Shown: piece by piece, positions 1 to 64,000 of the stretch
Layout: every line of letters starts with the position of its first letter
Numbering within the stretch: the stretch's first letter is position 1
Source: Streptomyces sp. CB01249
GTDB lineage: Bacteria > Actinomycetota > Actinomycetes > Streptomycetales > Streptomycetaceae
NCBI RefSeq assembly: GCF_001905735.1
Contig: NZ_LISW01000001.1
Location: 740,603-804,602, forward strand
Length of the DNA stretch: 64,000 bases
Reading direction: 5' to 3'
The notes under the pieces: generated by a model
Databases searched by the model: none
What the model saw: only the letters and a program-made list of their open reading frames with translations
What the model was told of the DNA's origin: nothing
Position numbers and translations under genes: made by a program

Positions 1-650
1 AGGTCTCCGGTGCGGTAGAGCCGGGTGCCGGGCTCGCCGTAGGGGTTGGGGATGAAGGTGGTGGCGGTGAGGTCGGGGCGGTTGAGGTAGCCGTGGGCGA
101 GGCCGTGTCCGGTGAGGTAGAGGTGGCCGGTGACGCCGGGCGGGACGGGTTGGAGGGTGGCGTCGAGGATGTAGGCGGCCTTGTTGGTGAGGGGTGCGCC
201 GATCGGGATGGTGGTGTGGGGTTCGGTGGTGGGGGCGATGGCGTGGGTGGTGGTGAACCCCATGGATTCGGCGGGGCCGTATCCGTTGACGACCGTCGTG
301 TGGGGCGAGAGCTGTTGGAGTTTGTGCACGTGGGCGGGGGAGGCTGCCTCGCCGCCGGTGTAGGCGACGGTGACGGTGGTGAATGCCTCGGGGTGTTCGT
401 CGGTGAGGTAGTTGAAGAGGCTGGCGGAGAGTTGGAGCATCGTGACGCCGTGGCGGTGGGACAGCTCGGCGATGAGAGCAGGTTCCGGCTTCTGGCCGGG
501 CTGGAGAACGGTGGTACCGCCGTGGAGGAGTGCGCCCCAGAATTCGAGGCTGAAGGCGTCCCAGGAGACCGGCGAGCACTGGAGGAACACCTCGTCGGGC
601 CCGAAGTTCCCGTACGTCTGCGCGGTGACCGTGGAGACCAGGTTGCGGTG
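1..650. repeat. A-domain core repeat, near-identical to 3150-3799
   Basis: Bases from 1 match bases from 3150 with only scattered differences over about 650 bp, an offset equal to one NRPS module of roughly 3.15 kb. The segment encodes the A-domain region from the substrate pocket to the A8 motif in modules 4 and 3. Confidence 0.9.
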
Positions 651-3600
651 TGAGGACAGGATGCCCTTGGGCCGTCCGGTCGAGCCGGAGGTGAACATCA
701 CGCACGCCACGTCCTGGCCCCGGACCGGTACACCGAGGTTGCTCGCGTCGTGGTGGGCCAGGTCGTCCGGGTCTTCGGTGCAGGTGGTCCAGGTTCCGGG
801 GAGGCGGTCGGCGAGTGCGGTGTCGGTGACGAGGTGGCTGATGGCGGCCTCGGTCGCGGCGGACCGCAGGCGCTCGTCGGGGAAGTCCGGGTCGAGCAGC
901 ACGTGCCCGGCGCCGGTCTTGAGTACGGCGATGAGGGCGGTGGCGAAGGTGGCGTTGCGTTCCAGGAGGATGCCGGCGAGGTCGCCCCGGCCGAGGCCGC
1001 GTTCGCGTAGATGGTGGGCCCAGCGGTTGGCGGTGGCGTTGAGCTCCGCGTACGTGTAGCTGTTCTCGCCGTCGATGAGCGCGACGGCCTCCGGGGTGAG
1101 CGCGGCCTGCTCCTCGAACCGTGCGACCAGCGAGGTCTCGGCGATGTCGGCGGTGGTCCCGGCCCATGGCCCGAGGATCAGTTGCCGTTCGGTGGCCGAC
1201 ACCACGTCCAGCTCACCGACGCGCAGCTCGGGATCGGCCAGCGCCTGGCGCAGCACCTCGCCGAGCACGGTCACCATGCGTTCGACGGTGGACCGGTCGA
1301 ACAGGTCCTCCGCGTAGAGCACCGTGCCCCGCAGCCCCTGGCCGTCGTCCGTGCGGAGCAGGAACTCCACGTCGAACTTGGCCGCGCCGCTCGTGACGTC
1401 GGGCATCGCGGTGACCGTCGCGTCCCCGAGCCGCAGCTCCGGAACGCCTCCGGATTCCAGCGTGAGGCAGATTTGGAAGAGGGGGTGGCGGGCGAGTGTG
1501 CGGGTGGGGTTGAGGGCGTCGAGGACGAGGTCGAAGGGTGCGTCCTGGTGGGCGAAGGCGTCGAGGTCGGTGGTGCGGACGCGTTCCAGGAGTTCGCGGA
1601 AGGTGGGGTTGCCGTCGGTGTGGGTGCGCAGGACCAGGGTGTTGACGAAGAACCCGACCAGATCGCGCAGCGCCTCATCGGTGCGCCCGGCGACGGGTGA
1701 GCCGATGGCCAGGTCGGTGCCGGCGCCGAGGCGGGTGAGCGCTGCGGCCAGGGCCGCGTGCACCACCATGAACGGGGTGCACCCTTCGGCCCGGGCGAGC
1801 TCACCGATGCGCTCGAACAGGTCGTCTCCCAGGGTGACTTCGACCTGACCGCCCCGGTGCGAGGCGCGTGCGGGGCGCGGGCGGTCCAGGTTCAGGGCGT
1901 GCTCCTCGGGGAGCCCTTCCAGCGTCTTGTGCCAGAACGCCAACTCCTGGGAGAGCACGCTGTCCGCGTCGTCGGCGGCTCCCAGCGCCCGCTGCTGCCA
2001 CACCGCGTAGTCCGCGTACCGCACCGGCAACGGTTCCAGGACACTCGCGGTCGCACCCGCGCTCCGCGCCTCGTAGGCCCGGGACAGGTCATCGAACAGC
2101 ACTCCGGTGGACCGGCCGTCCGTCGCGATGTGGTGGAGCAGGAGCAGGAGGACCGAAGACTCATCACCGACCTCGAACAGGGTGGCCCGGACGGGGAGTT
2201 CGCTGCGGAGATCGAAAACGTGGCGCGCGGCCTCGGCCATGACCCGGTCCAGCTCGCCGGAGGTCACCTCGCGGCGCTCGAAGGGCACCTGGGCCTCCGC
2301 GGCCGGTACGACGTGCTGGCGCGGTTCGCCGTCGACCGTCACGAACACGGTCCGCAGCGGGGTGTGGCGTACGACCACGTCCTGCAGCGCCGCGTCGAGC
2401 ACCCCGGCGTCCAGCGGTCCGGTCAGCCGTACCGCCATCGGTACGTTGTACGCGGCGCTGCCGCCGTCCAGCTCGGCCATCAGCCACAGTCGGCGCTGGG
2501 CGAAGGACACGGGCGCGTCGCCGTCACCGGACCAGGCCCCGGCGGTGAGCGGCGGGAGCGCGGGCCGGCCGTCGAGGGTGGCGATGTGCTGGGCGAGGCG
2601 TGCGGGCGTCGGGTGCTGGAACACGTCCCGCATGGTCAGCCGGATGCCCAGCACCTCGGCGAGGTGGTTGGTGAGGCGGGCCGCCAGCAGCGAGTGCCCG
2701 CCATGGGCGAAGAAGCTGTCCTCGACACCCACGGGCCCCGGTGTGCCCAGAACCTTGCTGAACAGGGCGACCGTGACCTCTTCGAGCTGGCTCCCCGGGG
2801 CGCGGCCCTGCGAGGCGACGGCGGCCGGTTCGGGCAGGGCGCGTCGGTCGATCTTGCCGTTGGGGGTGAGGGGGAGCCGGTCGAGGACGGTGAGGTAGGC
2901 GGGGACCATGTGCTCGGGGAGCCGCTCGGTGAGGTGCCTGCGGATGTCCTCGGTCGTCGTGTCGGTGTCGGTGACGACGTAGGCGGCGAGCTGGCGGCGG
3001 TGGGTGGTGACGGTGGCCTGGGTGAGGTGGGGGTGGGTGAGGAGCGCGGCCTCGATCTCACCGGGTTCGATGCGGAAGCCGCGCACCTTGACCTGGCTGT
3101 CCGCCCGGCCTTCGTAGTGCAGGTGGCCTTCGCGGTCGAACCGGGCGAGGTCTCCGGTGCGGTAGAGCCGGGTGCCGGGCTCGCCGTAGGGGTTGGGGAT
3201 GAAGGTGGTGGCGGTGAGGTCGGGGCGGTTGAGGTAGCCGTGAGCGAGGCCGTGTCCGGTGAGGTAGAGGTGGCCGGTGACGCCGGGCGGGACGGGCTGG
3301 AGGGTGGAGTCGAGGACGTAGGCGGCCTTGTTGGTGAGAGGCGAGCCGATCGGGATGGTGGGGTGGGGTTCGGTGGTGGGGGCGATGGTGTGGGTGGTGG
3401 TGAAGCCCATGGACTCGGCGGGGCCGTATCCGTTGACCACGGTGGTGTGAGGTGACAGGTGCTGAAGCTTGTGGACGTGCGCGGGCGAAGCTGCTTCCCC
3501 GCCGGTGTAGGCGACGGTGACCGACGCGAATGCTTCGGGGTGTTCGTCGGTGAGGTAGTTGAAGAGGCTGGCGGAGAGTTGGAGCATCGTGACGCCGCGG

Positions 3601-6600
3601 CGGTGGGACAGCTCGGCGATCAGAGCAGGTTCCGGCTTCTGGCCGGGCTGGAGAACGGTGGCACCGCCGTGGAGGAGTGCGCCCCAGAATTCGAGACTGA
3701 AGGCGTCCCAGGACACCGGCGAGCACTGAAGGAACACTTCATCCGGTCCGAAGTTCCCGTACGTCTGCGCGGTGACCGTGGAGACGAGGTTGCGGTGCGA
3801 GGACAGGATGCCCTTGGGCCGCCCGGTGGACCCCGACGTGAACATCACGCACGCCACGTCGTCCCCCGTGACCGGCACACCCAGGTTGTCCTCCGCCGCA
3901 TCGGCCGGCGCCCCGCCGGAGCACGAGACCACGCGCCAGGGGCCAGTCACGCGCTGCCCGAGGACGTCGTCTGTGACGAGCAGGGCGATGCCCGCATCCC
4001 GCGCGGCCGAGCGAAGGCGCTCGTCCGGGAAATCGGGGTCGAGCAGGGTGTAACCGGCGCCGGTCTTGAGTACGGCGATGAGCGCGGCGGCGAAGGTGGC
4101 GTTGCGTTCCACGAGGATGCCGGCGAGCTGGCCCCGGCCGAGGCCGTGTGCGCGCAGGTGGTGGGCCCAGCGGTTGGCGGTGGCGTTGAGCTCCGCGTAC
4201 GTGAAGCTGTTCTCGCCGTCGATGAGCGCGACGGCCTCCGGGGACCGGGCGGCCTGGTCCTCGAAGCGCGCGACCAGCGAGGTTTCGTCGATGTCGGCGG
4301 TGGTCCCGGCCCAGGGCCCGAGGATCAGCCCCCGCTCGGCGGCCGACAGCACCTCCACGTCTCCGATGTGTGCTTCCGGGTCGTCCAGGGCCTGGCGCAG
4401 CACCCCGCCGAGCACGGTCACCATGCGCTCCACGGTGGCCCGGTCGAACACGTCCTCCGCGAAGACGACCACCCCGTGCAGGCCCCGGCTGTCGTCCGAC
4501 CGGAGCAGGAACTCCAGGTCGAACTTGGCCGAGCCGTTGGTCAGCCCCCGCACCTCGGCCGTGTGGCCGCCCAGCCCCAGCACCGGAGCCTCCCCGGCCT
4601 CCAGGGCGAGGCAGATTTGGAAGAGGGGGTGGCGGGCGAGTGTGCGGGTGGGGTTGAGGGTGTCGAGGACGAGGTCGAAGGGTGCGTCTTGGTGGGCGAA
4701 GGCGTCGAGGTCGGTGGTGCGGACGTGTTCGAGCAGTTCGCGGAAGGTGGGGTTGCCGTCGGTGTGGGTGCGCAGGACGAGGGTGTTGACGAAGAAGCCG
4801 ACGAGATCGCGCAGTGCCTCATCGGTGCGTCCGGCGACGGGTGAGCCGATGGCCAGGTCGGTGCCGGCGCCGAGGCGGGTGAGCGCTGCGGCCAGGGCCG
4901 CGTGGACGACCATGAAGGGGGTGCACCCTTCGGCCCGGGCCAGCTCGCCGATGCGCTCGAACAGGTCGTCACCCAGGGCCACTTCGACCTGACCGCCCCG
5001 GTGCGAGGCCACCGCCGGACGGGGCCGGTCGAGACTCAGCCCGTGCTCCTCCGGCAGTGCGCCCAAGGCGTCCCGCCAGAAGGCGAGTTCGCTGGAGAGC
5101 ACGCTGTACGCGTCGTCGGCCGAGCCCAGCACCCGCTGCTGCCATACCGCGTAGTCCGCGTACTGCACGGGCAGCGGCTCAAGCACGCTTCCCTCGGCCC
5201 CGGCCAGCCGTGCCTCGTAAGCCCGGGCCAGGTCATCGAAGAAAACACCCGCCGAGCGGCCGTCCGTCGCGATGTGGTGGAAGAGCAGGAACAGGACGGG
5301 GTGCCCGTCTTCGAGGTCGAACAGGGCGGCCCGCAGCGGGTTCCCGGTCCTGAGGTCGAACCGGTGCCGGGTGGCCGCGTCCAGGTCGCCGTCCAGCGAG
5401 GCCGCCGTCGACGTCCGGCGCTCGATGACGACCCGGGCTCCGGCGGCCGGCTGGACGCGCTGCCGAGGCTCCCCGTCGCCCGTCGTGAACACGGTGCGCA
5501 GCGGCGCGTGGCGCTCCACGACGTCGTTGAGTGCGGCTTCCAGGGCATCGACGTCCGGGGTGCCGTCCAGGCGTACGGCCATCGGCACGTTGTACGCGGT
5601 GCTCCCGCCGTCCAACTCGGCGAGCAGCCACAGGCGGCGCTGGGCGAACGAGGCGGGGCTGTCCGGCCCGTCGCCCGCCTCGCCCGCGACCAGGGGCGGC
5701 AGCGCGGGCCGCCCCTTCAACGAGGCGATGTACTGCGCGAGGCGTGCGGGGGTGGGGTGCTGGAACACGTCCCGGATGGTCAGCCGCACGCCCAGCACAT
5801 CGGCCATGTGGTTGGTGAGGCGGGCCGCCAGCAGCGAGTGCCCGCCGTGGGCGAAGAAACTGTCGTCCACACCCACCGGCTCCGAGGTGCGCAGCACCCG
5901 GCTGAAGAGGGCAACCGTCACCTCTTCCAGCTGCGTCTGCGGCACCCGCTCGGTACTCACCACCGCGACCGGCTCGGGCAGCGCGCGCTTGTCGATCTTC
6001 CCGTTCGGCATGAGGGGGAAGCGGTCGAGCGGGGTGAGGTAGGCGGGGACGAGGTGTTCCGGAAGCCGGTCGGCGAGGTGGCGGCGGAGCTCTGCCGGGT
6101 CGGCGGTGGTGACGACGTAGGCGGAGAGCTGGTCCTGGTGCTTGGTGACGACGGCCTGGGAGACCTTCGCGTGAGTGAGGAGCGCGGCTTCGACCTCGGC
6201 GGGTTCGATGCGGAAGCCGCGGATCTTGATCTGGTGGTCGGCGCGGCCTTCGTAGTGGAGGCGTCCGTCGTGGTCGAAGTGGGCGAGGTCGCCGGTGCGG
6301 TAGAGGCGGGTGCCGGGCTTGCCGTACGGGTTGGGTACGAAGCTGGTGGCGGTGAGGTCGGGGCGGTTGAGGTAGCCGTGGGCCAGGCCGTCGCCGGATA
6401 CGTACAGCTCACCGGTGGCACCCGGTGCGCAGAGCCGGAGCGCGGTGTCGAGCACGTACAGCGGCTTGTTGACGAGTGGTGTGCCGATGGGGATGGCGGT
6501 GTGGGGCTCGTCGGCGGGCTCGATGGTGTGTGTGGTGGCGTAGATCATCGCCTCCGCCGGCCCGTACCCGTTGACCACGTTGATGCCCGGCCTGGCGCTG

Positions 6601-9600
6601 TGCAGCTTGTGTACGTGGACGGGCGAGGCGGCTTCCCCGACGGTGTAGGCCGTGGTTACCGAGTCGAAAGTCTCGGGGTGTTCGTCGGTGAGGTAGTTGA
6701 AGAGGCTGGCCGACAGCAGGAGGGTGGTGACGCGGTGCTTGGGGGCCAACTCCGCGATGAGCGACGGTTCCGGCTTTTGTCCGGGTTGCAGGACGACGCG
6801 TGCGCCGTGGAGCAGCGGGCCCCAGAATTCGAGGCTGAAGGCGTCCCAGGAGATGGGGGAGGACTGGAGGTATACCTCGTCCGGGCCGGTGGGCAGGTAG
6901 GTCTGTCCGACCAGGGTCGATACGAGGTTGCGGTGCGAGGAGACGATGCCCTTGGGCCGTCCGGTGGAGCCGGAGGTGAACATCACGCACGCCACGTCCT
7001 GGCCCCGGACCGGTACACCGAGGTTGCTCGCGTCGTGGTGGGCCAGGTCGTCCGGGTCTTCGGTGCAGGTGGTCCAGGTTCCGGGGAGGCGGTCGGCGAG
7101 TGCGGTGTGGGTGACCAGGTGGCTGATGGCGGCCTCGGTCGCGGCGGACCGCAGGCGCTCATCGGGGAAGTCCGGGTCGAGCAGTACATGTCCCGCACCG
7201 GTCTTGAGTACGGCGATGAGGGCGGTGGCGAAGGTGGCATTGCGTTCCAGGAGAATGCCCGCCAGGTCACCTCGGCCGAGGCCGCGCCCGCGCAGCTCGC
7301 GTGCCCAGCGGTTGGCGGTGGCGTTCAGCTCCGCGTACGTATAGCTGCGATCTCCGTCGATCAGCGCAACCGCATCCGGGACCCGTGCCACCTGCTCCTC
7401 GAAGCGCTGCACGAGCGACACATCGTCCCGGTCGGCCACCTTCCCGGCCCACGCCCCGAGCAGCACCTCCCGCTCACCCGCCGACAGCACATCGACGTCC
7501 CCGATGCGCGCCTCCGGGTCGGCCAGCGCCTGGCGCAGCACCGTTCCGAGCACGGTCACCATGCGTTCGACGGTGGATCGGTCGAACAGGTCCTCCGCGA
7601 AGACGACCATGCCGCGCAGGCCCTCGCCGTCGCCCGTGCGGAGCAGGAACTCCAGGTCGAACTTGGCCGAGCCGTTGGCGAACGTCTGCACGGCTTGCGG
7701 TCGCACCCCGGGCAGAGCCAGCACCGGTGTGCTGGTCTCCAGGGTGAGGCAGATTTGGAAGAGGGGGTGGCGGGCGAGTGTGCGGGTGGGGTTGAGGGTG
7801 TCGAGGACGAGGTCGAAGGGTGCGTCTTGGTGGGCGAAGGCGTCGAGGTCGGTGGTGCGGACGCGTTCGAGTAGTTCGCGGAAGGTGGGGTTGCCGTCGG
7901 TGTGGGTGCGCAGGACGAGGGTGTTGACGAAGAAGCCGACCAGATCGCGCAGCGCCTCATCGGTGCGTCCGGCGACGGGTGAGCCGATGGCCAGGTCGGT
8001 GCCGGCGCCCAGTCGGGTGAGCGCTGCGGCCAGGGCCGCGTGCACCACCATGAACGGGGTGCACCCCTCGGCGCGGGCCAGCTCACCCACGCGGGCGAAC
8101 AGGTCGTCACCGAGATCGACGGCCACCTCACCGCCCCGGTGCGAGGCCCGTGCGGGGCGCGGCCGGTCCGGGTTGAGACCGTGCTCCTCCGGAAGGTTCG
8201 CCAAGGCGCCCTGCCAGAAGGCGAGTTCGCGGGAGAGCACGCTGTCCGCGTCGTCGGCCGAGCCCAGCACCCGCTGCTGCCACACCGCGTAGTCCGCGTA
8301 CTGCACGGGCAGCGGCTCAAGCACGCTTCCCTCGGCCCCGGCCACCCGTGCCTCGTACGCACGGGCCAGGTCGGTCACGTACACCTCGCCCGACTGGCCG
8401 TCCGTGGCGATGTGGTGCAGCACGAAGACCAGGTGATGCGTGGTGTCGTCCAGCCGGAACAGCGTGACGGCGAGCGGGAGTTCACTGCGGAGGTCGAAGA
8501 CATGGCGACCGGCCTCGGCCACCGCGTGGTCCAGCTCCCCGGCGGTCACCTCACGGCGCTCCATGCGCAACCGCGCCCCGGTGGCCGGGAGAATGCGCTG
8601 CCGAGGTTCGCCGTCCACCGTTTCGTACCGGGTGCGCAGGGGCGCGTGGCGCTCGATGACGTCGTTGAGCGCGGCTTCCAGGGCGTCGGCGTCCAGGGTG
8701 CCGTCCAGGCGTACGGCCATCGGCACGTTGTACGCGGTGCTTCCGCCGTCCAGGTCCTCCAGTAGCCACAACCGGCGCTGGGCGAACGACATGGGAGCCA
8801 GCCCCTCGCCCGGACCCTCACCGGCGGTCGGCGGAGGCAGCGCCGGAAGGCCCTTCGCCGCACCGACCTTCTCCGCGAGCCGCGCCACGGTCGGGTTCTC
8901 GAACACGTCCCGGATCGTCAGCCGGACGCCGAGAGCCTGCGCGATCCGGTTGGTGAGGCGGGCCGCGAGGATCGAGTGCCCGCCGTGATGGAAGAAGTCG
9001 TCATCGATCGTCAGCGTGCCGGGCACGTCGAGCGTGCTGGTGAAGAGGCCTATCAGGGTCTCTTCCAGCAGGGTGCGCGGGGCACGACCGCCCGACGACA
9101 CCGCGACCGGCTCGGGCAGCGCGCGCTTGTCGATCTTCCCGTTCGGCATGAGGGGGAAGCGGTCGAGCGGGGTGAGGTAGGCGGGGACGAGGTGTTCCGG
9201 AAGCCGGTCGGCGAGGTGGCGTCGGAGCTCTGCCGGGTCGGCGGTGGTGACGACGTAGGCCGAGAGCTGGTCCTGGTGCTTGGCGACGACGGCCTGGGAG
9301 ACCTTCGCGTGAGTGAGGAGCGCGGCTTCGACCTCGGCGGGTTCGATACGGAAGCCGCGGATCTTGATCTGGTGGTCGGCGCGGCCTTCGTAGTGGAGGC
9401 GTCCTTCGTGGTCGAAGTGGGCGAGGTCGCCGGTGCGGTAGAGGCGTGTCCCGGCGGGGCCGTACGGGTTCGGGACGAAGCTGGTCGCGGTGAGGTCGGG
9501 GCGGTTGAGGTAGCCGTGGGCGAGGCCGTCGCCGGATACGTACAGCTCACCGGTGGCGCCCGGCGGGCACAGCCGCAGCGACGTATCGAGGACGTAGAGG

Positions 9601-11996
9601 GGCTTGTTGACCAGCGGGGTGCCGATCGGAATCACGGTGTGCGGGGCGTCGGCGGGCTCGATGACGTGCGTGGTGGCGTAGATCATCGCCTCTGCCGGCC
9701 CGTACCCGTTGACCACCTTGATGCCCGGCCGGACGGTCTGAAGCTTGTGCACGTGTACCGGGGAAGCCGCCTCACCCACCGTGTACGCGGTCGTGACCGA
9801 GTCGAAGGTCTCGGGGTGTTCGTCGGTGAGGTAGTTGAAGAGGCTGGCCGACAGGAGCAGGGTGGTGACGCGGTGCTTGGGGGCCAACTCCGCGATGAGC
9901 GAGGGCTCCGGCTTCTGCCCGGGTTGCAGGACGACGCGCGCGCCGTGCAGCAGCGGGCCCCAGAATTCGAGGCTGAAGGCATCCCACGAGATGGGGGAGG
10001 ACTGGAGGTACACCTCATCCGCACCCGTCGGCAGGTAGGTCTGTCCGACCAGCGTCGACACGAGGTTGCGGTGCGAGGAGACGATTCCCTTGGGCCGTCC
10101 GGTGGAGCCCGACGTAAACATCACGCAGGCGAGGTCGTCACCGCGGATCGGCACACCCAGGTTGTCCGCGTCGTGGTGGGCCACCGCGTCCGGGCCCTCC
10201 ACACACGTAACCCATTCACCCTCAAGGCGGCCCGCCAGCCCCGCATGGGTGACCAGGTGACTGATCGCGGTCTCGTCCGCCGCCGACCGCAGACGCTCGT
10301 CCGGGAAGTCCGGGTCGAGCAGCACGTGCCCCGCACCGGTCTTGAGTACGGCGATGAGCGCGGTGGCGAAGGTGGCGTTGCGTTCCAGCAGGATGCCGGC
10401 GAGTTGACCCCGACCCAGGCCGCGTTCGCGCAGGTGGTGGGCCCAGCGGTTGGCGGTGGCGTTGAGCTCTGCGTACGTGTAGCCGCGCTCGCCGTCGATC
10501 AGCGCGACCGCATCCGGGACCCGTGCCACCTGCTCCTCGAAGCGCTGCACGAGCGACACGTCGTCCCGAGCGGTCACCTCTCCGGCCCACGCCCCGAGCA
10601 GCATCGACCGCTCGCCTGCGGACAGCACCTCCAGCTCTGCCGCGTTCCGCTCGGCCGGCTCGACCCCGCCCGGGGACGGTTCGACCGAACGGGTGAAGAA
10701 GGCGGCCAGCCGGTCCTGGTGGGCGGCCACGGCGGAGACGTCGACGCCCTCCACCGGTGTATCGAAGTCGATGCGGAAACCGTCCGAGGCGCCCAGGTCG
10801 TACACGGTGACGTTGAGGTCCTCCACCGGGCCGCTGGTGACGTTGTGGTTCACCGTGGTGCTGCCGCAGACCGTCAGGTCCGCGTTGAAGGACATGATGT
10901 TGAGCACCGGACCGGTCAGCCGACGACCGCCGGTGAGCGTCCCCGCGTCCCGGCGCATGTCCTCGAACCGCGTCAACTGGTGGCGCAGACCGTGCTTGAC
11001 CTCGGCGGCCACCGCACGCACCAGGGTGCGCAGGGACTCGTCCGTGCCCACACGGAGCCGCAGGGGCACGATGTTCGACGTCATGCCCGGCGTACTGCGG
11101 GCCGTCTTCGTGGCTCGGCCCGCCACCGGCAGGGCGACCATCAGCTCGTCCAGGTCCGTGACACGGTGCAGGTAGACCGTGAACAGCGCGACCACGAGCA
11201 CCGGCCAGGAGACCCGCTCGGCGCGCGCCACGGCACGCAGCCGGTCGGCCTCCGCTGCCGTGACGAGGACCGTGCGCCGGGCGAAGGGCAGCAGAGCCCG
11301 GGCCGGGGCGGCCCGGCCGGCGCCCCTGACCAGGCTGGGGAACGTCTCCGGAGCGCCCGCCAAGTGCTCCCGCCAGGCCGCCCGTTCGACCGTGGCCTGC
11401 TCGGAGGCTCGGTACGCGGCGTCCTCGGCGTACAGCTCGGCGAGCCCACCGAAGGGCGAGTCACCCCACGGCTCCCCGGCGACCGCCCGCTCGTACAACT
11501 CGACCAGCCGTTGGAGCAGCATCCCCATGCCCGCGCCGTCCACGACCAGGTGGTGGAAGGCGTAGACGTAGAAGTACCGGTCGTCGGCCAGCTTGATCAG
11601 CATGCAGCGGACCGGGCATTCGCCGGTCAGATCGAAGGGCGCCCCGACCGCCGCGTCCACCAGCTCCCAGGCCGCGCCCGCCGGATCCGCCGCACCGCTC
11701 ACATCGGTGTAGGCGAGCGTGCGCTCCGCCGCGTCGGCGTCGATCAGCTGCCACACCTGCTCGCCGTCGTCCTCGAAGCAGCGGGTGCGCATGACATCGG
11801 CTTCCACGACGAGGCGGCGCCAAGCGGCGGCCATCAGCACCGGGTCGACCGGGCCCAGGATGTCCCGGCACTCCGCGATGGTGTACTTCAGGCCGGTGGG
11901 GTCCAGGGTGTGCGCCGTCCAGATATCGCGCTGGGCCTCCGAGAGCGGCAGCCGGTAGACGGCCGGAGCGGGTGCGACGGTGGCGTCGGACGGCAT
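1..11996 (-). CDS. Non-ribosomal peptide synthetase, C-A-T-C-A-T-C-A-T-C-A (partial, 3' end beyond window)
   Basis: This is a multimodular peptide synthetase; its C-terminus lies left of base 1. One frame stays open for about 3,998 codons. The ATG is chosen because AGGAGA lies just upstream. Approximate residues are C1 1-440, A1 465-960, T1 970-1040 (Ser1008), C2 1050-1480, A2 1500-2000, T2 (Ser2054), C3, A3, T3 (Ser3102), C4, and A4 partial. C1 has HHLVVDG and resembles the EntF condensation domain; C2-C4 have HHIATDG. Each A domain has MFTSGSTGRPKG. Aligned by eye to GrsA, pocket residues read D-A-L-S-Y-V-G-I-Y in A1 and A2, and D-A-L-S-Y-G-G-G-F in A3 and A4. I do not know these substrates. 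No epimerase, methyltransferase or thioesterase is present in this part. Family and domain order are clear; the product is unknown. Confidence 0.96.
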   Translation of the reverse strand, partial: MPSDATVAPAPAVYRLPLSEAQRDIWTAHTLDPTGLKYTIAECRDILGPVDPVLMAAAWRRLVVEADVMRTRCFEDDGEQVWQLIDADAAERTLAYTDVSGAADPAGAAWELVDAAVGAPFDLTGECPVRCMLIKLADDRYFYVYAFHHLVVDGAGMGMLLQRLVELYERAVAGEPWGDSPFGGLAELYAEDAAYRASEQATVERAAWREHLAGAPETFPSLVRGAGRAAPARALLPFARRTVLVTAAEADRLRAVARAERVSWPVLVVALFTVYLHRVTDLDELMVALPVAGRATKTARSTPGMTSNIVPLRLRVGTDESLRTLVRAVAAEVKHGLRHQLTRFEDMRRDAGTLTGGRRLTGPVLNIMSFNADLTVCGSTTVNHNVTSGPVEDLNVTVYDLGASDGFRIDFDTPVEGVDVSAVAAHQDRLAAFFTRSVEPSPGGVEPAERNAAELEVLSAGERSMLLGAWAGEVTARDDVSLVQRFEEQVARVPDAVALIDGERGYTYAELNATANRWAHHLRERGLGRGQLAGILLERNATFATALIAVLKTGAGHVLLDPDFPDERLRSAADETAISHLVTHAGLAGRLEGEWVTCVEGPDAVAHHDADNLGVPIRGDDLACVMFTSGSTGRPKGIVSSHRNLVSTLVGQTYLPTGADEVYLQSSPISWDAFSLEFWGPLLHGARVVLQPGQKPEPSLIAELAPKHRVTTLLLSASLFNYLTDEHPETFDSVTTAYTVGEAASPVHVHKLQTVRPGIKVVNGYGPAEAMIYATTHVIEPADAPHTVIPIGTPLVNKPLYVLDTSLRLCPPGATGELYVSGDGLAHGYLNRPDLTATSFVPNPYGPAGTRLYRTGDLAHFDHEGRLHYEGRADHQIKIRGFRIEPAEVEAALLTHAKVSQAVVAKHQDQLSAYVVTTADPAELRRHLADRLPEHLVPAYLTPLDRFPLMPNGKIDKRALPEPVAVSSGGRAPRTLLEETLIGLFTSTLDVPGTLTIDDDFFHHGGHSILAARLTNRIAQALGVRLTIRDVFENPTVARLAEKVGAAKGLPALPPPTAGEGPGEGLAPMSFAQRRLWLLEDLDGGSTAYNVPMAVRLDGTLDADALEAALNDVIERHAPLRTRYETVDGEPRQRILPATGARLRMERREVTAGELDHAVAEAGRHVFDLRSELPLAVTLFRLDDTTHHLVFVLHHIATDGQSGEVYVTDLARAYEARVAGAEGSVLEPLPVQYADYAVWQQRVLGSADDADSVLSRELAFWQGALANLPEEHGLNPDRPRPARASHRGGEVAVDLGDDLFARVGELARAEGCTPFMVVHAALAAALTRLGAGTDLAIGSPVAGRTDEALRDLVGFFVNTLVLRTHTDGNPTFRELLERVRTTDLDAFAHQDAPFDLVLDTLNPTRTLARHPLFQICLTLETSTPVLALPGVRPQAVQTFANGSAKFDLEFLLRTGDGEGLRGMVVFAEDLFDRSTVERMVTVLGTVLRQALADPEARIGDVDVLSAGEREVLLGAWAGKVADRDDVSLVQRFEEQVARVPDAVALIDGDRSYTYAELNATANRWARELRGRGLGRGDLAGILLERNATFATALIAVLKTGAGHVLLDPDFPDERLRSAATEAAISHLVTHTALADRLPGTWTTCTEDPDDLAHHDASNLGVPVRGQDVACVMFTSGSTGRPKGIVSSHRNLVSTLVGQTYLPTGPDEVYLQSSPISWDAFSLEFWGPLLHGARVVLQPGQKPEPSLIAELAPKHRVTTLLLSASLFNYLTDEHPETFDSVTTAYTVGEAASPVHVHKLHSARPGINVVNGYGPAEAMIYATTHTIEPADEPHTAIPIGTPLVNKPLYVLDTALRLCAPGATGELYVSGDGLAHGYLNRPDLTATSFVPNPYGKPGTRLYRTGDLAHFDHDGRLHYEGRADHQIKIRGFRIEPAEVEAALLTHAKVSQAVVTKHQDQLSAYVVTTADPAELRRHLADRLPEHLVPAYLTPLDRFPLMPNGKIDKRALPEPVAVVSTERVPQTQLEEVTVALFSRVLRTSEPVGVDDSFFAHGGHSLLAARLTNHMADVLGVRLTIRDVFQHPTPARLAQYIASLKGRPALPPLVAGEAGDGPDSPASFAQRRLWLLAELDGGSTAYNVPMAVRLDGTPDVDALEAALNDVVERHAPLRTVFTTGDGEPRQRVQPAAGARVVIERRTSTAASLDGDLDAATRHRFDLRTGNPLRAALFDLEDGHPVLFLLFHHIATDGRSAGVFFDDLARAYEARLAGAEGSVLEPLPVQYADYAVWQQRVLGSADDAYSVLSSELAFWRDALGALPEEHGLSLDRPRPAVASHRGGQVEVALGDDLFERIGELARAEGCTPFMVVHAALAAALTRLGAGTDLAIGSPVAGRTDEALRDLVGFFVNTLVLRTHTDGNPTFRELLEHVRTTDLDAFAHQDAPFDLVLDTLNPTRTLARHPLFQICLALEAGEAPVLGLGGHTAEVRGLTNGSAKFDLEFLLRSDDSRGLHGVVVFAEDVFDRATVERMVTVLGGVLRQALDDPEAHIGDVEVLSAAERGLILGPWAGTTADIDETSLVARFEDQAARSPEAVALIDGENSFTYAELNATANRWAHHLRAHGLGRGQLAGILVERNATFAAALIAVLKTGAGYTLLDPDFPDERLRSAARDAGIALLVTDDVLGQRVTGPWRVVSCSGGAPADAAEDNLGVPVTGDDVACVMFTSGSTGRPKGILSSHRNLVSTVTAQTYGNFGPDEVFLQCSPVSWDAFSLEFWGALLHGGATVLQPGQKPEPALIAELSHRRGVTMLQLSASLFNYLTDEHPEAFASVTVAYTGGEAASPAHVHKLQHLSPHTTVVNGYGPAESMGFTTTHTIAPTTEPHPTIPIGSPLTNKAAYVLDSTLQPVPPGVTGHLYLTGHGLAHGYLNRPDLTATTFIPNPYGEPGTRLYRTGDLARFDREGHLHYEGRADSQVKVRGFRIEPGEIEAALLTHPHLTQATVTTHRRQLAAYVVTDTDTTTEDIRRHLTERLPEHMVPAYLTVLDRLPLTPNGKIDRRALPEPAAVASQGRAPGSQLEEVTVALFSKVLGTPGPVGVEDSFFAHGGHSLLAARLTNHLAEVLGIRLTMRDVFQHPTPARLAQHIATLDGRPALPPLTAGAWSGDGDAPVSFAQRRLWLMAELDGGSAAYNVPMAVRLTGPLDAGVLDAALQDVVVRHTPLRTVFVTVDGEPRQHVVPAAEAQVPFERREVTSGELDRVMAEAARHVFDLRSELPVRATLFEVGDESSVLLLLLHHIATDGRSTGVLFDDLSRAYEARSAGATASVLEPLPVRYADYAVWQQRALGAADDADSVLSQELAFWHKTLEGLPEEHALNLDRPRPARASHRGGQVEVTLGDDLFERIGELARAEGCTPFMVVHAALAAALTRLGAGTDLAIGSPVAGRTDEALRDLVGFFVNTLVLRTHTDGNPTFRELLERVRTTDLDAFAHQDAPFDLVLDALNPTRTLARHPLFQICLTLESGGVPELRLGDATVTAMPDVTSGAAKFDVEFLLRTDDGQGLRGTVLYAEDLFDRSTVERMVTVLGEVLRQALADPELRVGELDVVSATERQLILGPWAGTTADIAETSLVARFEEQAALTPEAVALIDGENSYTYAELNATANRWAHHLRERGLGRGDLAGILLERNATFATALIAVLKTGAGHVLLDPDFPDERLRSAATEAAISHLVTDTALADRLPGTWTTCTEDPDDLAHHDASNLGVPVRGQDVACVMFTSGSTGRPKGILSSHRNLVSTVTAQTYGNFGPDEVFLQCSPVSWDAFSLEFWGALLHGGTTVLQPGQKPEPALIAELSHRHGVTMLQLSASLFNYLTDEHPEAFTTVTVAYTGGEAASPAHVHKLQQLSPHTTVVNGYGPAESMGFTTTHAIAPTTEPHTTIPIGAPLTNKAAYILDATLQPVPPGVTGHLYLTGHGLAHGYLNRPDLTATTFIPNPYGEPGTRLYRTGD
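655..960. repeat. A-domain N-terminal block, near-identical to 6943-7248
   Basis: This block of module 4 matches module 2 almost base for base. The equivalent part of module 3 (from about 3805) diverges strongly after the SGSTGRPKG codons. The module 4 A domain is therefore a mosaic with a switch near base 650. Confidence 0.85.
1470..1765. repeat. Condensation-domain core repeat, also at 4610-4905 and 7750-8045
   Basis: About 300 bp encoding the C-domain segment from ACTPFMVVHAAL through LARHPLFQICL is nearly identical in C2, C3 and C4. It is not found in C1, which is of a different type. Confidence 0.85.
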
Positions 11997-12162
11997 GAGG
12001 TCTCCTGTGAGTCGCGGCGGGAGCGGGCGGGGCAGTGCCATACAACCGCCGGGGCCGGACGCCGAGCGGCAGTTGTTCCGGCGGTAGGGCCAGCAGTTCG
12101 GCGGTGCGGCGGCAGTCGGACGGCAGGCACGGCACACCCCGTCCGCCGCCGCACCGGAGCCC

Positions 12163-13512
12163 TCACACCCCGGCCGTCGCCCCCGCCGCCGCCCGCACCA
12201 CGCACAGCACACGGAAGGCCGAGCGCCCGCCGTCCGCGCTGGTCCGGATCACGCCGCCGACCAGCAGTTCGCGGATCAGCCGGCCGCACTCCGGCAGCGG
12301 GCGGCCGGTGAGCCGCACGACGTCCTGGAGAAGGAACTCCCCGTCGCCCACCTCGCCCAGGTCGCCGATCAGGGCCCGGTGGGAGGCGGGCAGCGCGGCG
12401 AGCGTGCGGCTCACCCGGACCTGGAGGCGGGAGCCGTCCGGGCCGTCGGCCAGGTGGTCGAGGAGCGGGGCCGGGTCGGAGTCCACGATGTTCCGCAGGG
12501 TGGACAGGTCGCACACGGTGAGCCAGGAAGCGGCGGCACCGAGGGCCGCCGGGTGGCCGTCGAGGCGGTGGCAGATCCAGGCCACATCCGCGAGCGCCTG
12601 CTCATCGGGCACGATGTCGGGCCGGACGCGGCGGAGCTGGCTGAGGAAGAACCGTACGGCGGGCGCGTCCACATGCCCGGCGGCCGGGTCCGGCGCCTCC
12701 AACGGGGAGAGCAGGAAAAGGCGTTCACCGGGCACGTTCCAGGGACGCTCACCGGTGATCAGCAGCCGCAGGCCCGGGAACGTACGCAGGAGCCGGCTCA
12801 GGCGACCGAAGTCCAGGGCGGCGGTGTCGGCACCGTCGAGGACGAGCACGGCCGCACCGCGTACGGAGGAACCGCCGTCGTCGAGGGCGGCCAGCGCGTC
12901 CGCCAGCGCGGGCAGCACCTTCTCGGACGCGCCGCCGCGCAGGAACCGGGCGCAGTCGTCGGCGAGTTGGGGCATCGGATCGTCGTCGGGGCGCAGGCAG
13001 TCGGCGGTGGCGCCGTCACCGTAGTGCCAGAGCACCGGCAGCCCGGCGTCGTGCAGACGGGCGGCCGCCTCCAGGGCGAGCCGGGTCTTGCCCACCCCGC
13101 TCAACCCGACGACCGTCACCAGCCGTTCGGCGCCTGAACCCAGCTCCTCCACCAGGACACCGGTCTCCGCGTCCCGCCCGACCAGCGGGTACAGCGGCAC
13201 GGGCGGTGCGGCCCGCTCCATGGACAGACGCCGGACGTCACCGTCCGCCCGGGACCCGCTGCGGGCCGCTGCCTCCAGCGCTGCCCGGGCCCGGGGGCCG
13301 AGCCTGAGCGCGTCGGCGATGAGCCGCACCGTATCCGTCCTGGGCCGCTGGGCCTTCCCCTTCTCCAGGTCCCGGATGGCCCGCACGCTGATGGTGGACA
13401 GATCCGCCAACTCCCTCTGGGTCTGGCCGATACGGAGCCGGTGGCCGCGTATCAGGGAACCGAGCGGGGCGGTGGTGGCCGGGGTGTCCTGCGGGGGGTG
13501 GCTGAGCGTCAT
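12163..13512 (-). CDS. XRE-type HTH regulator with NB-ARC ATPase domain
   Basis: Probable transcriptional regulator of 449 residues. Residues about 18-75 form an XRE-like helix-turn-helix (IRGHRLRIGQTQRELADLS..ISVRAIRDLEKG). A loose spacer leads to an AAA/NB-ARC domain with Walker A GLSGVGKTRL near residue 135 and an aspartate-rich strand VLVLDGAD. It lacks the long TPR tail of MalT or AfsR proteins and ends shortly after a winged-helix-like segment. The ATG follows AGGAG at 9 bp. It lies 166 bp upstream of the NRPS on the same strand, so a pathway-specific role is likely but inferred. Confidence 0.85.
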   Translation of the reverse strand: MTLSHPPQDTPATTAPLGSLIRGHRLRIGQTQRELADLSTISVRAIRDLEKGKAQRPRTDTVRLIADALRLGPRARAALEAAARSGSRADGDVRRLSMERAAPPVPLYPLVGRDAETGVLVEELGSGAERLVTVVGLSGVGKTRLALEAAARLHDAGLPVLWHYGDGATADCLRPDDDPMPQLADDCARFLRGGASEKVLPALADALAALDDGGSSVRGAAVLVLDGADTAALDFGRLSRLLRTFPGLRLLITGERPWNVPGERLFLLSPLEAPDPAAGHVDAPAVRFFLSQLRRVRPDIVPDEQALADVAWICHRLDGHPAALGAAASWLTVCDLSTLRNIVDSDPAPLLDHLADGPDGSRLQVRVSRTLAALPASHRALIGDLGEVGDGEFLLQDVVRLTGRPLPECGRLIRELLVGGVIRTSADGGRSAFRVLCVVRAAAGATAGV

Positions 13513-13828
13513 GGGAAGGACTCCTGCTCGTCGGGGGGATGGGCGCCCCGGAAGCTGCTGCGGGCCGGGGTGCCGGAGGGGACGGCTGTCGTGCCTTGCT
13601 GCTGCCGGAATCCTCCGCGCGCGCCCTATCCGGGAGGCATCGCGAGACCAACGCCCTCACCGGCCCCGACGGCCCCTCGGGATAGGCGGCAGGAGCCCCC
13701 GCCCGGGCCGGCGATAAGGCCCCAGCGCCGTGATAGCGGGGGGATAGGCGCGGGGGCGGTGCCGTGAATCCGCCCGTTCCTAACTTGGTGTCCAGAAGGA
13801 AACGGAACACCGACGAAGGGACAGTCCG
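13513..13828. other. 316-bp divergent intergenic region with ATAG repeats
   Basis: The region separates the XRE/NB-ARC gene (minus) from the small exported peptide (plus). It contains several GATAGG-like words (13681, 13713 and the pair at 13732/13743) but no long ORF, tRNA or clear terminator. It should hold both promoters; I could not place a convincing -35/-10 pair. Confidence 0.6.
13732..13749 (+). promoter_or_regulatory. Candidate SARP operator (11-bp-spaced direct repeat)
   Basis: GATAGCG and GATAGGC start exactly 11 bp apart. SARP regulators typically bind heptamer direct repeats with one-helical-turn spacing. The same pattern occurs at 17281-17298 on the other side of the SARP gene. 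The site is about 80 bp upstream of the small peptide gene. Spacing and recurrence are seen; SARP binding is inferred. Confidence 0.5.
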
Positions 13829-14023
13829 ATGAACCGCAACACCACCGCCCGCAACGCCCTCCGCGCCGCTTTCGCCACCGTCGCCGTCGTGATCGTCACC
13901 GGCATCGGCGTCCAGGTGGGCTGGGCCGACGACACGTCCGGCACCGGCACCCAGCCGACCGGCACCAGCAGCACCCCCACCCCGGGCGCCACCGGCTCCA
14001 CCGACAACAACCCCTGGGACTGA
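13829..14023 (+). CDS. Small exported peptide, 64 aa
   Basis: The 64-residue product has a basic N-terminus (MNRNTTARNALRAAF), a hydrophobic segment (VAVVIVTGIGVQVGWA) that looks like a signal peptide or single anchor, and a Thr/Gly/Pro/Ser-rich tail ending in NNPWD. A GAAGGGA site lies upstream of the ATG. It converges on the SARP gene with a 12-bp gap and has an ATAG direct repeat in its leader. No family is recognised. It resembles AfsS only in size and in neighbouring a SARP. Confidence 0.7.
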   Translation: MNRNTTARNALRAAFATVAVVIVTGIGVQVGWADDTSGTGTQPTGTSSTPTPGATGSTDNNPWD

Positions 14024-14035
14024 CCCCCGCAGGAC

Positions 14036-17000
14036 TCAGCCGGCGCCCAACAGCCGCCGGGTCTCAGCGAGTTCCCGCTTCATCCCCCGGCTCGTGAAGA
14101 CCTCCACCGCGGGGGCCAGCAGTTCACGGGAACGCCCCGGCTCCTCCTCGCCGAGCAGCCGCGCCAGATCCAGGCGGGCCAGAGCGCCACCGCCGAAATC
14201 CATGATCTGCTCCCGGGCCGCGACGGCCCGGTCGAAGAAATACCTCGCCCGGTCGGGCCGCCCCATCAGGACGAACGCCTGGCCGAGGTCCCGCAGCAGA
14301 TGCCCCTCGCCGATCACATCACCGGAATCCCGGCACAGCTCCAGGACCTCCGTGAACGTCAGCACCGCGAGGTCCAGCTCACCCCGCTCCAGCAGCAGTT
14401 GGCCCACCCGGCGCAGGGTCCGCGCCCGGCCCCCGAGATAGCCCACCCCGTCGTATATCTCCAGCGCCTCGTCCAACTGCGCCTGCGCCACGTCCACGTC
14501 ACCCCGGCGCATCCGGATGTGGGCGCTCTGCGTCAGCACGATCGCCCGCCCCACCACATCACCGGCCCGGTCGAAATCCGCCAGCGACCGCCCGTACAGA
14601 TCGAGGGCGGTGTCGTCGTCGCCGTTCGTCCGCGCGATCAGGGCCATGTCACGCCGGCACAGCGCCTCGCCCTGCGGTTCGTCCAGTGCCTGGAAGACGT
14701 CGAGCGCCGAACTCAGCGCCTGGCGCGCCATGTCGAACTCGTTGCGGCTCATGTACAGCGAACCCAGCGACGCCCGCACGGCGGCCGTCCCCCGCAGATT
14801 GCCCGCCTTGCGCACGGCGGCCAGCGCCCGTACGTGGGTCTGCTCCCACAGGTCGTAATGGCCCCGCACCTCGAACAACGTCACCAGGGTCGTCGCCAGA
14901 TTCCAGCTGACGTCGTGCAGGCCCTCGTCGGCGGCGTGCTCCACCATCCCGCACAGGGCACCCTGCTCCGCGTCGAACCAGGCCAGCGGATCGGCGAGCA
15001 GGTCACTCGTGCACGACGGGGGCGGCGCCCAGCGCGGGGCGTCGCCGTGCAGGACGGTGAAGTCGCCGCCGTACACCTTGCGATGGGCCTCCTGCGCCAG
15101 ATACATCCACCCGCCCGCCATCCGCACGAGCGCGTCCCGGCGCAGCTCCGGCGCGTCCTGCGCGGCCAGCTGCTCGCGCGCGTAGACGCGGATGATCTCG
15201 TGGAACTGGTACCGGTAGCCGCCGGTCCGCTCCACCCCGACCACGTCCAGCATCTGCATGTCGACCAGCGGTTCCAGCAGGTCCGACGGCACGGGCCGGT
15301 CGTCGTCGAGCAGCGCGCCCGCGAGCCAGCCCGGCAGTGTCGGCGTCCGCGCCATGGAGAGCAGCCGCAGCAGCCCCCGGTCCTCGGGCGCCAGACCGTT
15401 GTACGTGAGCGACAGGCTGGCGCGCATCGTCATCTCACCGTGCGCCAGCTCATCCAGCCGGTGCCGCTCGTTGGCCAGCCGGTGCACCATCGACGCGAGC
15501 GTCCAGTGCGGGCGGGCGGCGAGCCGGGCCGCCACGATCCGCAGCGCGAGCGGCAGCCGTCCCACCGTACGCACCAGGGCCTCGGCCGACGCGGCCTCGC
15601 CCTCCACCCGCTCCTCCCCGATGATCCGGGACAGCAGCTTCAGCGCCCGCTCCTCGTCCAGGACGTCCAGCTCCACGCGGTGCGCGCCCGGCAGCGCGGT
15701 CAGCCGGGCCCGGCTGGTGACCAGGACCGCGCAGTCCCGGCTCCCCGGCAGCAGCGGCTGCACCTGGCTTTCCGACGCGGCGTCGTCCAGGACCACCAGG
15801 AGGCGGCGGGAGGCGAGCCGGGTGCGGTACATCTCCGCCCGCTCGTCGAGCGAGTCCGGGATCAGCTGGCCCGGGATGCCCAGGGCCCGCAGGAAGCGGC
15901 CCAGCACCTCCGAGGTGGTGGCCGGGGTCCCCGTGCCGCGCAGATCGCAGTACAACTGGCCGTCGGGGAACCCCGTCTCCGCCAGCCGGTGCGCGAGATT
16001 CACGGCCAGCGTGGACTTGCCGGTGCCCGGCTTCCCGGTGATCACGGCAAGACCGACCGCCTTGCGCTCCCGGCCACCGGTCAGCGCCTTCTCCAAGACG
16101 GCGAGCTGGGCGTCGTCCGCCACGAAGTCCGAGGTGGCGGCGGGGAGCTGCTGCGGGCGGGCGTCGTGCGGCTGCGGTTCGGCGGCGGGGGAGTCCTGGG
16201 CGGCGGCCCTGGACACCGGCTCGGCGCTCGGGGCGGCGGCGCGTTCCGCGTCGGCACGGCCTGGCTCGCTGCGGTCGATGGCGACGGCCGGGCGCCGGGG
16301 CGCGGCGGCCTCGACTGCGCTCTCGCCGGGGTCGGCGCTCCCACCGGCGGACCGGGGCGCCTGCCCCCGTACCGGCGGAGGCAGTTCCCCGGCGAGGATG
16401 GCCGCCTCCAACCGGCGCAGTTCCCGGCCCGGTTCGAGGCCCAGCTCCTGGTCGAGGATCCGGCGCCCGTCCCGGAACGCCTCCAGCGCCTCCGCCTGCC
16501 GGCCCGACCAGTACAGGGCGCACATCAGCTGGCCCCGGAGCCGCTCCCGCAACGGGTTCTCGTGGGTGAGGAGTTGGAGCTCACCCACCAGCCGGTCGTG
16601 GCGGCCGAGCTCCAGCTCCAACTGCATCCGCAGCTCGACGGCGCTCAGCCGCTCCTCGTCCAGCTGGCGCGCCTTGTTGGCCAGGGGGCCGCTGTCCAGG
16701 CCGGTCAGGGAGTCCCCCTGCCACAGCGCCACCGCGGACTTCAGGAGCGCCACCGCCTTCTCGGACTCGCCGTCGTCGCGCTGCCGCCTCGCCATCGCGA
16801 CCAGGCCGGTGAAGAGCAGCGAGTCCACGTCCCCGGTGTCCACGTGCAGGACGTATCCCGGCGGCCGGGTCGATATGGAGACCGTGCTGTCCGCACCGGC
16901 CAGGAGCTTCCGCAGCCGGGACACGCAGATCTGGACCTGGGTGCGGGCGGTCTCCGGCGGGCTGTCCTCCCAGATGAGGTCCACCAGGTAGTTCGTGCTG

Positions 17001-17251
17001 ACCACCCGGTTTGCTTCGAGCAGCAGGGCGGCGAGGATGACCTCCTGACGGCCCGGCGGCACCCGCAGCGGCCCCTCCTTGCCTCGCACCTGAAGCGGGC
17101 CCAGCAATTGGAAGGGTGGTCGCGCCGCGCCCGGGGCATCCTGGACCGTGTGCGTCGTACCCTCGGCCACCGAGACCCCCAGCTCGTAAGCGCGTTGATG
17201 CTCCGGGATCAACGTCCCCAAAGTTTTCACAACCCTCACGCATCTGTCCAT
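14036..17251 (-). CDS. AfsR-type SARP transcriptional regulator (OmpR-like DNA-binding, BTAD, NB-ARC, TPR)
   Basis: Large antibiotic regulatory protein of 1,071 residues, close to AfsR in size. Residues about 46-120 form the OmpR-like winged helix (PFQLLGPLQV...LRVPPGRQEVILAALLLEANRVVS). The BTAD runs to about 290 (LVGELQLLTHENPLRERLRGQL). A low-complexity Ala/Pro linker leads to NB-ARC with Walker A GKPGTGKST near residue 404 and Walker B LLVVLDD. The C-terminal third carries TPR-like repeats. The start is uncertain: several ATG/GTG/TTG codons lie in frame in the first 30 residues with weak ribosome sites. The location suggests control of the NRPS; AfsR orthology cannot be judged here. Confidence 0.93.
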   Translation of the reverse strand: MDRCVRVVKTLGTLIPEHQRAYELGVSVAEGTTHTVQDAPGAARPPFQLLGPLQVRGKEGPLRVPPGRQEVILAALLLEANRVVSTNYLVDLIWEDSPPETARTQVQICVSRLRKLLAGADSTVSISTRPPGYVLHVDTGDVDSLLFTGLVAMARRQRDDGESEKAVALLKSAVALWQGDSLTGLDSGPLANKARQLDEERLSAVELRMQLELELGRHDRLVGELQLLTHENPLRERLRGQLMCALYWSGRQAEALEAFRDGRRILDQELGLEPGRELRRLEAAILAGELPPPVRGQAPRSAGGSADPGESAVEAAAPRRPAVAIDRSEPGRADAERAAAPSAEPVSRAAAQDSPAAEPQPHDARPQQLPAATSDFVADDAQLAVLEKALTGGRERKAVGLAVITGKPGTGKSTLAVNLAHRLAETGFPDGQLYCDLRGTGTPATTSEVLGRFLRALGIPGQLIPDSLDERAEMYRTRLASRRLLVVLDDAASESQVQPLLPGSRDCAVLVTSRARLTALPGAHRVELDVLDEERALKLLSRIIGEERVEGEAASAEALVRTVGRLPLALRIVAARLAARPHWTLASMVHRLANERHRLDELAHGEMTMRASLSLTYNGLAPEDRGLLRLLSMARTPTLPGWLAGALLDDDRPVPSDLLEPLVDMQMLDVVGVERTGGYRYQFHEIIRVYAREQLAAQDAPELRRDALVRMAGGWMYLAQEAHRKVYGGDFTVLHGDAPRWAPPPSCTSDLLADPLAWFDAEQGALCGMVEHAADEGLHDVSWNLATTLVTLFEVRGHYDLWEQTHVRALAAVRKAGNLRGTAAVRASLGSLYMSRNEFDMARQALSSALDVFQALDEPQGEALCRRDMALIARTNGDDDTALDLYGRSLADFDRAGDVVGRAIVLTQSAHIRMRRGDVDVAQAQLDEALEIYDGVGYLGGRARTLRRVGQLLLERGELDLAVLTFTEVLELCRDSGDVIGEGHLLRDLGQAFVLMGRPDRARYFFDRAVAAREQIMDFGGGALARLDLARLLGEEEPGRSRELLAPAVEVFTSRGMKRELAETRRLLGAG

Positions 17252-17280
17252 CCTGCATGCCCAGCGTGACCGGCCCGCGA

Positions 17281-17298
17281 ATAGCGGCGCGATAGGCG
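17281..17298 (+). promoter_or_regulatory. Candidate SARP operator (11-bp-spaced direct repeat)
   Basis: AATAGCG and GATAGGC begin 11 bp apart, matching the pair at 13732-13749 in sequence and spacing. The site lies between the divergent SARP gene (start 30 bp to the left) and the SnoaL-like gene (start 52 bp to the right). It could serve autoregulation and activation of the neighbour; function is inferred. Confidence 0.5.
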
Positions 17299-17349
17299 GG
17301 GGTTGGTGCGGCCCGGAAGAGTACCGGGCGAAGGAGAAAGGAGACGTCC

Positions 17350-17748
17350 ATGCACGCCGACGCCTGGACGAGCAGCGCCCCCTACACCGGGGGCGATCTG
17401 GTCACCGCCGCGGGAACCGATCACGTCCGTCTCGTCTACGAGTACCTGGACGCCGGAGACCTCGACGCGTGTGCCTCCCTGCTGCACGACCACATCGCTC
17501 TGGAGCTGCCCGGCGCCCCGACGGCCCACGGCCGGACCGCGTTCCTGCACGCCCACCGCAACCACCCGGGGGCACCCGCCCGCCACGAGATCGACCAGGT
17601 CGTCGCCCACTCCCGGAGTGTGGTGGCGGCGGGGCGCCGCCTCGGCACGGGCGCCGATGACGCGGGTGTGCGCTTCGTGGACGTCTTCCGCATCGCTGAG
17701 GACGGCATGGTGGAGTCCTGCACCCGCTACTACCACGCGGTGCCCTGA
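17350..17748 (+). CDS. SnoaL-like / NTF2-fold protein
   Basis: 132-residue protein with the NTF2-like pattern: an N-terminal helix (HVRLVYEYLDAGDLDACASLLHDHIALELPG), a short HGRTAFLHAHR loop, then beta strands ending in VRFVDVFRIAEDGMVESCTRYYH. Such folds act as polyketide cyclases, small hydrolases or binding proteins; no catalytic residues can be assigned. GGAGAAAGGAG lies upstream of the ATG. It is divergent from the SARP with a shared ATAG repeat region and overlaps the AraC gene tail to tail by 19 bp. Confidence 0.75.
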   Translation: MHADAWTSSAPYTGGDLVTAAGTDHVRLVYEYLDAGDLDACASLLHDHIALELPGAPTAHGRTAFLHAHRNHPGAPARHEIDQVVAHSRSVVAAGRRLGTGADDAGVRFVDVFRIAEDGMVESCTRYYHAVP

Positions 17749-18731
17749 CCGGCCCCGTCCGCCGGGCGCAGGGCGGCCGCACGGTAGTCGCGCGGAGCCA
17801 TCCCGTACGCCGTCCGGAAGGCCCGGCTGAACACGGTCGCGTCGGTGAACCCCCACCGGGCGGCGACGGCCTGGATGGGCTGCCGGCGCAGCTCGGGGCG
17901 GGCCAGGTCCGCGCGGCAGCCGTCGAGCCGGCGGCGGCGGATCGTCGCGGCGACGCTCTCGGGCTGGTCCCGGAAGAGCGCGTGCAGGCTCCGCAGCGAC
18001 AGGTGGTGGCGGGCGGCGATGAGGCTCGGGGACAGCCCGGGGTCGCCGATGTGATGGTCGATGAAGGCGCTGACCCGCCGCAGCAGCACATGCGCCCGCA
18101 GCTCGGCGGGCGCCTCCACCGGGAACGACCCGATGCGGTCGGCCAGGCAGGACGCGGCCATGTCCACGGCCATCTCGCCCAGCACGCCCAGCTGCTGGGG
18201 TGAGCAGTCGGCCCCCGTTGCGGCGAGGTTCGTCAGGAAACCGGCCAGCATCGCGCCCATCCCCGTATCGCCCGGGACACTCCGCGCGAGGATCCGGTCC
18301 ACCCGCTGCGAGGGCAACGGCATCCGGGCCTTCGGTATCTGGAGGACGATGACCTCGACGTCCCGCCCGTCCGTCCCCGACCCGGACTCGTACGGACGCG
18401 AGGTGTCCCACAACGCCATCCCGCCGACGCCGAGTTCGGCCTCACCGCCCTGCTGCGCGAACCAGGCCGAGCCACTGGTCACCAGCGCCAGCTGGTACTG
18501 CTCCGGATCACCCTGCCGGATCAGCGCCGGGGTCCTGCGCGACCGCAGCGGACCGTAGCCGAACCGCGCCAGCTGTACGGTCCCGAGACCGAGCATCCCG
18601 CCCCGCGCGTCGAAGCTGTCCGGGTCCGCGGCGCGGAACTCCGTGGGGAGCAGGACGTCGGACACCACCTGCTCGAACCACTCGAACCGGTTGTCCGGCG
18701 CCATCTCGGCCGCCGCCATCTCCTGCCACAC
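17730..18731 (-). CDS. AraC-family transcriptional regulator
   Basis: 333-residue regulator. The N-terminal about 220 residues form an AraC-binding-like sensory domain (LGLGTVQLARFGYGPLRSRRTPALIRQGDPEQYQL...). The C-terminal 100 residues hold two helix-turn-helix motifs, including HLSLRSLHALFRDQPESVAATIRRRRLDGCRADL and the family signature AARWGFTDATVFSRAFRTAYGMAPRDYR. A GTG start is preferred because GAGGGGGG lies 9 bp upstream. Targets are unknown. Confidence 0.88.
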   Translation of the reverse strand: MWQEMAAAEMAPDNRFEWFEQVVSDVLLPTEFRAADPDSFDARGGMLGLGTVQLARFGYGPLRSRRTPALIRQGDPEQYQLALVTSGSAWFAQQGGEAELGVGGMALWDTSRPYESGSGTDGRDVEVIVLQIPKARMPLPSQRVDRILARSVPGDTGMGAMLAGFLTNLAATGADCSPQQLGVLGEMAVDMAASCLADRIGSFPVEAPAELRAHVLLRRVSAFIDHHIGDPGLSPSLIAARHHLSLRSLHALFRDQPESVAATIRRRRLDGCRADLARPELRRQPIQAVAARWGFTDATVFSRAFRTAYGMAPRDYRAAALRPADGAGQGTAW

Positions 18732-18845
18732 CGTCGGGCACCCCCCTCACGCCTGATCAGCCGCCGGACAGGTCAGGTTCCGGCCAGGTGCAGTCTGATG
18801 GATCGGCCAAGATCGCGACAAGCGTTGTCCGCGGCCGGTCGCGGG

Positions 18846-20075
18846 TCAGGACGCGGCGGACCCGGCCGGGCCCTCCGGCGAACGCAGCACCAGGAGCGTG
18901 ATCTCGCTGGGGGCGAAGACACGGAACGGCGGGCCCCAGAACCCGGTGCCCCGGCTGGTGTACAGCTGGGTGCGGTCGCCGTGGCGGCTCAGCCCGGCGA
19001 CGGCCGGCTGGTCGAGGCGGACCAGGTAGTGGAACGGCCAGATCTGGCCGCCGTGGGTGTGGCCCGACAGCTGGAGGTCGACGCCGCCCTCGGCGGCCCG
19101 GTCGATGAACTTCGGCTGGTGCGCCAGGAGCAGCACCGGAAGATCCGGGTCGGCGCCGTCCAGCGCCCCGGCGAGGTGCGCGCGGTGACCGGCCAGACCG
19201 GAGGACTCGGCGGTGACATCGTCCACCCCCGCCACCACGAGGGTGTCGCCGCCGCGTTCGAGCAGCACATGGCGGTTGCGCAGCGGCTGCCAGCCCAGCT
19301 CGTCCATCAGGTCCACCCAGCCCTGCGCCTCGCTGTAGTACTCGTGGTTGCCGGTGACGTAGACGCGGGCGTGGGCGGCGCGCACCGTGCCGAGCGGGGC
19401 GGCCTGGGCACGGCGGCGCTCCGCGGTGCCGTCCGCGATGTCACCGGTGTGGCAGACCAGGTCCGCCTCCAGCGCGTTGACCTCCTCGCAGACCCGCTCC
19501 GACCAGCGGGCCCGGTCCAGCGGCCCGTAGTGCGTGTCGGTGATGAGGGCGACCCGGGTGCCGTCCAGGCCCGGCCCCAGGCGCGGCAGTCGGACTTCGA
19601 CCCGGCGCACCCTCGGCACCCGGCGCGCTTCGGCGTACCCCCAGGCGAGCAGGGCGGCGGCGGCCCCGAGCACCGACCAGGTGACGATCCTGGCCCGGTC
19701 CTGCCCGTCGCCGGTTCCGGCCAGGGTCAGGGCGAGCCGGAGCAGGACGCCGAGCAGCACGGACCAGGTGAACAGCACCCAGATGGAGCCGAGCATGCTG
19801 TCCCCGAGGATCGCCGCCCGGTCCTGCTGCCGCTTGCCGTGGCCCCGCATCATCGCGACGGGCATGGTGACGAGGCCGAGCGCGAACAGGCAGGTGCCGG
19901 CCACGGTGACGGGGAGCGGCCAGTGCTGCCCGGTGTACAGCAGTACCCAGCACGGGACGGCCCACAGCAGGACCGGGGCGACCAGGGGGACGTAACGCAT
20001 GAGGCGCCGCACCCGGCTCGGTGGCGCCGCTGCCGCCCCGCCGTCCGCGGACCGGGCCTCGCTGGTGTCGGTCAC
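18846..20075 (-). CDS. Membrane-anchored metallophosphoesterase (YkuE/YaeI-like)
   Basis: 409-residue phosphoesterase. After a short charged N-terminus there are about four membrane segments (residues 30-175). The calcineurin-like domain follows with ITDTHYGP, CHTGDIADG, VTGNHEYY, LLAHQPKF and LSGHTHGGQIWP, which are the metal-binding blocks. Relatives of this architecture act on phospholipid or nucleotide phosphodiesters; the substrate here is unknown. The frame is open further upstream, but the GTG is chosen because GAGGAGGAAAC precedes it directly. Confidence 0.88.
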   Translation of the reverse strand: MTDTSEARSADGGAAAAPPSRVRRLMRYVPLVAPVLLWAVPCWVLLYTGQHWPLPVTVAGTCLFALGLVTMPVAMMRGHGKRQQDRAAILGDSMLGSIWVLFTWSVLLGVLLRLALTLAGTGDGQDRARIVTWSVLGAAAALLAWGYAEARRVPRVRRVEVRLPRLGPGLDGTRVALITDTHYGPLDRARWSERVCEEVNALEADLVCHTGDIADGTAERRRAQAAPLGTVRAAHARVYVTGNHEYYSEAQGWVDLMDELGWQPLRNRHVLLERGGDTLVVAGVDDVTAESSGLAGHRAHLAGALDGADPDLPVLLLAHQPKFIDRAAEGGVDLQLSGHTHGGQIWPFHYLVRLDQPAVAGLSRHGDRTQLYTSRGTGFWGPPFRVFAPSEITLLVLRSPEGPAGSAAS

Positions 20076-20170
20076 GTTTCCTCCTCGGACGGCCGGAATG
20101 CCGCCCGGCACTGTACCCGGTCGCCCCCGAGGTCCCGGAGACGGCCACCGCAGGACCGGTGGCCGGAGGG

Positions 20171-20638
20171 TCAGCCGGTCCCGGCGGCGATCCAGGCGTC
20201 GAGCTGTTCGCGGGTGGTGGTGGGGTCCGCGATCAGCCCGGCCAGTTCGTCGTCGGCGTGATGGCGGGTCGAGACCGCAGGGCAGCGCCGGCACGCCTCG
20301 ACGCCGCTCTGCGTCCACCACTGGCACTTCGTCCGCAGGTGGCAGCGCGGCACGGCCGCCTCGACCACCCTGGGCGCGGCGGCGACCACCCGCTCCACGA
20401 GGGCGCAGTCGTCGCCGCGGCGGTTGGCGCAGCCACTGACGCAGTGCGAGGCGAACCGCAGGATGCGCCGGGGGTCGATGCCCTCGGGCACGTCGCCCAG
20501 CACCTCGGAGGCGGGCACCGGGTCGGCCAGATAGGCGACGCGGCCGCCCTGCCCGGACCGCACACCCAGGACGACCGCCTCGGGCGCATGCGCGTCACCG
20601 CTGGGACACCAGCTCGTCGGAGACTTGTCCTTGTCCAC
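20171..20638 (-). CDS. Cysteine-rich protein of unknown function, 155 aa
   Basis: I do not recognise the family. The protein has eight cysteines: one in SWCPSG near the N-terminus, three in CVSGCANRRGDDC, and four in CHLRTKC...ACRRC. This spacing suggests an iron-sulfur or zinc site. There is no signal peptide. It follows the small secreted peptide gene by 19 bp on the same strand, so both are probably one transcript. Confidence 0.7.
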   Translation of the reverse strand: MDKDKSPTSWCPSGDAHAPEAVVLGVRSGQGGRVAYLADPVPASEVLGDVPEGIDPRRILRFASHCVSGCANRRGDDCALVERVVAAAPRVVEAAVPRCHLRTKCQWWTQSGVEACRRCPAVSTRHHADDELAGLIADPTTTREQLDAWIAAGTG

Positions 20639-20657
20639 GGTCCTCGGCCCCTTCGCG

Positions 20658-20897
20658 TCAGCAGGCGGCCCGGGCGGCCGCGCCGTTCTGGGTGATGTAG
20701 CCGGTCGGGTTGATGTCCAGGGCGGCGCCGGACTCCTGCTCGGCGGCCTGCTGGATGCCCGCCTTCAGCTGCTCCAGCGAGGTGACGCGTTCGACGGGGG
20801 CGGCGGTGGCGGTGGCCGACCCCGCCACCAGGACACCGGCGGCGACGAGGGCCACGGCGGCGGAGGCCGCCGCCGTACGGGACGAGTTCTTCTTCAT
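20658..20897 (-). CDS. Small secreted peptide with C-terminal cysteine, 79 aa
   Basis: The ATG of MKKNSSRTAAA is chosen because AAGGGAG lies 5 bp upstream; an upstream in-frame ATG has no such site. A Lys-rich N-terminus, an Ala/Val core and SATATAAP form a type I signal peptide of about 32 residues. The predicted mature part is about 47 residues, with one Cys as its very last residue. It is the first gene of a pair with the cysteine-rich protein. No family is recognised; precursor peptide or envelope factor are both possible. Confidence 0.7.
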   Translation of the reverse strand: MKKNSSRTAAASAAVALVAAGVLVAGSATATAAPVERVTSLEQLKAGIQQAAEQESGAALDINPTGYITQNGAAARAAC

Positions 20898-21023
20898 GGG
20901 GACTCCCTTTGCTGCGGACACGGTCCGGCCGCCCGGACGGGCGGCCGCTCACCTGTGCGGCACGCTAGGGTCCGGACCGCGCGCCGGGCGGCAGTCGCCG
21001 CGGCGGTCGACCGGCAGTCCGTC

Positions 21024-21212
21024 CTAGGGGAGCGCGACGGTGCGGCGGGGCGCGGCGGTCAGGCGGAGGCCGACCTCGATCAGGGTCCACCCGAGGACGG
21101 TGCGCAGGGGCCGGGGGGCCCGGGCGGAACGGGCGAGGCGGTACTCCTCTGCCTCGGCGTGGAGTTCGGCGGCGCGGAGCTGGTGCAGGGCGAGGTGGGC
21201 GTGCGCGTGCAT
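21024..21212 (-). CDS. Small hypothetical protein, 62 aa
   Basis: The start MHAHAHLALHQL follows AAAGGAG, which overlaps the stop codon of the upstream ArsR gene; the gap is 13 bp, so the two are co-translated. The product has a charged helix (ELHAEAEEYRLARSARA) and a mildly hydrophobic C-terminal stretch (TVLGWTLIEVGLRLTAA) that may associate with the membrane. Function unknown. Confidence 0.65.
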   Translation of the reverse strand: MHAHAHLALHQLRAAELHAEAEEYRLARSARAPRPLRTVLGWTLIEVGLRLTAAPRRTVALP

Positions 21213-21225
21213 GGGTGGTTCTCCT

Positions 21226-21828
21226 TTACTCGGTGGTGAGGGGGAACGCATGGGTGTGGACGCGTACGCGGGCGCTGTCGCCCTCGTCCTCGTCGGTGAT
21301 CAGGTCGCGGTACTCGTTGAGGAGCGCGTGCATCTTCTCGATGAGCTCTCCGGCGAGCGTGGGCGTCAGCCGCAGGGTCGCGCTGCTCATGTCCCAGGTG
21401 CGGTTCCACTCCTCGGGCCAGTTGGTGCGTTCGCCGAGCCAGGACGACAGGTCCCGGGCCTGGGTGAGCGCGACCTCCTGCAGATACATCTCGGCGGCAC
21501 CGCGCACCTCCGGGCTGGAGTGGTTGAGCAGCGAGTCGTCGAACCGCAGCCCCTGGCTCGCCGCCTGCCACCAGCGCTCCCGCCCCTTGCCGTGCTCGGG
21601 GGCGTCCGTGATGAAGCCGTGCGCCGCGAGCTGCCGCAGGTGGTAGCTGGTGGACCCGCTCGACTCACCCAGTTTCGCGGCGAGCTGGGAAGCGGTGGCC
21701 GGCCCGTCGAAGCGCAGGGTGTCCAGCAGCTGCATGCGCAGCGGATGGGCGAGCCCCCGCAGCGAGCGGGCGTCGAGATTGCGGATCAGTCCGTCGGGCT
21801 GTTCTTCCATGGCCTCAACGTTAGCCAT
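21226..21828 (-). CDS. ArsR-type winged-helix transcriptional regulator
   Basis: About 200-residue regulator. The N-terminal winged helix-turn-helix reads LRGLAHPLRMQLLDTLRFDGPATASQLAAKLGESSGSTSYHLRQLAAHGFI, typical of ArsR-fold repressors with a SMARC-type effector-free C-terminal helical domain. No metal-binding cysteine motif is seen. The start could be this ATG, the ATG six codons later (MEEQPDGL), or a TTG upstream. Dyad-symmetric sites sit over its own start, which suggests autoregulation. Confidence 0.88.
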   Translation of the reverse strand: MANVEAMEEQPDGLIRNLDARSLRGLAHPLRMQLLDTLRFDGPATASQLAAKLGESSGSTSYHLRQLAAHGFITDAPEHGKGRERWWQAASQGLRFDDSLLNHSSPEVRGAAEMYLQEVALTQARDLSSWLGERTNWPEEWNRTWDMSSATLRLTPTLAGELIEKMHALLNEYRDLITDEDEGDSARVRVHTHAFPLTTE

Positions 21829-21874
21829 GCAAAGACTCGGTTGCAAGGACTTCTTTGCAACTAATCCTTTGCAT
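21827..21874. promoter_or_regulatory. Symmetric operator with four TTTGCA half-sites
   Basis: ATGCAAAG (21827) and TTGCAAGG (21841) are 14 bp apart; CTTTGCAA (21853) and CTTTGCAT (21867) are also 14 bp apart on the opposite face. The whole is a dyad centred near 21850, between the ArsR gene and pcaL. AT content is much higher than its surroundings. It is a likely binding site for the ArsR protein. Confidence 0.65.
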
Positions 21875-21942
21875 CGATTTCTTTGGACCCCGGCGAGAAC
21901 CCGCCCATGGGCACTGCCCTGCTACGTGAGAGGGTCGAGGGC

Positions 21943-23220
21943 GTGAGTGAGACACCACCGAACACCCTGCAATACCGCTTCGACGGCCCCGAGGACGCGC
22001 CGGTCCTGGTCATCGGGCCCTCACTCGGCACCACCTGGCACATGTGGGACCGCCAGATACCCGAGCTCGTCCGGCACTGGAGAGTCTTCCGGTACGACCT
22101 CCCCGGTCACGGCGGCGCCCCCGCCCGGCCCGCGACCGCCGTGGCGGAGCTGGGGGACCGGCTCCTCGCGACGCTCGACGGGGTCGGGGTCCAGCGCTTC
22201 GGGTACGTGGGGTGCTCCATCGGCGGGGCGATCGGCGCGGACCTGGCGCTGCGGCACCCGCACCGGGTGGCCGCGCTCGCCCTGGTGGCGTCCTCCGCCC
22301 GGTTCGGCAGCGCCGACGAGTTCCGGCAGCGCGGCGTCATCGTGCGTACGAACGGCCTGGAGCCCATGGCGCGCACCGCGCCCGAGCGCTGGTTCACGCC
22401 CGCCTTCGCCGCGGCGCAGCCCGCCATCGTGGAGTGGGCCGTCCAGATGGTGCGGACCACCGACCCTGGGTGCTACATCGCCGCCTGCGAGGCCCTGGCC
22501 GCCTTCGACGTCCGTACGGAACTGAGCCGCATCCCCGTCCCCACCCTCGTCGTGGTCGGGGCGGAGGACCGGGTGACCGGGCCCGGCGACGCGCGCACCC
22601 TGGTCGCGGGGATACCGGACGCCCGGCTCGCGCTGGTGCCCGCGGCCTCGCACCTGGCGCCCGTCGAGCAGCCCGGGGCGGTCACCGACCTCCTGCTCAC
22701 CCACTTCTCCACCGCCTGGCAGGACACCCAGGCGGCCATCCCGATGCCCGACTCCGTGCCCCGGCTCTCCGCCCCCGTCCAGCCCCTCGCGGAGATCGCC
22801 CCCGCAGGGCCGGCCCCCGAGGCGGCGGCCGGCGGGCGGCCCGACCCGTACGCGCCGGGCATGCGGCTGCGGCGCGAGGTGCTGGGCGACGCCCAGGTGG
22901 ACGGGGTCCTGGCCGCCACCGACGACTTCACCGAGGACTTCCAGGAGCTGGTCACCCGGTACGCCTGGGGCGAGGTGTGGAGCAGGGAAGGGCTGGACCG
23001 GCGCACCCGCTCCACCGTCACGCTCACCGCGCTCGTCGCCTCCGGGCGGATGGAGAGCCTGGCCGCGCACACCAGGGCCGCCCTGCGCAACGGACTCACG
23101 CCCACCGAGATCCGGGAGGTGCTGATGCAGACGGCCGTGTACTGCGGGGTCCCGGCCGCGAGCGCCGCCTTCACGATCGCGCAGTCGGTGATTCGGGCGG
23201 AAACGACCCCGCCCGCGTAG
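21943..23220 (+). CDS. pcaL: Fused 3-oxoadipate enol-lactonase / 4-carboxymuconolactone decarboxylase
   Basis: PcaL-type fusion of about 425 residues catalysing two consecutive steps of the protocatechuate branch. Residues about 1-250 are an alpha/beta hydrolase: nucleophile elbow GCSIGG, acid in VVVGAEDRVTG and histidine in AASHLAPVEQP. Residues about 305-425 are the CMD domain (MRLRREVLGDAQVD...GEVWSREGLDRRTRSTVTLTAL...VYCGVPAASAAF). The GTG is chosen because GAGAGGG lies 8 bp upstream; the frame is open to 21883. It is divergent from the ArsR gene. No other pca genes are adjacent. Confidence 0.9.
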   Translation: MSETPPNTLQYRFDGPEDAPVLVIGPSLGTTWHMWDRQIPELVRHWRVFRYDLPGHGGAPARPATAVAELGDRLLATLDGVGVQRFGYVGCSIGGAIGADLALRHPHRVAALALVASSARFGSADEFRQRGVIVRTNGLEPMARTAPERWFTPAFAAAQPAIVEWAVQMVRTTDPGCYIAACEALAAFDVRTELSRIPVPTLVVVGAEDRVTGPGDARTLVAGIPDARLALVPAASHLAPVEQPGAVTDLLLTHFSTAWQDTQAAIPMPDSVPRLSAPVQPLAEIAPAGPAPEAAAGGRPDPYAPGMRLRREVLGDAQVDGVLAATDDFTEDFQELVTRYAWGEVWSREGLDRRTRSTVTLTALVASGRMESLAAHTRAALRNGLTPTEIREVLMQTAVYCGVPAASAAFTIAQSVIRAETTPPA

Positions 23221-23232
23221 CAGGATGGACCT

Positions 23233-23892
23233 ATGAGCAGCCACCCCGGGAACACCGCGCCGACCCTGACCAAGCAGTCGCACTCCTGCATCCGCCTGGA
23301 GAAGGACGGGCGCACGCTCGTCATCGACCCGGGCGGCTTCTCGGAGGGCGACGCGGCGATCGGCGCCGAGGCGATCCTCGTGACGCACGAGCACCCCGAC
23401 CACTTCGACGAGGGGCGCATCAGGGCCGGTCTCGAAGCCGACCCGGAGGCCCGGGTCTGGACCCTGCGCAGCGTCGCGGAGCGGCTGAGCGCGGCCTTCC
23501 CGGGGCGCGTCCACACGGTCGGCCACGGCGACACCTTCTCGGCCGCCGGGTTCGACATCGAGGTGCACGGCGAGCTGCACGCGGTGATCCATCCGGACAT
23601 CCCGCGCGTCACCAACATCGGCTTCCTGGCCGACGGACAGGTCTTCCACCCCGGCGACGCGCTGACGGTCCCCGGCCGGGCCGTCGACACACTCCTGCTG
23701 CCCGTGATGGCCCCGTGGAACAAGATCTCCGAGGTCATCGACTACGTGCGCGAGGTGAAGCCGCGCCGCGCGATCGACATCCACGACGCACTCCTGACCG
23801 ACCTGGCCCGGCCGATCTACGACCGGCAGATCGGCGAGCTGGGCGGCTCCGACCACGGCCGGATGGCGCCGGGCGACTCGACGGGCCTGTGA
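23233..23892 (+). CDS. MBL-fold metal-dependent hydrolase (UlaG-like)
   Basis: 219-residue metallo-beta-lactamase-fold protein. It has the metal motif THEHPDHFD, HSCIRLEKDGRTLVIDPGG at the start and FHPGDALTVP further on, as in UlaG-like lactonases and related phosphodiesterases. Substrate is unknown. It starts 12 bp after pcaL, so the two are likely one transcript. Confidence 0.85.
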   Translation: MSSHPGNTAPTLTKQSHSCIRLEKDGRTLVIDPGGFSEGDAAIGAEAILVTHEHPDHFDEGRIRAGLEADPEARVWTLRSVAERLSAAFPGRVHTVGHGDTFSAAGFDIEVHGELHAVIHPDIPRVTNIGFLADGQVFHPGDALTVPGRAVDTLLLPVMAPWNKISEVIDYVREVKPRRAIDIHDALLTDLARPIYDRQIGELGGSDHGRMAPGDSTGL

Positions 23893-23940
23893 CGGCCGCC
23901 GCCCCGGCGGCTGTCAGTGGCAGGCGTTAGGTTTACGTAC

Positions 23941-24720
23941 ATGCGCATCGCCACCTGGAACGTCAACTCGATCACCGCCCGCCTGCCGAGGCTGCTGGCC
24001 TGGCTGGAGAGCAGCGGCACCGACGTGCTGTGCCTCCAGGAGACCAAGTGCACCGCCGAGCAGTTCCCCGCCGACGCGCTCCGCGAGGCGGGCTACGAGT
24101 CCGCGGTCAACGCCAACGGGCGGTGGAACGGGGTCGCGCTGATCTCCCGCGCCGGCCTCTCCGACATCGTCCTCGGCCTGCCCGACGGCCCGGCCTACGA
24201 GGACGCGCAGGAGCCCCGCGCGATCAGCGCCACCTGCGGCCCGGTGCGCCTCTGGTCGGTGTACGTGCCCAACGGCCGCGAGGTCGCCCACGAGCACTAC
24301 GCGTACAAGCTGCGCTGGCTGGAGGCGCTGCGCAAGGCCGTGGCCGCCGACGCCGCCGGTGCGGTCCCCTTCGCCGTGCTCGGCGACTTCAACGTGGCCC
24401 CCACCGACGAGGACGTCTGGGACCCGGCCCTCTTCGAGGGGGCCACGCATGTCACCCCCGCCGAGCGGGAAGCCCTGGCCGCCCTGCGCGCCGAGGGTCT
24501 GTCCGACGTCGTGCCCCGCCCCCTGAAGTACGACCGCCCGTACACCTTCTGGGACTACCGCGAGCTGCGCTTCCCGAAGAACAAGGGCATGCGCATCGAC
24601 CTCGCCTACGGCAACGCCCCCTTCACCGCAGCGGTCAAGGACAGCTACGTGGACCGCGAGGAGCGCAAGGGCAAGGGCGCCTCCGACCACGCCCCGGTCG
24701 TGGTCGACCTCGACCTCTGA
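23941..24720 (+). CDS. xth: Exodeoxyribonuclease III
   Basis: 259-residue AP endonuclease / 3'-5' exonuclease of the EEP superfamily for base-excision repair. It begins MRIATWNVNSITARL and has LCLQETKC (catalytic Glu), WSVYVPNGRE, VLGDFNVAPTDEDVWD, RIDLAYGN and the terminal SDHAPVVVDL. Length matches the family. The ATG at the conserved MRIATWNVNS is preferred over the in-frame upstream ATG. Confidence 0.95.
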   Translation: MRIATWNVNSITARLPRLLAWLESSGTDVLCLQETKCTAEQFPADALREAGYESAVNANGRWNGVALISRAGLSDIVLGLPDGPAYEDAQEPRAISATCGPVRLWSVYVPNGREVAHEHYAYKLRWLEALRKAVAADAAGAVPFAVLGDFNVAPTDEDVWDPALFEGATHVTPAEREALAALRAEGLSDVVPRPLKYDRPYTFWDYRELRFPKNKGMRIDLAYGNAPFTAAVKDSYVDREERKGKGASDHAPVVVDLDL

Positions 24721-24837
24721 GGGGGCCCCGGCGCCCGCGTTCCGTGAACGCGCGGTGACCGTGTGGTGTTCGGCACTCGAACGACAGGCCGCGCGCCCTG
24801 TGGTGCGCAGGCGCGCCGGGATGCGATTCTGAGCGGT

Positions 24838-25278
24838 ATGAACATCCCTTTCTTGGACAACTGGCGTAAGCGTCACGACGGGGCGCGAAAGACGGGCCTC
24901 GCGGGCGCCGTCGACGCCGATCCGGAGGGCGTGGCCGAACTGCTCGCCGAATGCGAGCTGCTCCGGGTCCGGGTGGGGGAGCGCGGCATCGAACTGGACG
25001 ACAGCCCCGCCTCGTTGACGGCGCTCGACCAGCTGGTGCCGCGCTGGCGCGACGACCCGGAGGAGCTGCCCTGGCTGGGCAACGACGCCGGGCTCTACCT
25101 CGGCACGGTCCTGGTGCGCAATGTCGACGGGGCGCACTGGCACATCTGGCCGAGCGGTCAGCCCGTCGTGCGGCTCGCCTCCGGCCGGGAGATCGACGTG
25201 GTCGAGGCGGGCCTCGACTGGGCGATGTCCGGCAGCCCCGAACTGTCCCAGGTGTACGCGGAGTCCGCCGAGGGCTGA
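24838..25278 (+). CDS. DUF6278-like protein
   Basis: 146-residue cytoplasmic protein beginning MNIPFLDNWRKRHDG. I recognise it as a Streptomyces conserved hypothetical resembling DUF6278, with LTALDQLVPRWRDDPEELPWLGNDAGLYLGTVLVRNVDGAHW in the centre. No catalytic motif or membrane segment is visible. Single gene between xth and the glutamate transporter. Confidence 0.75.
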   Translation: MNIPFLDNWRKRHDGARKTGLAGAVDADPEGVAELLAECELLRVRVGERGIELDDSPASLTALDQLVPRWRDDPEELPWLGNDAGLYLGTVLVRNVDGAHWHIWPSGQPVVRLASGREIDVVEAGLDWAMSGSPELSQVYAESAEG

Positions 25279-25415
25279 CCCTCTCTCCGCGCGCCGGACC
25301 GGGCGAAGCGATAAGAATCCTTTTGCCCCATTGGTGCGTGTCGGTCGGGAAGTCCCTTTCCGGGCTGGTTAGTTTGCGCTGACCTCGACCGAGCGACAAG
25401 TGGGTAGGGCAGCGT

Positions 25416-26159
25416 ATGGCCGTCGATCCGTTGATCGAGCTGCGAGACGTCAACAAGTACTACGGAAAGTTGCACGTACTGCAGGACATCAATCTCACCG
25501 TCGGCCGCGGGGAGGTGGTGGTGGTCATCGGCCCGTCCGGCTCCGGGAAGTCGACGCTCTGCCGGACGATCAACCGGCTGGAGACCATCGAGTCGGGCCA
25601 CATCGCCATCGACGGCAACCCCCTCCCCGAGGAGGGCCGGGGACTGGCCCAGCTGAGGGCCGAAGTCGGCATGGTCTTCCAGTCGTTCAACCTCTTCGCG
25701 CACAAGACCGTCCTCGCCAACGTCTCCCTGGCCCAGGTCAAGGTGCGCAAGCGGAAGAAGGACGAGGCGGACCAGCGCTCCCGCGAACTCCTGGACCGGG
25801 TGGGGCTCGGCGCGCACGCCGACAAGTTCCCCGCCCAGCTCTCCGGCGGGCAGCAGCAGCGCGTCGCCATCGCCCGCGCCCTCGCCATGGACCCCAAGGC
25901 GCTCCTGTTCGACGAGCCGACCTCGGCACTCGACCCGGAGATGATCAACGAGGTCCTGGAGGTCATGCAGCAGCTCGCCCGCGAGGGCATGACCATGGTC
26001 GTCGTGACCCACGAGATGGGCTTCGCCCGCTCCGCCGCCAACCGGGTCGTCTTCATGGCCGACGGCTGCGTCGTGGAGGACCGCACCCCGGAGGACTTCT
26101 TCACCGCCCCGGAGAGTGACCGGGCCAAGGACTTCCTGTCCAAGATCCTCAAGCACTGA
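25416..26159 (+). CDS. gluA: Glutamate/polar amino acid ABC transporter ATP-binding protein
   Basis: 247-residue ATPase. Walker [10 protein letters not shown] (39-47), signature [16 protein letters not shown], Walker [14 protein letters not shown] and switch THEMGF are intact. It heads a four-gene operon with a TTG-started binding lipoprotein and two permeases, in the gluABCD order of actinobacteria. Substrate assignment to glutamate rests on this gene order and overall similarity. Confidence 0.93.
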
Positions 26160-26173
26160 CGGGAGGCCCTGAG

Positions 26174-27085
26174 TTGCGTACGAGGAAACTGCTGGCCACC
26201 TGTGCCGGCCTGCTGCTCGCCCTCTTCGCCGCCGCCTGCGGCAAGGAGGGCAGCCCGCCGGTCAAGGGCCCGAAGGCCGACCAACTGCCCGTCTACCAGG
26301 TCGACAAGGGCTTCCAGCTGCCCGAATCGCGGACCTGGCGGAGCGCGAAGAAGCGCGGATACCTCCGGGTGGGCGCCAAGGAGGACCAGCCCTACCTGGG
26401 CGAGAAGGACCCGGCCACCGGCGTCTACTCCGGCTTCGACATCGAGATCGCCCGCATGATGTCCGCCTCGCTGGGCTTCGACCCGAAGACGATCCGCTTC
26501 AAGACGATCGCCTCCGCCAACCGCGAGACCGCCCTCCAGAACGGGCAGATCGACTACTACGTCGGCACCTACACCATCAACGACATGCGCAAGAAGCTCG
26601 TCGGCTTCGCCGGGCCCTACTACATGGCGGGCCAGGGGCTCCTGGTGCGCACCGACGAGGACGACATCCACGGCCCCCAGGACCTGGCGGGCAAGACGGT
26701 CTGCTCCGCCGCGGGCTCGACCCCGTACCAGCGGATCGCCGCCGACTACCCGAAGGCGAAGCTCGTCTCGTACGACACCTACTCGATCTGTGTCGACAAC
26801 CTGCTGACGTTCCAGGTGGACGTCGTCACCACCGACGACGCGATCCTGCTCGGTTTCGCCGCCAAGGCGCCCGACGAGATGAAGGTCGTCGGCAAACCCT
26901 TCTCCGAGGAGCCGTACGGCATCGGGGTCCCGCGCAGCGACAACGCCCTGCGCTTCACACTCAACGACGCGCTGGAGGCCAACGAGAAGAACGGCAACTG
27001 GAAAAAGGCGTTCGACGCGACGCTCGGCCTGTCCGGCGCACCCGCGCCCAAGCCGCCGCCCATCGACCGCTACCCGGCGAACTGA
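26174..27085 (+). CDS. gluB: Glutamate ABC transporter substrate-binding lipoprotein
   Basis: 303-residue solute-binding protein family 3 member. A basic N-terminus and a hydrophobic core lead to the lipobox FAAAC, so it is anchored outside the membrane. Ligand-domain motifs include YLRVGAKEDQPYLGEKD, YSGFDIEIARMM and GKTVCSAAGSTPYQRI. The start is TTG, supported by GGGAGG upstream; no ATG or GTG lies in a sensible position. It follows the ATPase by 14 bp. Confidence 0.92.
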   Translation: MRTRKLLATCAGLLLALFAAACGKEGSPPVKGPKADQLPVYQVDKGFQLPESRTWRSAKKRGYLRVGAKEDQPYLGEKDPATGVYSGFDIEIARMMSASLGFDPKTIRFKTIASANRETALQNGQIDYYVGTYTINDMRKKLVGFAGPYYMAGQGLLVRTDEDDIHGPQDLAGKTVCSAAGSTPYQRIAADYPKAKLVSYDTYSICVDNLLTFQVDVVTTDDAILLGFAAKAPDEMKVVGKPFSEEPYGIGVPRSDNALRFTLNDALEANEKNGNWKKAFDATLGLSGAPAPKPPPIDRYPAN

Positions 27086-27102
27086 GAGGACGGCCCACCC
27101 CC

Positions 27103-27747
27103 ATGGACGTACTCACCGACAACTTCTCGCTCTACGGCAAGGGCTTCCTCGGCACCCTCGAACTCACCGTCTACGCCTCGATCCTGGCGCTGGTCCTCGG
27201 CTTCGTCATGGCCTCCTTCAGGGTGGCGCCGGTCGGCTCGCTCCGGGTGTTCGGCACCGTATGGGTGACGGTCCTGCGCAACACCCCGCTGACCCTGCTC
27301 TTCTTCGCCGTACTCCTCGGCCTGCCGCGCTTCGGGCTCGTCCTGCCGTTCAACGTGTTCGCGATCCTCGCGCTGGGGTGCTACACCTCCGCGTTCATCT
27401 GCGAGGTGCTGCGCTCCGGCATCAACACCGTGCCCACCGGACAGGGTGAGGCGGCCCGGAGCCTCGGGATGACCTTCGGGCAGAGCCTCGGCTCCATCGT
27501 GCTGCCGCAGGCGTTCCGTTCGGTGATCCCGCCGATCGGCTCGACGCTCATCGCGCTCGCGAAGAACTCGGCGATCGCCGGGGCGTTCAGCGTCACCGAG
27601 CTCCTCGGCACCTACAAGACCCTCAACGAGCTGGGGTACAGCATCATCTGGACCTTCGTGTGGATCGCGGTGGGGTACCTGATCATCACCCTCGCCATCA
27701 GCGCGCTCTTCCACGTCATGGAAAAGCGCTGGGGAGTCGCCCGATGA
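27103..27747 (+). CDS. gluC: Glutamate ABC transporter permease GluC
   Basis: 214-residue inner-membrane permease of the HisMQ type with about five membrane segments. The cytoplasmic EAA loop reads GEAARSLGMTFGQSLGSIVLPQAFRSVIPP. It overlaps gluD by four bases (ATGA), indicating translational coupling. Confidence 0.92.
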   Translation: MDVLTDNFSLYGKGFLGTLELTVYASILALVLGFVMASFRVAPVGSLRVFGTVWVTVLRNTPLTLLFFAVLLGLPRFGLVLPFNVFAILALGCYTSAFICEVLRSGINTVPTGQGEAARSLGMTFGQSLGSIVLPQAFRSVIPPIGSTLIALAKNSAIAGAFSVTELLGTYKTLNELGYSIIWTFVWIAVGYLIITLAISALFHVMEKRWGVAR

Positions 27748-28616
27748 CCGCCCACACCGCACCCACCGCCAACGCCCTGTACGACATCCCGGGGCCGCAC
27801 ACCCGGAAACGGCACCGCCTCTACGGGGTCGTGTCGACGGTCCTCATCCTCGCGCTGATCGGCTGGGTGATCTATCTCCTCTTCGACACCGACCAGTTCA
27901 CCGCCGCCAAGTGGACGCCCTTCGAGTACAAGGGCATCCAGGAACTCCTGCTGCGCGGACTCGGCAACACCCTCAAGGCGTTCGCGTACGCCGCCGTCCT
28001 CTCGTTGGCCCTCGGCGCCGTCCTCGCGGTCGGGCGGCTCTCCGAACACCGCCCGGTGCGCTGGGTGGCGACGATCCTCGTCGAGTTCTTCCGCGCCATG
28101 CCCGTCCTGGTGATGATCTTCTTCATCTTCGTGGCGCTGAAGGTGCAGCCGCTGCCCGCGCTGGTCGCCGGACTGACGCTCTACAACGGCTCGGTGCTCG
28201 CCGAGGTGTTCCGTACCGGCATCAACTCCGTGGAGCGCGGCCAGCGCGAGGCGGCGTACGCGCTGGGGATGCGGAAGACGCAGGTCACCACCTTCGTCCT
28301 GGCGCCGCAGGCGATCCGCGCGATGCTGCCCACCATCATCAGCCAGCTGGTGGTGGCCCTGAAGGACACCTCGCTCGGCTACCTCATCACGTACGAGGAA
28401 TTCCTCCACGCGGGCAAGCTCATCGCCTCCAATTTGGACTACGATCTGCCTTTCATCCCCGTGGTGATGGTGATCTCACCGATCTACATCGGGATGTGCA
28501 TGCTGCTCTCCTGGTTCGCCACCTGGGTGGCGAGGCGGCAACGGCGCAATCCGAAGACGGAGGCGGTGGGCGTCGGACCGGCACAGCCCGGCACGCTGAT
28601 GCCGGGAGGGCGGTAG
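27744..28616 (+). CDS. gluD: Glutamate ABC transporter permease GluD
   Basis: 290-residue permease partner of GluC. Five to six membrane segments and the EAA loop REAAYALGMRKTQVTTFVLAPQAIRAMLP are present. Its N-terminus carries a short cytoplasmic extension and its C-terminus a hydrophilic tail. It is the last gene of the operon; no strong hairpin is seen in the 86 bp before the convergent L,D-transpeptidase gene. Confidence 0.92.
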   Translation: MTAHTAPTANALYDIPGPHTRKRHRLYGVVSTVLILALIGWVIYLLFDTDQFTAAKWTPFEYKGIQELLLRGLGNTLKAFAYAAVLSLALGAVLAVGRLSEHRPVRWVATILVEFFRAMPVLVMIFFIFVALKVQPLPALVAGLTLYNGSVLAEVFRTGINSVERGQREAAYALGMRKTQVTTFVLAPQAIRAMLPTIISQLVVALKDTSLGYLITYEEFLHAGKLIASNLDYDLPFIPVVMVISPIYIGMCMLLSWFATWVARRQRRNPKTEAVGVGPAQPGTLMPGGR

Positions 28617-28702
28617 ACGGACGGGAGCGGGGTCCGCCCGGCAGCAGCCGGTGATCACTTCTCGCACGCGGGAAGAAGGTCAGCTGCGCGCCGGCGGACC
28701 GG

Positions 28703-29920
28703 TCAGCCGAGGGCGCTCCTCGTCTGCCACTCGTCCCACGAGACGTTCCACGCCCCGTAGCCGTTGCCCTCCGCGACCGTGCCCTTGGTCTCCGCACCCG
28801 TGATCTCGAACGGGTCGCCGACGTGAGCCTGCCGGTAGAGGGCGGCGGCGTTCGCGTCGCTCATCCCGACACACCCCGAACTGTGGTTCGCCACCCCGAA
28901 GTACGCCGCGTTCCACGGCGCCGCGTGGGCGTACATGCCCGACCAGGTCAGCCGCATCGAGTAGTCGACCATCTTGTCGTACGTGTGGCCCAGGCCCACC
29001 GTCTCGGAGCGCATGTTGATCGTGCCCTCCTTCGCCATCAGCACGGCCGTCCCCCGCCACGAGCGCTTGTCGCCGCCCGGAGTGCCGCCGGAGACGGGCA
29101 CGTCCATGACCGTGCGCCCGTCCCGCTGCAGCGCCAGCCGGTGCCGGTCCAGGTCCACCTTCACCACCTGGCTCGCGCCCACCGTGAACGTCGTCGCGTA
29201 GTCCCGTACGAAGAAGCCGCCGCCAGGACCTGAGTCGACGCCGTTCAGCTCGGCGTCCAGCGTGATGCGCGTCCCGGACTTCCAGTACTCCTTGGGGCGC
29301 CAGTCGACGCGGTCGCGGCCCGAGTAGTCGCGCAGCCAGCCCCAGGAGCCCTCGGTGTTGTTCGAGGTCGACACCTTGAGGGCCTTCTCGACGGCCGCCT
29401 TGTCCTTGACCGGGTTGTCGAAGACGATCGACAACGGCTGGGCGATGCCCACCGTCGTGTTCTTGCCGGGCGCCAGCGTCAGCTTGTTCACCTTGTCGGC
29501 CGCCTTCGTCGTGAACGAGGCCGTGTCGCTGCCGCCCGAGGTGTCGCGCGCCTCCACCCGGTACGTGGTGCCCGGCGCCGCCGCCCGGTCGGACGTCCAG
29601 GTCCGCCCGTCGGCGGAGATCCGGCCGCTGAGTGTGCCGTCCTTCCCGGCCGAGACGGTCACCTCATTCAGCTTCCCGGCCGCCAGGGTCACCGTCACCG
29701 GCTTCCCCGCGGCGGCCGCGGTGCCGTGCAGGTTGACCGAGATGGAGGCCCGCGCCGCCTTCGAGGGAGCCGCGTCACCGTTCTTGCCGGCCTCGCGGTC
29801 CGACGCGGCGGCGCCGCCGGAACAGGCCGTGAGGGCCACGCCGAGCACCGCGCAGCCGGCGATCAGCGCGAGCCGGGCGGGGCGCTGCGGGCGCGCCGGT
29901 ATCAGGAATGCGGGAATCAA
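28703..29920 (-). CDS. Lipoprotein L,D-transpeptidase (YkuD) with Ig-like domains
   Basis: 405-residue cell-wall enzyme making 3-3 peptidoglycan crosslinks. The signal sequence ends in lipobox LTAC. Two Ig-like domains follow (about 55-235), then YkuD with catalytic NHSSGCVGMSD near the C-terminus. The start is set to TTG because GGAGG lies 7 bp upstream; upstream in-frame ATG and GTG codons lack ribosome sites. It is divergent from the FemX-MurJ cluster. Confidence 0.9.
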   Translation of the reverse strand: MIPAFLIPARPQRPARLALIAGCAVLGVALTACSGGAAASDREAGKNGDAAPSKAARASISVNLHGTAAAAGKPVTVTLAAGKLNEVTVSAGKDGTLSGRISADGRTWTSDRAAAPGTTYRVEARDTSGGSDTASFTTKAADKVNKLTLAPGKNTTVGIAQPLSIVFDNPVKDKAAVEKALKVSTSNNTEGSWGWLRDYSGRDRVDWRPKEYWKSGTRITLDAELNGVDSGPGGGFFVRDYATTFTVGASQVVKVDLDRHRLALQRDGRTVMDVPVSGGTPGGDKRSWRGTAVLMAKEGTINMRSETVGLGHTYDKMVDYSMRLTWSGMYAHAAPWNAAYFGVANHSSGCVGMSDANAAALYRQAHVGDPFEITGAETKGTVAEGNGYGAWNVSWDEWQTRSALG

Positions 29921-30146
29921 CGGAAAACCTCCAGGGCCGTACTCGGTCATCGGTGAAGAGGAACGCACCGGAGCCTAAGTTCCGTAAATCCACGGAAAAG
30001 CTGGAATTCCCTGTGTGACGGGAAGCGCAGCGCAACGGTCATGGTCCGGTCACATTCGGCGCGCGGACCCGTCACGGACCGCTGTGAGCATCCTGTGCAG
30101 CCCCGCAGAGCAGACCGCGGGGCCCACGAGGGGGAGGGCCACCGAC

Positions 30147-31310
30147 ATGTCAGCGCTGCTCGCGACCGGAGACCGCAGCAGGGAACGGGACCTGCGCGTC
30201 CACGGCCTCACGCCCGACGAGCACCGGGCCCACCTGGCCACGCGGGCCGACGCCAGCTTCCTGCAGCACCCCTCCTGGGCCGGGGTGAAAGGGGGCTGGT
30301 CCTCGGAAAGCCTCGGCTGGCACGACGACGACGGCACCCTGAACGGCAGCGCACTCGTCCTCTACCGGCAATTCCCGGGCACCCGGAAATACTTCGCCTA
30401 TCTTCCGGAGGGCCCGGCGGCCGACTGGGCCGATCCCGGAATGGACCGCTGGCTGCGCCCCCTGCTCGCGCACCTGCGCGCCGCCGGGGCCTTCGCCGTA
30501 CGCATCGGCCCCGGTCCCGCCTACCGCCGCTGGACCGGCGCCCGCCTCAAGGCCGCCACCGGCCCCGGCCGCACCGTCGGCGACGTCCTGGCGAGCGAGG
30601 TCGACCCGCTCGGTGCCGCCGTGGCCGACCGGCTGCGGGCGCGCGGCTGGCGGCGCTGCGGCGGGGACGGCGACGACGCGGACGCCCAGCCCCGGTACGT
30701 CTTCCGGGTGCCGCTCGCCGGACGGACCACCGAGGACCTGTGGTCCGGGCTCAACCAGGAATGGCGCCGCAACGTCCGCCGCGCGCAGAAGGCGGGGGTG
30801 CGGATCGTGACCGGGAGCGCCGCCGAACTGCCCGAGTTCCACCGGCTGCTGAGGATCACCGAGGAGCGCGACGGCTTCCGGCTCGGCCGCTCGCTCGGCT
30901 ACTACCAGCGCCAGTACGCGGTGCTCAACGCCGAGGAGCCCGGCCGGATGAAGCTCTGCCTCGCCGTGCACGACGGGGAGATCCTGGCCGCCCACACCAT
31001 GATCAGCACCGGCCGTCGGGTCTGGTACCAGACGGGCGCCTCCGCCGACCACCGCCGCGAGGTCCGCCCCAGCAACGCCCTGCAGTGGCAGATGATGTGC
31101 GACGCCCTCGCGGGCGGCGCCGAGGTGTACGACATGCGCGGGGTATCCTCCACCCTCGATCCCCACGACCGGCCCTTCGGGCTGCTGCGCTGGAAGCTGG
31201 GCACCGGCGGGGAGGTCGTGGAGACCCTCGGAGAGTGGGAGACATCGGTGGGCGGAGCCGCCAACAACACGTTGTACCGGGCGTTCCAGGCGTACCTGGC
31301 ACGCCGGTGA
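30147..31310 (+). CDS. FemX-like peptidoglycan bridge aminoacyltransferase
   Basis: 387-residue Fem family enzyme that adds an amino acid (typically glycine in Streptomyces) from aminoacyl-tRNA to lipid II. Two GNAT-like halves are visible: ASFLQHPSWAGVKGGW near the start and EWRRNVRRAQKAGVRIV...GVSSTLDPHDRPFGLLRWKLGTGGE in the second half. The ATG follows GGGGGAGGG. Its stop overlaps the murJ GTG (GTGA), so the two are coupled. Confidence 0.9.
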   Translation: MSALLATGDRSRERDLRVHGLTPDEHRAHLATRADASFLQHPSWAGVKGGWSSESLGWHDDDGTLNGSALVLYRQFPGTRKYFAYLPEGPAADWADPGMDRWLRPLLAHLRAAGAFAVRIGPGPAYRRWTGARLKAATGPGRTVGDVLASEVDPLGAAVADRLRARGWRRCGGDGDDADAQPRYVFRVPLAGRTTEDLWSGLNQEWRRNVRRAQKAGVRIVTGSAAELPEFHRLLRITEERDGFRLGRSLGYYQRQYAVLNAEEPGRMKLCLAVHDGEILAAHTMISTGRRVWYQTGASADHRREVRPSNALQWQMMCDALAGGAEVYDMRGVSSTLDPHDRPFGLLRWKLGTGGEVVETLGEWETSVGGAANNTLYRAFQAYLARR

Positions 31311-33001
31311 CGGCCACCGGCGCCGCCCCGGAGGCGGCCGCCCCCGAGGAGGAGAACGGCGCGCGCGGCTCCGGTTCGGTGCTGCGCAGCGGCGCCGTGA
31401 TGGCCGCCGGGTCCCTCGTCTCGCGGGCCACGGGGTTCATACGCTCGGCGGTCGTCGTCGCCGCGCTCGGCACCGGACTGCGGGCCGACGGCTACACGGT
31501 CGCCAACACCGTGCCCAACATCCTCTACATCCTGCTCATCGGCGGGGCCCTCAACGCGGTCTTCGTCCCCGAACTCGTCCGCGCCGCCAAGGAACACGGC
31601 GACGGCGGGGCCGCGTACACCGACCGCCTGCTCACCCTGTGCACGGTGGGCCTGCTCGTCCTCACCGCGCTCGCCGTGCTCGGCGCGCCGCTGATCATCC
31701 AGGTGTACGCCCCCACCTACGACGGCGACCAGGCCGAACTCACCATCGCCCTGGCCCGCTACTGCCTGCCGCAGATCCTCTTCTACGGCCTGTTCACACT
31801 CCTCGGCCAAGTCCTCAACGCCCGCGACCGGTTCGGCGCGATGATGTGGACGCCGGTCCTCAACAACCTCGTGATCATCGCCGTGTTCGGGCTCTACCTC
31901 TGGACGGCGGCGGGCTCCGGCGGCACCCTCACCCCCGCGCAGGCGCAGTGGCTGGGCTGGGGCACCACGGCGGGCATCGCCGTGCAGAGCCTCGCCCTGG
32001 TGCCCTCGCTGCGCGCCGCGAAGTTCCGCTGGCGGCCCCGGTTCGACTGGCGCGGCAGCGGACTGACCCGGCCGCTGCGCGCCGCCGGGTGGCTCGTCAT
32101 GCTCGTCCTCACCAACCAGGCCGCGTACTGGGTGATCACCCGCCTCGCCACCGCGAGCGGACAGCACGCGGCGGACCAGCACCTCGCGGGCGGCGCCGGC
32201 TACACCGCGTACAGCTACGCCTACCAGCTCTGGGTGGTCCCGCAGGGCATCGTGACCGTCAGCCTCGTCACCGCGCTGATGCCGCGCATGAGCCGGGCGG
32301 CGGCCGGGGGCGACCTCGCCGGGGTGCGGCGCGACCTCTCGTACGCGCTGCGCACCTCCGCCGCCGTGGTGGTCCCGGCCGCCGCGCTGCTGCTGGCGCT
32401 CGCGCCCTGGGTGATGGGCTCGGTCTTCGGCTACGGGCGCACCGGTCCGGCGGACATCACGGTGATGGCGGGCATGATGGCCGCGTTCGCCCCCGGGCTC
32501 ATCGCCTTCTCCGGGCAGTACGTGCTCTCGCGCGGGTTCTACGCGATGAGCGACACCCGCACCCCGTTCCTGCTGAACCTGGTCATCGCGGCCCTCAACG
32601 CCGGGCTCTCGGTCGCCGCCTATCTGACGCTGCCCGCGCGCTGGGCGGTGACCGGCATGGCGGGCGCGTACTCCGTCGCCCTGCTCACCGGCTTCGCCGT
32701 CACCGCGTACGTGCTGCACCGCAGGCTCTCCCCGCGCGGCGCGGCGCGCCCCCGGCTCGGCCGCTCGCCCGGGATGTGGGCGCATGTGCGGCTGGTGGCC
32801 GCGTGTGTGCCGGCCGGTGCGCTGGCCTACGGGGCGGCCCGCGCCGTCGACACGGAGGGCTCGGGCCTCGGGGACTTCGCCGCGCTGGGCGCCGGGACCG
32901 TCGTCCTCGCGCTGGTCGTGGCGGGGCTGGCCCGGCCGCTGCGGCTCACCGAGGTGAGCGCCGCGCTGAACGCCGCCCGGGGCCGGCTGCGGCGCGGCTG
33001 A
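31307..33001 (+). CDS. murJ: MurJ-type lipid II flippase
   Basis: 564-residue MVF-family membrane protein with about 13-14 transmembrane segments, which flips lipid II to the outer face. Recognisable blocks are MAAGSLVSRATGFIRSAVV, GALNAVFVPELVRA, VLNARDRFGAMMWTPVLNN and SRGFYAMSDTRTPFLLN. The GTG start overlaps the femX stop. The N-terminal acidic cytoplasmic stretch is short compared with the core actinobacterial MurJ. It may be a second, non-housekeeping copy. Confidence 0.9.
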   Translation: MTATGAAPEAAAPEEENGARGSGSVLRSGAVMAAGSLVSRATGFIRSAVVVAALGTGLRADGYTVANTVPNILYILLIGGALNAVFVPELVRAAKEHGDGGAAYTDRLLTLCTVGLLVLTALAVLGAPLIIQVYAPTYDGDQAELTIALARYCLPQILFYGLFTLLGQVLNARDRFGAMMWTPVLNNLVIIAVFGLYLWTAAGSGGTLTPAQAQWLGWGTTAGIAVQSLALVPSLRAAKFRWRPRFDWRGSGLTRPLRAAGWLVMLVLTNQAAYWVITRLATASGQHAADQHLAGGAGYTAYSYAYQLWVVPQGIVTVSLVTALMPRMSRAAAGGDLAGVRRDLSYALRTSAAVVVPAAALLLALAPWVMGSVFGYGRTGPADITVMAGMMAAFAPGLIAFSGQYVLSRGFYAMSDTRTPFLLNLVIAALNAGLSVAAYLTLPARWAVTGMAGAYSVALLTGFAVTAYVLHRRLSPRGAARPRLGRSPGMWAHVRLVAACVPAGALAYGAARAVDTEGSGLGDFAALGAGTVVLALVVAGLARPLRLTEVSAALNAARGRLRRG

Positions 33002-33060
33002 ACCGGCCCGCGTCGCCCTTCTGTTCGAATCCATTCCTTGATCGCTGGGATACTGACGCC

Positions 33061-33744
33061 ATGCCTCGCGTGCTCCTCATAGAAGACGACCCCTCCGTAC
33101 GCGAAGGGGTCGAGCTGGGCCTGCGCAGGCGCGGCCACGAGCTGCGGGCCGTCGGCACCGGCGAGGCCGGGCTCGCCGCGCTCGGCGACTTCCGGCCGGA
33201 CCTGGTCCTCCTCGACCTGATGCTGCCCGGCATGAACGGCGTCCAGGTCTGCCGCCGCATCCGCGAGACCAGCCAGCTCCCCGTGATCATGCTGACCGCG
33301 CGCGGCGACGACTTCGACGTCGTCGTGGGTCTGGAGGCCGGCGCCGACGACTACATCGTCAAGCCCGCCCGTACCGAGGTCATCGAGGCCCGCATCCGGG
33401 CCGTGCTGCGCCGCCTCGCCGTCCCGGCCGGGCGCGGCGGCATCGAGGCGCACGGCGAGCTGGCCGTGGACCGCGCGGGCCTCGCCGTCGCCAAGGGCGG
33501 CGAACGGCTGCTCCTCGCCCCCTCCGAACTGAAGCTGCTGCTCCACCTCTCGGCCTCGCCCGAACAGGTCTTCAGCCGCCAGCAGCTCCTGGAACACGTG
33601 TGGGAGCACAGCTACCACGGCGATGCCCGCCTGGTCGACGCCTGCGTCCGCCGCCTCCGCCAGAAGATCGAGGACGTCCCGGGCAGCCCCCGCTACATCC
33701 AGACCGTAAGAGGCTTCGGCTACCGCTTCGGACCGCTTACGTGA
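33061..33744 (+). CDS. OmpR/PhoB-family response regulator
   Basis: 227-residue regulator. Receiver domain has E8-D9-D10, phospho-acceptor D52 in LLDLMLPG, VIMLTARGDD and K in DDYIVKPA. The C-terminal winged helix has SRQQLLEHVWEHSYHGDARLVDACVRRLRQKIED and RGFGYRFG. It follows murJ by 59 bp and overlaps the kinase by GTGA. It resembles CseB in general layout only, so I give no symbol. Confidence 0.93.
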   Translation: MPRVLLIEDDPSVREGVELGLRRRGHELRAVGTGEAGLAALGDFRPDLVLLDLMLPGMNGVQVCRRIRETSQLPVIMLTARGDDFDVVVGLEAGADDYIVKPARTEVIEARIRAVLRRLAVPAGRGGIEAHGELAVDRAGLAVAKGGERLLLAPSELKLLLHLSASPEQVFSRQQLLEHVWEHSYHGDARLVDACVRRLRQKIEDVPGSPRYIQTVRGFGYRFGPLT

Positions 33745-35162
33745 AACTGTTCGCCGCCCGCCTCGGCCTCCGCACCCGGCTGATCGCGGCATTCCTCTTC
33801 GTCGCGGCCGTCAGCGCCGCCACCACCGCCGCGCTGACCTACCGCGAGGCCCGCTCCGCGATCCTGCAGCAGGCGCAGGACTCCGCCGTCGACCAGTTCC
33901 GCGACCGGGTCGGCGACCAGGCCGTCAGCCTGCCCATCTACGGTGAGCAGCTGCGCCACGTCTGCCTGGAGCTGGCCCGGGCGGGCGGCGGGCGCGGCTG
34001 GACCGTGTTCGCCGAGTACGGGAAGCTGCGGGCCTCCTCGTCGGACCGGTCCTCCTCCGGGGTGATCACCGCCGAGCTGCGCGCCGCCACCCGGGACAAC
34101 ACCCACGGCTCCTTCCAGCGCGTCGTCAAGGACGGCAGGCCCTGGCTGACCGTCGGCATGCCCGCCCTCTTCGACCGCGGTGACGGCACACAGCCCACCG
34201 GCCTCGTCCTCTACGCCGTGATGCCGCTGTCCACCGAGGAGGCCAACGTGGCCGCCATGGTCACCGCCGCCCGCGACGGCGCCCTGCCCGCCCTGCTCGT
34301 CGCCCTGGTGCCCGCCCTGCTCGCCGCCCGCAGCGTCCTGCGCCCGGTCCGCGACCTGCGCCGGGCTGCGGCGGGCATCGGCAGGGGCGAGCTCGACACC
34401 CGGATCACGGTGCGCGGCTCCGACGAACTCGCCGAGCTCGCCTGGACGTTCAACGAGTCGTCCACCAAGCTCCAGGAATCCGTCGAGGAGTTGCGCCGGG
34501 CCGAGGAGCGGGCCAGGCGCTTCGCCTCCGACGTCTCCCACGAACTGCGCACCCCGCTCGCCGGTATGCTCGCCGTCACCGAAGTGCTGGACGAGGACGC
34601 CGGGGAACTGCGCCCCGACACCGCCGCCGCCGTCCGCCTGATCAGCACGGAGACCGGCAAACTGGCCACCCTGGTCGAGGACCTGATGGAGATATCCCGC
34701 TTCGACGCCCGCGCGGCCGAGCTGCACCTGGACGAGGTCGACGTCGCCGAGACCGTACGCAAGACGCTTCAGGGCCGCCGCTGGGAGAGCCGGGTCACCA
34801 CCGAACTCCCGGACGGCGTGCGGGCAGTGCTCGATCCGCGCCGCTTCGACGTGGTCGTCGCCAACCTGGTCGGCAACGCCCTGCGGCACGGCGCGGAGCC
34901 CGTCACCGTACGGGTGCGCGGAGGCGACCGGCTCGTCCTGGAGGTGGAGGACAGCGGGCCGGGCATCGACGCGGCGGTGCTCCCGCACATCTTCGACCGG
35001 TTCTACAAGGCCGACGCGGCCCGCACCCGGTCGGCGGGCAGCGGCCTCGGCCTCGCCATCGCCCAGGAGAACGTACGGCTGCACGGGGGGACGGTCGGCG
35101 CGGCGAACCGGCCCGGGGGCGGCGCGGTGTTCACCGTGGAGCTGCCGATGGGGGAGCGGTGA
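33741..35162 (+). CDS. Sensor histidine kinase
   Basis: 473-residue membrane kinase. One N-terminal segment (about 13-35), an extracytoplasmic domain of about 150 residues, and a second segment (about 185-205) precede HAMP (LRPVRDLRRAAAGIGRGELDTRI). The H-box is SDVSHELRTPLAG, with N-box NLVGNALRHG and ATP motifs DSGPGID and GSGLGLAIAQ. The GTG overlaps the response regulator stop, and its own stop overlaps the lipoprotein start. A cell-envelope signal is inferred from neighbours. Confidence 0.93.
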   Translation: MKLFAARLGLRTRLIAAFLFVAAVSAATTAALTYREARSAILQQAQDSAVDQFRDRVGDQAVSLPIYGEQLRHVCLELARAGGGRGWTVFAEYGKLRASSSDRSSSGVITAELRAATRDNTHGSFQRVVKDGRPWLTVGMPALFDRGDGTQPTGLVLYAVMPLSTEEANVAAMVTAARDGALPALLVALVPALLAARSVLRPVRDLRRAAAGIGRGELDTRITVRGSDELAELAWTFNESSTKLQESVEELRRAEERARRFASDVSHELRTPLAGMLAVTEVLDEDAGELRPDTAAAVRLISTETGKLATLVEDLMEISRFDARAAELHLDEVDVAETVRKTLQGRRWESRVTTELPDGVRAVLDPRRFDVVVANLVGNALRHGAEPVTVRVRGGDRLVLEVEDSGPGIDAAVLPHIFDRFYKADAARTRSAGSGLGLAIAQENVRLHGGTVGAANRPGGGAVFTVELPMGER

Positions 35163-35689
35163 GGGGCGGGCGCGTGCTCGGCGCGCTGTTGCCCGTGCTG
35201 CTGCTCGCCACCGGGTGCGGGATCCGTGCGACGGACGTCGTGGAGGCGGGCGAACCGGCGACCGTGGAGGTGGCCCCGGCCGATCAGCTCGGCACCCTGC
35301 TGTACTTCGTGTCCTCGTCCTCCGCCTCCCGGCTGATGCCCGTCGTCCGCAACACCCGCACCGTGAGGGTCGGCGGCGGCGGGACCTGGAGGGAGGCCGA
35401 GGCCACCGAGCAGCCCGACGCCCTCTCCCTCCTCTTCCTCGGGCCCACCAGGACGGAGCGCGACGCCGGACTCCGTTCGGAGCTGCCCACCGGCCGGACG
35501 CGCGTGGCCGTCGAGCTGAACGCGGACGGCGTGCGGGTCACCGTGGACATGCCGGTCATCGGGCTCTCCCAGGCCGCCCGCCAGCAGCTCATCTGCACGG
35601 CGGCCCGGGCCCGTACGGCCGACCGGACCGAGGCGGTCACGGTGAAGGGCACGGACGGCGTCATCGGGCCCGCGCACTGCTCGGTCTGA
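35159..35689 (+). CDS. Small lipoprotein coupled to the two-component system
   Basis: 176-residue predicted lipoprotein: GTG start overlapping the kinase stop, a hydrophobic stretch, and lipobox LLATGC. The mature part contains VAPADQLGTLLYFVSSSSASRLMPVVRNT and looks like an extracytoplasmic accessory domain. A role comparable to CseA, which modulates CseC in another Streptomyces system, is possible but inferred only from position. Confidence 0.8.
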   Translation: MRGGRVLGALLPVLLLATGCGIRATDVVEAGEPATVEVAPADQLGTLLYFVSSSSASRLMPVVRNTRTVRVGGGGTWREAEATEQPDALSLLFLGPTRTERDAGLRSELPTGRTRVAVELNADGVRVTVDMPVIGLSQAARQQLICTAARARTADRTEAVTVKGTDGVIGPAHCSV

Positions 35690-35704
35690 CCGCGCTTCGG
35701 CCGC

Positions 35705-36502
35705 TCAGCGGGTCTTGCGGGCGACCGCCCCGTAGACCCCGATCGGAGCCGGCACCGCTGCCACCGGTGCGTCCGGCCGCCAGGACGGGACGGGGACCAG
35801 GCCCGGCGTCAGGAGCTCGAAGCCGTCGAAGAACTTCTCGATCTCCTGGTGGGAGCGCGGGGTGAGGGGCGTGGTCGCGTGGGCGTAGACGGCTTGTGCC
35901 GCCCGGCAGTCGGCGAAGTCGTCGGTGGCGTGGGAGAGCACCAGGCAGCTGCCGGCCGGGAGCGCGTCGCGCAGGGTGGCCACGACCCGCTGGGGCTCCT
36001 GCGCGTCGGTGAGGAAGTGCAGCACCGAGGTGAGGACCAGGGCGACGGGCCGGCCGAAGTCGATGACCTCGCGGACGTGCGGATGGTCCACGACGGCCCG
36101 CGGGTCGCGGAGGTCGGCGAGCGCGACGCCGACCAGGTGGGAGCTGCGCAGCAGGGCGTCCGCGTGTGCGGTGACGATCGGGTCGTTGTCGACGTACGCG
36201 ACGCGCACGTCGGGCGCCGCTTCGAGGGCGACCTCGTGCACGTTGGGGGAGTGGGGGAGCCCGGTGCCGATGTCGAGGACCTGCCGCAGGCCCGCGCCGA
36301 CGACATGGCGGACGGCGCGTTCCAGGAAGGCGCGGTTGGCCCGGGCACCGGCCCGCTCCTGGGCCGCGGCGGCCACGAGCTCCTCGCCGGCCTGCTGGTC
36401 CACCCGGTAGTTGTCCTTGCCGCCGAGCAGGTAGTCGTAGATCCTTGCGGAATGAGGCCGACCGGTGTCGATCACCGGGGCGGGTAACCCGTGCTGCCTC
36501 AA
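35705..36502 (-). CDS. SAM-dependent methyltransferase, DUF574 / Methyltransf_19
   Basis: 265-residue putative methyltransferase of a family expanded in actinobacteria. It has PHSARIYDYLLGGKDNY at the N-terminus, the SAM loop VLDIGTGLPHSPNVHEVA, AYVDNDPIV and SVLHFLTD. The TTG start is selected because GAGAGGAG lies 6 bp upstream and gives the family's usual length; the frame is open to 36607. It is divergent from the XRE gene. Substrate unknown. Confidence 0.85.
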   Translation of the reverse strand: MRQHGLPAPVIDTGRPHSARIYDYLLGGKDNYRVDQQAGEELVAAAAQERAGARANRAFLERAVRHVVGAGLRQVLDIGTGLPHSPNVHEVALEAAPDVRVAYVDNDPIVTAHADALLRSSHLVGVALADLRDPRAVVDHPHVREVIDFGRPVALVLTSVLHFLTDAQEPQRVVATLRDALPAGSCLVLSHATDDFADCRAAQAVYAHATTPLTPRSHQEIEKFFDGFELLTPGLVPVPSWRPDAPVAAVPAPIGVYGAVARKTR

Positions 36503-36635
36503 GTGGCGCTCCTCTCGGCGGCCGCTGCGGTCGGATTCCAGAGTCTGCCGATGCTGCGATCCTGCCTTTGCGCCCGACAACATGTCAACTAAAGTACACA
36601 CGAGCAAGATCGATGATGGCGAGAGAGATCACCAC

Positions 36636-37199
36636 GTGAGCGCGAGCCGTGACGAGGGAGAGCCCCGAAGGGGCCCTGCCGGCGAAGGGCCGCATGCGCG
36701 ACCGCATTCCCTCGCGCACAAGCTGAAGTCGCTGATGGCCCACCGGAAGGACGCGCGAGGCAGGGCCTACGTCTCGCGCACCCTGTCGCAGGCGGTCGAC
36801 GACCTGCCCGACCCGCCCGCGACGACGTCGTTCGCGCTCATCGCGAAACTCGCCGGCGGCCAGCAGGACAACCCGACGATCAAAACCGTCCTGGCCCTGT
36901 GCCGGGCCCTGGGCGACGTGCCGCCCGCCTACCTGCTGCCGCACCCCGGCTACGACGACCTCGCCGCACTCGAAGCCTTCGAGAACCCTCTCGCGCGCCG
37001 CGTGCTCGTCCTGCTGGGCGATCTTCCGGAGAGCGAATTCCGCAAAGTGATCGCGCAGTTGGAGGACCGGCGCAGGACCCTCGGCCTCCCCGCCGTGCCC
37101 GACGACGGATCGGGCGCGGAGAGGCCGAAGAGGGCCCGGCGGCGACGGACCGAAACCGAAGCCGCCCAGTACGCGGCCGATGCACTGGAAGGTCTCTGA
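36636..37199 (+). CDS. XRE-like helix-turn-helix regulator paired with membrane protein
   Basis: 187-residue protein. Residues about 20-105 (SLAHKLKSLMAHRKDARGRAYVSRTLSQAVDD...FALIAKLAGGQQDNPTIKTVLALCRALGDVPPAYLLP) match the XRE-type HTH proteins that precede MAB_1171c membrane proteins in Streptomyces. The C-terminus is basic. The GTG follows GAGAGAG. Its stop overlaps the next start (TGATG). Confidence 0.8.
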   Translation: MSASRDEGEPRRGPAGEGPHARPHSLAHKLKSLMAHRKDARGRAYVSRTLSQAVDDLPDPPATTSFALIAKLAGGQQDNPTIKTVLALCRALGDVPPAYLLPHPGYDDLAALEAFENPLARRVLVLLGDLPESEFRKVIAQLEDRRRTLGLPAVPDDGSGAERPKRARRRRTETEAAQYAADALEGL

Positions 37200-37978
37200 T
37201 GGACGGCATGATATTCGGCGCCTGCACCGTCGCAGGAGTGCTCGTCACCGCGCTCTGCGCCCGCAGAGCCCTTCACCACCCGCGCGTGTTCACCTGGTTA
37301 ATCGCGGTCGCATTCGGCGTGTGCACGGTGGGCGTCTTCTTCGCGGTCCCCGCGGTCGCCAGGACGGCCGAGGAGGTCACCGGCCTGGACAACGCCGGGA
37401 AGCTGGTGGCGCACATCTGCGCCATCCTCTGGTGTGCGGCCCTGCAGATGACGATGGTGGACCTGGCCTACCGCCCGGAGTACCTGCGCGCCGCGATGTA
37501 CCAGCGCGTGTGCCTGGCGGTCGTCGTCCTGGCCGTCATGGTCCCGCTCTTCCTCACCACGAACGGCCAGGACGTCGAGTTCACCACGGCGTACGCCGAC
37601 CACTCGGCCGTGACCGCCTACCTGCTGGTCTACCTCTCCTACGTCCTGATCACCTGCGGTGAACTCGCCTTCATGTGCGGCCGTACCGCCCGCCGGGCCC
37701 GGACCACCCGCCCCTGGACCGGCGCCGGTTTCACCCTGTGCGCCGTCGCGGCCGTGCTGGGCGTCGCCTACACGGTGTCCAAGGGGTCGTACCTGGTCTG
37801 CTCCGCACTCGGCAGCCCCTGGTCCCTCGACGTCGAGGAGGCGGCGAGCCCGGCACTGAGCGGGCTCGCCGTCCTCTTCCTCTTCGCCGGGCTGACCATG
37901 CCGATGCTCGGCGGGCTGCGTCAGCGGCTGCGCGGCGGCGAGCACACCGCGCCCGAGAGCCCCGTGCCCGCGGACTAG
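37199..37978 (+). CDS. MAB_1171c-type membrane protein, short form, with TTA codon
   Basis: 259-residue membrane protein with seven predicted segments from the N-terminus (IFGACTVAGVLVTALC) to VLFLFAGLTMPML, followed by a short basic tail. It resembles the MAB_1171c family of putative transporters but lacks the cytoplasmic C-terminal region I would expect. Codon 34 (37298-37300) is TTA, the only in-frame TTA I found in the window, so translation should depend on bldA tRNA. It is coupled to the XRE gene. Confidence 0.75.
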   Translation: MDGMIFGACTVAGVLVTALCARRALHHPRVFTWLIAVAFGVCTVGVFFAVPAVARTAEEVTGLDNAGKLVAHICAILWCAALQMTMVDLAYRPEYLRAAMYQRVCLAVVVLAVMVPLFLTTNGQDVEFTTAYADHSAVTAYLLVYLSYVLITCGELAFMCGRTARRARTTRPWTGAGFTLCAVAAVLGVAYTVSKGSYLVCSALGSPWSLDVEEAASPALSGLAVLFLFAGLTMPMLGGLRQRLRGGEHTAPESPVPAD

Positions 37979-39147
37979 TTGGTACCGGAGGTCAATTCGC
38001 TGAACAGCCGGTTCGCCGCCTCGGAGGTGAACTGGCGCTGGAGCTCGGCGCGCGCGATCTGCTTCTTGAACTCGCCCTCGTAGCCGCTGTATCCGGCGTT
38101 GTGCATGAGGTCGGTGATCCAACTGGCGAACGCCTGGTAGTTCCAGACGTGGTCCAGGCAGGACTGCGAGTAGCTGTCGAGGAGGTCCGCGTCGCCGTCC
38201 TTCACGCGGCGGATCACCGCGCGGGCGAAGACCTCGGCGTCGTGCAGCGCCAGGTGGATGCCCTTGGCGCTCATCGGCGGCACGATGTGCGCGGCGTCGC
38301 CCAGGAGGTAGAGGCTGCCGTAGCTCATCGGGTCGAACACCACGCTGCGCAGCGGGACGATCTGCCGGGACAGGATCTCGCCGCGCGCGGGCGGGGTGCC
38401 GAAGCGGGCCTCCAGCTCGCTCCAGACGCGCTCGTCCGGCCACTGTTCGGGGGTGTCGTCGACCGCGCACTGGAGGTAGACGCGGCTGGCCCCGGGGCCT
38501 CGGGGAATCATCCCGGCCAGGCCCCGTTCGTGGATCGCCATCCCTGAGGGTTCGGTCTCGGTGGCGGCCAGGACGCTGAGCCAGGAGTAACCGTACTCGT
38601 GGGCGTACTCGGTCAGTTCGGAGGCGGGGACGGAGCGGCGGGAGACGCCGTGGAAGCCGTCGCAGCCGGCGATGTGGTCGCCGCGGATCACCCGCGCGGT
38701 GCCGTCGGCGTCCTGGTAGCGCACCACGGGGTGCCCCTCGGTGAGGTTTTCCAGCGCGACGTCGGCGGCTTCGTAGCGCAGGTCGCCGCCCTCGCGCAGG
38801 AAGACCTCGGTGAGGTTGCGCACCAGAACCTGCTGCGGGCAGTACATGCTTTCGTTGTCGTCATCGTCCACGTCGACCGGCATCGCGTGGCCGTCGAGGT
38901 AGAAACCGCCCTCGCTGTGCGGAATCGGGTCGCCCGCCAGGACCTCTTCGAGTCCCCAGGCGCGGAACAGGCGCACCCCGTAGGTGTCGATGGTTCCGGC
39001 GCGCTGCCGCTTCTCGACGTAGGCGCGCGGGTGCTTCTCCAGCACCGTGCAGTCGACGCCGTTGCGCAGCAGGAAGTTGCCGAGCGTCAGACCGGCGACG
39101 CCGGCCCCGATGATGACGACGGTCGTGTCCTCGTGTGTCTCAGTCAT
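37975..39147 (-). CDS. pobA: 4-hydroxybenzoate 3-monooxygenase
   Basis: 390-residue flavoprotein hydroxylase converting 4-hydroxybenzoate to protocatechuate with NAD(P)H and O2. It has the FAD-binding GAGVAGLTLG, the CDGFHGVSR motif and GDAAHIVPPMSAKGIHLA, and its length equals that of PobA. The ATG start is the one at MTETHEDTTVVIIGAG. It ends tail to tail with the membrane protein gene (4-bp overlap). The upstream AraC gene is in the same direction. Confidence 0.92.
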   Translation of the reverse strand: MTETHEDTTVVIIGAGVAGLTLGNFLLRNGVDCTVLEKHPRAYVEKRQRAGTIDTYGVRLFRAWGLEEVLAGDPIPHSEGGFYLDGHAMPVDVDDDDNESMYCPQQVLVRNLTEVFLREGGDLRYEAADVALENLTEGHPVVRYQDADGTARVIRGDHIAGCDGFHGVSRRSVPASELTEYAHEYGYSWLSVLAATETEPSGMAIHERGLAGMIPRGPGASRVYLQCAVDDTPEQWPDERVWSELEARFGTPPARGEILSRQIVPLRSVVFDPMSYGSLYLLGDAAHIVPPMSAKGIHLALHDAEVFARAVIRRVKDGDADLLDSYSQSCLDHVWNYQAFASWITDLMHNAGYSGYEGEFKKQIARAELQRQFTSEAANRLFSELTSGTN

Positions 39148-39183
39148 GCACTCCACTGTGAAAGGCCCGCAGACCGCAAACCA

Positions 39184-39208
39184 CTGGTAACCGGACTCCT
39201 GATACCGG
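39184..39208. promoter_or_regulatory. Candidate AraC-type direct repeat upstream of pobA
   Basis: CTGGTAACCGG (39184) and CTGATACCGG (39199) form an imperfect direct repeat 15 bp apart in the gap between the AraC gene and pobA. Direct repeats are typical AraC-family targets. Binding is inferred. Confidence 0.45.
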
Positions 39209-39230
39209 AAACCCGCCAGGCTTGAGCGGG

Positions 39231-40016
39231 CTAGCGTCCGTGGATGCGGAGCCCCGCCTGGTAGCGGCCGGGTGTCTGGCCGACGACGTCGGTGAAGGCG
39301 TCGATGAAGGTGGAGGGGTTGGACCAGCCGCACGCCACCGCGGTCTCCGTCACCGACATTCCGTCGGTCAGGTGCGCCAGGGCGTGGTGGATCCGCAGGG
39401 TGGTCCGCCAGCGGTGGAAGCTCATGCTCAGCTCGCTGTGGAACAGACGGCTGAGCGTGCGCTCCCCGGCCCCCACCGCCCGGCCCAGCGCGGCCAGGGT
39501 GTCGGGCCGGGCGGGGTCCGCGCGCAGGAGGTCGGTGGCGGCGCGCAGCCGGTCGTCACTGGCCTCGGGAAGGTGCAGGGAGGTCTCCGCGGCATCGGCC
39601 AGCTCGTCCACGATCACGCCGAGGAGGCGCCGGTGGGCACCGGGCCGCCGCTCCGGCTCATCGGTGAGTGCCAGCAGGGCCTCGCGCAGCAACGGGCTCA
39701 CCGCGAAGACGCTGGGGTGGTCGATGAGACCGGCGCACAGATCGCGCGGCACGGACACCAGGCGCACGTCGGTCTGCCCGTAGAAGCGGTGCGCGTGCGC
39801 GAAGCGCGGCGGCGTCCAGGTGATCCGGTCCGCCGGGGCGACCCAGGTGCCGCGCTCCGTCGTGGTGGCCAGCACTCCGGCGGCGGCGTAGACCAGCTGG
39901 CCCTGGTGATGGCTGTGCGGGTCGAGCCGGTAACCGTGCGGCAGCCAGGCTCCGCCCTGCAGAATCGGATCCTCCGCGTCCGCGGGCGGCGACGAGGGTT
40001 GGCGGTGTTTCGGCAT
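39231..40016 (-). CDS. AraC-family regulator, probable pobA activator
   Basis: 261-residue regulator. The N-terminal cupin-like sensor has HGYRLDPHSHHQGQLVYAAAG; the C-terminal HTH pair has AVGAGERTLSRLFHSELSMSFHRWRTTLRIHHALAHL and ACGWSNPSTFIDAFTDVVGQTPGRYQ. It lies 83 bp before pobA in the same direction, like AraC-type PobR/PobC activators. The ligand would be 4-hydroxybenzoate by inference. Confidence 0.85.
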   Translation of the reverse strand: MPKHRQPSSPPADAEDPILQGGAWLPHGYRLDPHSHHQGQLVYAAAGVLATTTERGTWVAPADRITWTPPRFAHAHRFYGQTDVRLVSVPRDLCAGLIDHPSVFAVSPLLREALLALTDEPERRPGAHRRLLGVIVDELADAAETSLHLPEASDDRLRAATDLLRADPARPDTLAALGRAVGAGERTLSRLFHSELSMSFHRWRTTLRIHHALAHLTDGMSVTETAVACGWSNPSTFIDAFTDVVGQTPGRYQAGLRIHGR

Positions 40017-40054
40017 CGGGCATCAGTTTACCGGCAGCCGCCGCACCCGGCCGC

Positions 40055-40798
40055 TCAGGCCCCCGCGCGGTGCGAGGTGCGCGGTGCGGGGACCGGGGCC
40101 TGGGCCGCGCGGGTGACGTCGGCGACGAGCTCGACCACATCGGGGCCGTACGCCTGGGAGTTGACCACCTTCAGGAGCAGGCAGAAGGTGTTGTTGCCGT
40201 GCTTGCGGGCGAGGCGTTCGTGGTTGCGGGCCAGGTAGCGGGTGGCGGCCTGGTTGGTGATGGCCTGCTGGCCGCAGAAGAGGAAGACGGGTCTGGCGTC
40301 CTGACCGGTCGTCAGCCGGGCCAGCAGCACGTACTCGCTGGCGCCCTTCTCGACCCGGTAGCGCTCCGATCCGATCTGGAAGGCGCCCCGGTCGGGGCCC
40401 GGCTCCGGTTCGGTGTTGATCCGCACTCCGGGGAGCAGGGAGTGCAGGTGCGCGGCCATCCGGCGGTTCGACACCGGGCCGCCGACGCAGAACTCCGTAC
40501 GCTCGCCGATGCCCTGCTGCGCGATGTCGTGGGACAGGATCTGGGCGTGCGCCTCGCAGTCCTTGATCAGCGCGGACAGTTCGAGCAGGGCGAAGACGTC
40601 GTGACGGTGGACCGAGCCGTCGCCGCCCGCGTCGCGGTTGACGACGAGCAGGCACTCGGAGTTCCCCGGCAGCCCGAAGAACGCCTGCTTGCGGCGGAGC
40701 TTGCGGCGCCACAGATAGGTGCGCGCGAGCCAGCCGAGGGCGGCGCTGATGCCGGCGGCTATCACGCCCAGCACGATGTTGCGTACGTCGTCAGTCAT
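40055..40798 (-). CDS. Unknown membrane-anchored protein with conserved nucleotide-sensor-like core
   Basis: 247-residue protein I cannot assign. One N-terminal membrane segment (NIVLGVIAAGISAALGWLA) is followed by a basic stop-transfer stretch and a cytoplasmic domain. That domain contains ECLLVVNRD, VFALLELSALIKDCEAHAQI, FCVGGPVSNRRMAAHL, a YVLLARL strand and LFCGQQAITNQAATRYLARNHERL. The alternation of strands with GG and N motifs suggests a Rossmann-like fold. It stands alone with no partner gene. Confidence 0.7.
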   Translation of the reverse strand: MTDDVRNIVLGVIAAGISAALGWLARTYLWRRKLRRKQAFFGLPGNSECLLVVNRDAGGDGSVHRHDVFALLELSALIKDCEAHAQILSHDIAQQGIGERTEFCVGGPVSNRRMAAHLHSLLPGVRINTEPEPGPDRGAFQIGSERYRVEKGASEYVLLARLTTGQDARPVFLFCGQQAITNQAATRYLARNHERLARKHGNNTFCLLLKVVNSQAYGPDVVELVADVTRAAQAPVPAPRTSHRAGA

Positions 40799-40903
40799 GG
40801 GCGGGCATGTTAGCGGGCATTCGGCCTCAAGTTCGAGGCGGTCCTGACGGGGCGGGCGGAGCGGCGCTACCCTGCGCGGACGATCCTTCACCGGAGGTTG
40901 CGC

Positions 40904-42721
40904 ATGCGACGTTCCATCAGGCGAAATGTGTCGTTGGCGGCGATCCTGGCCGCCGTCGTGTCGGTCGGGGCCGCCGCCCCCTCCTCGTCCGCCCACCCCG
41001 GACACGACCCCGCGCCACCGCCCAAGTCACCCGTCGCGGTGGGATACGGGGGAGCGGTGTCCAGCGTCGACGCGGACGCTTCGGCCGCCGGTATCGAGGT
41101 GCTGCGCAACGGCGGCAACGCGGTCGACGCCGCCGTGGCCACGGCCGCCGCGCTCGGCGTCACCGAGCCGTACTCCGCGGGGCTCGGCGGCGGTGGCTAC
41201 TTCGTCTACTACGACGCCCGCAGCCACACCGTCCGCACCATCGACGGGCGCGAGACCGCCCCGCGCAGCGCCGACTCCTCCCTCTTCCTGGAGAACGGCA
41301 AGCCGCTCGACTTCGCGGACGCCGTGACCAGCGGGCTGAGCATCGGCACCCCCGGCACGCCCGCCACCTGGGACACCGCCCTGAACACCTGGGGCAGCAA
41401 GTCGCTCCGGCAGGTCCTGAAGCCCGCCGAACGGATCGCCCGGGACGGCTTCGTCGTGGACGAGACGTTCCGCTCGCAGACGGCCGACAACGAGGAGCGG
41501 TTCCGGGACTTCCCGGCTACCCGCAAGCTGTTCCTGCCCGGCGGAAAGCTCCCCGAAATCGGCTCGGTCCTCAGGAACCCGGACCTGGCGCGCACCTACG
41601 AGGAGGTCGGCCGCAAGGGCATGGACGAGCTCTACCGGGGCGAACTCGCCGAGGACGTCGTACGGACCGTACGCAACCCGCCCGTCGACCCGGCGTCCGA
41701 CCGGGTGGTGCGCCCCGGCGACCTGACCGCCAAGGACCTGCGCTCCTACCGCGCGCTGCGCCGGGAGCCGACGAAGGTGAACTACCGGGGGCTCGACGTG
41801 TACGGCATGGCGCCGTCCTCGTCCGGCGGCACGACGGTGGGCGAGGCCCTCAACATCCTGGAGTCCACGGACCTCTCGCGGGCAAGCGAGGCCCAGTATC
41901 TGCACCGCTTCATCGAGGCGAGCCGCATCGCCTTCGCCGACCGGGGGCGCTGGGTCGGCGACCCCGCCTTCGAGGACGTGCCGACGAAGCAGCTGCTCGG
42001 TCAGCGGTTCGCGGACGCGCGGGAATGCCTGATCAAGGACGACGCGGTGCTCACCAGCCCGCTCGCCCCGGGCGACCCGCGCCACCCCGGGGCCTGCCGG
42101 TCAACGGGGAAGGCCGCGCCGACCACGTACGAGGGTGAGAACACCACGCACCTGACGACCGCCGACAAGTGGGGCAACGTCGTCGCGTACACGCTGACCA
42201 TCGAGCAGACCGGCGGCAGCGGGATCACCGTGCCGGGGCGCGGCTTCCTGCTCAACAACGAGCTGACCGACTTCTCCTTCGCACCGGCCGACCCCGCCGT
42301 CCACGACCCCAACCTGCCCGGCCCCGGCAAGCGCCCGCGCTCCTCGATCTCGCCGACCATCGTGCTCCGACACGGCGAGCCGGTCCTCGCCCTCGGCTCG
42401 CCCGGAGGCGCGACCATCATCACCACCGTGCTCCAGACGCTGACCGGCAAGCTGGACCGGGGGCTCCCGCTGGTCGACGCCATTGCCGCGCCCCGGGCCA
42501 GCCAGCGCAACGCACCGGCCACCGAGCTGGAACCGGCCCTCTGGAACAGCCCGTTGCGGGCGAAGCTGGAATCCCTCGGCCACGTCTTCAAGCTCAACCC
42601 GGAGATCGGCGCGGCGACCGGCGTACAGCGGCTGCCCGACGGGCGGTGGCTCGCCGCGGCCGAGAAGGAGCGGCGCGGCGGCGGCTCGGCGATGGTGGTG
42701 AGGCCCAGCGGGCGGCCCTGA
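40904..42721 (+). CDS. ggt: Secreted gamma-glutamyltransferase
   Basis: 605-residue gamma-glutamyl hydrolase/transpeptidase acting on glutathione and other gamma-glutamyl compounds. A signal peptide ends near SSSA-HPG. The large subunit begins AVSSVDADASAAGIEVLRNGGNAVDAAVA; the autocleavage nucleophile is Thr414 in ENTTHLTTAD; the late motif GSPGGATIIT is present. The ATG is preferred over an adjacent TTG because GGAGG is 7 bp upstream. Confidence 0.93.
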   Translation: MRRSIRRNVSLAAILAAVVSVGAAAPSSSAHPGHDPAPPPKSPVAVGYGGAVSSVDADASAAGIEVLRNGGNAVDAAVATAAALGVTEPYSAGLGGGGYFVYYDARSHTVRTIDGRETAPRSADSSLFLENGKPLDFADAVTSGLSIGTPGTPATWDTALNTWGSKSLRQVLKPAERIARDGFVVDETFRSQTADNEERFRDFPATRKLFLPGGKLPEIGSVLRNPDLARTYEEVGRKGMDELYRGELAEDVVRTVRNPPVDPASDRVVRPGDLTAKDLRSYRALRREPTKVNYRGLDVYGMAPSSSGGTTVGEALNILESTDLSRASEAQYLHRFIEASRIAFADRGRWVGDPAFEDVPTKQLLGQRFADARECLIKDDAVLTSPLAPGDPRHPGACRSTGKAAPTTYEGENTTHLTTADKWGNVVAYTLTIEQTGGSGITVPGRGFLLNNELTDFSFAPADPAVHDPNLPGPGKRPRSSISPTIVLRHGEPVLALGSPGGATIITTVLQTLTGKLDRGLPLVDAIAAPRASQRNAPATELEPALWNSPLRAKLESLGHVFKLNPEIGAATGVQRLPDGRWLAAAEKERRGGGSAMVVRPSGRP

Positions 42722-42784
42722 CCCGCACACCGGACAGGGGGGGGCACGGCACGACCAACTCCTCGCCAGAAGGGCGCCCCCCCC

Positions 42785-43600
42785 GTGCGCATGCGAACGC
42801 TTGCCCTCGTCACGGCCTCCGGTGCCGCACTGCTCACCGCGGGCACCCCGGCCCCCGTCACCCTCGCGGTGGCGGGGGACCCGGTCCTCGCCGCGCCCGC
42901 TCCGGCACCCCGGCCCGTGCTGCCGGCCATGTCGCTCGCCCTGGTGGCGCCGGTCCACCGGGCGCCCGCCCGGGCGCACCGCTCCCGACCCGAGCCCGCC
43001 CCGGCCCGCGACCGGGCAGGGGTCGGGGCGGCCGATCTGCTGGCCAAGGCGTCCGCCTGCGAGCAGGTCTCGAACGGCAAGTACCGGACGGACGAGGCGA
43101 CTTCGCCGACCGTTCCGGTGTGCGGTGCGGACAACGCGGTCTTCTGGAAGGCCGACCTGGACATCGACTGCGACGGACAGGTCACCGCCGCCTGCAACCC
43201 GTCCACCGACCCCGCCTTCCACGGCGACACCGCCTTCCACGCCTCGGACGGCCGCCCGCTGAACGCGGCGAAGCTGCCGTACGTGGTCGTGCCCGCGCCC
43301 TCCGGCGTCTGGGACTACACCGGGTCCGGCATCCAGGGCGGCGGGGTCGTCGCCGTCGTGCACGGCGAGAAGGTGGAGTACGCGGTCGTCGGCGACGTCG
43401 GCCCGGAGCGCATCATCGGCGAAGCCTCGTACGCCACGGCGAAGTCGCTCGGCATCGACCCGGACCCGGGCAGCGGCGGCGCGCCCTCCGGGGTCACGTA
43501 CATCCTGTTCAAGGACTCCCGGGTGTCACCGATCGAGGACCACGAGGCCGCCGTGCGCACGGGGCGGGCCCTGGCCGAGGCGTTCGTACGGGGGGACTAG
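42785..43600 (+). CDS. Secreted GH75-type chitosanase
   Basis: 271-residue exported protein. A signal peptide and an Ala/Pro/Arg-rich linker (to about residue 80) precede a domain with FWKADLDIDCDGQVTAACN, the GH75 chitosanase signature holding the catalytic acid, and VYVVGDVGPERIIGEAS-like strands. It would hydrolyse chitosan outside the cell. The start is uncertain between GTG 42785 and ATG 42791; GAAGG lies upstream. It overlaps the map gene tail to tail by 4 bp. Confidence 0.85.
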   Translation: MRMRTLALVTASGAALLTAGTPAPVTLAVAGDPVLAAPAPAPRPVLPAMSLALVAPVHRAPARAHRSRPEPAPARDRAGVGAADLLAKASACEQVSNGKYRTDEATSPTVPVCGADNAVFWKADLDIDCDGQVTAACNPSTDPAFHGDTAFHASDGRPLNAAKLPYVVVPAPSGVWDYTGSGIQGGGVVAVVHGEKVEYAVVGDVGPERIIGEASYATAKSLGIDPDPGSGGAPSGVTYILFKDSRVSPIEDHEAAVRTGRALAEAFVRGD

Positions 43601-44364
43601 AGCGCGGTCAGGATGCGCGGGCCGTCGTCCGTGATCGCCACCGTGTGCTCGGCGTGCGCGGCCCGGCTGCCGTCGGTCGTGCGCAGGGTCCAGCCGTCGC
43701 GGTCCGCGCGGTACGTGTCCACGCCGCCCCCGATGAGCATCGGCTCGATGGCCAGCACCATGCCGTGGCGCAGCGGCATCCCGCGCCCCGGACGGCCCTC
43801 GTTGGGCACCCCCGGGTCCTCGTGCATCTCGCGGCCCACGCCGTGGCCGCCGAACCCCTCGGGGATGCCGTAGCCCGCGCCGCGGCAGACGGTGCCGATG
43901 GCGTGCGCGATGTCACCGATCCGGTTGCCCACGGTGGCCGCCGCGATGCCCGCTTCCAGGGCCTTGTACGCGGTGTCGATGAGCCGGGTGTCGGCGGGGC
44001 GGGCGCGGCCCACGGTGAAGCTGATCGCGGAGTCGCCGGCCCAGCCGTCCAGCGTGGCACCCGCGTCGATGCTGACCAGGTCGCCGTCGCGCAGCCGGTA
44101 GTCCGTGGGGATGCCGTGCACGATCGCGTCGTTGACCGACGCGCAGATGACCGCGGGGAAGGGGACCGGGGCGAAGTGCGGCCGGTAGCCCAGGAACGGC
44201 GAGCCCGCGCCCGCCTCGCGCAGCACCCCGCGCGCCACCTCGTCCAGTTCGCGCAGCGAGACGCCGGTCTCGGCGGCCTCCCGGGCGGCGGTGAGCATGC
44301 GGGCGACGACGCGGCCGGTCGCGCGCATGGCTTCGATGGATGTGTCCGTCTTGAGTTGCACCAT
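43597..44364 (-). CDS. map: Methionine aminopeptidase, type I
   Basis: 255-residue M24 metallopeptidase. Metal ligands lie in SIDAGATLDGWAGDSAISF, GGHGVGREMHEDPGVPN, VLAIEPML and the terminal AHAEHTVAI. There is no N-terminal zinc finger or extension. It is divergent from a small XRE regulator with a repeat-bearing promoter region, which is unusual for a housekeeping gene; it may be a second, regulated copy. Confidence 0.92.
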   Translation of the reverse strand: MVQLKTDTSIEAMRATGRVVARMLTAAREAAETGVSLRELDEVARGVLREAGAGSPFLGYRPHFAPVPFPAVICASVNDAIVHGIPTDYRLRDGDLVSIDAGATLDGWAGDSAISFTVGRARPADTRLIDTAYKALEAGIAAATVGNRIGDIAHAIGTVCRGAGYGIPEGFGGHGVGREMHEDPGVPNEGRPGRGMPLRHGMVLAIEPMLIGGGVDTYRADRDGWTLRTTDGSRAAHAEHTVAITDDGPRILTAL

Positions 44365-44366
44365 GC

Positions 44367-44394
44367 CAATTACAATACCGCAATTACTATACCG
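44367..44394. promoter_or_regulatory. Tandem 14-bp operator repeat between map and XRE gene
   Basis: CAATTACAATACCG is followed directly by CAATTACTATACCG, one mismatch in 14 bp. A related word in the opposite orientation (CGGTATTAGAAT) covers the -10 of the divergent XRE gene. The AT-rich block stands out and probably binds the XRE protein. Confidence 0.6.
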
Positions 44395-44424
44395 GTCCGA
44401 GCGGGGCCGGGGTCCGGGCGGTAT

Positions 44425-44430
44425 TAGAAT
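44425..44430 (+). promoter_or_regulatory. -10 element of a leaderless XRE gene
   Basis: TAGAAT ends 6 bp before the ATG of the XRE gene, and no ribosome site is present. Transcription would start at or next to the A of the ATG, giving a leaderless mRNA. Confidence 0.5.
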
Positions 44431-44436
44431 GACGGC

Positions 44437-44706
44437 ATGGTCCGTACCCCCCTGACCCCCGAAGAGCGCCTGCGCGGCGAACGGCTCGGTCTGCTGCTGC
44501 GCGAGGCGCGCGGCCCCCGCTCCATGACCGAGATCGCCGCCCACGCCGGAATCTCCGCCGAGACCCTGCGGAAGATCGAGACCGGCCGCGCCCCCACCCC
44601 CGCGTTCTTCACCGTCGCCGCCCTCGCGAGCGCGCTCGGCCTCTCCATGGACGAACTCCTGCTGCGCTGCGCCCCGGAACCGGCTGCGGTGCCGCTCGCC
44701 GGATAG
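44437..44706 (+). CDS. Small XRE-family transcriptional regulator
   Basis: 89-residue single-domain regulator. The helix-turn-helix spans residues about 18-75 (RLGLLLREARGPRSMTEIAAHAGISAETLRKIETGRAPTPAFFTVAALASALGLSMDELL). It is divergent from map across a tandem repeat that overlaps both promoter areas. Likely an autorepressor that also controls map. Confidence 0.85.
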   Translation: MVRTPLTPEERLRGERLGLLLREARGPRSMTEIAAHAGISAETLRKIETGRAPTPAFFTVAALASALGLSMDELLLRCAPEPAAVPLAG

Positions 44707-44753
44707 CGCCCTGCTCGCGCCCCGCTTGCGCCCGCGCGCATAGTCTGGGGGCC

Positions 44754-45134
44754 ATGAGCCTCCAGGACTTCGCGCGCAGCGAGTACGTCAGCCTGACCAC
44801 GTACCGCAAGGACGGCACCCCCGTCGCCACCCCCGTCTGGGCGGCGGTCGACGGCGGGAAGCTGCTCGTCTGGACCAAGACCGACTCCTGGAAGGTCAAG
44901 CGCCTGCGCAACGACACCCGGGTCCGGGTCACCGTCTGCGATGTGCGCGGGCGGACCGAGGAGGGCGCCCCGAGCGCCGAGGGCACCGCCCGGCTGCTCG
45001 ACGAGCGCGAGACGGCCGCCGTGCGCCGGGCCATCGGCCGCAAGTACACCTGGAAGTACTGGCTGCTCGACTACCCGGCGATGATCGTCCGCCTCGGCAA
45101 GCGCCCGCACACCGGGATCTCCATCACACTCTGA
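44754..45134 (+). CDS. PPOX-class F420-dependent protein
   Basis: 126-residue split-barrel flavin/F420-binding protein: FARSEYVSLTTYRKDGTPVATPVWAAVDGGKLLVWT, RNDTRVRVTVCDVRGR and YWLLDYPAMIVRLGKRPHTGISI. Small proteins of this type in actinobacteria bind F420 and reduce biliverdin or unknown acceptors. It follows the XRE gene by 47 bp. Confidence 0.82.
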   Translation: MSLQDFARSEYVSLTTYRKDGTPVATPVWAAVDGGKLLVWTKTDSWKVKRLRNDTRVRVTVCDVRGRTEEGAPSAEGTARLLDERETAAVRRAIGRKYTWKYWLLDYPAMIVRLGKRPHTGISITL

Positions 45135-45276
45135 GCCCCGCGCCGGTCCGGGCCGGGCGTCGAAGGCTCGCCCCGCCCGCCTCGCACCCGCAAAGCGCGC
45201 GTAGCCGTCCCGTAACACGCCTGCGGTCGAATGCCCCGCACCGGAGGGTTCCGGGCGACGGCGGCCGAAGGCGACG

Positions 45277-46545
45277 GTGACGGTGCATCAAGAGGTGGTA
45301 TCGGTACGGGACTTCGCGGGTCATCTGCGCGAGCTGGTGGCGCTGCTCGATCCCGGGCGGGGGTGGTACGGAGTTTTCCGCCGCCGTGACCCCGTGGGAA
45401 TGGACGCCTGCCTGGACGGGGCGGAGCTGCCGCCCTGGGACGTGATGGAGGCGCTGTTCGCGGACCTTGCGGAGGCGCGGGGGAGCGCGTACGCGGAACA
45501 GGCGTCGGCGCGTGCCGCCCGGCTCCACGCGGACTGCGCCCTCAGCCTGGACCGCCGCCCAGGCGGCCGCGCCCGCCTCGTGGAACGGCTCGGCCTCATG
45601 CTGCGCGAGCAGGAGTACGCCGCCGAGCGGCTGCGGGCGGCCCGGGGGAGCGGCGACGGCGACGGGGCGGCACTCGCCTGGGCCCGCGACGACCACGCCC
45701 GCGCCTCGGCCCGCTGCGCCGAACTCCGCAGCCGCCTGGCGGCCGTCTCCCGCACCCCGGACCGGTTCGGAACGGCGACGGCGGCCCCCGCGAGGCCCGC
45801 TGACCCGGAACCGGAACCGCAGCCCGCGCCCACCGCAACCCCGCCCGCCCGGAAGCGGAAGGCGACCGGGGCCCGGTTCGCGGGTCTGGAGGCCGAGGAC
45901 GGCGGCGCGGACAGGGCGCCCGTGCTGCCCGCCGCACCGGCCGCCTCACCGCGCGGCGCCCGCTTCGGCGGAGCGCCCGCCGCACCCGGCACCGAGCAGC
46001 CCGCGGCCTCACCCGACCCGGCCGCGCTCCGCACCGCGCAGGCGGTCGTGGGCGCGCTGCTCCGGTTGCGCGCCGAGGGCCGCAGCGGCGAGGCGCACGC
46101 CGTGCTCTGCGAGGCGGCGGCCCTCCCCGGACACCGGCTGCCGCTCCTCGCCGTCGAGCTGCACCGGGCCGGGCTCGGCGCCGACTGGGCCACCCTGCTG
46201 TGGGAGGTCGCCTCGCTGCCCCCGGACGGGCTCGCGGCCGCCGTGGACGCGCTGGCGGCGGCGGGCCGGACCGAGGACTGCGGGCAGTTGCTGCGGCAGG
46301 GCGTCGCCCGTCCGGCCGCCGAGATCGCCGAGGCCGCGACCGCCCTCGACCGGGCCGGCCGGGGTTCGCTGGCCCAGACGCTGCTCGGCGCCTTCGTCCG
46401 GGTCCGGTCGCCGCAGGAGGCGGCCAGGGTCGCTTCGATCGACCCGCCCCGGCTCGTACCGCAACTGCTCGCCGCCGCCCGGACGGTGTCCGAGGCGCGC
46501 GAACGCGGCGTCGAGCATGCCCTGCGCGTGGCGGGACTCGGCTGA
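45277..46545 (+). CDS. Hypothetical protein with HTH-like N-terminus, disordered linker and helical repeats
   Basis: 422-residue protein of a type seen across Streptomyces but without assigned function. Residues about 8-65 (VRDFAGHLRELVALLDPGRGWYGVFRRRDPVGMDACLDGAELPPWDVMEALFADLA) look like a degenerate HTH-type domain. A coiled-coil-like stretch and a long Ala/Pro-rich linker (about 160-250) lead to a helical-repeat C-terminus. GTG start by position; a second GTG lies eight codons later. A regulatory or scaffold role is possible. Confidence 0.75.
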   Translation: MTVHQEVVSVRDFAGHLRELVALLDPGRGWYGVFRRRDPVGMDACLDGAELPPWDVMEALFADLAEARGSAYAEQASARAARLHADCALSLDRRPGGRARLVERLGLMLREQEYAAERLRAARGSGDGDGAALAWARDDHARASARCAELRSRLAAVSRTPDRFGTATAAPARPADPEPEPQPAPTATPPARKRKATGARFAGLEAEDGGADRAPVLPAAPAASPRGARFGGAPAAPGTEQPAASPDPAALRTAQAVVGALLRLRAEGRSGEAHAVLCEAAALPGHRLPLLAVELHRAGLGADWATLLWEVASLPPDGLAAAVDALAAAGRTEDCGQLLRQGVARPAAEIAEAATALDRAGRGSLAQTLLGAFVRVRSPQEAARVASIDPPRLVPQLLAAARTVSEARERGVEHALRVAGLG

Positions 46546-46646
46546 GGCGCGCGGGGTACTGGCCCGCACGGGTGTGAAACATGATCGACTCAGCCGGTTC
46601 ACGGCGATGGTCTTGCCCCGCCGTGTGACGGGGCTTACGTTCTCCC

Positions 46647-46670
46647 CTACGCACGTGTCTACGGGCGTAG
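46647..46670. promoter_or_regulatory. Inverted repeat CTACGC-N12-GCGTAG upstream of the pyrimidine operon
   Basis: CTACGC (46647-46652) and GCGTAG (46665-46670) form a 6-bp dyad, with another CTACG between the arms. It lies about 50 bp before the ureidopropionase ATG and is the best operator candidate in this gap. Confidence 0.45.
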
Positions 46671-46716
46671 AAGAAGCACGAAGAGGCTCTCTGACGCCGC
46701 GTCGAAGGAGCAGCTC

Positions 46717-47559
46717 ATGTCCCACGTCGTACGCGCCGCACTCGTCCAGGCGACCTGGACCGGCGACACCGAATCCATGATCGCCAAGCACGAGGAGCAC
46801 GCCCGCGAGGCCGCCCGGCAGGGGGCGAAGATCATCGGCTTCCAGGAGGTGTTCAACGCCCCCTACTTCTGCCAGGTGCAGGAGCCCGAGCACTACCGCT
46901 GGGCCGAGGCGGTGCCGGACGGCCCGACCGTACGGCGCATGCAGGACCTGGCCCGCGAGACCGGCATGGTGATCGTCGTCCCGGTCTTCGAGCTGGAGCA
47001 GTCCGGCTTCTACTACAACACCGCCGCCGTGATCGACGCCGACGGCTCCTACCTCGGCAAGTACCGCAAGCACCACATCCCGCAGGTCAAGGGCTTCTGG
47101 GAGAAGTACTACTTCAAACCCGGCAACGTGGGCTGGCCGGTCTTCGACACCGCGGTCGGCAAGGTCGGCGTCTACATCTGCTACGACCGGCACTTCCCCG
47201 AGGGCTGGCGGCAACTGGGACTCAACGGCGCCCAGTTGGTCTACAACCCGTCCGCCACCTCGCGCGGCCTCTCCGCCTACCTCTGGCAGCTGGAACAGCC
47301 CGCGTCCGCCGTCGCCAACGAGTACTTCATCGCCGCGATCAACCGCGTCGGCCAGGAGGAGTACGGCGACAACGACTTCTACGGCACCAGCTACTTCGTG
47401 GACCCGCGCGGCCAGTTCGTCGGCGACGTCGCCAGCGACAAGGAGGAGGAACTCCTCATCCGCGACCTGGACTTCGGGCTCATCGAAGAGGTCCGGCAGC
47501 AGTGGGCGTTCTACCGGGACCGACGGCCCGACGCGTACGAGGGGCTGGTCGAGCCGTGA
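46717..47559 (+). CDS. Beta-ureidopropionase-like carbon-nitrogen hydrolase
   Basis: 280-residue nitrilase-superfamily enzyme. The catalytic triad is visible as E44 (GFQEVF), K118 (YRKHHIP) and C155 (YICYDRHFPE). With hydA next door, it should hydrolyse N-carbamoyl-beta-alanine to beta-alanine, CO2 and ammonia. N-carbamoylputrescine is an alternative substrate. GAAGGAG precedes the ATG. Its stop overlaps the aminotransferase GTG. Confidence 0.88.
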   Translation: MSHVVRAALVQATWTGDTESMIAKHEEHAREAARQGAKIIGFQEVFNAPYFCQVQEPEHYRWAEAVPDGPTVRRMQDLARETGMVIVVPVFELEQSGFYYNTAAVIDADGSYLGKYRKHHIPQVKGFWEKYYFKPGNVGWPVFDTAVGKVGVYICYDRHFPEGWRQLGLNGAQLVYNPSATSRGLSAYLWQLEQPASAVANEYFIAAINRVGQEEYGDNDFYGTSYFVDPRGQFVGDVASDKEEELLIRDLDFGLIEEVRQQWAFYRDRRPDAYEGLVEP

Positions 47560-48839
47560 GCAGCCTCCACCACCGCCACCTCGCCGTCAGCCCCGACTGG
47601 CTGGCCCTCTACTACCGCCACCCGCTGGAGATCACGCACGGCGAGGGCCGCCACGTCTGGGACGCCGACGGCAACCGCTACCTCGACTTCTTCGGCGGCA
47701 TCCTCACCACCATGACCGCCCACGCCCTGCCCGAGGTCACCAAGGCCGTCAGCGAGCAGGCCGGCCGGATCATCCACTCCTCGACGCTCTACCTGAACCG
47801 CCCGATGATCGAGCTGGCCGAGCGCGTCGCCTCGCTCTCCGGCATTCCGGACGCCCGGGTCTTCTTCACCACGTCCGGCACCGAGGCCAACGACACCGCG
47901 CTGCTCCTGGCCACCACGTACCGCAGGTCGAACCAGATCCTGGCGATGCGCAACAGCTACCACGGCCGGTCCTTCTCCGCGGTCTCCATCACCGGCAACA
48001 ACGCCTGGTCGCCCACCAGCCTCTCGCCGCTCCAGACCCTGTACGTGCACGGCGGCGTCCGCACCCGGGGCCCCTACGCGCACCTGAGCGACGAGGAGTT
48101 CACCGCCGCCTGCGTCGCGGACCTGGAGGACCTGCTCGGCCACACCCGCACCCCGGCCGCCCTGATCGCCGAACCCATCCAGGGCGTCGGCGGCTTCACC
48201 TCACCGCCGGACGGGCTGTACGGCGCGTTCCGCGAGGTGCTGAACCGGCACGGCGTGCTGTGGATCTCCGACGAGGTGCAGACGGGATGGGGGCGCTCCG
48301 GCGAACACTTCTGGGGCTGGCAGGCCCACGCCCAGAACGGGCCGCCGGACATCCTCACCTTCGCCAAGGGCATCGGCAACGGAATGTCCATCGGCGGGGT
48401 GGTCGCCCGCGCCGAGGTCATGAACTGCCTGGACGCCAACTCCATCTCGACGTTCGGCGGTTCCCCGGTCACCATGGCGGCCGGCCTCGCCAACCTCGCG
48501 TACCTCCTGGAACACGACCTCCAGGGCAACGCCCGCCGCGTCGGCGGCCTGCTCATCGAGCGGCTGCGCGCGATCGGCGCCACCTCGGAGCGGGTCCGCG
48601 AGGTGCGCGGCCGGGGCCTGATGATCGGGATCGAGCTCGTGAAACCCGGCACCGACGAGGCCGACCCGGAAGCGGCCGCGGCCGTCCTGGAGGCGGCGCG
48701 CGAGGGCGGCCTGCTCATCGGCAAGGGCGGTGGCCACAACACCAGCGTCCTGCGGATCGCCCCGCCGCTCTCGCTCGCCATCCCCGAGGCGGAAGAGGGC
48801 GCGGACATCCTCGCCGACGCGCTGCGCACCGTGGGCTGA
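47556..48839 (+). CDS. Class III PLP aminotransferase (beta-alanine or AGXT2-like)
   Basis: 427-residue aminotransferase. Landmarks are FFTTSGTEANDTALLLA (cofactor phosphate), YHGRSFSAVSITG, LWISDEVQTGWGRSGEHFWG and the Schiff-base lysine in TFAKGIGNGMSIGG. GTGA overlap with the hydrolase shows coupling. In the pyrimidine degradation context it would convert beta-alanine to malonate semialdehyde. Confidence 0.9.
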   Translation: MSSLHHRHLAVSPDWLALYYRHPLEITHGEGRHVWDADGNRYLDFFGGILTTMTAHALPEVTKAVSEQAGRIIHSSTLYLNRPMIELAERVASLSGIPDARVFFTTSGTEANDTALLLATTYRRSNQILAMRNSYHGRSFSAVSITGNNAWSPTSLSPLQTLYVHGGVRTRGPYAHLSDEEFTAACVADLEDLLGHTRTPAALIAEPIQGVGGFTSPPDGLYGAFREVLNRHGVLWISDEVQTGWGRSGEHFWGWQAHAQNGPPDILTFAKGIGNGMSIGGVVARAEVMNCLDANSISTFGGSPVTMAAGLANLAYLLEHDLQGNARRVGGLLIERLRAIGATSERVREVRGRGLMIGIELVKPGTDEADPEAAAAVLEAAREGGLLIGKGGGHNTSVLRIAPPLSLAIPEAEEGADILADALRTVG

Positions 48840-48914
48840 GCGCCGGCAACCGCGCGGGTGCGGGGGCCGGACCCTCGCACCCGCGTTCCACCCGTACAAC
48901 GAGGAGGGGTACCC

Positions 48915-50315
48915 ATGAGCCGTACCGTCATCCGCGGCGGCCTGGTCGTCACCGCGTCGGACGAGATGCACGCGGACGTCCTCGTCGACGGCGGCCGGAT
49001 CGCCGCGCTCGCCGCCCACGACAGCGACGAGGCGGCCGGCTGGACCGCGGCCCGGACCATCGACGCGACCGGCAAGTACGTCATCCCGGGCGGCGTCGAC
49101 GCGCACACCCACATGGAGATGCCGTTCGGCGGCACCTACGCCGCCGACACCTTCGAGACCGGCACCCGCGCCGCGGCCTGGGGCGGCACCACCACCATCG
49201 TGGACTTCGCCATCCAGTCCGTCGGCCGCTCCCTGCGCGAGGGCCTGGACGCCTGGTACGCCAAGGCGGACGGCAACTGCGCCATCGACTACGCCTTCCA
49301 CATGATCCTCGCGGACGTGAACGAGTCCTCGCTCAAGGAGATGGACCTCCTGGTCGGCGAGGGCATCACGTCCTTCAAGCTGTTCATGGCCTACCCCGGT
49401 GTCTTCTACAGCGACGACGGGCAGATCCTGCGCGCCATGCAGCGGGCCGAGTCCAACGGCGGCCTGATCATGATGCACGCGGAGAACGGCATCGCCATCG
49501 ACGTCCTGGTGGAGCAGGCCCTCGCCTCCGGCCGCACGGACCCCCGCTACCACGGCGACGTACGCAAGGTGGCGCTGGAGGCGGAGGCCACGCACCGCGC
49601 GATCCAGCTCGCCCGGGTCGCCGGATCGCCGCTGTACGTGGTGCACGTCTCCGCCGACGAGGCCGTCGCCGAGATCGCCGCCGCCCGCCACAAGGGGCAG
49701 CCCGTCTTCGGCGAGACCTGCCCGCAGTACCTCTTCCTGTCCACCGACAATCTCGCCGAACCGGACTTCGAGGGCGCCAAGTACGTCTGCTCCACCCCGC
49801 TGCGGCCCCGGGAGCACCAGGAGGTCCTGTGGCGCGGGCTGCGCAACAACGAGCTCCAGGTCGTCTCCACCGACCACTGCCCCTTCTGCTTCTCCGGGCA
49901 GAAGGAGAGGGGGCGGGGCGACTTCTCGAAGATCCCCAACGGCATGCCGGGCGTCGAGAACCGCATGGACCTGCTGCACCAGGCGGTGGTGGACGGGCAC
50001 ATCTCGCGCCGCCGCTGGATCGAGATCGCCTGCGCCTCCCCGGCCCGGATGTTCGGCCTCTACCCGAAGAAGGGCACGATCGCGCCCGGCGCGGACGCGG
50101 ACATCGTCGTCTACGACCCGGCTGCCCGGCAGACCGTGTCCGCCGAGACCCACCACATGAACGTCGACTACTCGGCGTACGAGGGGAAGCAGCTCACCGG
50201 CCAGGTCGAGACGGTGCTCTCGCGCGGCGAGGTCGTCATCGACCACCGCACGTACACCGGCCGCGCCGGACACGGCAGCTACACCCCGCGCGCCACCTGT
50301 CAGTACCTGAACTAG
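48915..50315 (+). CDS. hydA: Dihydropyrimidinase / D-hydantoinase
   Basis: 466-residue amidohydrolase opening dihydrouracil, dihydrothymine or hydantoins. Zinc ligands lie in DAHTHMEMPFGG; the carboxylated lysine is in SFKLFMAYPG; further ligands in HAENG, YVVHVSADEA and VSTDHCPFCF. Length is typical. GAGGAGG precedes the ATG. Confidence 0.95.
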   Translation: MSRTVIRGGLVVTASDEMHADVLVDGGRIAALAAHDSDEAAGWTAARTIDATGKYVIPGGVDAHTHMEMPFGGTYAADTFETGTRAAAWGGTTTIVDFAIQSVGRSLREGLDAWYAKADGNCAIDYAFHMILADVNESSLKEMDLLVGEGITSFKLFMAYPGVFYSDDGQILRAMQRAESNGGLIMMHAENGIAIDVLVEQALASGRTDPRYHGDVRKVALEAEATHRAIQLARVAGSPLYVVHVSADEAVAEIAAARHKGQPVFGETCPQYLFLSTDNLAEPDFEGAKYVCSTPLRPREHQEVLWRGLRNNELQVVSTDHCPFCFSGQKERGRGDFSKIPNGMPGVENRMDLLHQAVVDGHISRRRWIEIACASPARMFGLYPKKGTIAPGADADIVVYDPAARQTVSAETHHMNVDYSAYEGKQLTGQVETVLSRGEVVIDHRTYTGRAGHGSYTPRATCQYLN

Positions 50316-50326
50316 GAGCAACGGGC

Positions 50327-51343
50327 ATGGACTTCGGACTCGTCCTCCAGACGGACCCGCCCGCATCGGCCGTGATCAGCCTGATGCGCCGCGCCGAACG
50401 CAACGGGTTCCGCTACGGCTGGACCTTCGACTCGGCGGTGCTCTGGCAGGAGCCGTTCGTCATCTACAGCAGCATCCTGGAACACACCGACCGGCTCACC
50501 GTCGGCCCCATGGTCACCAACCCGGGCACCCGCACCTGGGAGGTCACCGCCTCCACCTTCGCCACCCTCAACGACATGTACGGCAACCGGACCGTGTGCG
50601 GGATCGGCCGGGGCGACTCCGCGATGCGCGTCGCCGGGCGCCCGCCCAACACCCTGGCCCGGCTCGGTGAGGCCATCGACGTCATCCGCGACCTGGCGGA
50701 GGGCCGCGAGGCGGAGGTGGACGGCAACCCCATCCGCATCCCCTGGATCAAGGACGGAAAGCTCCCCGTCTGGATGGCCGCCTACGGCCCCAAGGCCCTC
50801 GCGCTCGCCGGGCAGAAGGCCGACGGCTTCATCCTCCAGCTCGCGGACCCGTATCTCACCGAGTGGATGATCAAGGCGGTCCGGGACGCGGCGGCCGGGG
50901 CCGGACGCGACCCGGACTCCGTCACCATCTGCGTCGCCGCCCCCGCCTATGTCACCGACGACGACTCGCCCGAGGCGCTGGCCCACGCCCGGGACCAGTG
51001 CCGCTGGTTCGGCGGCATGGTCGGCAACCACGTCGCCGACCTCGTCGCCCGGTACGGCGAGCACTCGGGCCTGGTCCCGGACGAGCTCACCGCGTACATC
51101 AAGGACCGGCAGGGCTACGACTACAGCCACCACGGGCGCACCGGGAACCCCGACACCGCGTTCGTCCCCGACGCCATCGTGGACCGCTTCTGCCTGCTCG
51201 GCCCGGCCGCCGCCCACGTCGAGAAGCTGAGACACCTCAAGGGTCTGGGCGTCGACCAGTTCGCGGTGTACAACATGCACGACGCCCGCGAAGCCACCAT
51301 CGACACCTACGGCTCCGCCGTCATCCCCGCCCTCACCGACTGA
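50327..51343 (+). CDS. LLM-class F420-dependent oxidoreductase
   Basis: 338-residue TIM-barrel luciferase-like enzyme: MDFGLVLQTDPPASAVISLMRRAERNGFRYGWTFDSAVLWQEPF, then VGPMVTNPGTRTWEVTASTFATLNDMYGNRTVCGIGRGDS. This subfamily is predicted to use F420. It follows hydA by 11 bp with AGGAG in between, so it belongs to the operon. The first reduction step of pyrimidine catabolism is otherwise missing and could be its role; that is inference. Confidence 0.88.
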   Translation: MDFGLVLQTDPPASAVISLMRRAERNGFRYGWTFDSAVLWQEPFVIYSSILEHTDRLTVGPMVTNPGTRTWEVTASTFATLNDMYGNRTVCGIGRGDSAMRVAGRPPNTLARLGEAIDVIRDLAEGREAEVDGNPIRIPWIKDGKLPVWMAAYGPKALALAGQKADGFILQLADPYLTEWMIKAVRDAAAGAGRDPDSVTICVAAPAYVTDDDSPEALAHARDQCRWFGGMVGNHVADLVARYGEHSGLVPDELTAYIKDRQGYDYSHHGRTGNPDTAFVPDAIVDRFCLLGPAAAHVEKLRHLKGLGVDQFAVYNMHDAREATIDTYGSAVIPALTD

Positions 51344-51437
51344 CCGCCCCCACGGTCGAACACACCCCCGGTCGCACGCGAAAACCCCCCGCGCCCCGCC
51401 CCGCACGGCACCGCCCCGAGCGAAGGGTCCAGCCGCC

Positions 51438-53000
<1,563 letters not shown>

Positions 53001-53746
53001 CGTCGTACGAGTCGGCGGGCGACGGCGTGTTCTTCGGTACCGGCTGGTCGAAGTCCGAGAGGTTGACCACCGCGTCCGTGCCGTCCCCGCCGTGCAACGA
53101 GAGCCGCAGCGGATAGGGCTTGCCCGTCGCGGCCACGTCCACGGTCAGCGTCATGTCGCCGCGCATCCGGGTCAGCGGCACCACGGAGTCGCCGTCGATG
53201 GTGGTCTTCGGGCCCTTGTTGAGGGTGCCGGTGTCGTCGTTCGCGTTGTCGCTGACGAGCTTCTGGAAGGTGTTGAGGTCGCACGCCTTCGTCAGGCCGC
53301 GCAGCCGGGGGCTGTCGGCGGGCGCCTTCAGATAGCGGTCGCCGACGATCGCCGCGAAGGCCGAACCGCCGTTCGGCACCTGGTTCTTCCAGAAGTCCGC
53401 GTCCGGCTTCAGCCACACGTCGTCCCCGCGCTTGACGATCAGCACCTTGCCCTGGCTCCGGCCCAGGTCCACCGAGCCGTTGCAGTTCCCGTGCCGGTCC
53501 ACGGCCAGGTCCAGGGACATGGACGGGGTGCCCTTGCCGAGGTCGCCCCGCGTGGACACGTGCAGGGACTCCGCGCCGAGCAGCGCGTCCCGGGAGCGGT
53601 CGGCGATCTGCTGGGCGGTGAGATGGTCGATGTCCTCCGCATGGGCCACGCCGCCGAGGGCGCCGGCAGCACCGGCGCCCATCAGGAACGCGGCGGCCCA
53701 CACGGCCGGGCGGGTGCCGAGTAGTGAACCGGTCACGTCGCCTCCT

Positions 53747-53773
53747 CGGTGCGAAGAGTTCGGTGCGAAGAGT
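53747..53773. repeat. Tandem 14-bp repeat in 5' leader
   Basis: CGGTGCGAAGAGT occurs at 53747 and again at 53761, directly adjacent, just upstream of the ribosome site of the LppX-like gene. A replication-slippage duplication or short regulatory repeat. Confidence 0.5.
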
Positions 53774-54012
53774 CGTGGGGGGGGGCTTCCGGACGACTGC
53801 GGTCCGGACCAGTCGAGCGTACGCCGGGGGAGTGAACGCCGCCCGTTCGGCGCACGGCACGCCCGGCGGCGTCTACACAGCGTGACGTTTCCCGGCATTC
53901 CCGGGTTAGGCAGACCGCGGGCGGCCCGCTCCGGCATCCGCCCGCCAGAGCCGAACGCGACCGCGCGCGTGCCGCCCCTGCGGTCACGGGCGGTCACCAC
54001 CGAAAGGGCACC

Positions 54013-54354
54013 ATGAAGAAGACCCTGGGGAGCCTGTCCCGCCGCGCCGCCGCCACCGGCCTGGCCACGGCCCTCGCCGTGGCGGGCGGTCTCGCCGTCG
54101 CGGCCCCGGCCTCCGCCACGCCGCCCGGCCTGTCCTGCGACACCGGCAAGCACGCCGTGGACGACTACACCGGTTACGCGCTGTGCCGGAACAACGGCTC
54201 CACCACCCAGACCTTCTGGGTCCACCTGGTCTGCGGCTGGTCGCCCGACGTGGACGGCGAGCACGTCACCCTCGCCCCGGGCCAGTCCGGCCAGTCCACC
54301 GCGCACTGCGCCGGGCTCGGCACGGGCATCGGCGGGATCAGCGTCCGGCCGTAA
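54013..54354 (+). CDS. Small secreted protein with four cysteines, 113 aa
   Basis: MKKTLGSLSRRAAATGLATALAV... forms a signal peptide cleaved near ASA-TPPG, leaving about 75 residues with four cysteines (SCDTG, LCRNN, VCGWS, HCAGL) likely paired as two disulfides. It reads as a compact beta-rich secreted domain (TQTFWVHLVCGW). GAAAGGG precedes the ATG. No family recognised. Confidence 0.75.
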   Translation: MKKTLGSLSRRAAATGLATALAVAGGLAVAAPASATPPGLSCDTGKHAVDDYTGYALCRNNGSTTQTFWVHLVCGWSPDVDGEHVTLAPGQSGQSTAHCAGLGTGIGGISVRP

Positions 54355-54467
54355 GGAGCTCCGCCCCAACGGTTGAGGGCGGCGCGCCCACTCGTTACCC
54401 TCCAGTAAGTCCGTTCGCGCGGACAGGTGTACGTGCGCACCTGACGGTACGAGGAGGCGAGCCGCCC

Positions 54468-55943
54468 ATGTCCTCAGCCCCGGCCACCCGAACGGCCGAA
54501 GACCCCGTACCCGACCGGGACACCCCGGACCCCGCCCCGCGCGGGCTCGCCGACAGCGTGCGGGCCCTCGCGGACGGCCGGACCACCTCCACCGCGCTCG
54601 TCACCGCCGCGCTGGCCCGGATCGAGGCGAGCCAGGGCACCCTCAACGCCTTCCGCCACCTGCGCGCCGAAGCCGCGCTCACCGAGGCCGCCGAGGCCGA
54701 CCGCAGACTCGCGGCGGGGGAGCGGCTGCCGCTGCTCGGGGTGCCCGTCGCGGTGAAGGACGACACGGACGTCGCCGGGATGCCCACCCACTTCGGCTGC
54801 GCCGGGGACCGGGCGGCGGCGAGCGCCGACAGCGAGGCCGTGCGCAGGCTGCGCGCGGCCGGAGCCGTGATCGTCGGCAAGACCAACTCCTGCGAGCTCG
54901 GCCAGTGGCCGTTCACCGAGGGCGCCGCGTTCGGCGCCACCCGCAACCCCTGGCACACGGACCACACCCCCGGCGGCTCGTCCGGCGGTTCGGCCGCCGC
55001 CGTCGCCGCCGGTCTCGTGCCCGCCGCCCTCGGCTCGGACGGCGCCGGGTCCGTCCGCATCCCCGCCGCCTGGACCCACCTGGTCGGCATCAAACCGCAG
55101 CGCGGCCGGATCTCCGTGCACCCGCACAGCGACGCCTTCCAGGGCCTCACCGTCAACGGACCGCTGGCCAGGACCGTCGAGGACGCCGCCCTCCTCCTCG
55201 ACGCCGTCGCGGGCCCGCACCCCGAGGACCCGCACCGCCCGCCGCCGGTCGACGCCTCCGCCGCGGCCCGCCGCGACCCGGGCCGGCTGCGCATCGCGCT
55301 CGCCTGGCGGCCCCCGCTCACCCTCACCGGCACGGCACCCCACCCCGACGTGCGCCGCGCGGTCACCGCGCTCGCGGAGGCGCTGGCCCGGCTCGGCCAC
55401 GACGTGGTGGAGGCCCGGCCGCGCTACGGGCTCATCGGCCTCGGCTTCGTGCCCCGCGCCACCGCGGGCATCGCCGAGCTCGCCGCCCTGCACCCCGAAC
55501 CGGCGCTCCTGGACGCGCGCACCCGCAGCGCGCTGCGCACCGGCACCCGGCTGGGCGGCAGGGTGGTGCGGGCCGCCCGGGCGCGCGAGATGCACCAGCA
55601 CCGGCGGATCGGGGCGCTGTTCCACCACGGACGCGGCGGCGCCGGATTCGATGTGCTGCTGACCCCGACGACCGCGATGCCGCCGCCCCGGATCGGCCGG
55701 TTCGACGGGCTGAGCGCCTGGCGCACCGATGTGGCGATGACCGAGGCGTGCCCGTACGCCTGGCCGTGGAACGTGCTGGGCTGGCCCGGCGTCAACGTCC
55801 CGGCGGGCTTCACCCCGGACGGCCTCCCGGTCGGCGCCCAGCTCCTCGGCCCGTCGCGCAGCGAGGAACGCCTCGTCTCGCTGGCGGCCCAGCTGGAGGC
55901 GGAGCTGCGCTGGCAGGACCACCGACCGCCGCCCCTGGGTTAG
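54468..55943 (+). CDS. Amidase-signature family hydrolase
   Basis: 491-residue amidase. The Ser-Ser-Lys triad is visible: K in VPVAVKDDTD, cis-Ser in GGSSGGSAAA and nucleophile Ser in GSDGAGSVRIPA. It could be a GatA-like or nonspecific amidase; no gatB/gatC neighbours are present, so a catabolic role is more likely. GAGGAGG precedes the ATG. Confidence 0.9.
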   Translation: MSSAPATRTAEDPVPDRDTPDPAPRGLADSVRALADGRTTSTALVTAALARIEASQGTLNAFRHLRAEAALTEAAEADRRLAAGERLPLLGVPVAVKDDTDVAGMPTHFGCAGDRAAASADSEAVRRLRAAGAVIVGKTNSCELGQWPFTEGAAFGATRNPWHTDHTPGGSSGGSAAAVAAGLVPAALGSDGAGSVRIPAAWTHLVGIKPQRGRISVHPHSDAFQGLTVNGPLARTVEDAALLLDAVAGPHPEDPHRPPPVDASAAARRDPGRLRIALAWRPPLTLTGTAPHPDVRRAVTALAEALARLGHDVVEARPRYGLIGLGFVPRATAGIAELAALHPEPALLDARTRSALRTGTRLGGRVVRAARAREMHQHRRIGALFHHGRGGAGFDVLLTPTTAMPPPRIGRFDGLSAWRTDVAMTEACPYAWPWNVLGWPGVNVPAGFTPDGLPVGAQLLGPSRSEERLVSLAAQLEAELRWQDHRPPPLG

Positions 55944-57004
55944 GGCACCCGGGCGGTCCACTCCTCGTTCGAGAACTTCGTACGGACCAGTTCCTCCGCC
56001 CGGGCCAGCTCCTCCGGGGTCACCTCGCCCCGGGTCAGCCCGTGCCGGTTGCGGAAGGACTCGATCATGCGCTCGATGACGGCCTGGCGCGGCAGGCCGG
56101 TCTGCCGGCGGAGCGGGTCCACCCGCTTCTTGGCGCTCTTCGTGCCCTTGTCCGACATCTTCTCCTTGCCGATGCGCAGCACCTCCAGCATCTTGTCGGC
56201 GTCGATGTCGTACGACATGGTCACGTGGTGCAGCACGGCGCCCGGGCCGCCGTCCGGGCCGACCACGCGCTTCTGCGCGGCCCCGGCGATCTTGCCGACC
56301 TCGGTGGCGATGTCGTTGAGCGGCTGGTACCAGGCCTTGATGCCCATGTCCCCGAGCGCTTCGAGCACCCAGTCGTCCAGGTACGCGTAACTGTCCGCGA
56401 AGGAGAGCCCGGAGACCAGGGACTGCGGCACCGCGAGGGAGTACGTGATGGTGCTGCTCGGCTCCGCGAACATCGCGCCGCCCCCGGAGATCCGCCGGAC
56501 GACCGTGACGCCGTGGCGCTCGACGCCCTCCGCGTCCACCTCGTTGCGCAGCGACTGGAAGCTCCCGATGATCACCGCAGGGGCGTCCCACTCCCACACC
56601 CGCAGCGTCGGCGGGCGCCTCCCCGCCGCCACCTCCGCCGTGATGACCTCGTCCAGGGCCATGTGCAGGGCCGGGGACTGCGGGGCGTCGTGGATGAGCT
56701 GCCAGTCGTAGTCGCTCCACTCCGTGGCGTGCGCCAGCGCCCGGCGTACGGCGACGGCGACGCCCTCCGAGGTGAGCCCGAGCATCACCGTCGACTCCGG
56801 CAGCGCCGCGTCGATCCGGGCCGCGAGGGCCACCGTGTCGGTGGTCGCCGGGGCGCCCTCCAGTGCCGCGTCGATCGCGAGGATCGCCTCGTCCGGCTCC
56901 AGGAAGAAGTCACCGGCGACCCGGACGCCCCGCAGCGCGCCTCCCTCGACCTCCAGGTCCACCACGACCAGCTTGCCGCCGGGGATCTTGTACTCACCGT
57001 GCAC
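55940..57004 (-). CDS. lplA: Lipoate-protein ligase with N-terminal accessory domain
   Basis: 354-residue lipoyl/biotinyl ligase. Residues about 1-85 (HGEYKIPGGKLVVVDLEVEGG...DFFLEPDEAILAIDAALEG) resemble the lipoate ligase accessory domain that is C-terminal in E. coli LplA. The catalytic domain follows with PTLRVWEWDAPAVIIGSFQ, VVRRISGGGAMFAEP and the AGAAQKR lysine motif. The GTG follows GTGGAGG. It overlaps the amidase gene tail to tail by 4 bp. Confidence 0.87.
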   Translation of the reverse strand: MHGEYKIPGGKLVVVDLEVEGGALRGVRVAGDFFLEPDEAILAIDAALEGAPATTDTVALAARIDAALPESTVMLGLTSEGVAVAVRRALAHATEWSDYDWQLIHDAPQSPALHMALDEVITAEVAAGRRPPTLRVWEWDAPAVIIGSFQSLRNEVDAEGVERHGVTVVRRISGGGAMFAEPSSTITYSLAVPQSLVSGLSFADSYAYLDDWVLEALGDMGIKAWYQPLNDIATEVGKIAGAAQKRVVGPDGGPGAVLHHVTMSYDIDADKMLEVLRIGKEKMSDKGTKSAKKRVDPLRRQTGLPRQAVIERMIESFRNRHGLTRGEVTPEELARAEELVRTKFSNEEWTARVP

Positions 57005-57132
57005 AGCCCTGCCTCCACTTCCGCATACGTACAAAACATGATCAGTCCGGCCCGTTTGCTACGGCGGTATTGCGAGGTCGTGGCGGGACGGCTCCCGGTC
57101 TGGTGCCGGCCCCGGAGCCCGCACCAGACTGA

Positions 57133-57153
57133 CGTTCGCACGTCTGTGCAACG
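57133..57153. promoter_or_regulatory. Near-perfect inverted repeat upstream of the peptide ABC operon
   Basis: CGTTCGCAC and GTGCAACG flank GTCT with a single bulged base. It lies about 100 bp before the first permease start, in the lplA-ABC divergent gap, and is an operator candidate. Confidence 0.45.
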
Positions 57154-57251
57154 TTTTCCCGACCCCCCCAGAAAGCACCACCGCGCATGCATACGCCCCC
57201 CAGACCCTGCGCCCGCACGGCGCGTCCCTTGTGCGCGAGGAGGTGCCACCC

Positions 57252-58235
57252 GTGCTGCGCCATGTGACGCGCAAGGCGGCGGGCTGGCTCCTGATGATCG
57301 TGGTGGCGACCAACGCCACCTATTTCCTGGCCAGTTGGTTCCTGGACCCCCGGTCGAACTTCAAGGAACTGCGGCCCGTCCGCACCGAGGCCCAGATCGA
57401 CCGGGCGCTCGCTCCGTACAACCTCGACCCGTCGGTGCCGGTCGTGCAGCGCTGGTGGGACTGGCTCACCGCCGTCGTCACCCGCTTCGACTGGGGCATG
57501 TCGCCCACCGGTGTCTCCGTCAACGGCGAGATCGGCTACCGCTCGCTGGTCAGCGCCGAGCTGGTCGTCATGGCGACGCTCCTCTCCGTCCTCATCGGCG
57601 TCACCCTGGGCGTCTGGACGGCGTCCCGGCAGTACGGCTGGGCGGACCGGGTCTCGCAGGCCGTCTCCATCGCCGTGTTCAACGTGCCCACCTCGGTGGC
57701 CGCGCTGGCCGTGGTCTTCGTCGCGATCTGGCTCAACCAGCACGCCGGGCTGCACTTCCTCTACGTCGCGGGCGAGAACTCGCCGAACGTCGAAGGGTTG
57801 CTCCCCACCCTCGGCGACCGCGCGCTCCACCTGATCCTGCCCACCCTCACCCTGACCCTGATGGGCTACGTGGGCTACCACCTGACGCAGCGTTCGCTGC
57901 TGCTCGACACCCTCAACGCCGACTACGTCCGCACCGCGAGGGCCACCGGACTCACCCGCGCCAAGGCGATCCGCCGGCACGCTTTGCGTACCGCGCTCAT
58001 CCCCACGGCGACCTCCGTGGCGTTCAGCATCCCGGCGATCTTCACCGGCGCCGTCATCACCGAGACGATCTTCGGCTGGAACGGCATGGGCCGCTACTTC
58101 ATCCAGACCATCAGCAAGAACGACATCCACGGCACCGTCGCCACGGCCGCCTTCGCCGCCGCCCTGACCGCGGTCGGCGCGATCCTCGCGGACATCGCCA
58201 CCGTCTTCCTCGACCCCCGGGTGAGGGTGAGCTGA
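57252..58235 (+). CDS. Oligopeptide/dipeptide ABC transporter permease (DppB-like)
   Basis: 327-residue inner-membrane permease with an N-terminal segment, an extracytoplasmic stretch and the MetI-like domain. The EAA loop is LNADYVRTARATGLTRAKAIRRHALRTALIP. GTG start chosen because AGGAGG is 9 bp upstream. First gene of a four-gene importer operon. Confidence 0.92.
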   Translation: MLRHVTRKAAGWLLMIVVATNATYFLASWFLDPRSNFKELRPVRTEAQIDRALAPYNLDPSVPVVQRWWDWLTAVVTRFDWGMSPTGVSVNGEIGYRSLVSAELVVMATLLSVLIGVTLGVWTASRQYGWADRVSQAVSIAVFNVPTSVAALAVVFVAIWLNQHAGLHFLYVAGENSPNVEGLLPTLGDRALHLILPTLTLTLMGYVGYHLTQRSLLLDTLNADYVRTARATGLTRAKAIRRHALRTALIPTATSVAFSIPAIFTGAVITETIFGWNGMGRYFIQTISKNDIHGTVATAAFAAALTAVGAILADIATVFLDPRVRVS

Positions 58236-58236
58236 C

Positions 58237-59160
58237 ATGGGCGTACAACCGACGGAACTCATCAAGCCCGTCCCGGCAGCGGCAACCCGGCACACCGGCT
58301 CCGGTCTCGTCCGACTCTACGCGCGCCGATTCCTGCGCAACCGGCTCGCCGTCGCCGGGGTGGCGATCTTCGTCCTCCTCGTGCTGTTCAGCGTGTTCGG
58401 CGGACTCCTCACCCCGTACGCCTACTCGGACGCCGACTTCGCCGCGCTCACCCAGCCACCGAGCGGCGCCCACTGGTTCGGCACCAACCAGGGCGGCAAC
58501 GACATCTACGCCTCCGCCGTGCACGGGCTGCGGCGCTCCCTGGTCATCGCGGTCAGCGTCTCCGTCCTGACCATCGTCGTCGCCGCGGTCATCGGCTCCA
58601 GCGCCGCGTACTTCGGCGGGCGGGTGGAGAAGGTGACCCTCGCCGTCATCCACTTCCTGCTGGTCGTCCCCTCCTTCCTCATCCTCGCCCTGGTCTCCCA
58701 CCGGCTCGCCGGTGACTGGCGGGTCCTCATCGTCGTCCTGACGGTGTTCGGCTGGATGTCCACCGCACGGGTCATCTGGTCCGTCTCGACCTCGCTGCGG
58801 GAGCGGGACTACATCACGGCCGCCGAGTTCATGGGGGTGAGCCCGGCCCGCATCATCCTGCGCCACATCATCCCCAACCTCGGCTCGCTGCTCATCGTCA
58901 ACCTGACCCTGGGCGTCGTGGCGACCGTCCTCAGCGAGACCGCGCTGTCCTTCCTCGGCTTCGGCGTCCAGACCCCGGACGTCTCGCTCGGCACGATGCT
59001 CGCCGACGGGGCGAACACCGTCACCAGCGCGCCCTGGCTGTTCGCCTTCCCCGCGGGCCTGGTCGTCCTGCTCACCGTCTCGATGACCTTCGTCGGCGAC
59101 GGGCTGCGCGACGCCCTCGACCCCACATCCACGACCGGTGCGGCAGGAGGCCGACGATGA
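58237..59160 (+). CDS. Oligopeptide/dipeptide ABC transporter permease (DppC-like)
   Basis: 307-residue permease partner. It has the N-terminal OppC_N segment (RFLRNRLAVAGVAIFVLLVLFSVFGGLL), GTNQGGNDIYASAVHGLRRSL and EAA loop ITAAEFMGVSPARIILRHIIPNL. It starts 1 bp after the first permease and overlaps the ATPase by ATGA. Confidence 0.92.
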   Translation: MGVQPTELIKPVPAAATRHTGSGLVRLYARRFLRNRLAVAGVAIFVLLVLFSVFGGLLTPYAYSDADFAALTQPPSGAHWFGTNQGGNDIYASAVHGLRRSLVIAVSVSVLTIVVAAVIGSSAAYFGGRVEKVTLAVIHFLLVVPSFLILALVSHRLAGDWRVLIVVLTVFGWMSTARVIWSVSTSLRERDYITAAEFMGVSPARIILRHIIPNLGSLLIVNLTLGVVATVLSETALSFLGFGVQTPDVSLGTMLADGANTVTSAPWLFAFPAGLVVLLTVSMTFVGDGLRDALDPTSTTGAAGGRR

Positions 59161-61256
59161 CCCTCGCGACGACCCTGCCCACCACCCCGCCGCCCGGCGA
59201 CGCCGTCACCCCGGTCCTCTCGGTGCGCGACCTGCGCATCACCTTCCCGTCCGAGGCGGGCCCCGTGGAGGCGGTGCGCGGCATCGGCTTCGACCTGCTG
59301 CCCGGCCGCACCCTGGGCATCGTCGGCGAGTCCGGCTCCGGCAAGTCCGCCACCGCCATGGGCATCATGGGCCTCCTCCCGCCCAGCGCCGCGACCGGCG
59401 GACAGGTGCTCCTCGGCGGCCGGGACCTGGTCGGCCTCACCGACAAGGAGCTGTCCGCGATCCGCGGCAACTCCATCGGCATGGTCTTCCAGGACCCGCT
59501 CTCCGCGCTCACCCCGATCTTCACCGTGGGCCGGCTGCTCTCCGATGCCCTGCGCGTCCACCAGGACCTGACGAAGCGGGCCGCCTGGGAACAGGCCGTC
59601 CAGCTCCTCGACCTCGTCGGCATCCCGGACCCGCGCGCCCGCGCGGCCTCCTTCCCGCACGAGTTCTCCGGCGGCATGCGCCAGCGCGTCGTCATCGCGA
59701 TGGCCATCGCCAACAAACCGTCCGTCCTGGTCGCCGACGAACCGACCACCGCGCTCGACGTCACCGTGCAGGCACAGATCCTGGACGTGCTCCGCCTCGC
59801 GCAGAAGGAGACCGGCGCCGGGCTCGTCCTCATCACCCACGACCTCGGCGTCGTCGCGGGCCACGCGGACGACGTGGCCGTCATGTACGCGGGCCGGTTC
59901 GTGGAGCGGGCGGGCGTGGACGAGCTGTTCGCGCGGCCCATGATGCCGTACACCGCGCGCCTGCTGGCCGCCGTGCCCACGGTGGACAGCGGGGTACGCC
60001 GCCCCCTCGTCCCGATCGGCGGCGAACCGCCCGCCCTGGTGGACCTCCCGGCCGGCTGCCCCTTCGCGAGCCGGTGCGCCGTGGCGCTCGACGCCTGCCG
60101 CACGGACGAGCCCGCCCTGCGCGCGGTCACCGGGCACGGCGACGTGGCCTGCCTGCGCGCGGACGAGATCGCCGCCGGGTCGCTCGATCCGGCGGGCGGC
60201 GCGGCGGCGGCGGAGCCGGACGGGCCTTCCGGGCCTTCCAGGGGCGACGCGTCCGCCGGGGACGTGGTGCTCCGGGTCGAGGACCTGGTGAAGACCTTCC
60301 CGGTCACCAAGGGGGCCGTGCTCAAACGCCGCGTCGGCACGCTGCGCGCGGTCAACGGGGTCGGCTTCGAGCTGCGGTCCGGGGAGACCCTGGGCCTGGT
60401 GGGGGAGTCGGGCAGCGGCAAGACCACCACCCTGCTGGAGATCCTGCGCCTGAAGCGGCCCGAGGGCGGCCGGATCGAGATCGCCGGCACCGAGGTGGGG
60501 TCCGCCGAATCCGCCGCCCGGCTGCGGGAGTTGCGCCGGGACGTCCAGATCGTGATGCAGGACCCGATGGGCGCCCTCGACCCGAGGCTGCCGGTCTCCG
60601 AACTGCTCGCCGAGCCCCTGCGCGCGATCGGCCGGGACCGCGCGTCCATCCGGGCCCGGGTCCGCGAACTCCTCGCCCTGGTCGGCCTGGACGAGGCGAT
60701 GAGCGACCGCTTCCCGGCCGCGCTCTCCGGCGGCCAGCGCCAGCGCGTCGGGATCGCCCGGGCCCTCGCGACCCAGCCCAGGCTCCTCGTCCTGGACGAA
60801 CCGCTCTCCGCCCTGGACGTCTCCGTGCAGGCGGGCGTGATCAACCTGCTGACCCGGCTCAAGCGCGAACTCGGCCTGGCCTACCTGGTGGTGGCCCACG
60901 ACCTGGCCGTCGTCCGGTACGTCTCCGACCGGATCGCCGTGATGTATCTCGGCCACATCGTGGAGACCGGCGACACCGAGTCGCTGTTCGCCGACCCCAA
61001 GCACCCGTACACCAAGGCGCTGCTGTCCGCGATCCCGGTCCCGGACCCGAAGCGCGAACGCACCCGGGAACGCGTGGTGCTGGAGGGCGAACAGCCGAGC
61101 GCCGCCCGGCTGCCCGCGGGCTGCGTCTTCGTGGACCGGTGCCCGCTGTACCGGCTGGCCGGCGAGGAGGTGCGCGAGCGCTGTCGTACGGAACGGCCCG
61201 CGGCCTCACCCGTGGCGGGGCAGCCCGGCCACACGTACGCCTGTCACGCCGTCTGA
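59157..61256 (+). CDS. Fused double ATP-binding protein (DppD-DppF-like)
   Basis: 699-residue protein carrying two complete ABC ATPase halves. First half: Walker A GESGSGKSA, signature FSGGMRQRV, Walker B VLVADEPTTALD, Cys tail CPFASRCAVALDAC. Second half: GESGSGKTT, LSGGQRQRV, LLVLDEPLSALD, tail CVFVDRCPLYRLAGEEVRERC. A Ala/Gly-rich linker of about 30 residues joins them. The fusion replaces two separate subunits. Confidence 0.93.
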   Translation: MTLATTLPTTPPPGDAVTPVLSVRDLRITFPSEAGPVEAVRGIGFDLLPGRTLGIVGESGSGKSATAMGIMGLLPPSAATGGQVLLGGRDLVGLTDKELSAIRGNSIGMVFQDPLSALTPIFTVGRLLSDALRVHQDLTKRAAWEQAVQLLDLVGIPDPRARAASFPHEFSGGMRQRVVIAMAIANKPSVLVADEPTTALDVTVQAQILDVLRLAQKETGAGLVLITHDLGVVAGHADDVAVMYAGRFVERAGVDELFARPMMPYTARLLAAVPTVDSGVRRPLVPIGGEPPALVDLPAGCPFASRCAVALDACRTDEPALRAVTGHGDVACLRADEIAAGSLDPAGGAAAAEPDGPSGPSRGDASAGDVVLRVEDLVKTFPVTKGAVLKRRVGTLRAVNGVGFELRSGETLGLVGESGSGKTTTLLEILRLKRPEGGRIEIAGTEVGSAESAARLRELRRDVQIVMQDPMGALDPRLPVSELLAEPLRAIGRDRASIRARVRELLALVGLDEAMSDRFPAALSGGQRQRVGIARALATQPRLLVLDEPLSALDVSVQAGVINLLTRLKRELGLAYLVVAHDLAVVRYVSDRIAVMYLGHIVETGDTESLFADPKHPYTKALLSAIPVPDPKRERTRERVVLEGEQPSAARLPAGCVFVDRCPLYRLAGEEVRERCRTERPAASPVAGQPGHTYACHAV

Positions 61257-61311
61257 GGCACCTCCGCCCACTCGTTCTTCCCATCCCTCGAACCAGAAGG
61301 AACACTCCGCC

Positions 61312-62994
61312 ATGCGCGCAAGACTGGCCATGCCCGTCGCCTTGATCGCCGCCGTCTCCGTCGCCGCCACCGCGTGCCAGTCCTCCGGCGGGAGCGACGA
61401 CTCCGGCGGGGGCGCCAAGAATGCGCCCAAGGCCGCGTCGGCCGCCGTCGACTACAACCCGCAGCCGTACGAGAACATCAAGGACGGCGGCACGTACACC
61501 ACCGTCGGTACCTTCGACGACCAGGGCAACCCCTTCAACGTCAATGCCACGCTGACCGCGTCCCGGGTGTGGGGCTGGTACAACGCCGACGCGATCACGT
61601 ACTCGCCTACCGGTGACGTGCAGTACAACAAGGACTACTACAGCGATGTGAAGGTGACCGTCGACGGCGGCAACCAGAAGGTCGTCCTGACGATCAACCC
61701 GAAGGCGGCCTTCAACGACGGGACGCCCATCGACTGGCGGGCCATCGAGGCCACCTGGAAGGCCAACAACGGCTCGGACAAGGAGTTCGCGGCCTCCTCC
61801 ACGGACGGCTACGACCAGATCACGTCCGTCGCGAAGGGGAAGGACGCCAAGGAGGCCGTCATCACCTTCAAGGGCGTCAACGCCTCCTGGTCCACCCTGT
61901 TCACCACCTTCCTGCACCCGAAGGCGGCGACGGTCGAGAACTTCAACAAGGCGTACGTGAAGAAGGCCCACCCCGAGTGGGGCGCGGGCCCGTACACCGT
62001 CGGCAAGTGGGACACCCACTCGGGCAACATCACCTTCGTCCGCAACCCCAAGTGGTGGGGGAGGAAGGGCAAACTGGACAAGCGGGTGTACGTCAACCTG
62101 GAGTCCACGGCGGGCGTCAACGCCTTCAAGAACGGCCAGCTGGACTACACCTCCGCCGTCGACGCGGAGAGCCTGAAGCAGGTCAAGGGCCTCAAGGGCA
62201 CGGAGATCCGCAGCGGCGGCAGCCCCTTCGAGTACTCCCTGTACTTCAACACCAAGTCGGCGGTCCTCTCCGAGAAGGCCGTCCGCAAGGCGGTCCAGCA
62301 GAGCGTCGACCGCGCCCAGATCGCGAAGATCCAGTTCCAGGGGCTCGACTACAAGGAGCCGCTGCCCGGTTCGGCCGTGCTCTACAGCTTCCAGAAGGGG
62401 TACGAGGACAACCTGTCGGCCGTCCTGAAGTACGACCCGGCCGAGGCGAAGAAGACGCTCGACGCGGCAGGCTGGAAGCCCGGCTCCGACGGCGTCCGTG
62501 TCAAGAACGGCAAGAAGCTCGACGTGGGCTACACCCTCCTGGGTGACGACCCGCTGGGCAAGGCCACTGCCGGGGCCCTCGCCGCGATGCTGAAGCCGGC
62601 CGGTATCCACCTCGACATCCGGAAGGGCGACGACGCGGACTTCGCCAAGACCATCAGCGAGCGCAGGTTCGACCTGTTCCTGTCGGGCAACCGCTCCATG
62701 GACCCGTTCGGCGCCCGCTACCTGTGCGACTTCTACTGCTCGGACCGTGACTCCAACATCACCGGCTCCGGCAGCCCGGCCCTCGACAAGGAGATCCGCG
62801 CCACCACGGAGATCGCCGACCTGGACGAGCAGACGGCGGCGGTGAACAAGGTCGAGAAGAAGGCGCTCCAGGAGTACGCCTTCCTGCCCCTGTTCAGCGG
62901 GCCCTCCACGTACGGCGTGAAGAAGGGCCTCGCCAACGTCGGCGCGACGATCTTCTACACCCCGCTGCCGGAGACGGTCGGCTGGCAGAAGTGA
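61312..62994 (+). CDS. Family 5 solute-binding lipoprotein
   Basis: 560-residue peptide-binding lipoprotein. Lipobox ATAC (VSVAATAC-QSS) follows a short signal sequence; a Ser/Gly/Asp tether leads to the binding domain with GAGPYTVGKWDTHSGNITFVRNPKWWG and VRKAVQQSVDRAQIA. GAAGGAAC precedes the ATG. Last gene of the importer operon. Confidence 0.92.
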   Translation: MRARLAMPVALIAAVSVAATACQSSGGSDDSGGGAKNAPKAASAAVDYNPQPYENIKDGGTYTTVGTFDDQGNPFNVNATLTASRVWGWYNADAITYSPTGDVQYNKDYYSDVKVTVDGGNQKVVLTINPKAAFNDGTPIDWRAIEATWKANNGSDKEFAASSTDGYDQITSVAKGKDAKEAVITFKGVNASWSTLFTTFLHPKAATVENFNKAYVKKAHPEWGAGPYTVGKWDTHSGNITFVRNPKWWGRKGKLDKRVYVNLESTAGVNAFKNGQLDYTSAVDAESLKQVKGLKGTEIRSGGSPFEYSLYFNTKSAVLSEKAVRKAVQQSVDRAQIAKIQFQGLDYKEPLPGSAVLYSFQKGYEDNLSAVLKYDPAEAKKTLDAAGWKPGSDGVRVKNGKKLDVGYTLLGDDPLGKATAGALAAMLKPAGIHLDIRKGDDADFAKTISERRFDLFLSGNRSMDPFGARYLCDFYCSDRDSNITGSGSPALDKEIRATTEIADLDEQTAAVNKVEKKALQEYAFLPLFSGPSTYGVKKGLANVGATIFYTPLPETVGWQK

Positions 62995-63022
62995 CGCCCG
63001 GCGCCCCACGGCGCCGAAGCAC

Positions 63023-63057
63023 CGGTCCGCAGGCACACCTCTGGTGCCTGCGGACCG
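63023..63057 (+). terminator. Strong hairpin terminator after the peptide importer operon
   Basis: CGGTCCGCAGGCAC pairs perfectly with GTGCCTGCGGACCG across a 7-nt loop, 29 bp after the binding-protein stop. There is no T-tract, as is usual in Streptomyces. Confidence 0.85.
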
Positions 63058-63093
63058 TTGGCGTGTGCGGGGCGCCCGTCACTTCGACTTCTG

Positions 63094-63105
63094 TGGTCCG
63101 TACCA
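63094..63105. promoter_or_regulatory. GntR/DasR-like dyad TGGTCCGTACCA
   Basis: The 12-bp dyad has TGGT and ACCA arms as in DasR responsive elements, but the centre differs from the consensus CTAG. It sits 5 bp upstream of the -35 of the glucanase promoter, so it could regulate it. Confidence 0.4.
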
Positions 63106-63110
63106 AAGTC

Positions 63111-63139
63111 TTGACACGGGCTTTCTTCACTTCTTAAAT
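63111..63139 (+). promoter_or_regulatory. Sigma70-type promoter of the GH16 glucanase
   Basis: TTGACA (63111-63116) and TTAAAT (63134-63139) are separated by 17 bp, a near-consensus vegetative promoter about 137 bp before the ATG. The leader of more than 120 nt contains no ORF. Confidence 0.65.
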
Positions 63140-63275
63140 CACGTAGCGAACCAAGTACCCCATGCCCGCTCCACCATGTCCGCTCCATCGTGTGTGCTCG
63201 ACCTGTCATGCACATGGCTTACGTGTGCACGGCGGGGTTCCCCTTCCCTCCCCATACACACCGGAAGGGAGAGTC

Positions 63276-64000
63276 ATGGACTCCCCACGCCTTTCGCGGC
63301 GCCTGCTGCGCTCCGTACTCCCGGCCCTCGCTCTCGCCCTGGCCACCGCGGGTCTGGCCGGCACCGGCGGGCCCTCCCCGGCGGGTGCCGCTCCGATGTC
63401 GCAGGCCGCGGCGACCGCCACGACGACGTTCTCCGACGAGTTCGACGGCGCGGCCGGTTCGGCCGTGGACGGCAGCAAGTGGCAGATCGAGACCGGCGAC
63501 AACGTCAACAACCACGAGCGGCAGTACTACACGTCCGGCAACAAGAACGCCGCGCTCGACGGCCAGGGCCATCTGGTCATCACCGCGCGCAAGGAGAATC
63601 CCTCCAACTACCAGTGCTGGTACGGGACCTGTCAGTACACCTCGGCGCGGCTGAACACCTCCGGCAAGTTCACCCAGGCGTACGGGCATGTCGAGGCGCG
63701 CATGAAGATCCCGCGCGGCCAGGGCATGTGGCCCGCCTTCTGGATGCTCGGCAACGACATCGGACAGGTCGGGTGGCCCAACTCCGGTGAGATCGACATC
63801 ATGGAGAACGTCGGCTTCGAGCCCTCCACCGTGCACGGCACCCTGCACGGGCCCGGCTACTCCGGCTCCGGCGGCATCGGCGCGGGCTACACCCTGCCGA
63901 ACGGCCAGGCGTTCGCGGACGCGTTCCACACCTTCGCCGTCGACTGGGCGCCCGACTCCATCACCTGGTCCGTGGACGGAAACGTCTACCAGCACCGCAC
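63276..64000 (+). CDS. Secreted GH16 beta-1,3-glucanase (partial, 3' end beyond window)
   Basis: The first 241 codons of an exported glycoside hydrolase are present. A signal peptide (about 1-38, ending PAGA-AP) precedes the GH16 domain: FSDEFDGAAGSAVDGSKWQIE, AYGHVEARMKIPRGQGMWPAFWML and the catalytic SGEIDIMENVG. This motif fits laminarinase-type endo-1,3-glucanases. GGAAGGGAG precedes the ATG. C-terminal modules such as carbohydrate-binding domains cannot be seen. Confidence 0.92.
   Translation, partial: MDSPRLSRRLLRSVLPALALALATAGLAGTGGPSPAGAAPMSQAAATATTTFSDEFDGAAGSAVDGSKWQIETGDNVNNHERQYYTSGNKNAALDGQGHLVITARKENPSNYQCWYGTCQYTSARLNTSGKFTQAYGHVEARMKIPRGQGMWPAFWMLGNDIGQVGWPNSGEIDIMENVGFEPSTVHGTLHGPGYSGSGGIGAGYTLPNGQAFADAFHTFAVDWAPDSITWSVDGNVYQHR

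Follow-up and report, generated by a model that had tools for sequence, protein, structure and literature searches.

Two adjoining genes of Streptomyces sp. CB01249 form a real, conserved two-gene unit: the first encodes a small secreted, precursor-like peptide, the second a protein that has eight cysteines. Both lie on the minus strand of the window, the 64,000-nucleotide stretch of contig NZ_LISW01000001.1 analysed here, in a host genome of 7.6 Mb (13 contigs) that holds the pair as one copy. The pair may be an overlooked way to make or handle modified peptides: we give an even chance to its being a minimal unit like those for ribosomally made, modified peptides (RiPPs), with a probable Fe-S protein that would bind the peptide and modify it, or else handle or escort it.

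The two genes of the window

The peptide gene (20658..20897, minus strand, like all features of the pair given below) encodes 79 residues, and an ORF homologous to this secreted type lies beside 45 of the 72 eight-cysteine proteins that we compared. Read by eye, residues 1 to about 33 (20799..20897) form a Sec-type signal peptide with a hydrophobic run and an A-x-A, and cleavage near residue 32-33 would leave about 47 residues whose only Cys is the last one, Cys79 (20661..20663). The alignment of the 45 secreted homologues delimits a conserved segment at residues 37-55 (R..SLEQL...I..A...E; 20733..20789), which is probably a helix, and a stretch Asn-Pro-Thr-Gly-Tyr-Ile (20694..20711), which is the window version of a more widespread Pro/Val-hydrophobic-Gly stretch.

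The eight-cysteine gene (20171..20638) has a GTG start and follows the peptide gene after a gap of 19 nt that contains a GAGG. Its product of 155 residues carries Cys at positions 11, 66, 70, 78, 99, 105, 116 and 119, and no signal sequence was seen. According to the alignments, its C-terminal extension (DDELAGLIADPTTTREQLDAWI; 20189..20254) occurs for the most part only in relatives whose peptide is of Sec type: the peptide-less L034-L036 do not have it, and in most relatives with another kind of peptide none is apparent. An earlier note, made from the letters of the window, had described a signal peptide plus about 47 residues with a lone C-terminal Cys and, 19 bp further on, a cytoplasmic protein with eight cysteines. 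Both ORFs are present on the minus strand with that spacing, and the lone Cys and the count of eight agree with our reading, as do the signal sequence and the cytoplasmic place, both of them read by eye. A promoter and terminator scan returned none.

The same note had called neither protein recognisable, and this held throughout the family and fold searches. Neither protein matches above the curated cut-off in Pfam or NCBIfam, PHROGs and PADLOC gave zero matches for both, and the peptide has no match to the NHLP leader (TIGR03793). Profiles of the eight-cysteine protein found nothing significant among PDB sequences (two matches at E 1.5-1.6 in one search, zero in the other). AlphaFold gave a moderate model of the window protein (pLDDT 78.5, pTM 0.50) and a model of a distant member with pLDDT 78.8 and pTM 0.65; when these two were compared with PDB folds (Foldseek, VIA-align), no matching fold was found for either. 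A search of open-access literature, mostly by title or abstract, found no description of such a gene pair.

Linkage of the pair in Streptomyces

The closest relatives of the host, judged by the eight-cysteine protein, are Streptomyces. A scan of one genome per species yielded 17 Streptomyces loci in which this protein has 60-95% identity, and in 17/17 a short ORF with a signal sequence lies immediately 5' of the eight-cysteine gene, in the same orientation and order. In an even draw of 199 Streptomyces genomes, the eight-cysteine protein was found in 22. Fifteen of these hold close forms (16 loci, E 7e-67 or better), and the other seven hold distant ones, among which L034-L036 are without a peptide, L037 has a 252-aa protein downstream and L038-L040 have a peptide of cytoplasmic type.

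We also searched the 199 genomes with a profile of the peptide, built from 18 peptides beside eight-cysteine genes. There were 17 matches with E below 1e-7, of which five are members of the profile (G000, G116, G147, G162:C23 and G168) and twelve are not; 16 of the 17 adjoin the 16 close eight-cysteine loci. In the lone exception (G167, locus L081) the peptide gene is followed by the first eight-cysteine codons, which run into another gene: a deletion took out the partner and the remnant was kept. Weaker matches mostly cover the signal part only, and three that were read are unrelated proteins. The earlier note would have taken independent occurrence of the homologues in most genomes as a refutation; the close forms do not occur independently, since all 16 eight-cysteine loci are accompanied by the peptide and 16 of the 17 peptide loci by the eight-cysteine protein.

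In eight close pairs, dN/dS is 0.13-0.29 for the eight-cysteine gene and 0.07-0.76 for the peptide gene. Conserved order and purifying selection speak against spurious high-GC ORFs as the origin of the pair, and this reading was rejected. The eight-cysteine protein is kept better than the peptide, with a mean column identity of 66% versus 42%.

Among 18 loci compared, the pair alone is common to all. The most widespread other family, as delimited with a simple ORF caller, occurs in 6/18 loci, mostly close relatives. A downstream metallophosphoesterase gene, considered as a further part of the unit, is present in 5/18 loci, again close relatives, and was rejected, as was the ArsR-like gene at 21226-21810, which is found only in the window and L003. 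The nearest called genes in 34 loci are mostly unlike one another except inside closely related groups, and no exporter gene was seen next to the Streptomyces pairs.

Conserved cysteines and putative metal sites

All eight cysteines are invariant in 58 aligned sequences and in an alignment of 21 sequences that spans four phyla and goes down to 24% identity, and they are kept in all 72 proteins compared; cysteines that are not conserved, the other refutation named in the earlier note, were thus not what we found. Because the pattern used to collect the family demanded eight Cys, the profile and tblastn matches that failed it were inspected individually. L144 looks like a frameshifted copy whose peptide is still there. 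The copy in L126 is unannotated and degenerate, with the loss of one Cys or more. A contig end truncates L077, where the cysteines that are left are conserved, and L042, L078, L079 and L142 are fragments or noise. A spurious pattern match in L016, L053 (identical to L008) and duplicates were left out; L067, where the reading ends early after the cysteine part and a peptide was not found, was retained.

Beyond the cysteines, the only residues invariant in both large alignments are P12, R61, R102 and W107, while S13 and A115 are each invariant in one of them (A115 in the 21-sequence set). The cysteines fall into two blocks, Cys66-x3-Cys70-x7-Cys78 (20405..20443) and Cys99-x5-Cys105-x10-Cys116-x2-Cys119 (20282..20344). 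From this arrangement we infer two four-Cys metal sites, the second block forming site 2 and the first forming site 1, with Cys11 of an N-terminal CPS motif (20606..20608) as its putative fourth ligand. In distant members both blocks follow the pattern C-x4/5-C, with a W no more than two residues later and a G and a C after it (as in CVQDSCEHWSGKQC and CAIRAECRWFAQNGRDAC), and this likeness, seen by eye, hints at an internal duplication. A conserved set of possible Cys ligands, as expected of an Fe-S protein, is present, and the eight-cysteine protein is probably one; the cysteines may instead serve zinc or disulfides. The C-terminal [2Fe-2S] motif of FhuF has adjacent Cys-Cys and a C-x10-C-x2-C spacing. 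Cys105, Cys116 and Cys119 of the window protein share this spacing, but adjacent Cys-Cys is a feature of FhuF that the eight-cysteine protein does not have, and Pfam reported no FhuF match.

Conserved parts of the secreted peptide

The alignment gives the window type of peptide a precursor-like layout of signal sequence, conserved segment and variable tail. An Ala at alignment column 42, in the signal peptide, is kept by 44/45 secreted homologues, and the segment that follows the signal conserves R (42/45), L (41/45), A (45/45) and E (40/45). Further on comes a Gly, aligned in 36/45 and invariant in the first 18 peptides, which is preceded two columns earlier by Pro in 28 and Val in 11 of the 45; the end after this Gly is variable. 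The tail has no conserved Cys, Ser or Thr.

The last residue is a Cys, and also the sole Cys of the final 50 residues, in 17/45 secreted homologues; another six have Cys elsewhere in those 50 residues and 22 have none there. With 17 cases the terminal Cys is a real recurrent feature and no requirement, so that the weight placed on it in the earlier note was only partly right, and we rejected it as the defining feature of the peptide. The more general conserved parts are the Arg...Leu...Ala...Glu segment and the Pro/Val-hydrophobic-Gly stretch. Of the 41 representative peptides, 21 contain the strict form P-hydrophobic(1-3)-G and 20 do not, while shuffling gives 8.0; the pattern was picked after inspection among related sequences and is thus a pointer only. 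Its excess is seen in the secreted peptides (14/26 versus 4.1 shuffled), and in the non-secreted ones it is not clearly above expectation (7/15 versus 3.9, p 0.055).

The wider family

With broader profiles, the eight-cysteine protein was reported in 30/297 Streptomycetaceae genomes and 5/17 genera, two of these genomes (G661 and G814) being noise. It was also found in 9/374 genomes of a class-level sample, and in a phylum-level sample in 3/396, of which G374 is noise. A tblastn search of plasmids added relatives in Agrobacterium, Nostoc, Spirosoma and Polymorphobacter; the members outside Actinomycetota are known from plasmid records only. By our reading, a small peptide or precursor gene adjoins 66 of the 72 eight-cysteine proteins, upstream in 64 and downstream in L037 and L124.

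In a tree of the 72 proteins, with peptide types assigned by reading, a supported set (100/98) of 50 contains all 45 with a Sec-type peptide, one with a 45-aa peptide and four that are peptide-less, and a second supported set (98/94) of 17 has mostly cytoplasmic peptides of about 80 aa. A few members are unresolved, and there are many long branches, that of L124 being the longest. Peptide type tracks the tree, with 10 changes versus 25.3 when shuffled, a difference to which near-copies contribute. Six of the 72 proteins have no recognised adjacent peptide; three of these (L034-L036) are inside the window's clade, and there the eight-cysteine gene comes after a LigB-type dioxygenase gene. A profile of the cytoplasmic peptide type, built from nine peptides beside eight-cysteine genes, gave six strong matches in 150 genomes, all of them members of the profile and 6/6 beside an eight-cysteine gene, and five weak matches that are unrelated on reading. 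No homology between the secreted peptides and the other types was demonstrable (hhalign probability under 2%).

Three distant relatives stand in a RiPP setting. In Nostoc sp. C057 a 233-aa protein carries the eight-cysteine domain at its C-terminal end; its gene is directly 3' of that for an NHLP RiPP precursor (110 bits with TIGR03793, where the cut-off is 50.9) ending in AGG-IIRQPIGLVLDSLS, and the same stretch has Nif11 precursors, a TOMM leader-binding protein, SagB and a radical-SAM maturase. In Spirosoma oryzicola the gene comes after a 76-aa peptide, together with a DUF7005 protein and two NHLP bacteriocin exporters; the leader of this peptide ends in LDAVSGG, is of Gly-Gly type by eye and scores 13.1 bits with TIGR01847, below the cut-off of 15.7. 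In Polymorphobacter its neighbours are a peptide ORF of 83 aa and a radical-SAM gene, the product of which is nearest to cyclophane maturases, below their cut-offs. Directly 5' of the peptide and eight-cysteine genes of L137 lies a subtilase gene (4475-6520), a candidate leader protease. Upstream of the eight-cysteine gene of Agrobacterium vitis only an unnamed CDS was found.

A possible role for the pair

The RiPP-like explanation, to which we give the even chance stated above, would run as follows. The 155-aa protein would fold around two four-Cys metal sites, probably [4Fe-4S], one formed by Cys11, Cys66, Cys70 and Cys78 and the other by Cys99, Cys105, Cys116 and Cys119. In the cytoplasm it would bind the peptide by its conserved helical segment and make a covalent change in the tail around the Pro/Val-hydrophobic-Gly stretch, the terminal Cys perhaps acting as target or ligand in the subset that has one. 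The peptide would then exit via Sec and lose its signal peptide, which would make a dedicated exporter or protease gene needless. In the distant relatives the same protein family would serve precursors with NHLP, Gly-Gly or cytoplasmic-helical leaders, and the Streptomycetaceae form would have a Sec signal in place of leader and exporter. What we infer in this scheme is the metal, the assignment of the cysteines to two sites, the binding, the modification, the order of events and the product.

In RiPP systems the precursor gene stands beside the gene of its modifier, and the pair shows this as gene linkage only. No known class of RiPP-modifying enzyme is present in the unit, the eight-cysteine protein being without a family match, and the modification is predicted only; for these reasons we class the pair as working like a RiPP system, not as a proven member. 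A tail with no conserved Cys, Ser or Thr counts against the RiPP-like reading, as do peptide types of no demonstrable homology and the 6/72 proteins that are peptide-less. In Nostoc and Polymorphobacter, moreover, the precursor could instead be the substrate of other modifying enzymes encoded there.

The small size of the eight-cysteine protein and its few invariant non-Cys residues leave no conserved catalytic residue evident beyond the cysteines, and it could therefore be a binder. This would suit a metal-stabilised escort, which we hold to be unlikely: the protein would bind the peptide helix, keep the peptide soluble or harmless and deliver it to Sec or an NHLP exporter with no covalent change. 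The helical segment is indeed the best conserved part of the exported peptide, and L034-L036, which lack a peptide, also lack the C-terminal extension; however, relatives lie in RiPP clusters, and the conservation of eight cysteines across phyla would be hard to explain for a pure escort. That the peptide is instead an antibacterial helix with a hydrophobic tail, from which the eight-cysteine protein shields the producer, we judge quite improbable. Such a bacteriocin would account for small exported peptides with a patchy distribution that includes plasmids, and one relative lies beside bacteriocin-type exporters, but the supposed immunity protein is far better kept than the peptide both in identity and, mostly, in its lower dN/dS, and has no visible membrane segment or signal sequence (by eye). 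For immunity genes it is an unusual pattern to be better conserved than their peptide.

Peptide signalling, in which the exported peptide is re-imported or sensed and its receptor is the eight-cysteine protein or a neighbouring HTH-TPR regulator, seems to us very improbable. A regulator that reads as HTH-TPR lies directly 5' of the pair in L031 and L032, and an annotated helix-turn-helix protein 5' of the 45-aa peptide in L125 and L126; the nearest genes in the other 32 of 34 loci are unlike such a regulator, those of L006 and L062 being TPR-like without an evident HTH. The three options of the earlier note were peptide modification, redox and metal sensing. Modification gains support from the RiPP precursors and exporters beside distant homologues. 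A metal or redox system, with a secreted peptide that binds or buffers metal outside and an eight-cysteine protein that senses or stores it inside, is in our estimation improbable, even though 17/45 peptides have the single terminal Cys, the ArsR-like regulator gene lies upstream in the window, and bufferins, described in the excerpt of PMC12452194 as Sec-exported metal-binding RiPPs, offer a precedent. Against it, Cys is absent from the last 50 residues in 22/45 peptides, and metal sensing draws little support from the context, since the ArsR-like gene is in 2/18 loci and no metal-resistance or efflux gene recurs beside the pair in the 18 and 34 loci compared.

Comparison with known systems

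Among the closest likenesses are bufferins and other MNIO-modified RiPPs with Sec signal peptides, which, in the excerpted text of PMC12452194, also have a small unit with the gene of a Sec-signal precursor beside that of a cytoplasmic metal protein, and in which the same modifier family also has precursors without a signal. The precursors of bufferins carry Sec signals, and that text credits bufferins alone with a demonstrated use of Sec in the organism that makes them; by this analogy, a Sec signal replacing leader and exporter would be rare but known. Unlike bufferins, the window pair has no MNIO or DUF2063-type partner, which Pfam and NCBIfam found absent among the pair and seven further window genes, and its peptides have no conserved core Cys motif. 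In DybA/DybH, as given in the excerpt of PMC12636315, a C-terminal motif is what a modifier of ChrH type (an MNIO) recognises, and its substrates may differ at the N-terminus and may even have signal peptides there. The likeness is that a single modifier family serves substrates whose N-termini differ; the differences are the protein family and the motif, CPACGMG in those systems versus, in the window type, the Pro/Val-hydrophobic-Gly stretch with its putative role. The NHLP and Nif11 RiPPs with their exporters, as covered by the excerpt of PMC2887384, resemble the settings of the Nostoc relative, which follows an NHLP precursor, and of the Spirosoma relative with its Gly-Gly leader and NHLP exporters. 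They differ from the window, where the peptide has no NHLP match, and from Streptomyces pairs, which have no exporter beside them; that excerpt makes no mention of the eight-cysteine protein.

It is possible, and in our view rather doubtful, that the eight-cysteine proteins are a new, SAM-free class of iron-sulfur peptide-modifying enzymes in at least four phyla, which would act on a Pro/Val-hydrophobic-Gly core behind N-termini that can be exchanged for one another (a leader of NHLP type, a helical one of cytoplasmic type or a Sec signal). The Streptomycetaceae product would then be exported by Sec, as a further case of Sec-exported RiPPs and the first without an MNIO. If the RiPP-like reading is right, a two-gene unit overlooked by genome mining for known enzymes would make exported modified peptides in about one tenth of the sampled Streptomyces (22/199 with the eight-cysteine protein), and Cyanobacteria, Bacteroidota and Proteobacteria would have other forms of it. 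Peptide biosynthesis would thereby gain a new metal-protein family and a further kind of Sec-exported RiPP.

Other genes near the pair and its relatives

Between the peptide gene and the ArsR-like gene of the window lies an ORF for a 62-aa protein (21024-21212, MHAHAHLAL...), rejected as part of the unit because it is found, among the loci compared, in the window and L003 only. Further along, 21883-23220 encodes a fused 3-oxoadipate enol-lactonase and carboxymuconolactone decarboxylase (PcaDC, above the cut-off). On the other side, the gene at 14036-17251 codes for a 1071-aa regulator of AfsR/SARP type, which scores 550 bits where the AfsR cut-off is 1430; close relatives keep this gene downstream of the pair. 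On its downstream side the pair often borders polyketide-type or phosphopantetheinyl transferase genes (L026, L027, L059, L060, L028, L029 and L127), as read by eye and, in L127, as annotated.

Among the relatives, two Streptomyces plasmids encode a 45-aa peptide without a signal sequence that ends in MAALSAC (L125, 5813-5950; L126, 4849-4986), in the order helix-turn-helix regulator, peptide, eight-cysteine gene, the last being degenerate in L126. The eight-cysteine gene of L034-L036 (L048, 6403-7576, and L049) adjoins or overlaps the end of the LigB/DODA-type dioxygenase-like gene. In L070 and L146, which have no recognised peptide, a small protein that looks PASTA-like by eye is encoded 5' of the eight-cysteine gene. 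The DUF7005 protein of the Spirosoma RiPP cluster (L121, 4460-5614) contains an HECTH motif and is possibly an HEXXH enzyme.
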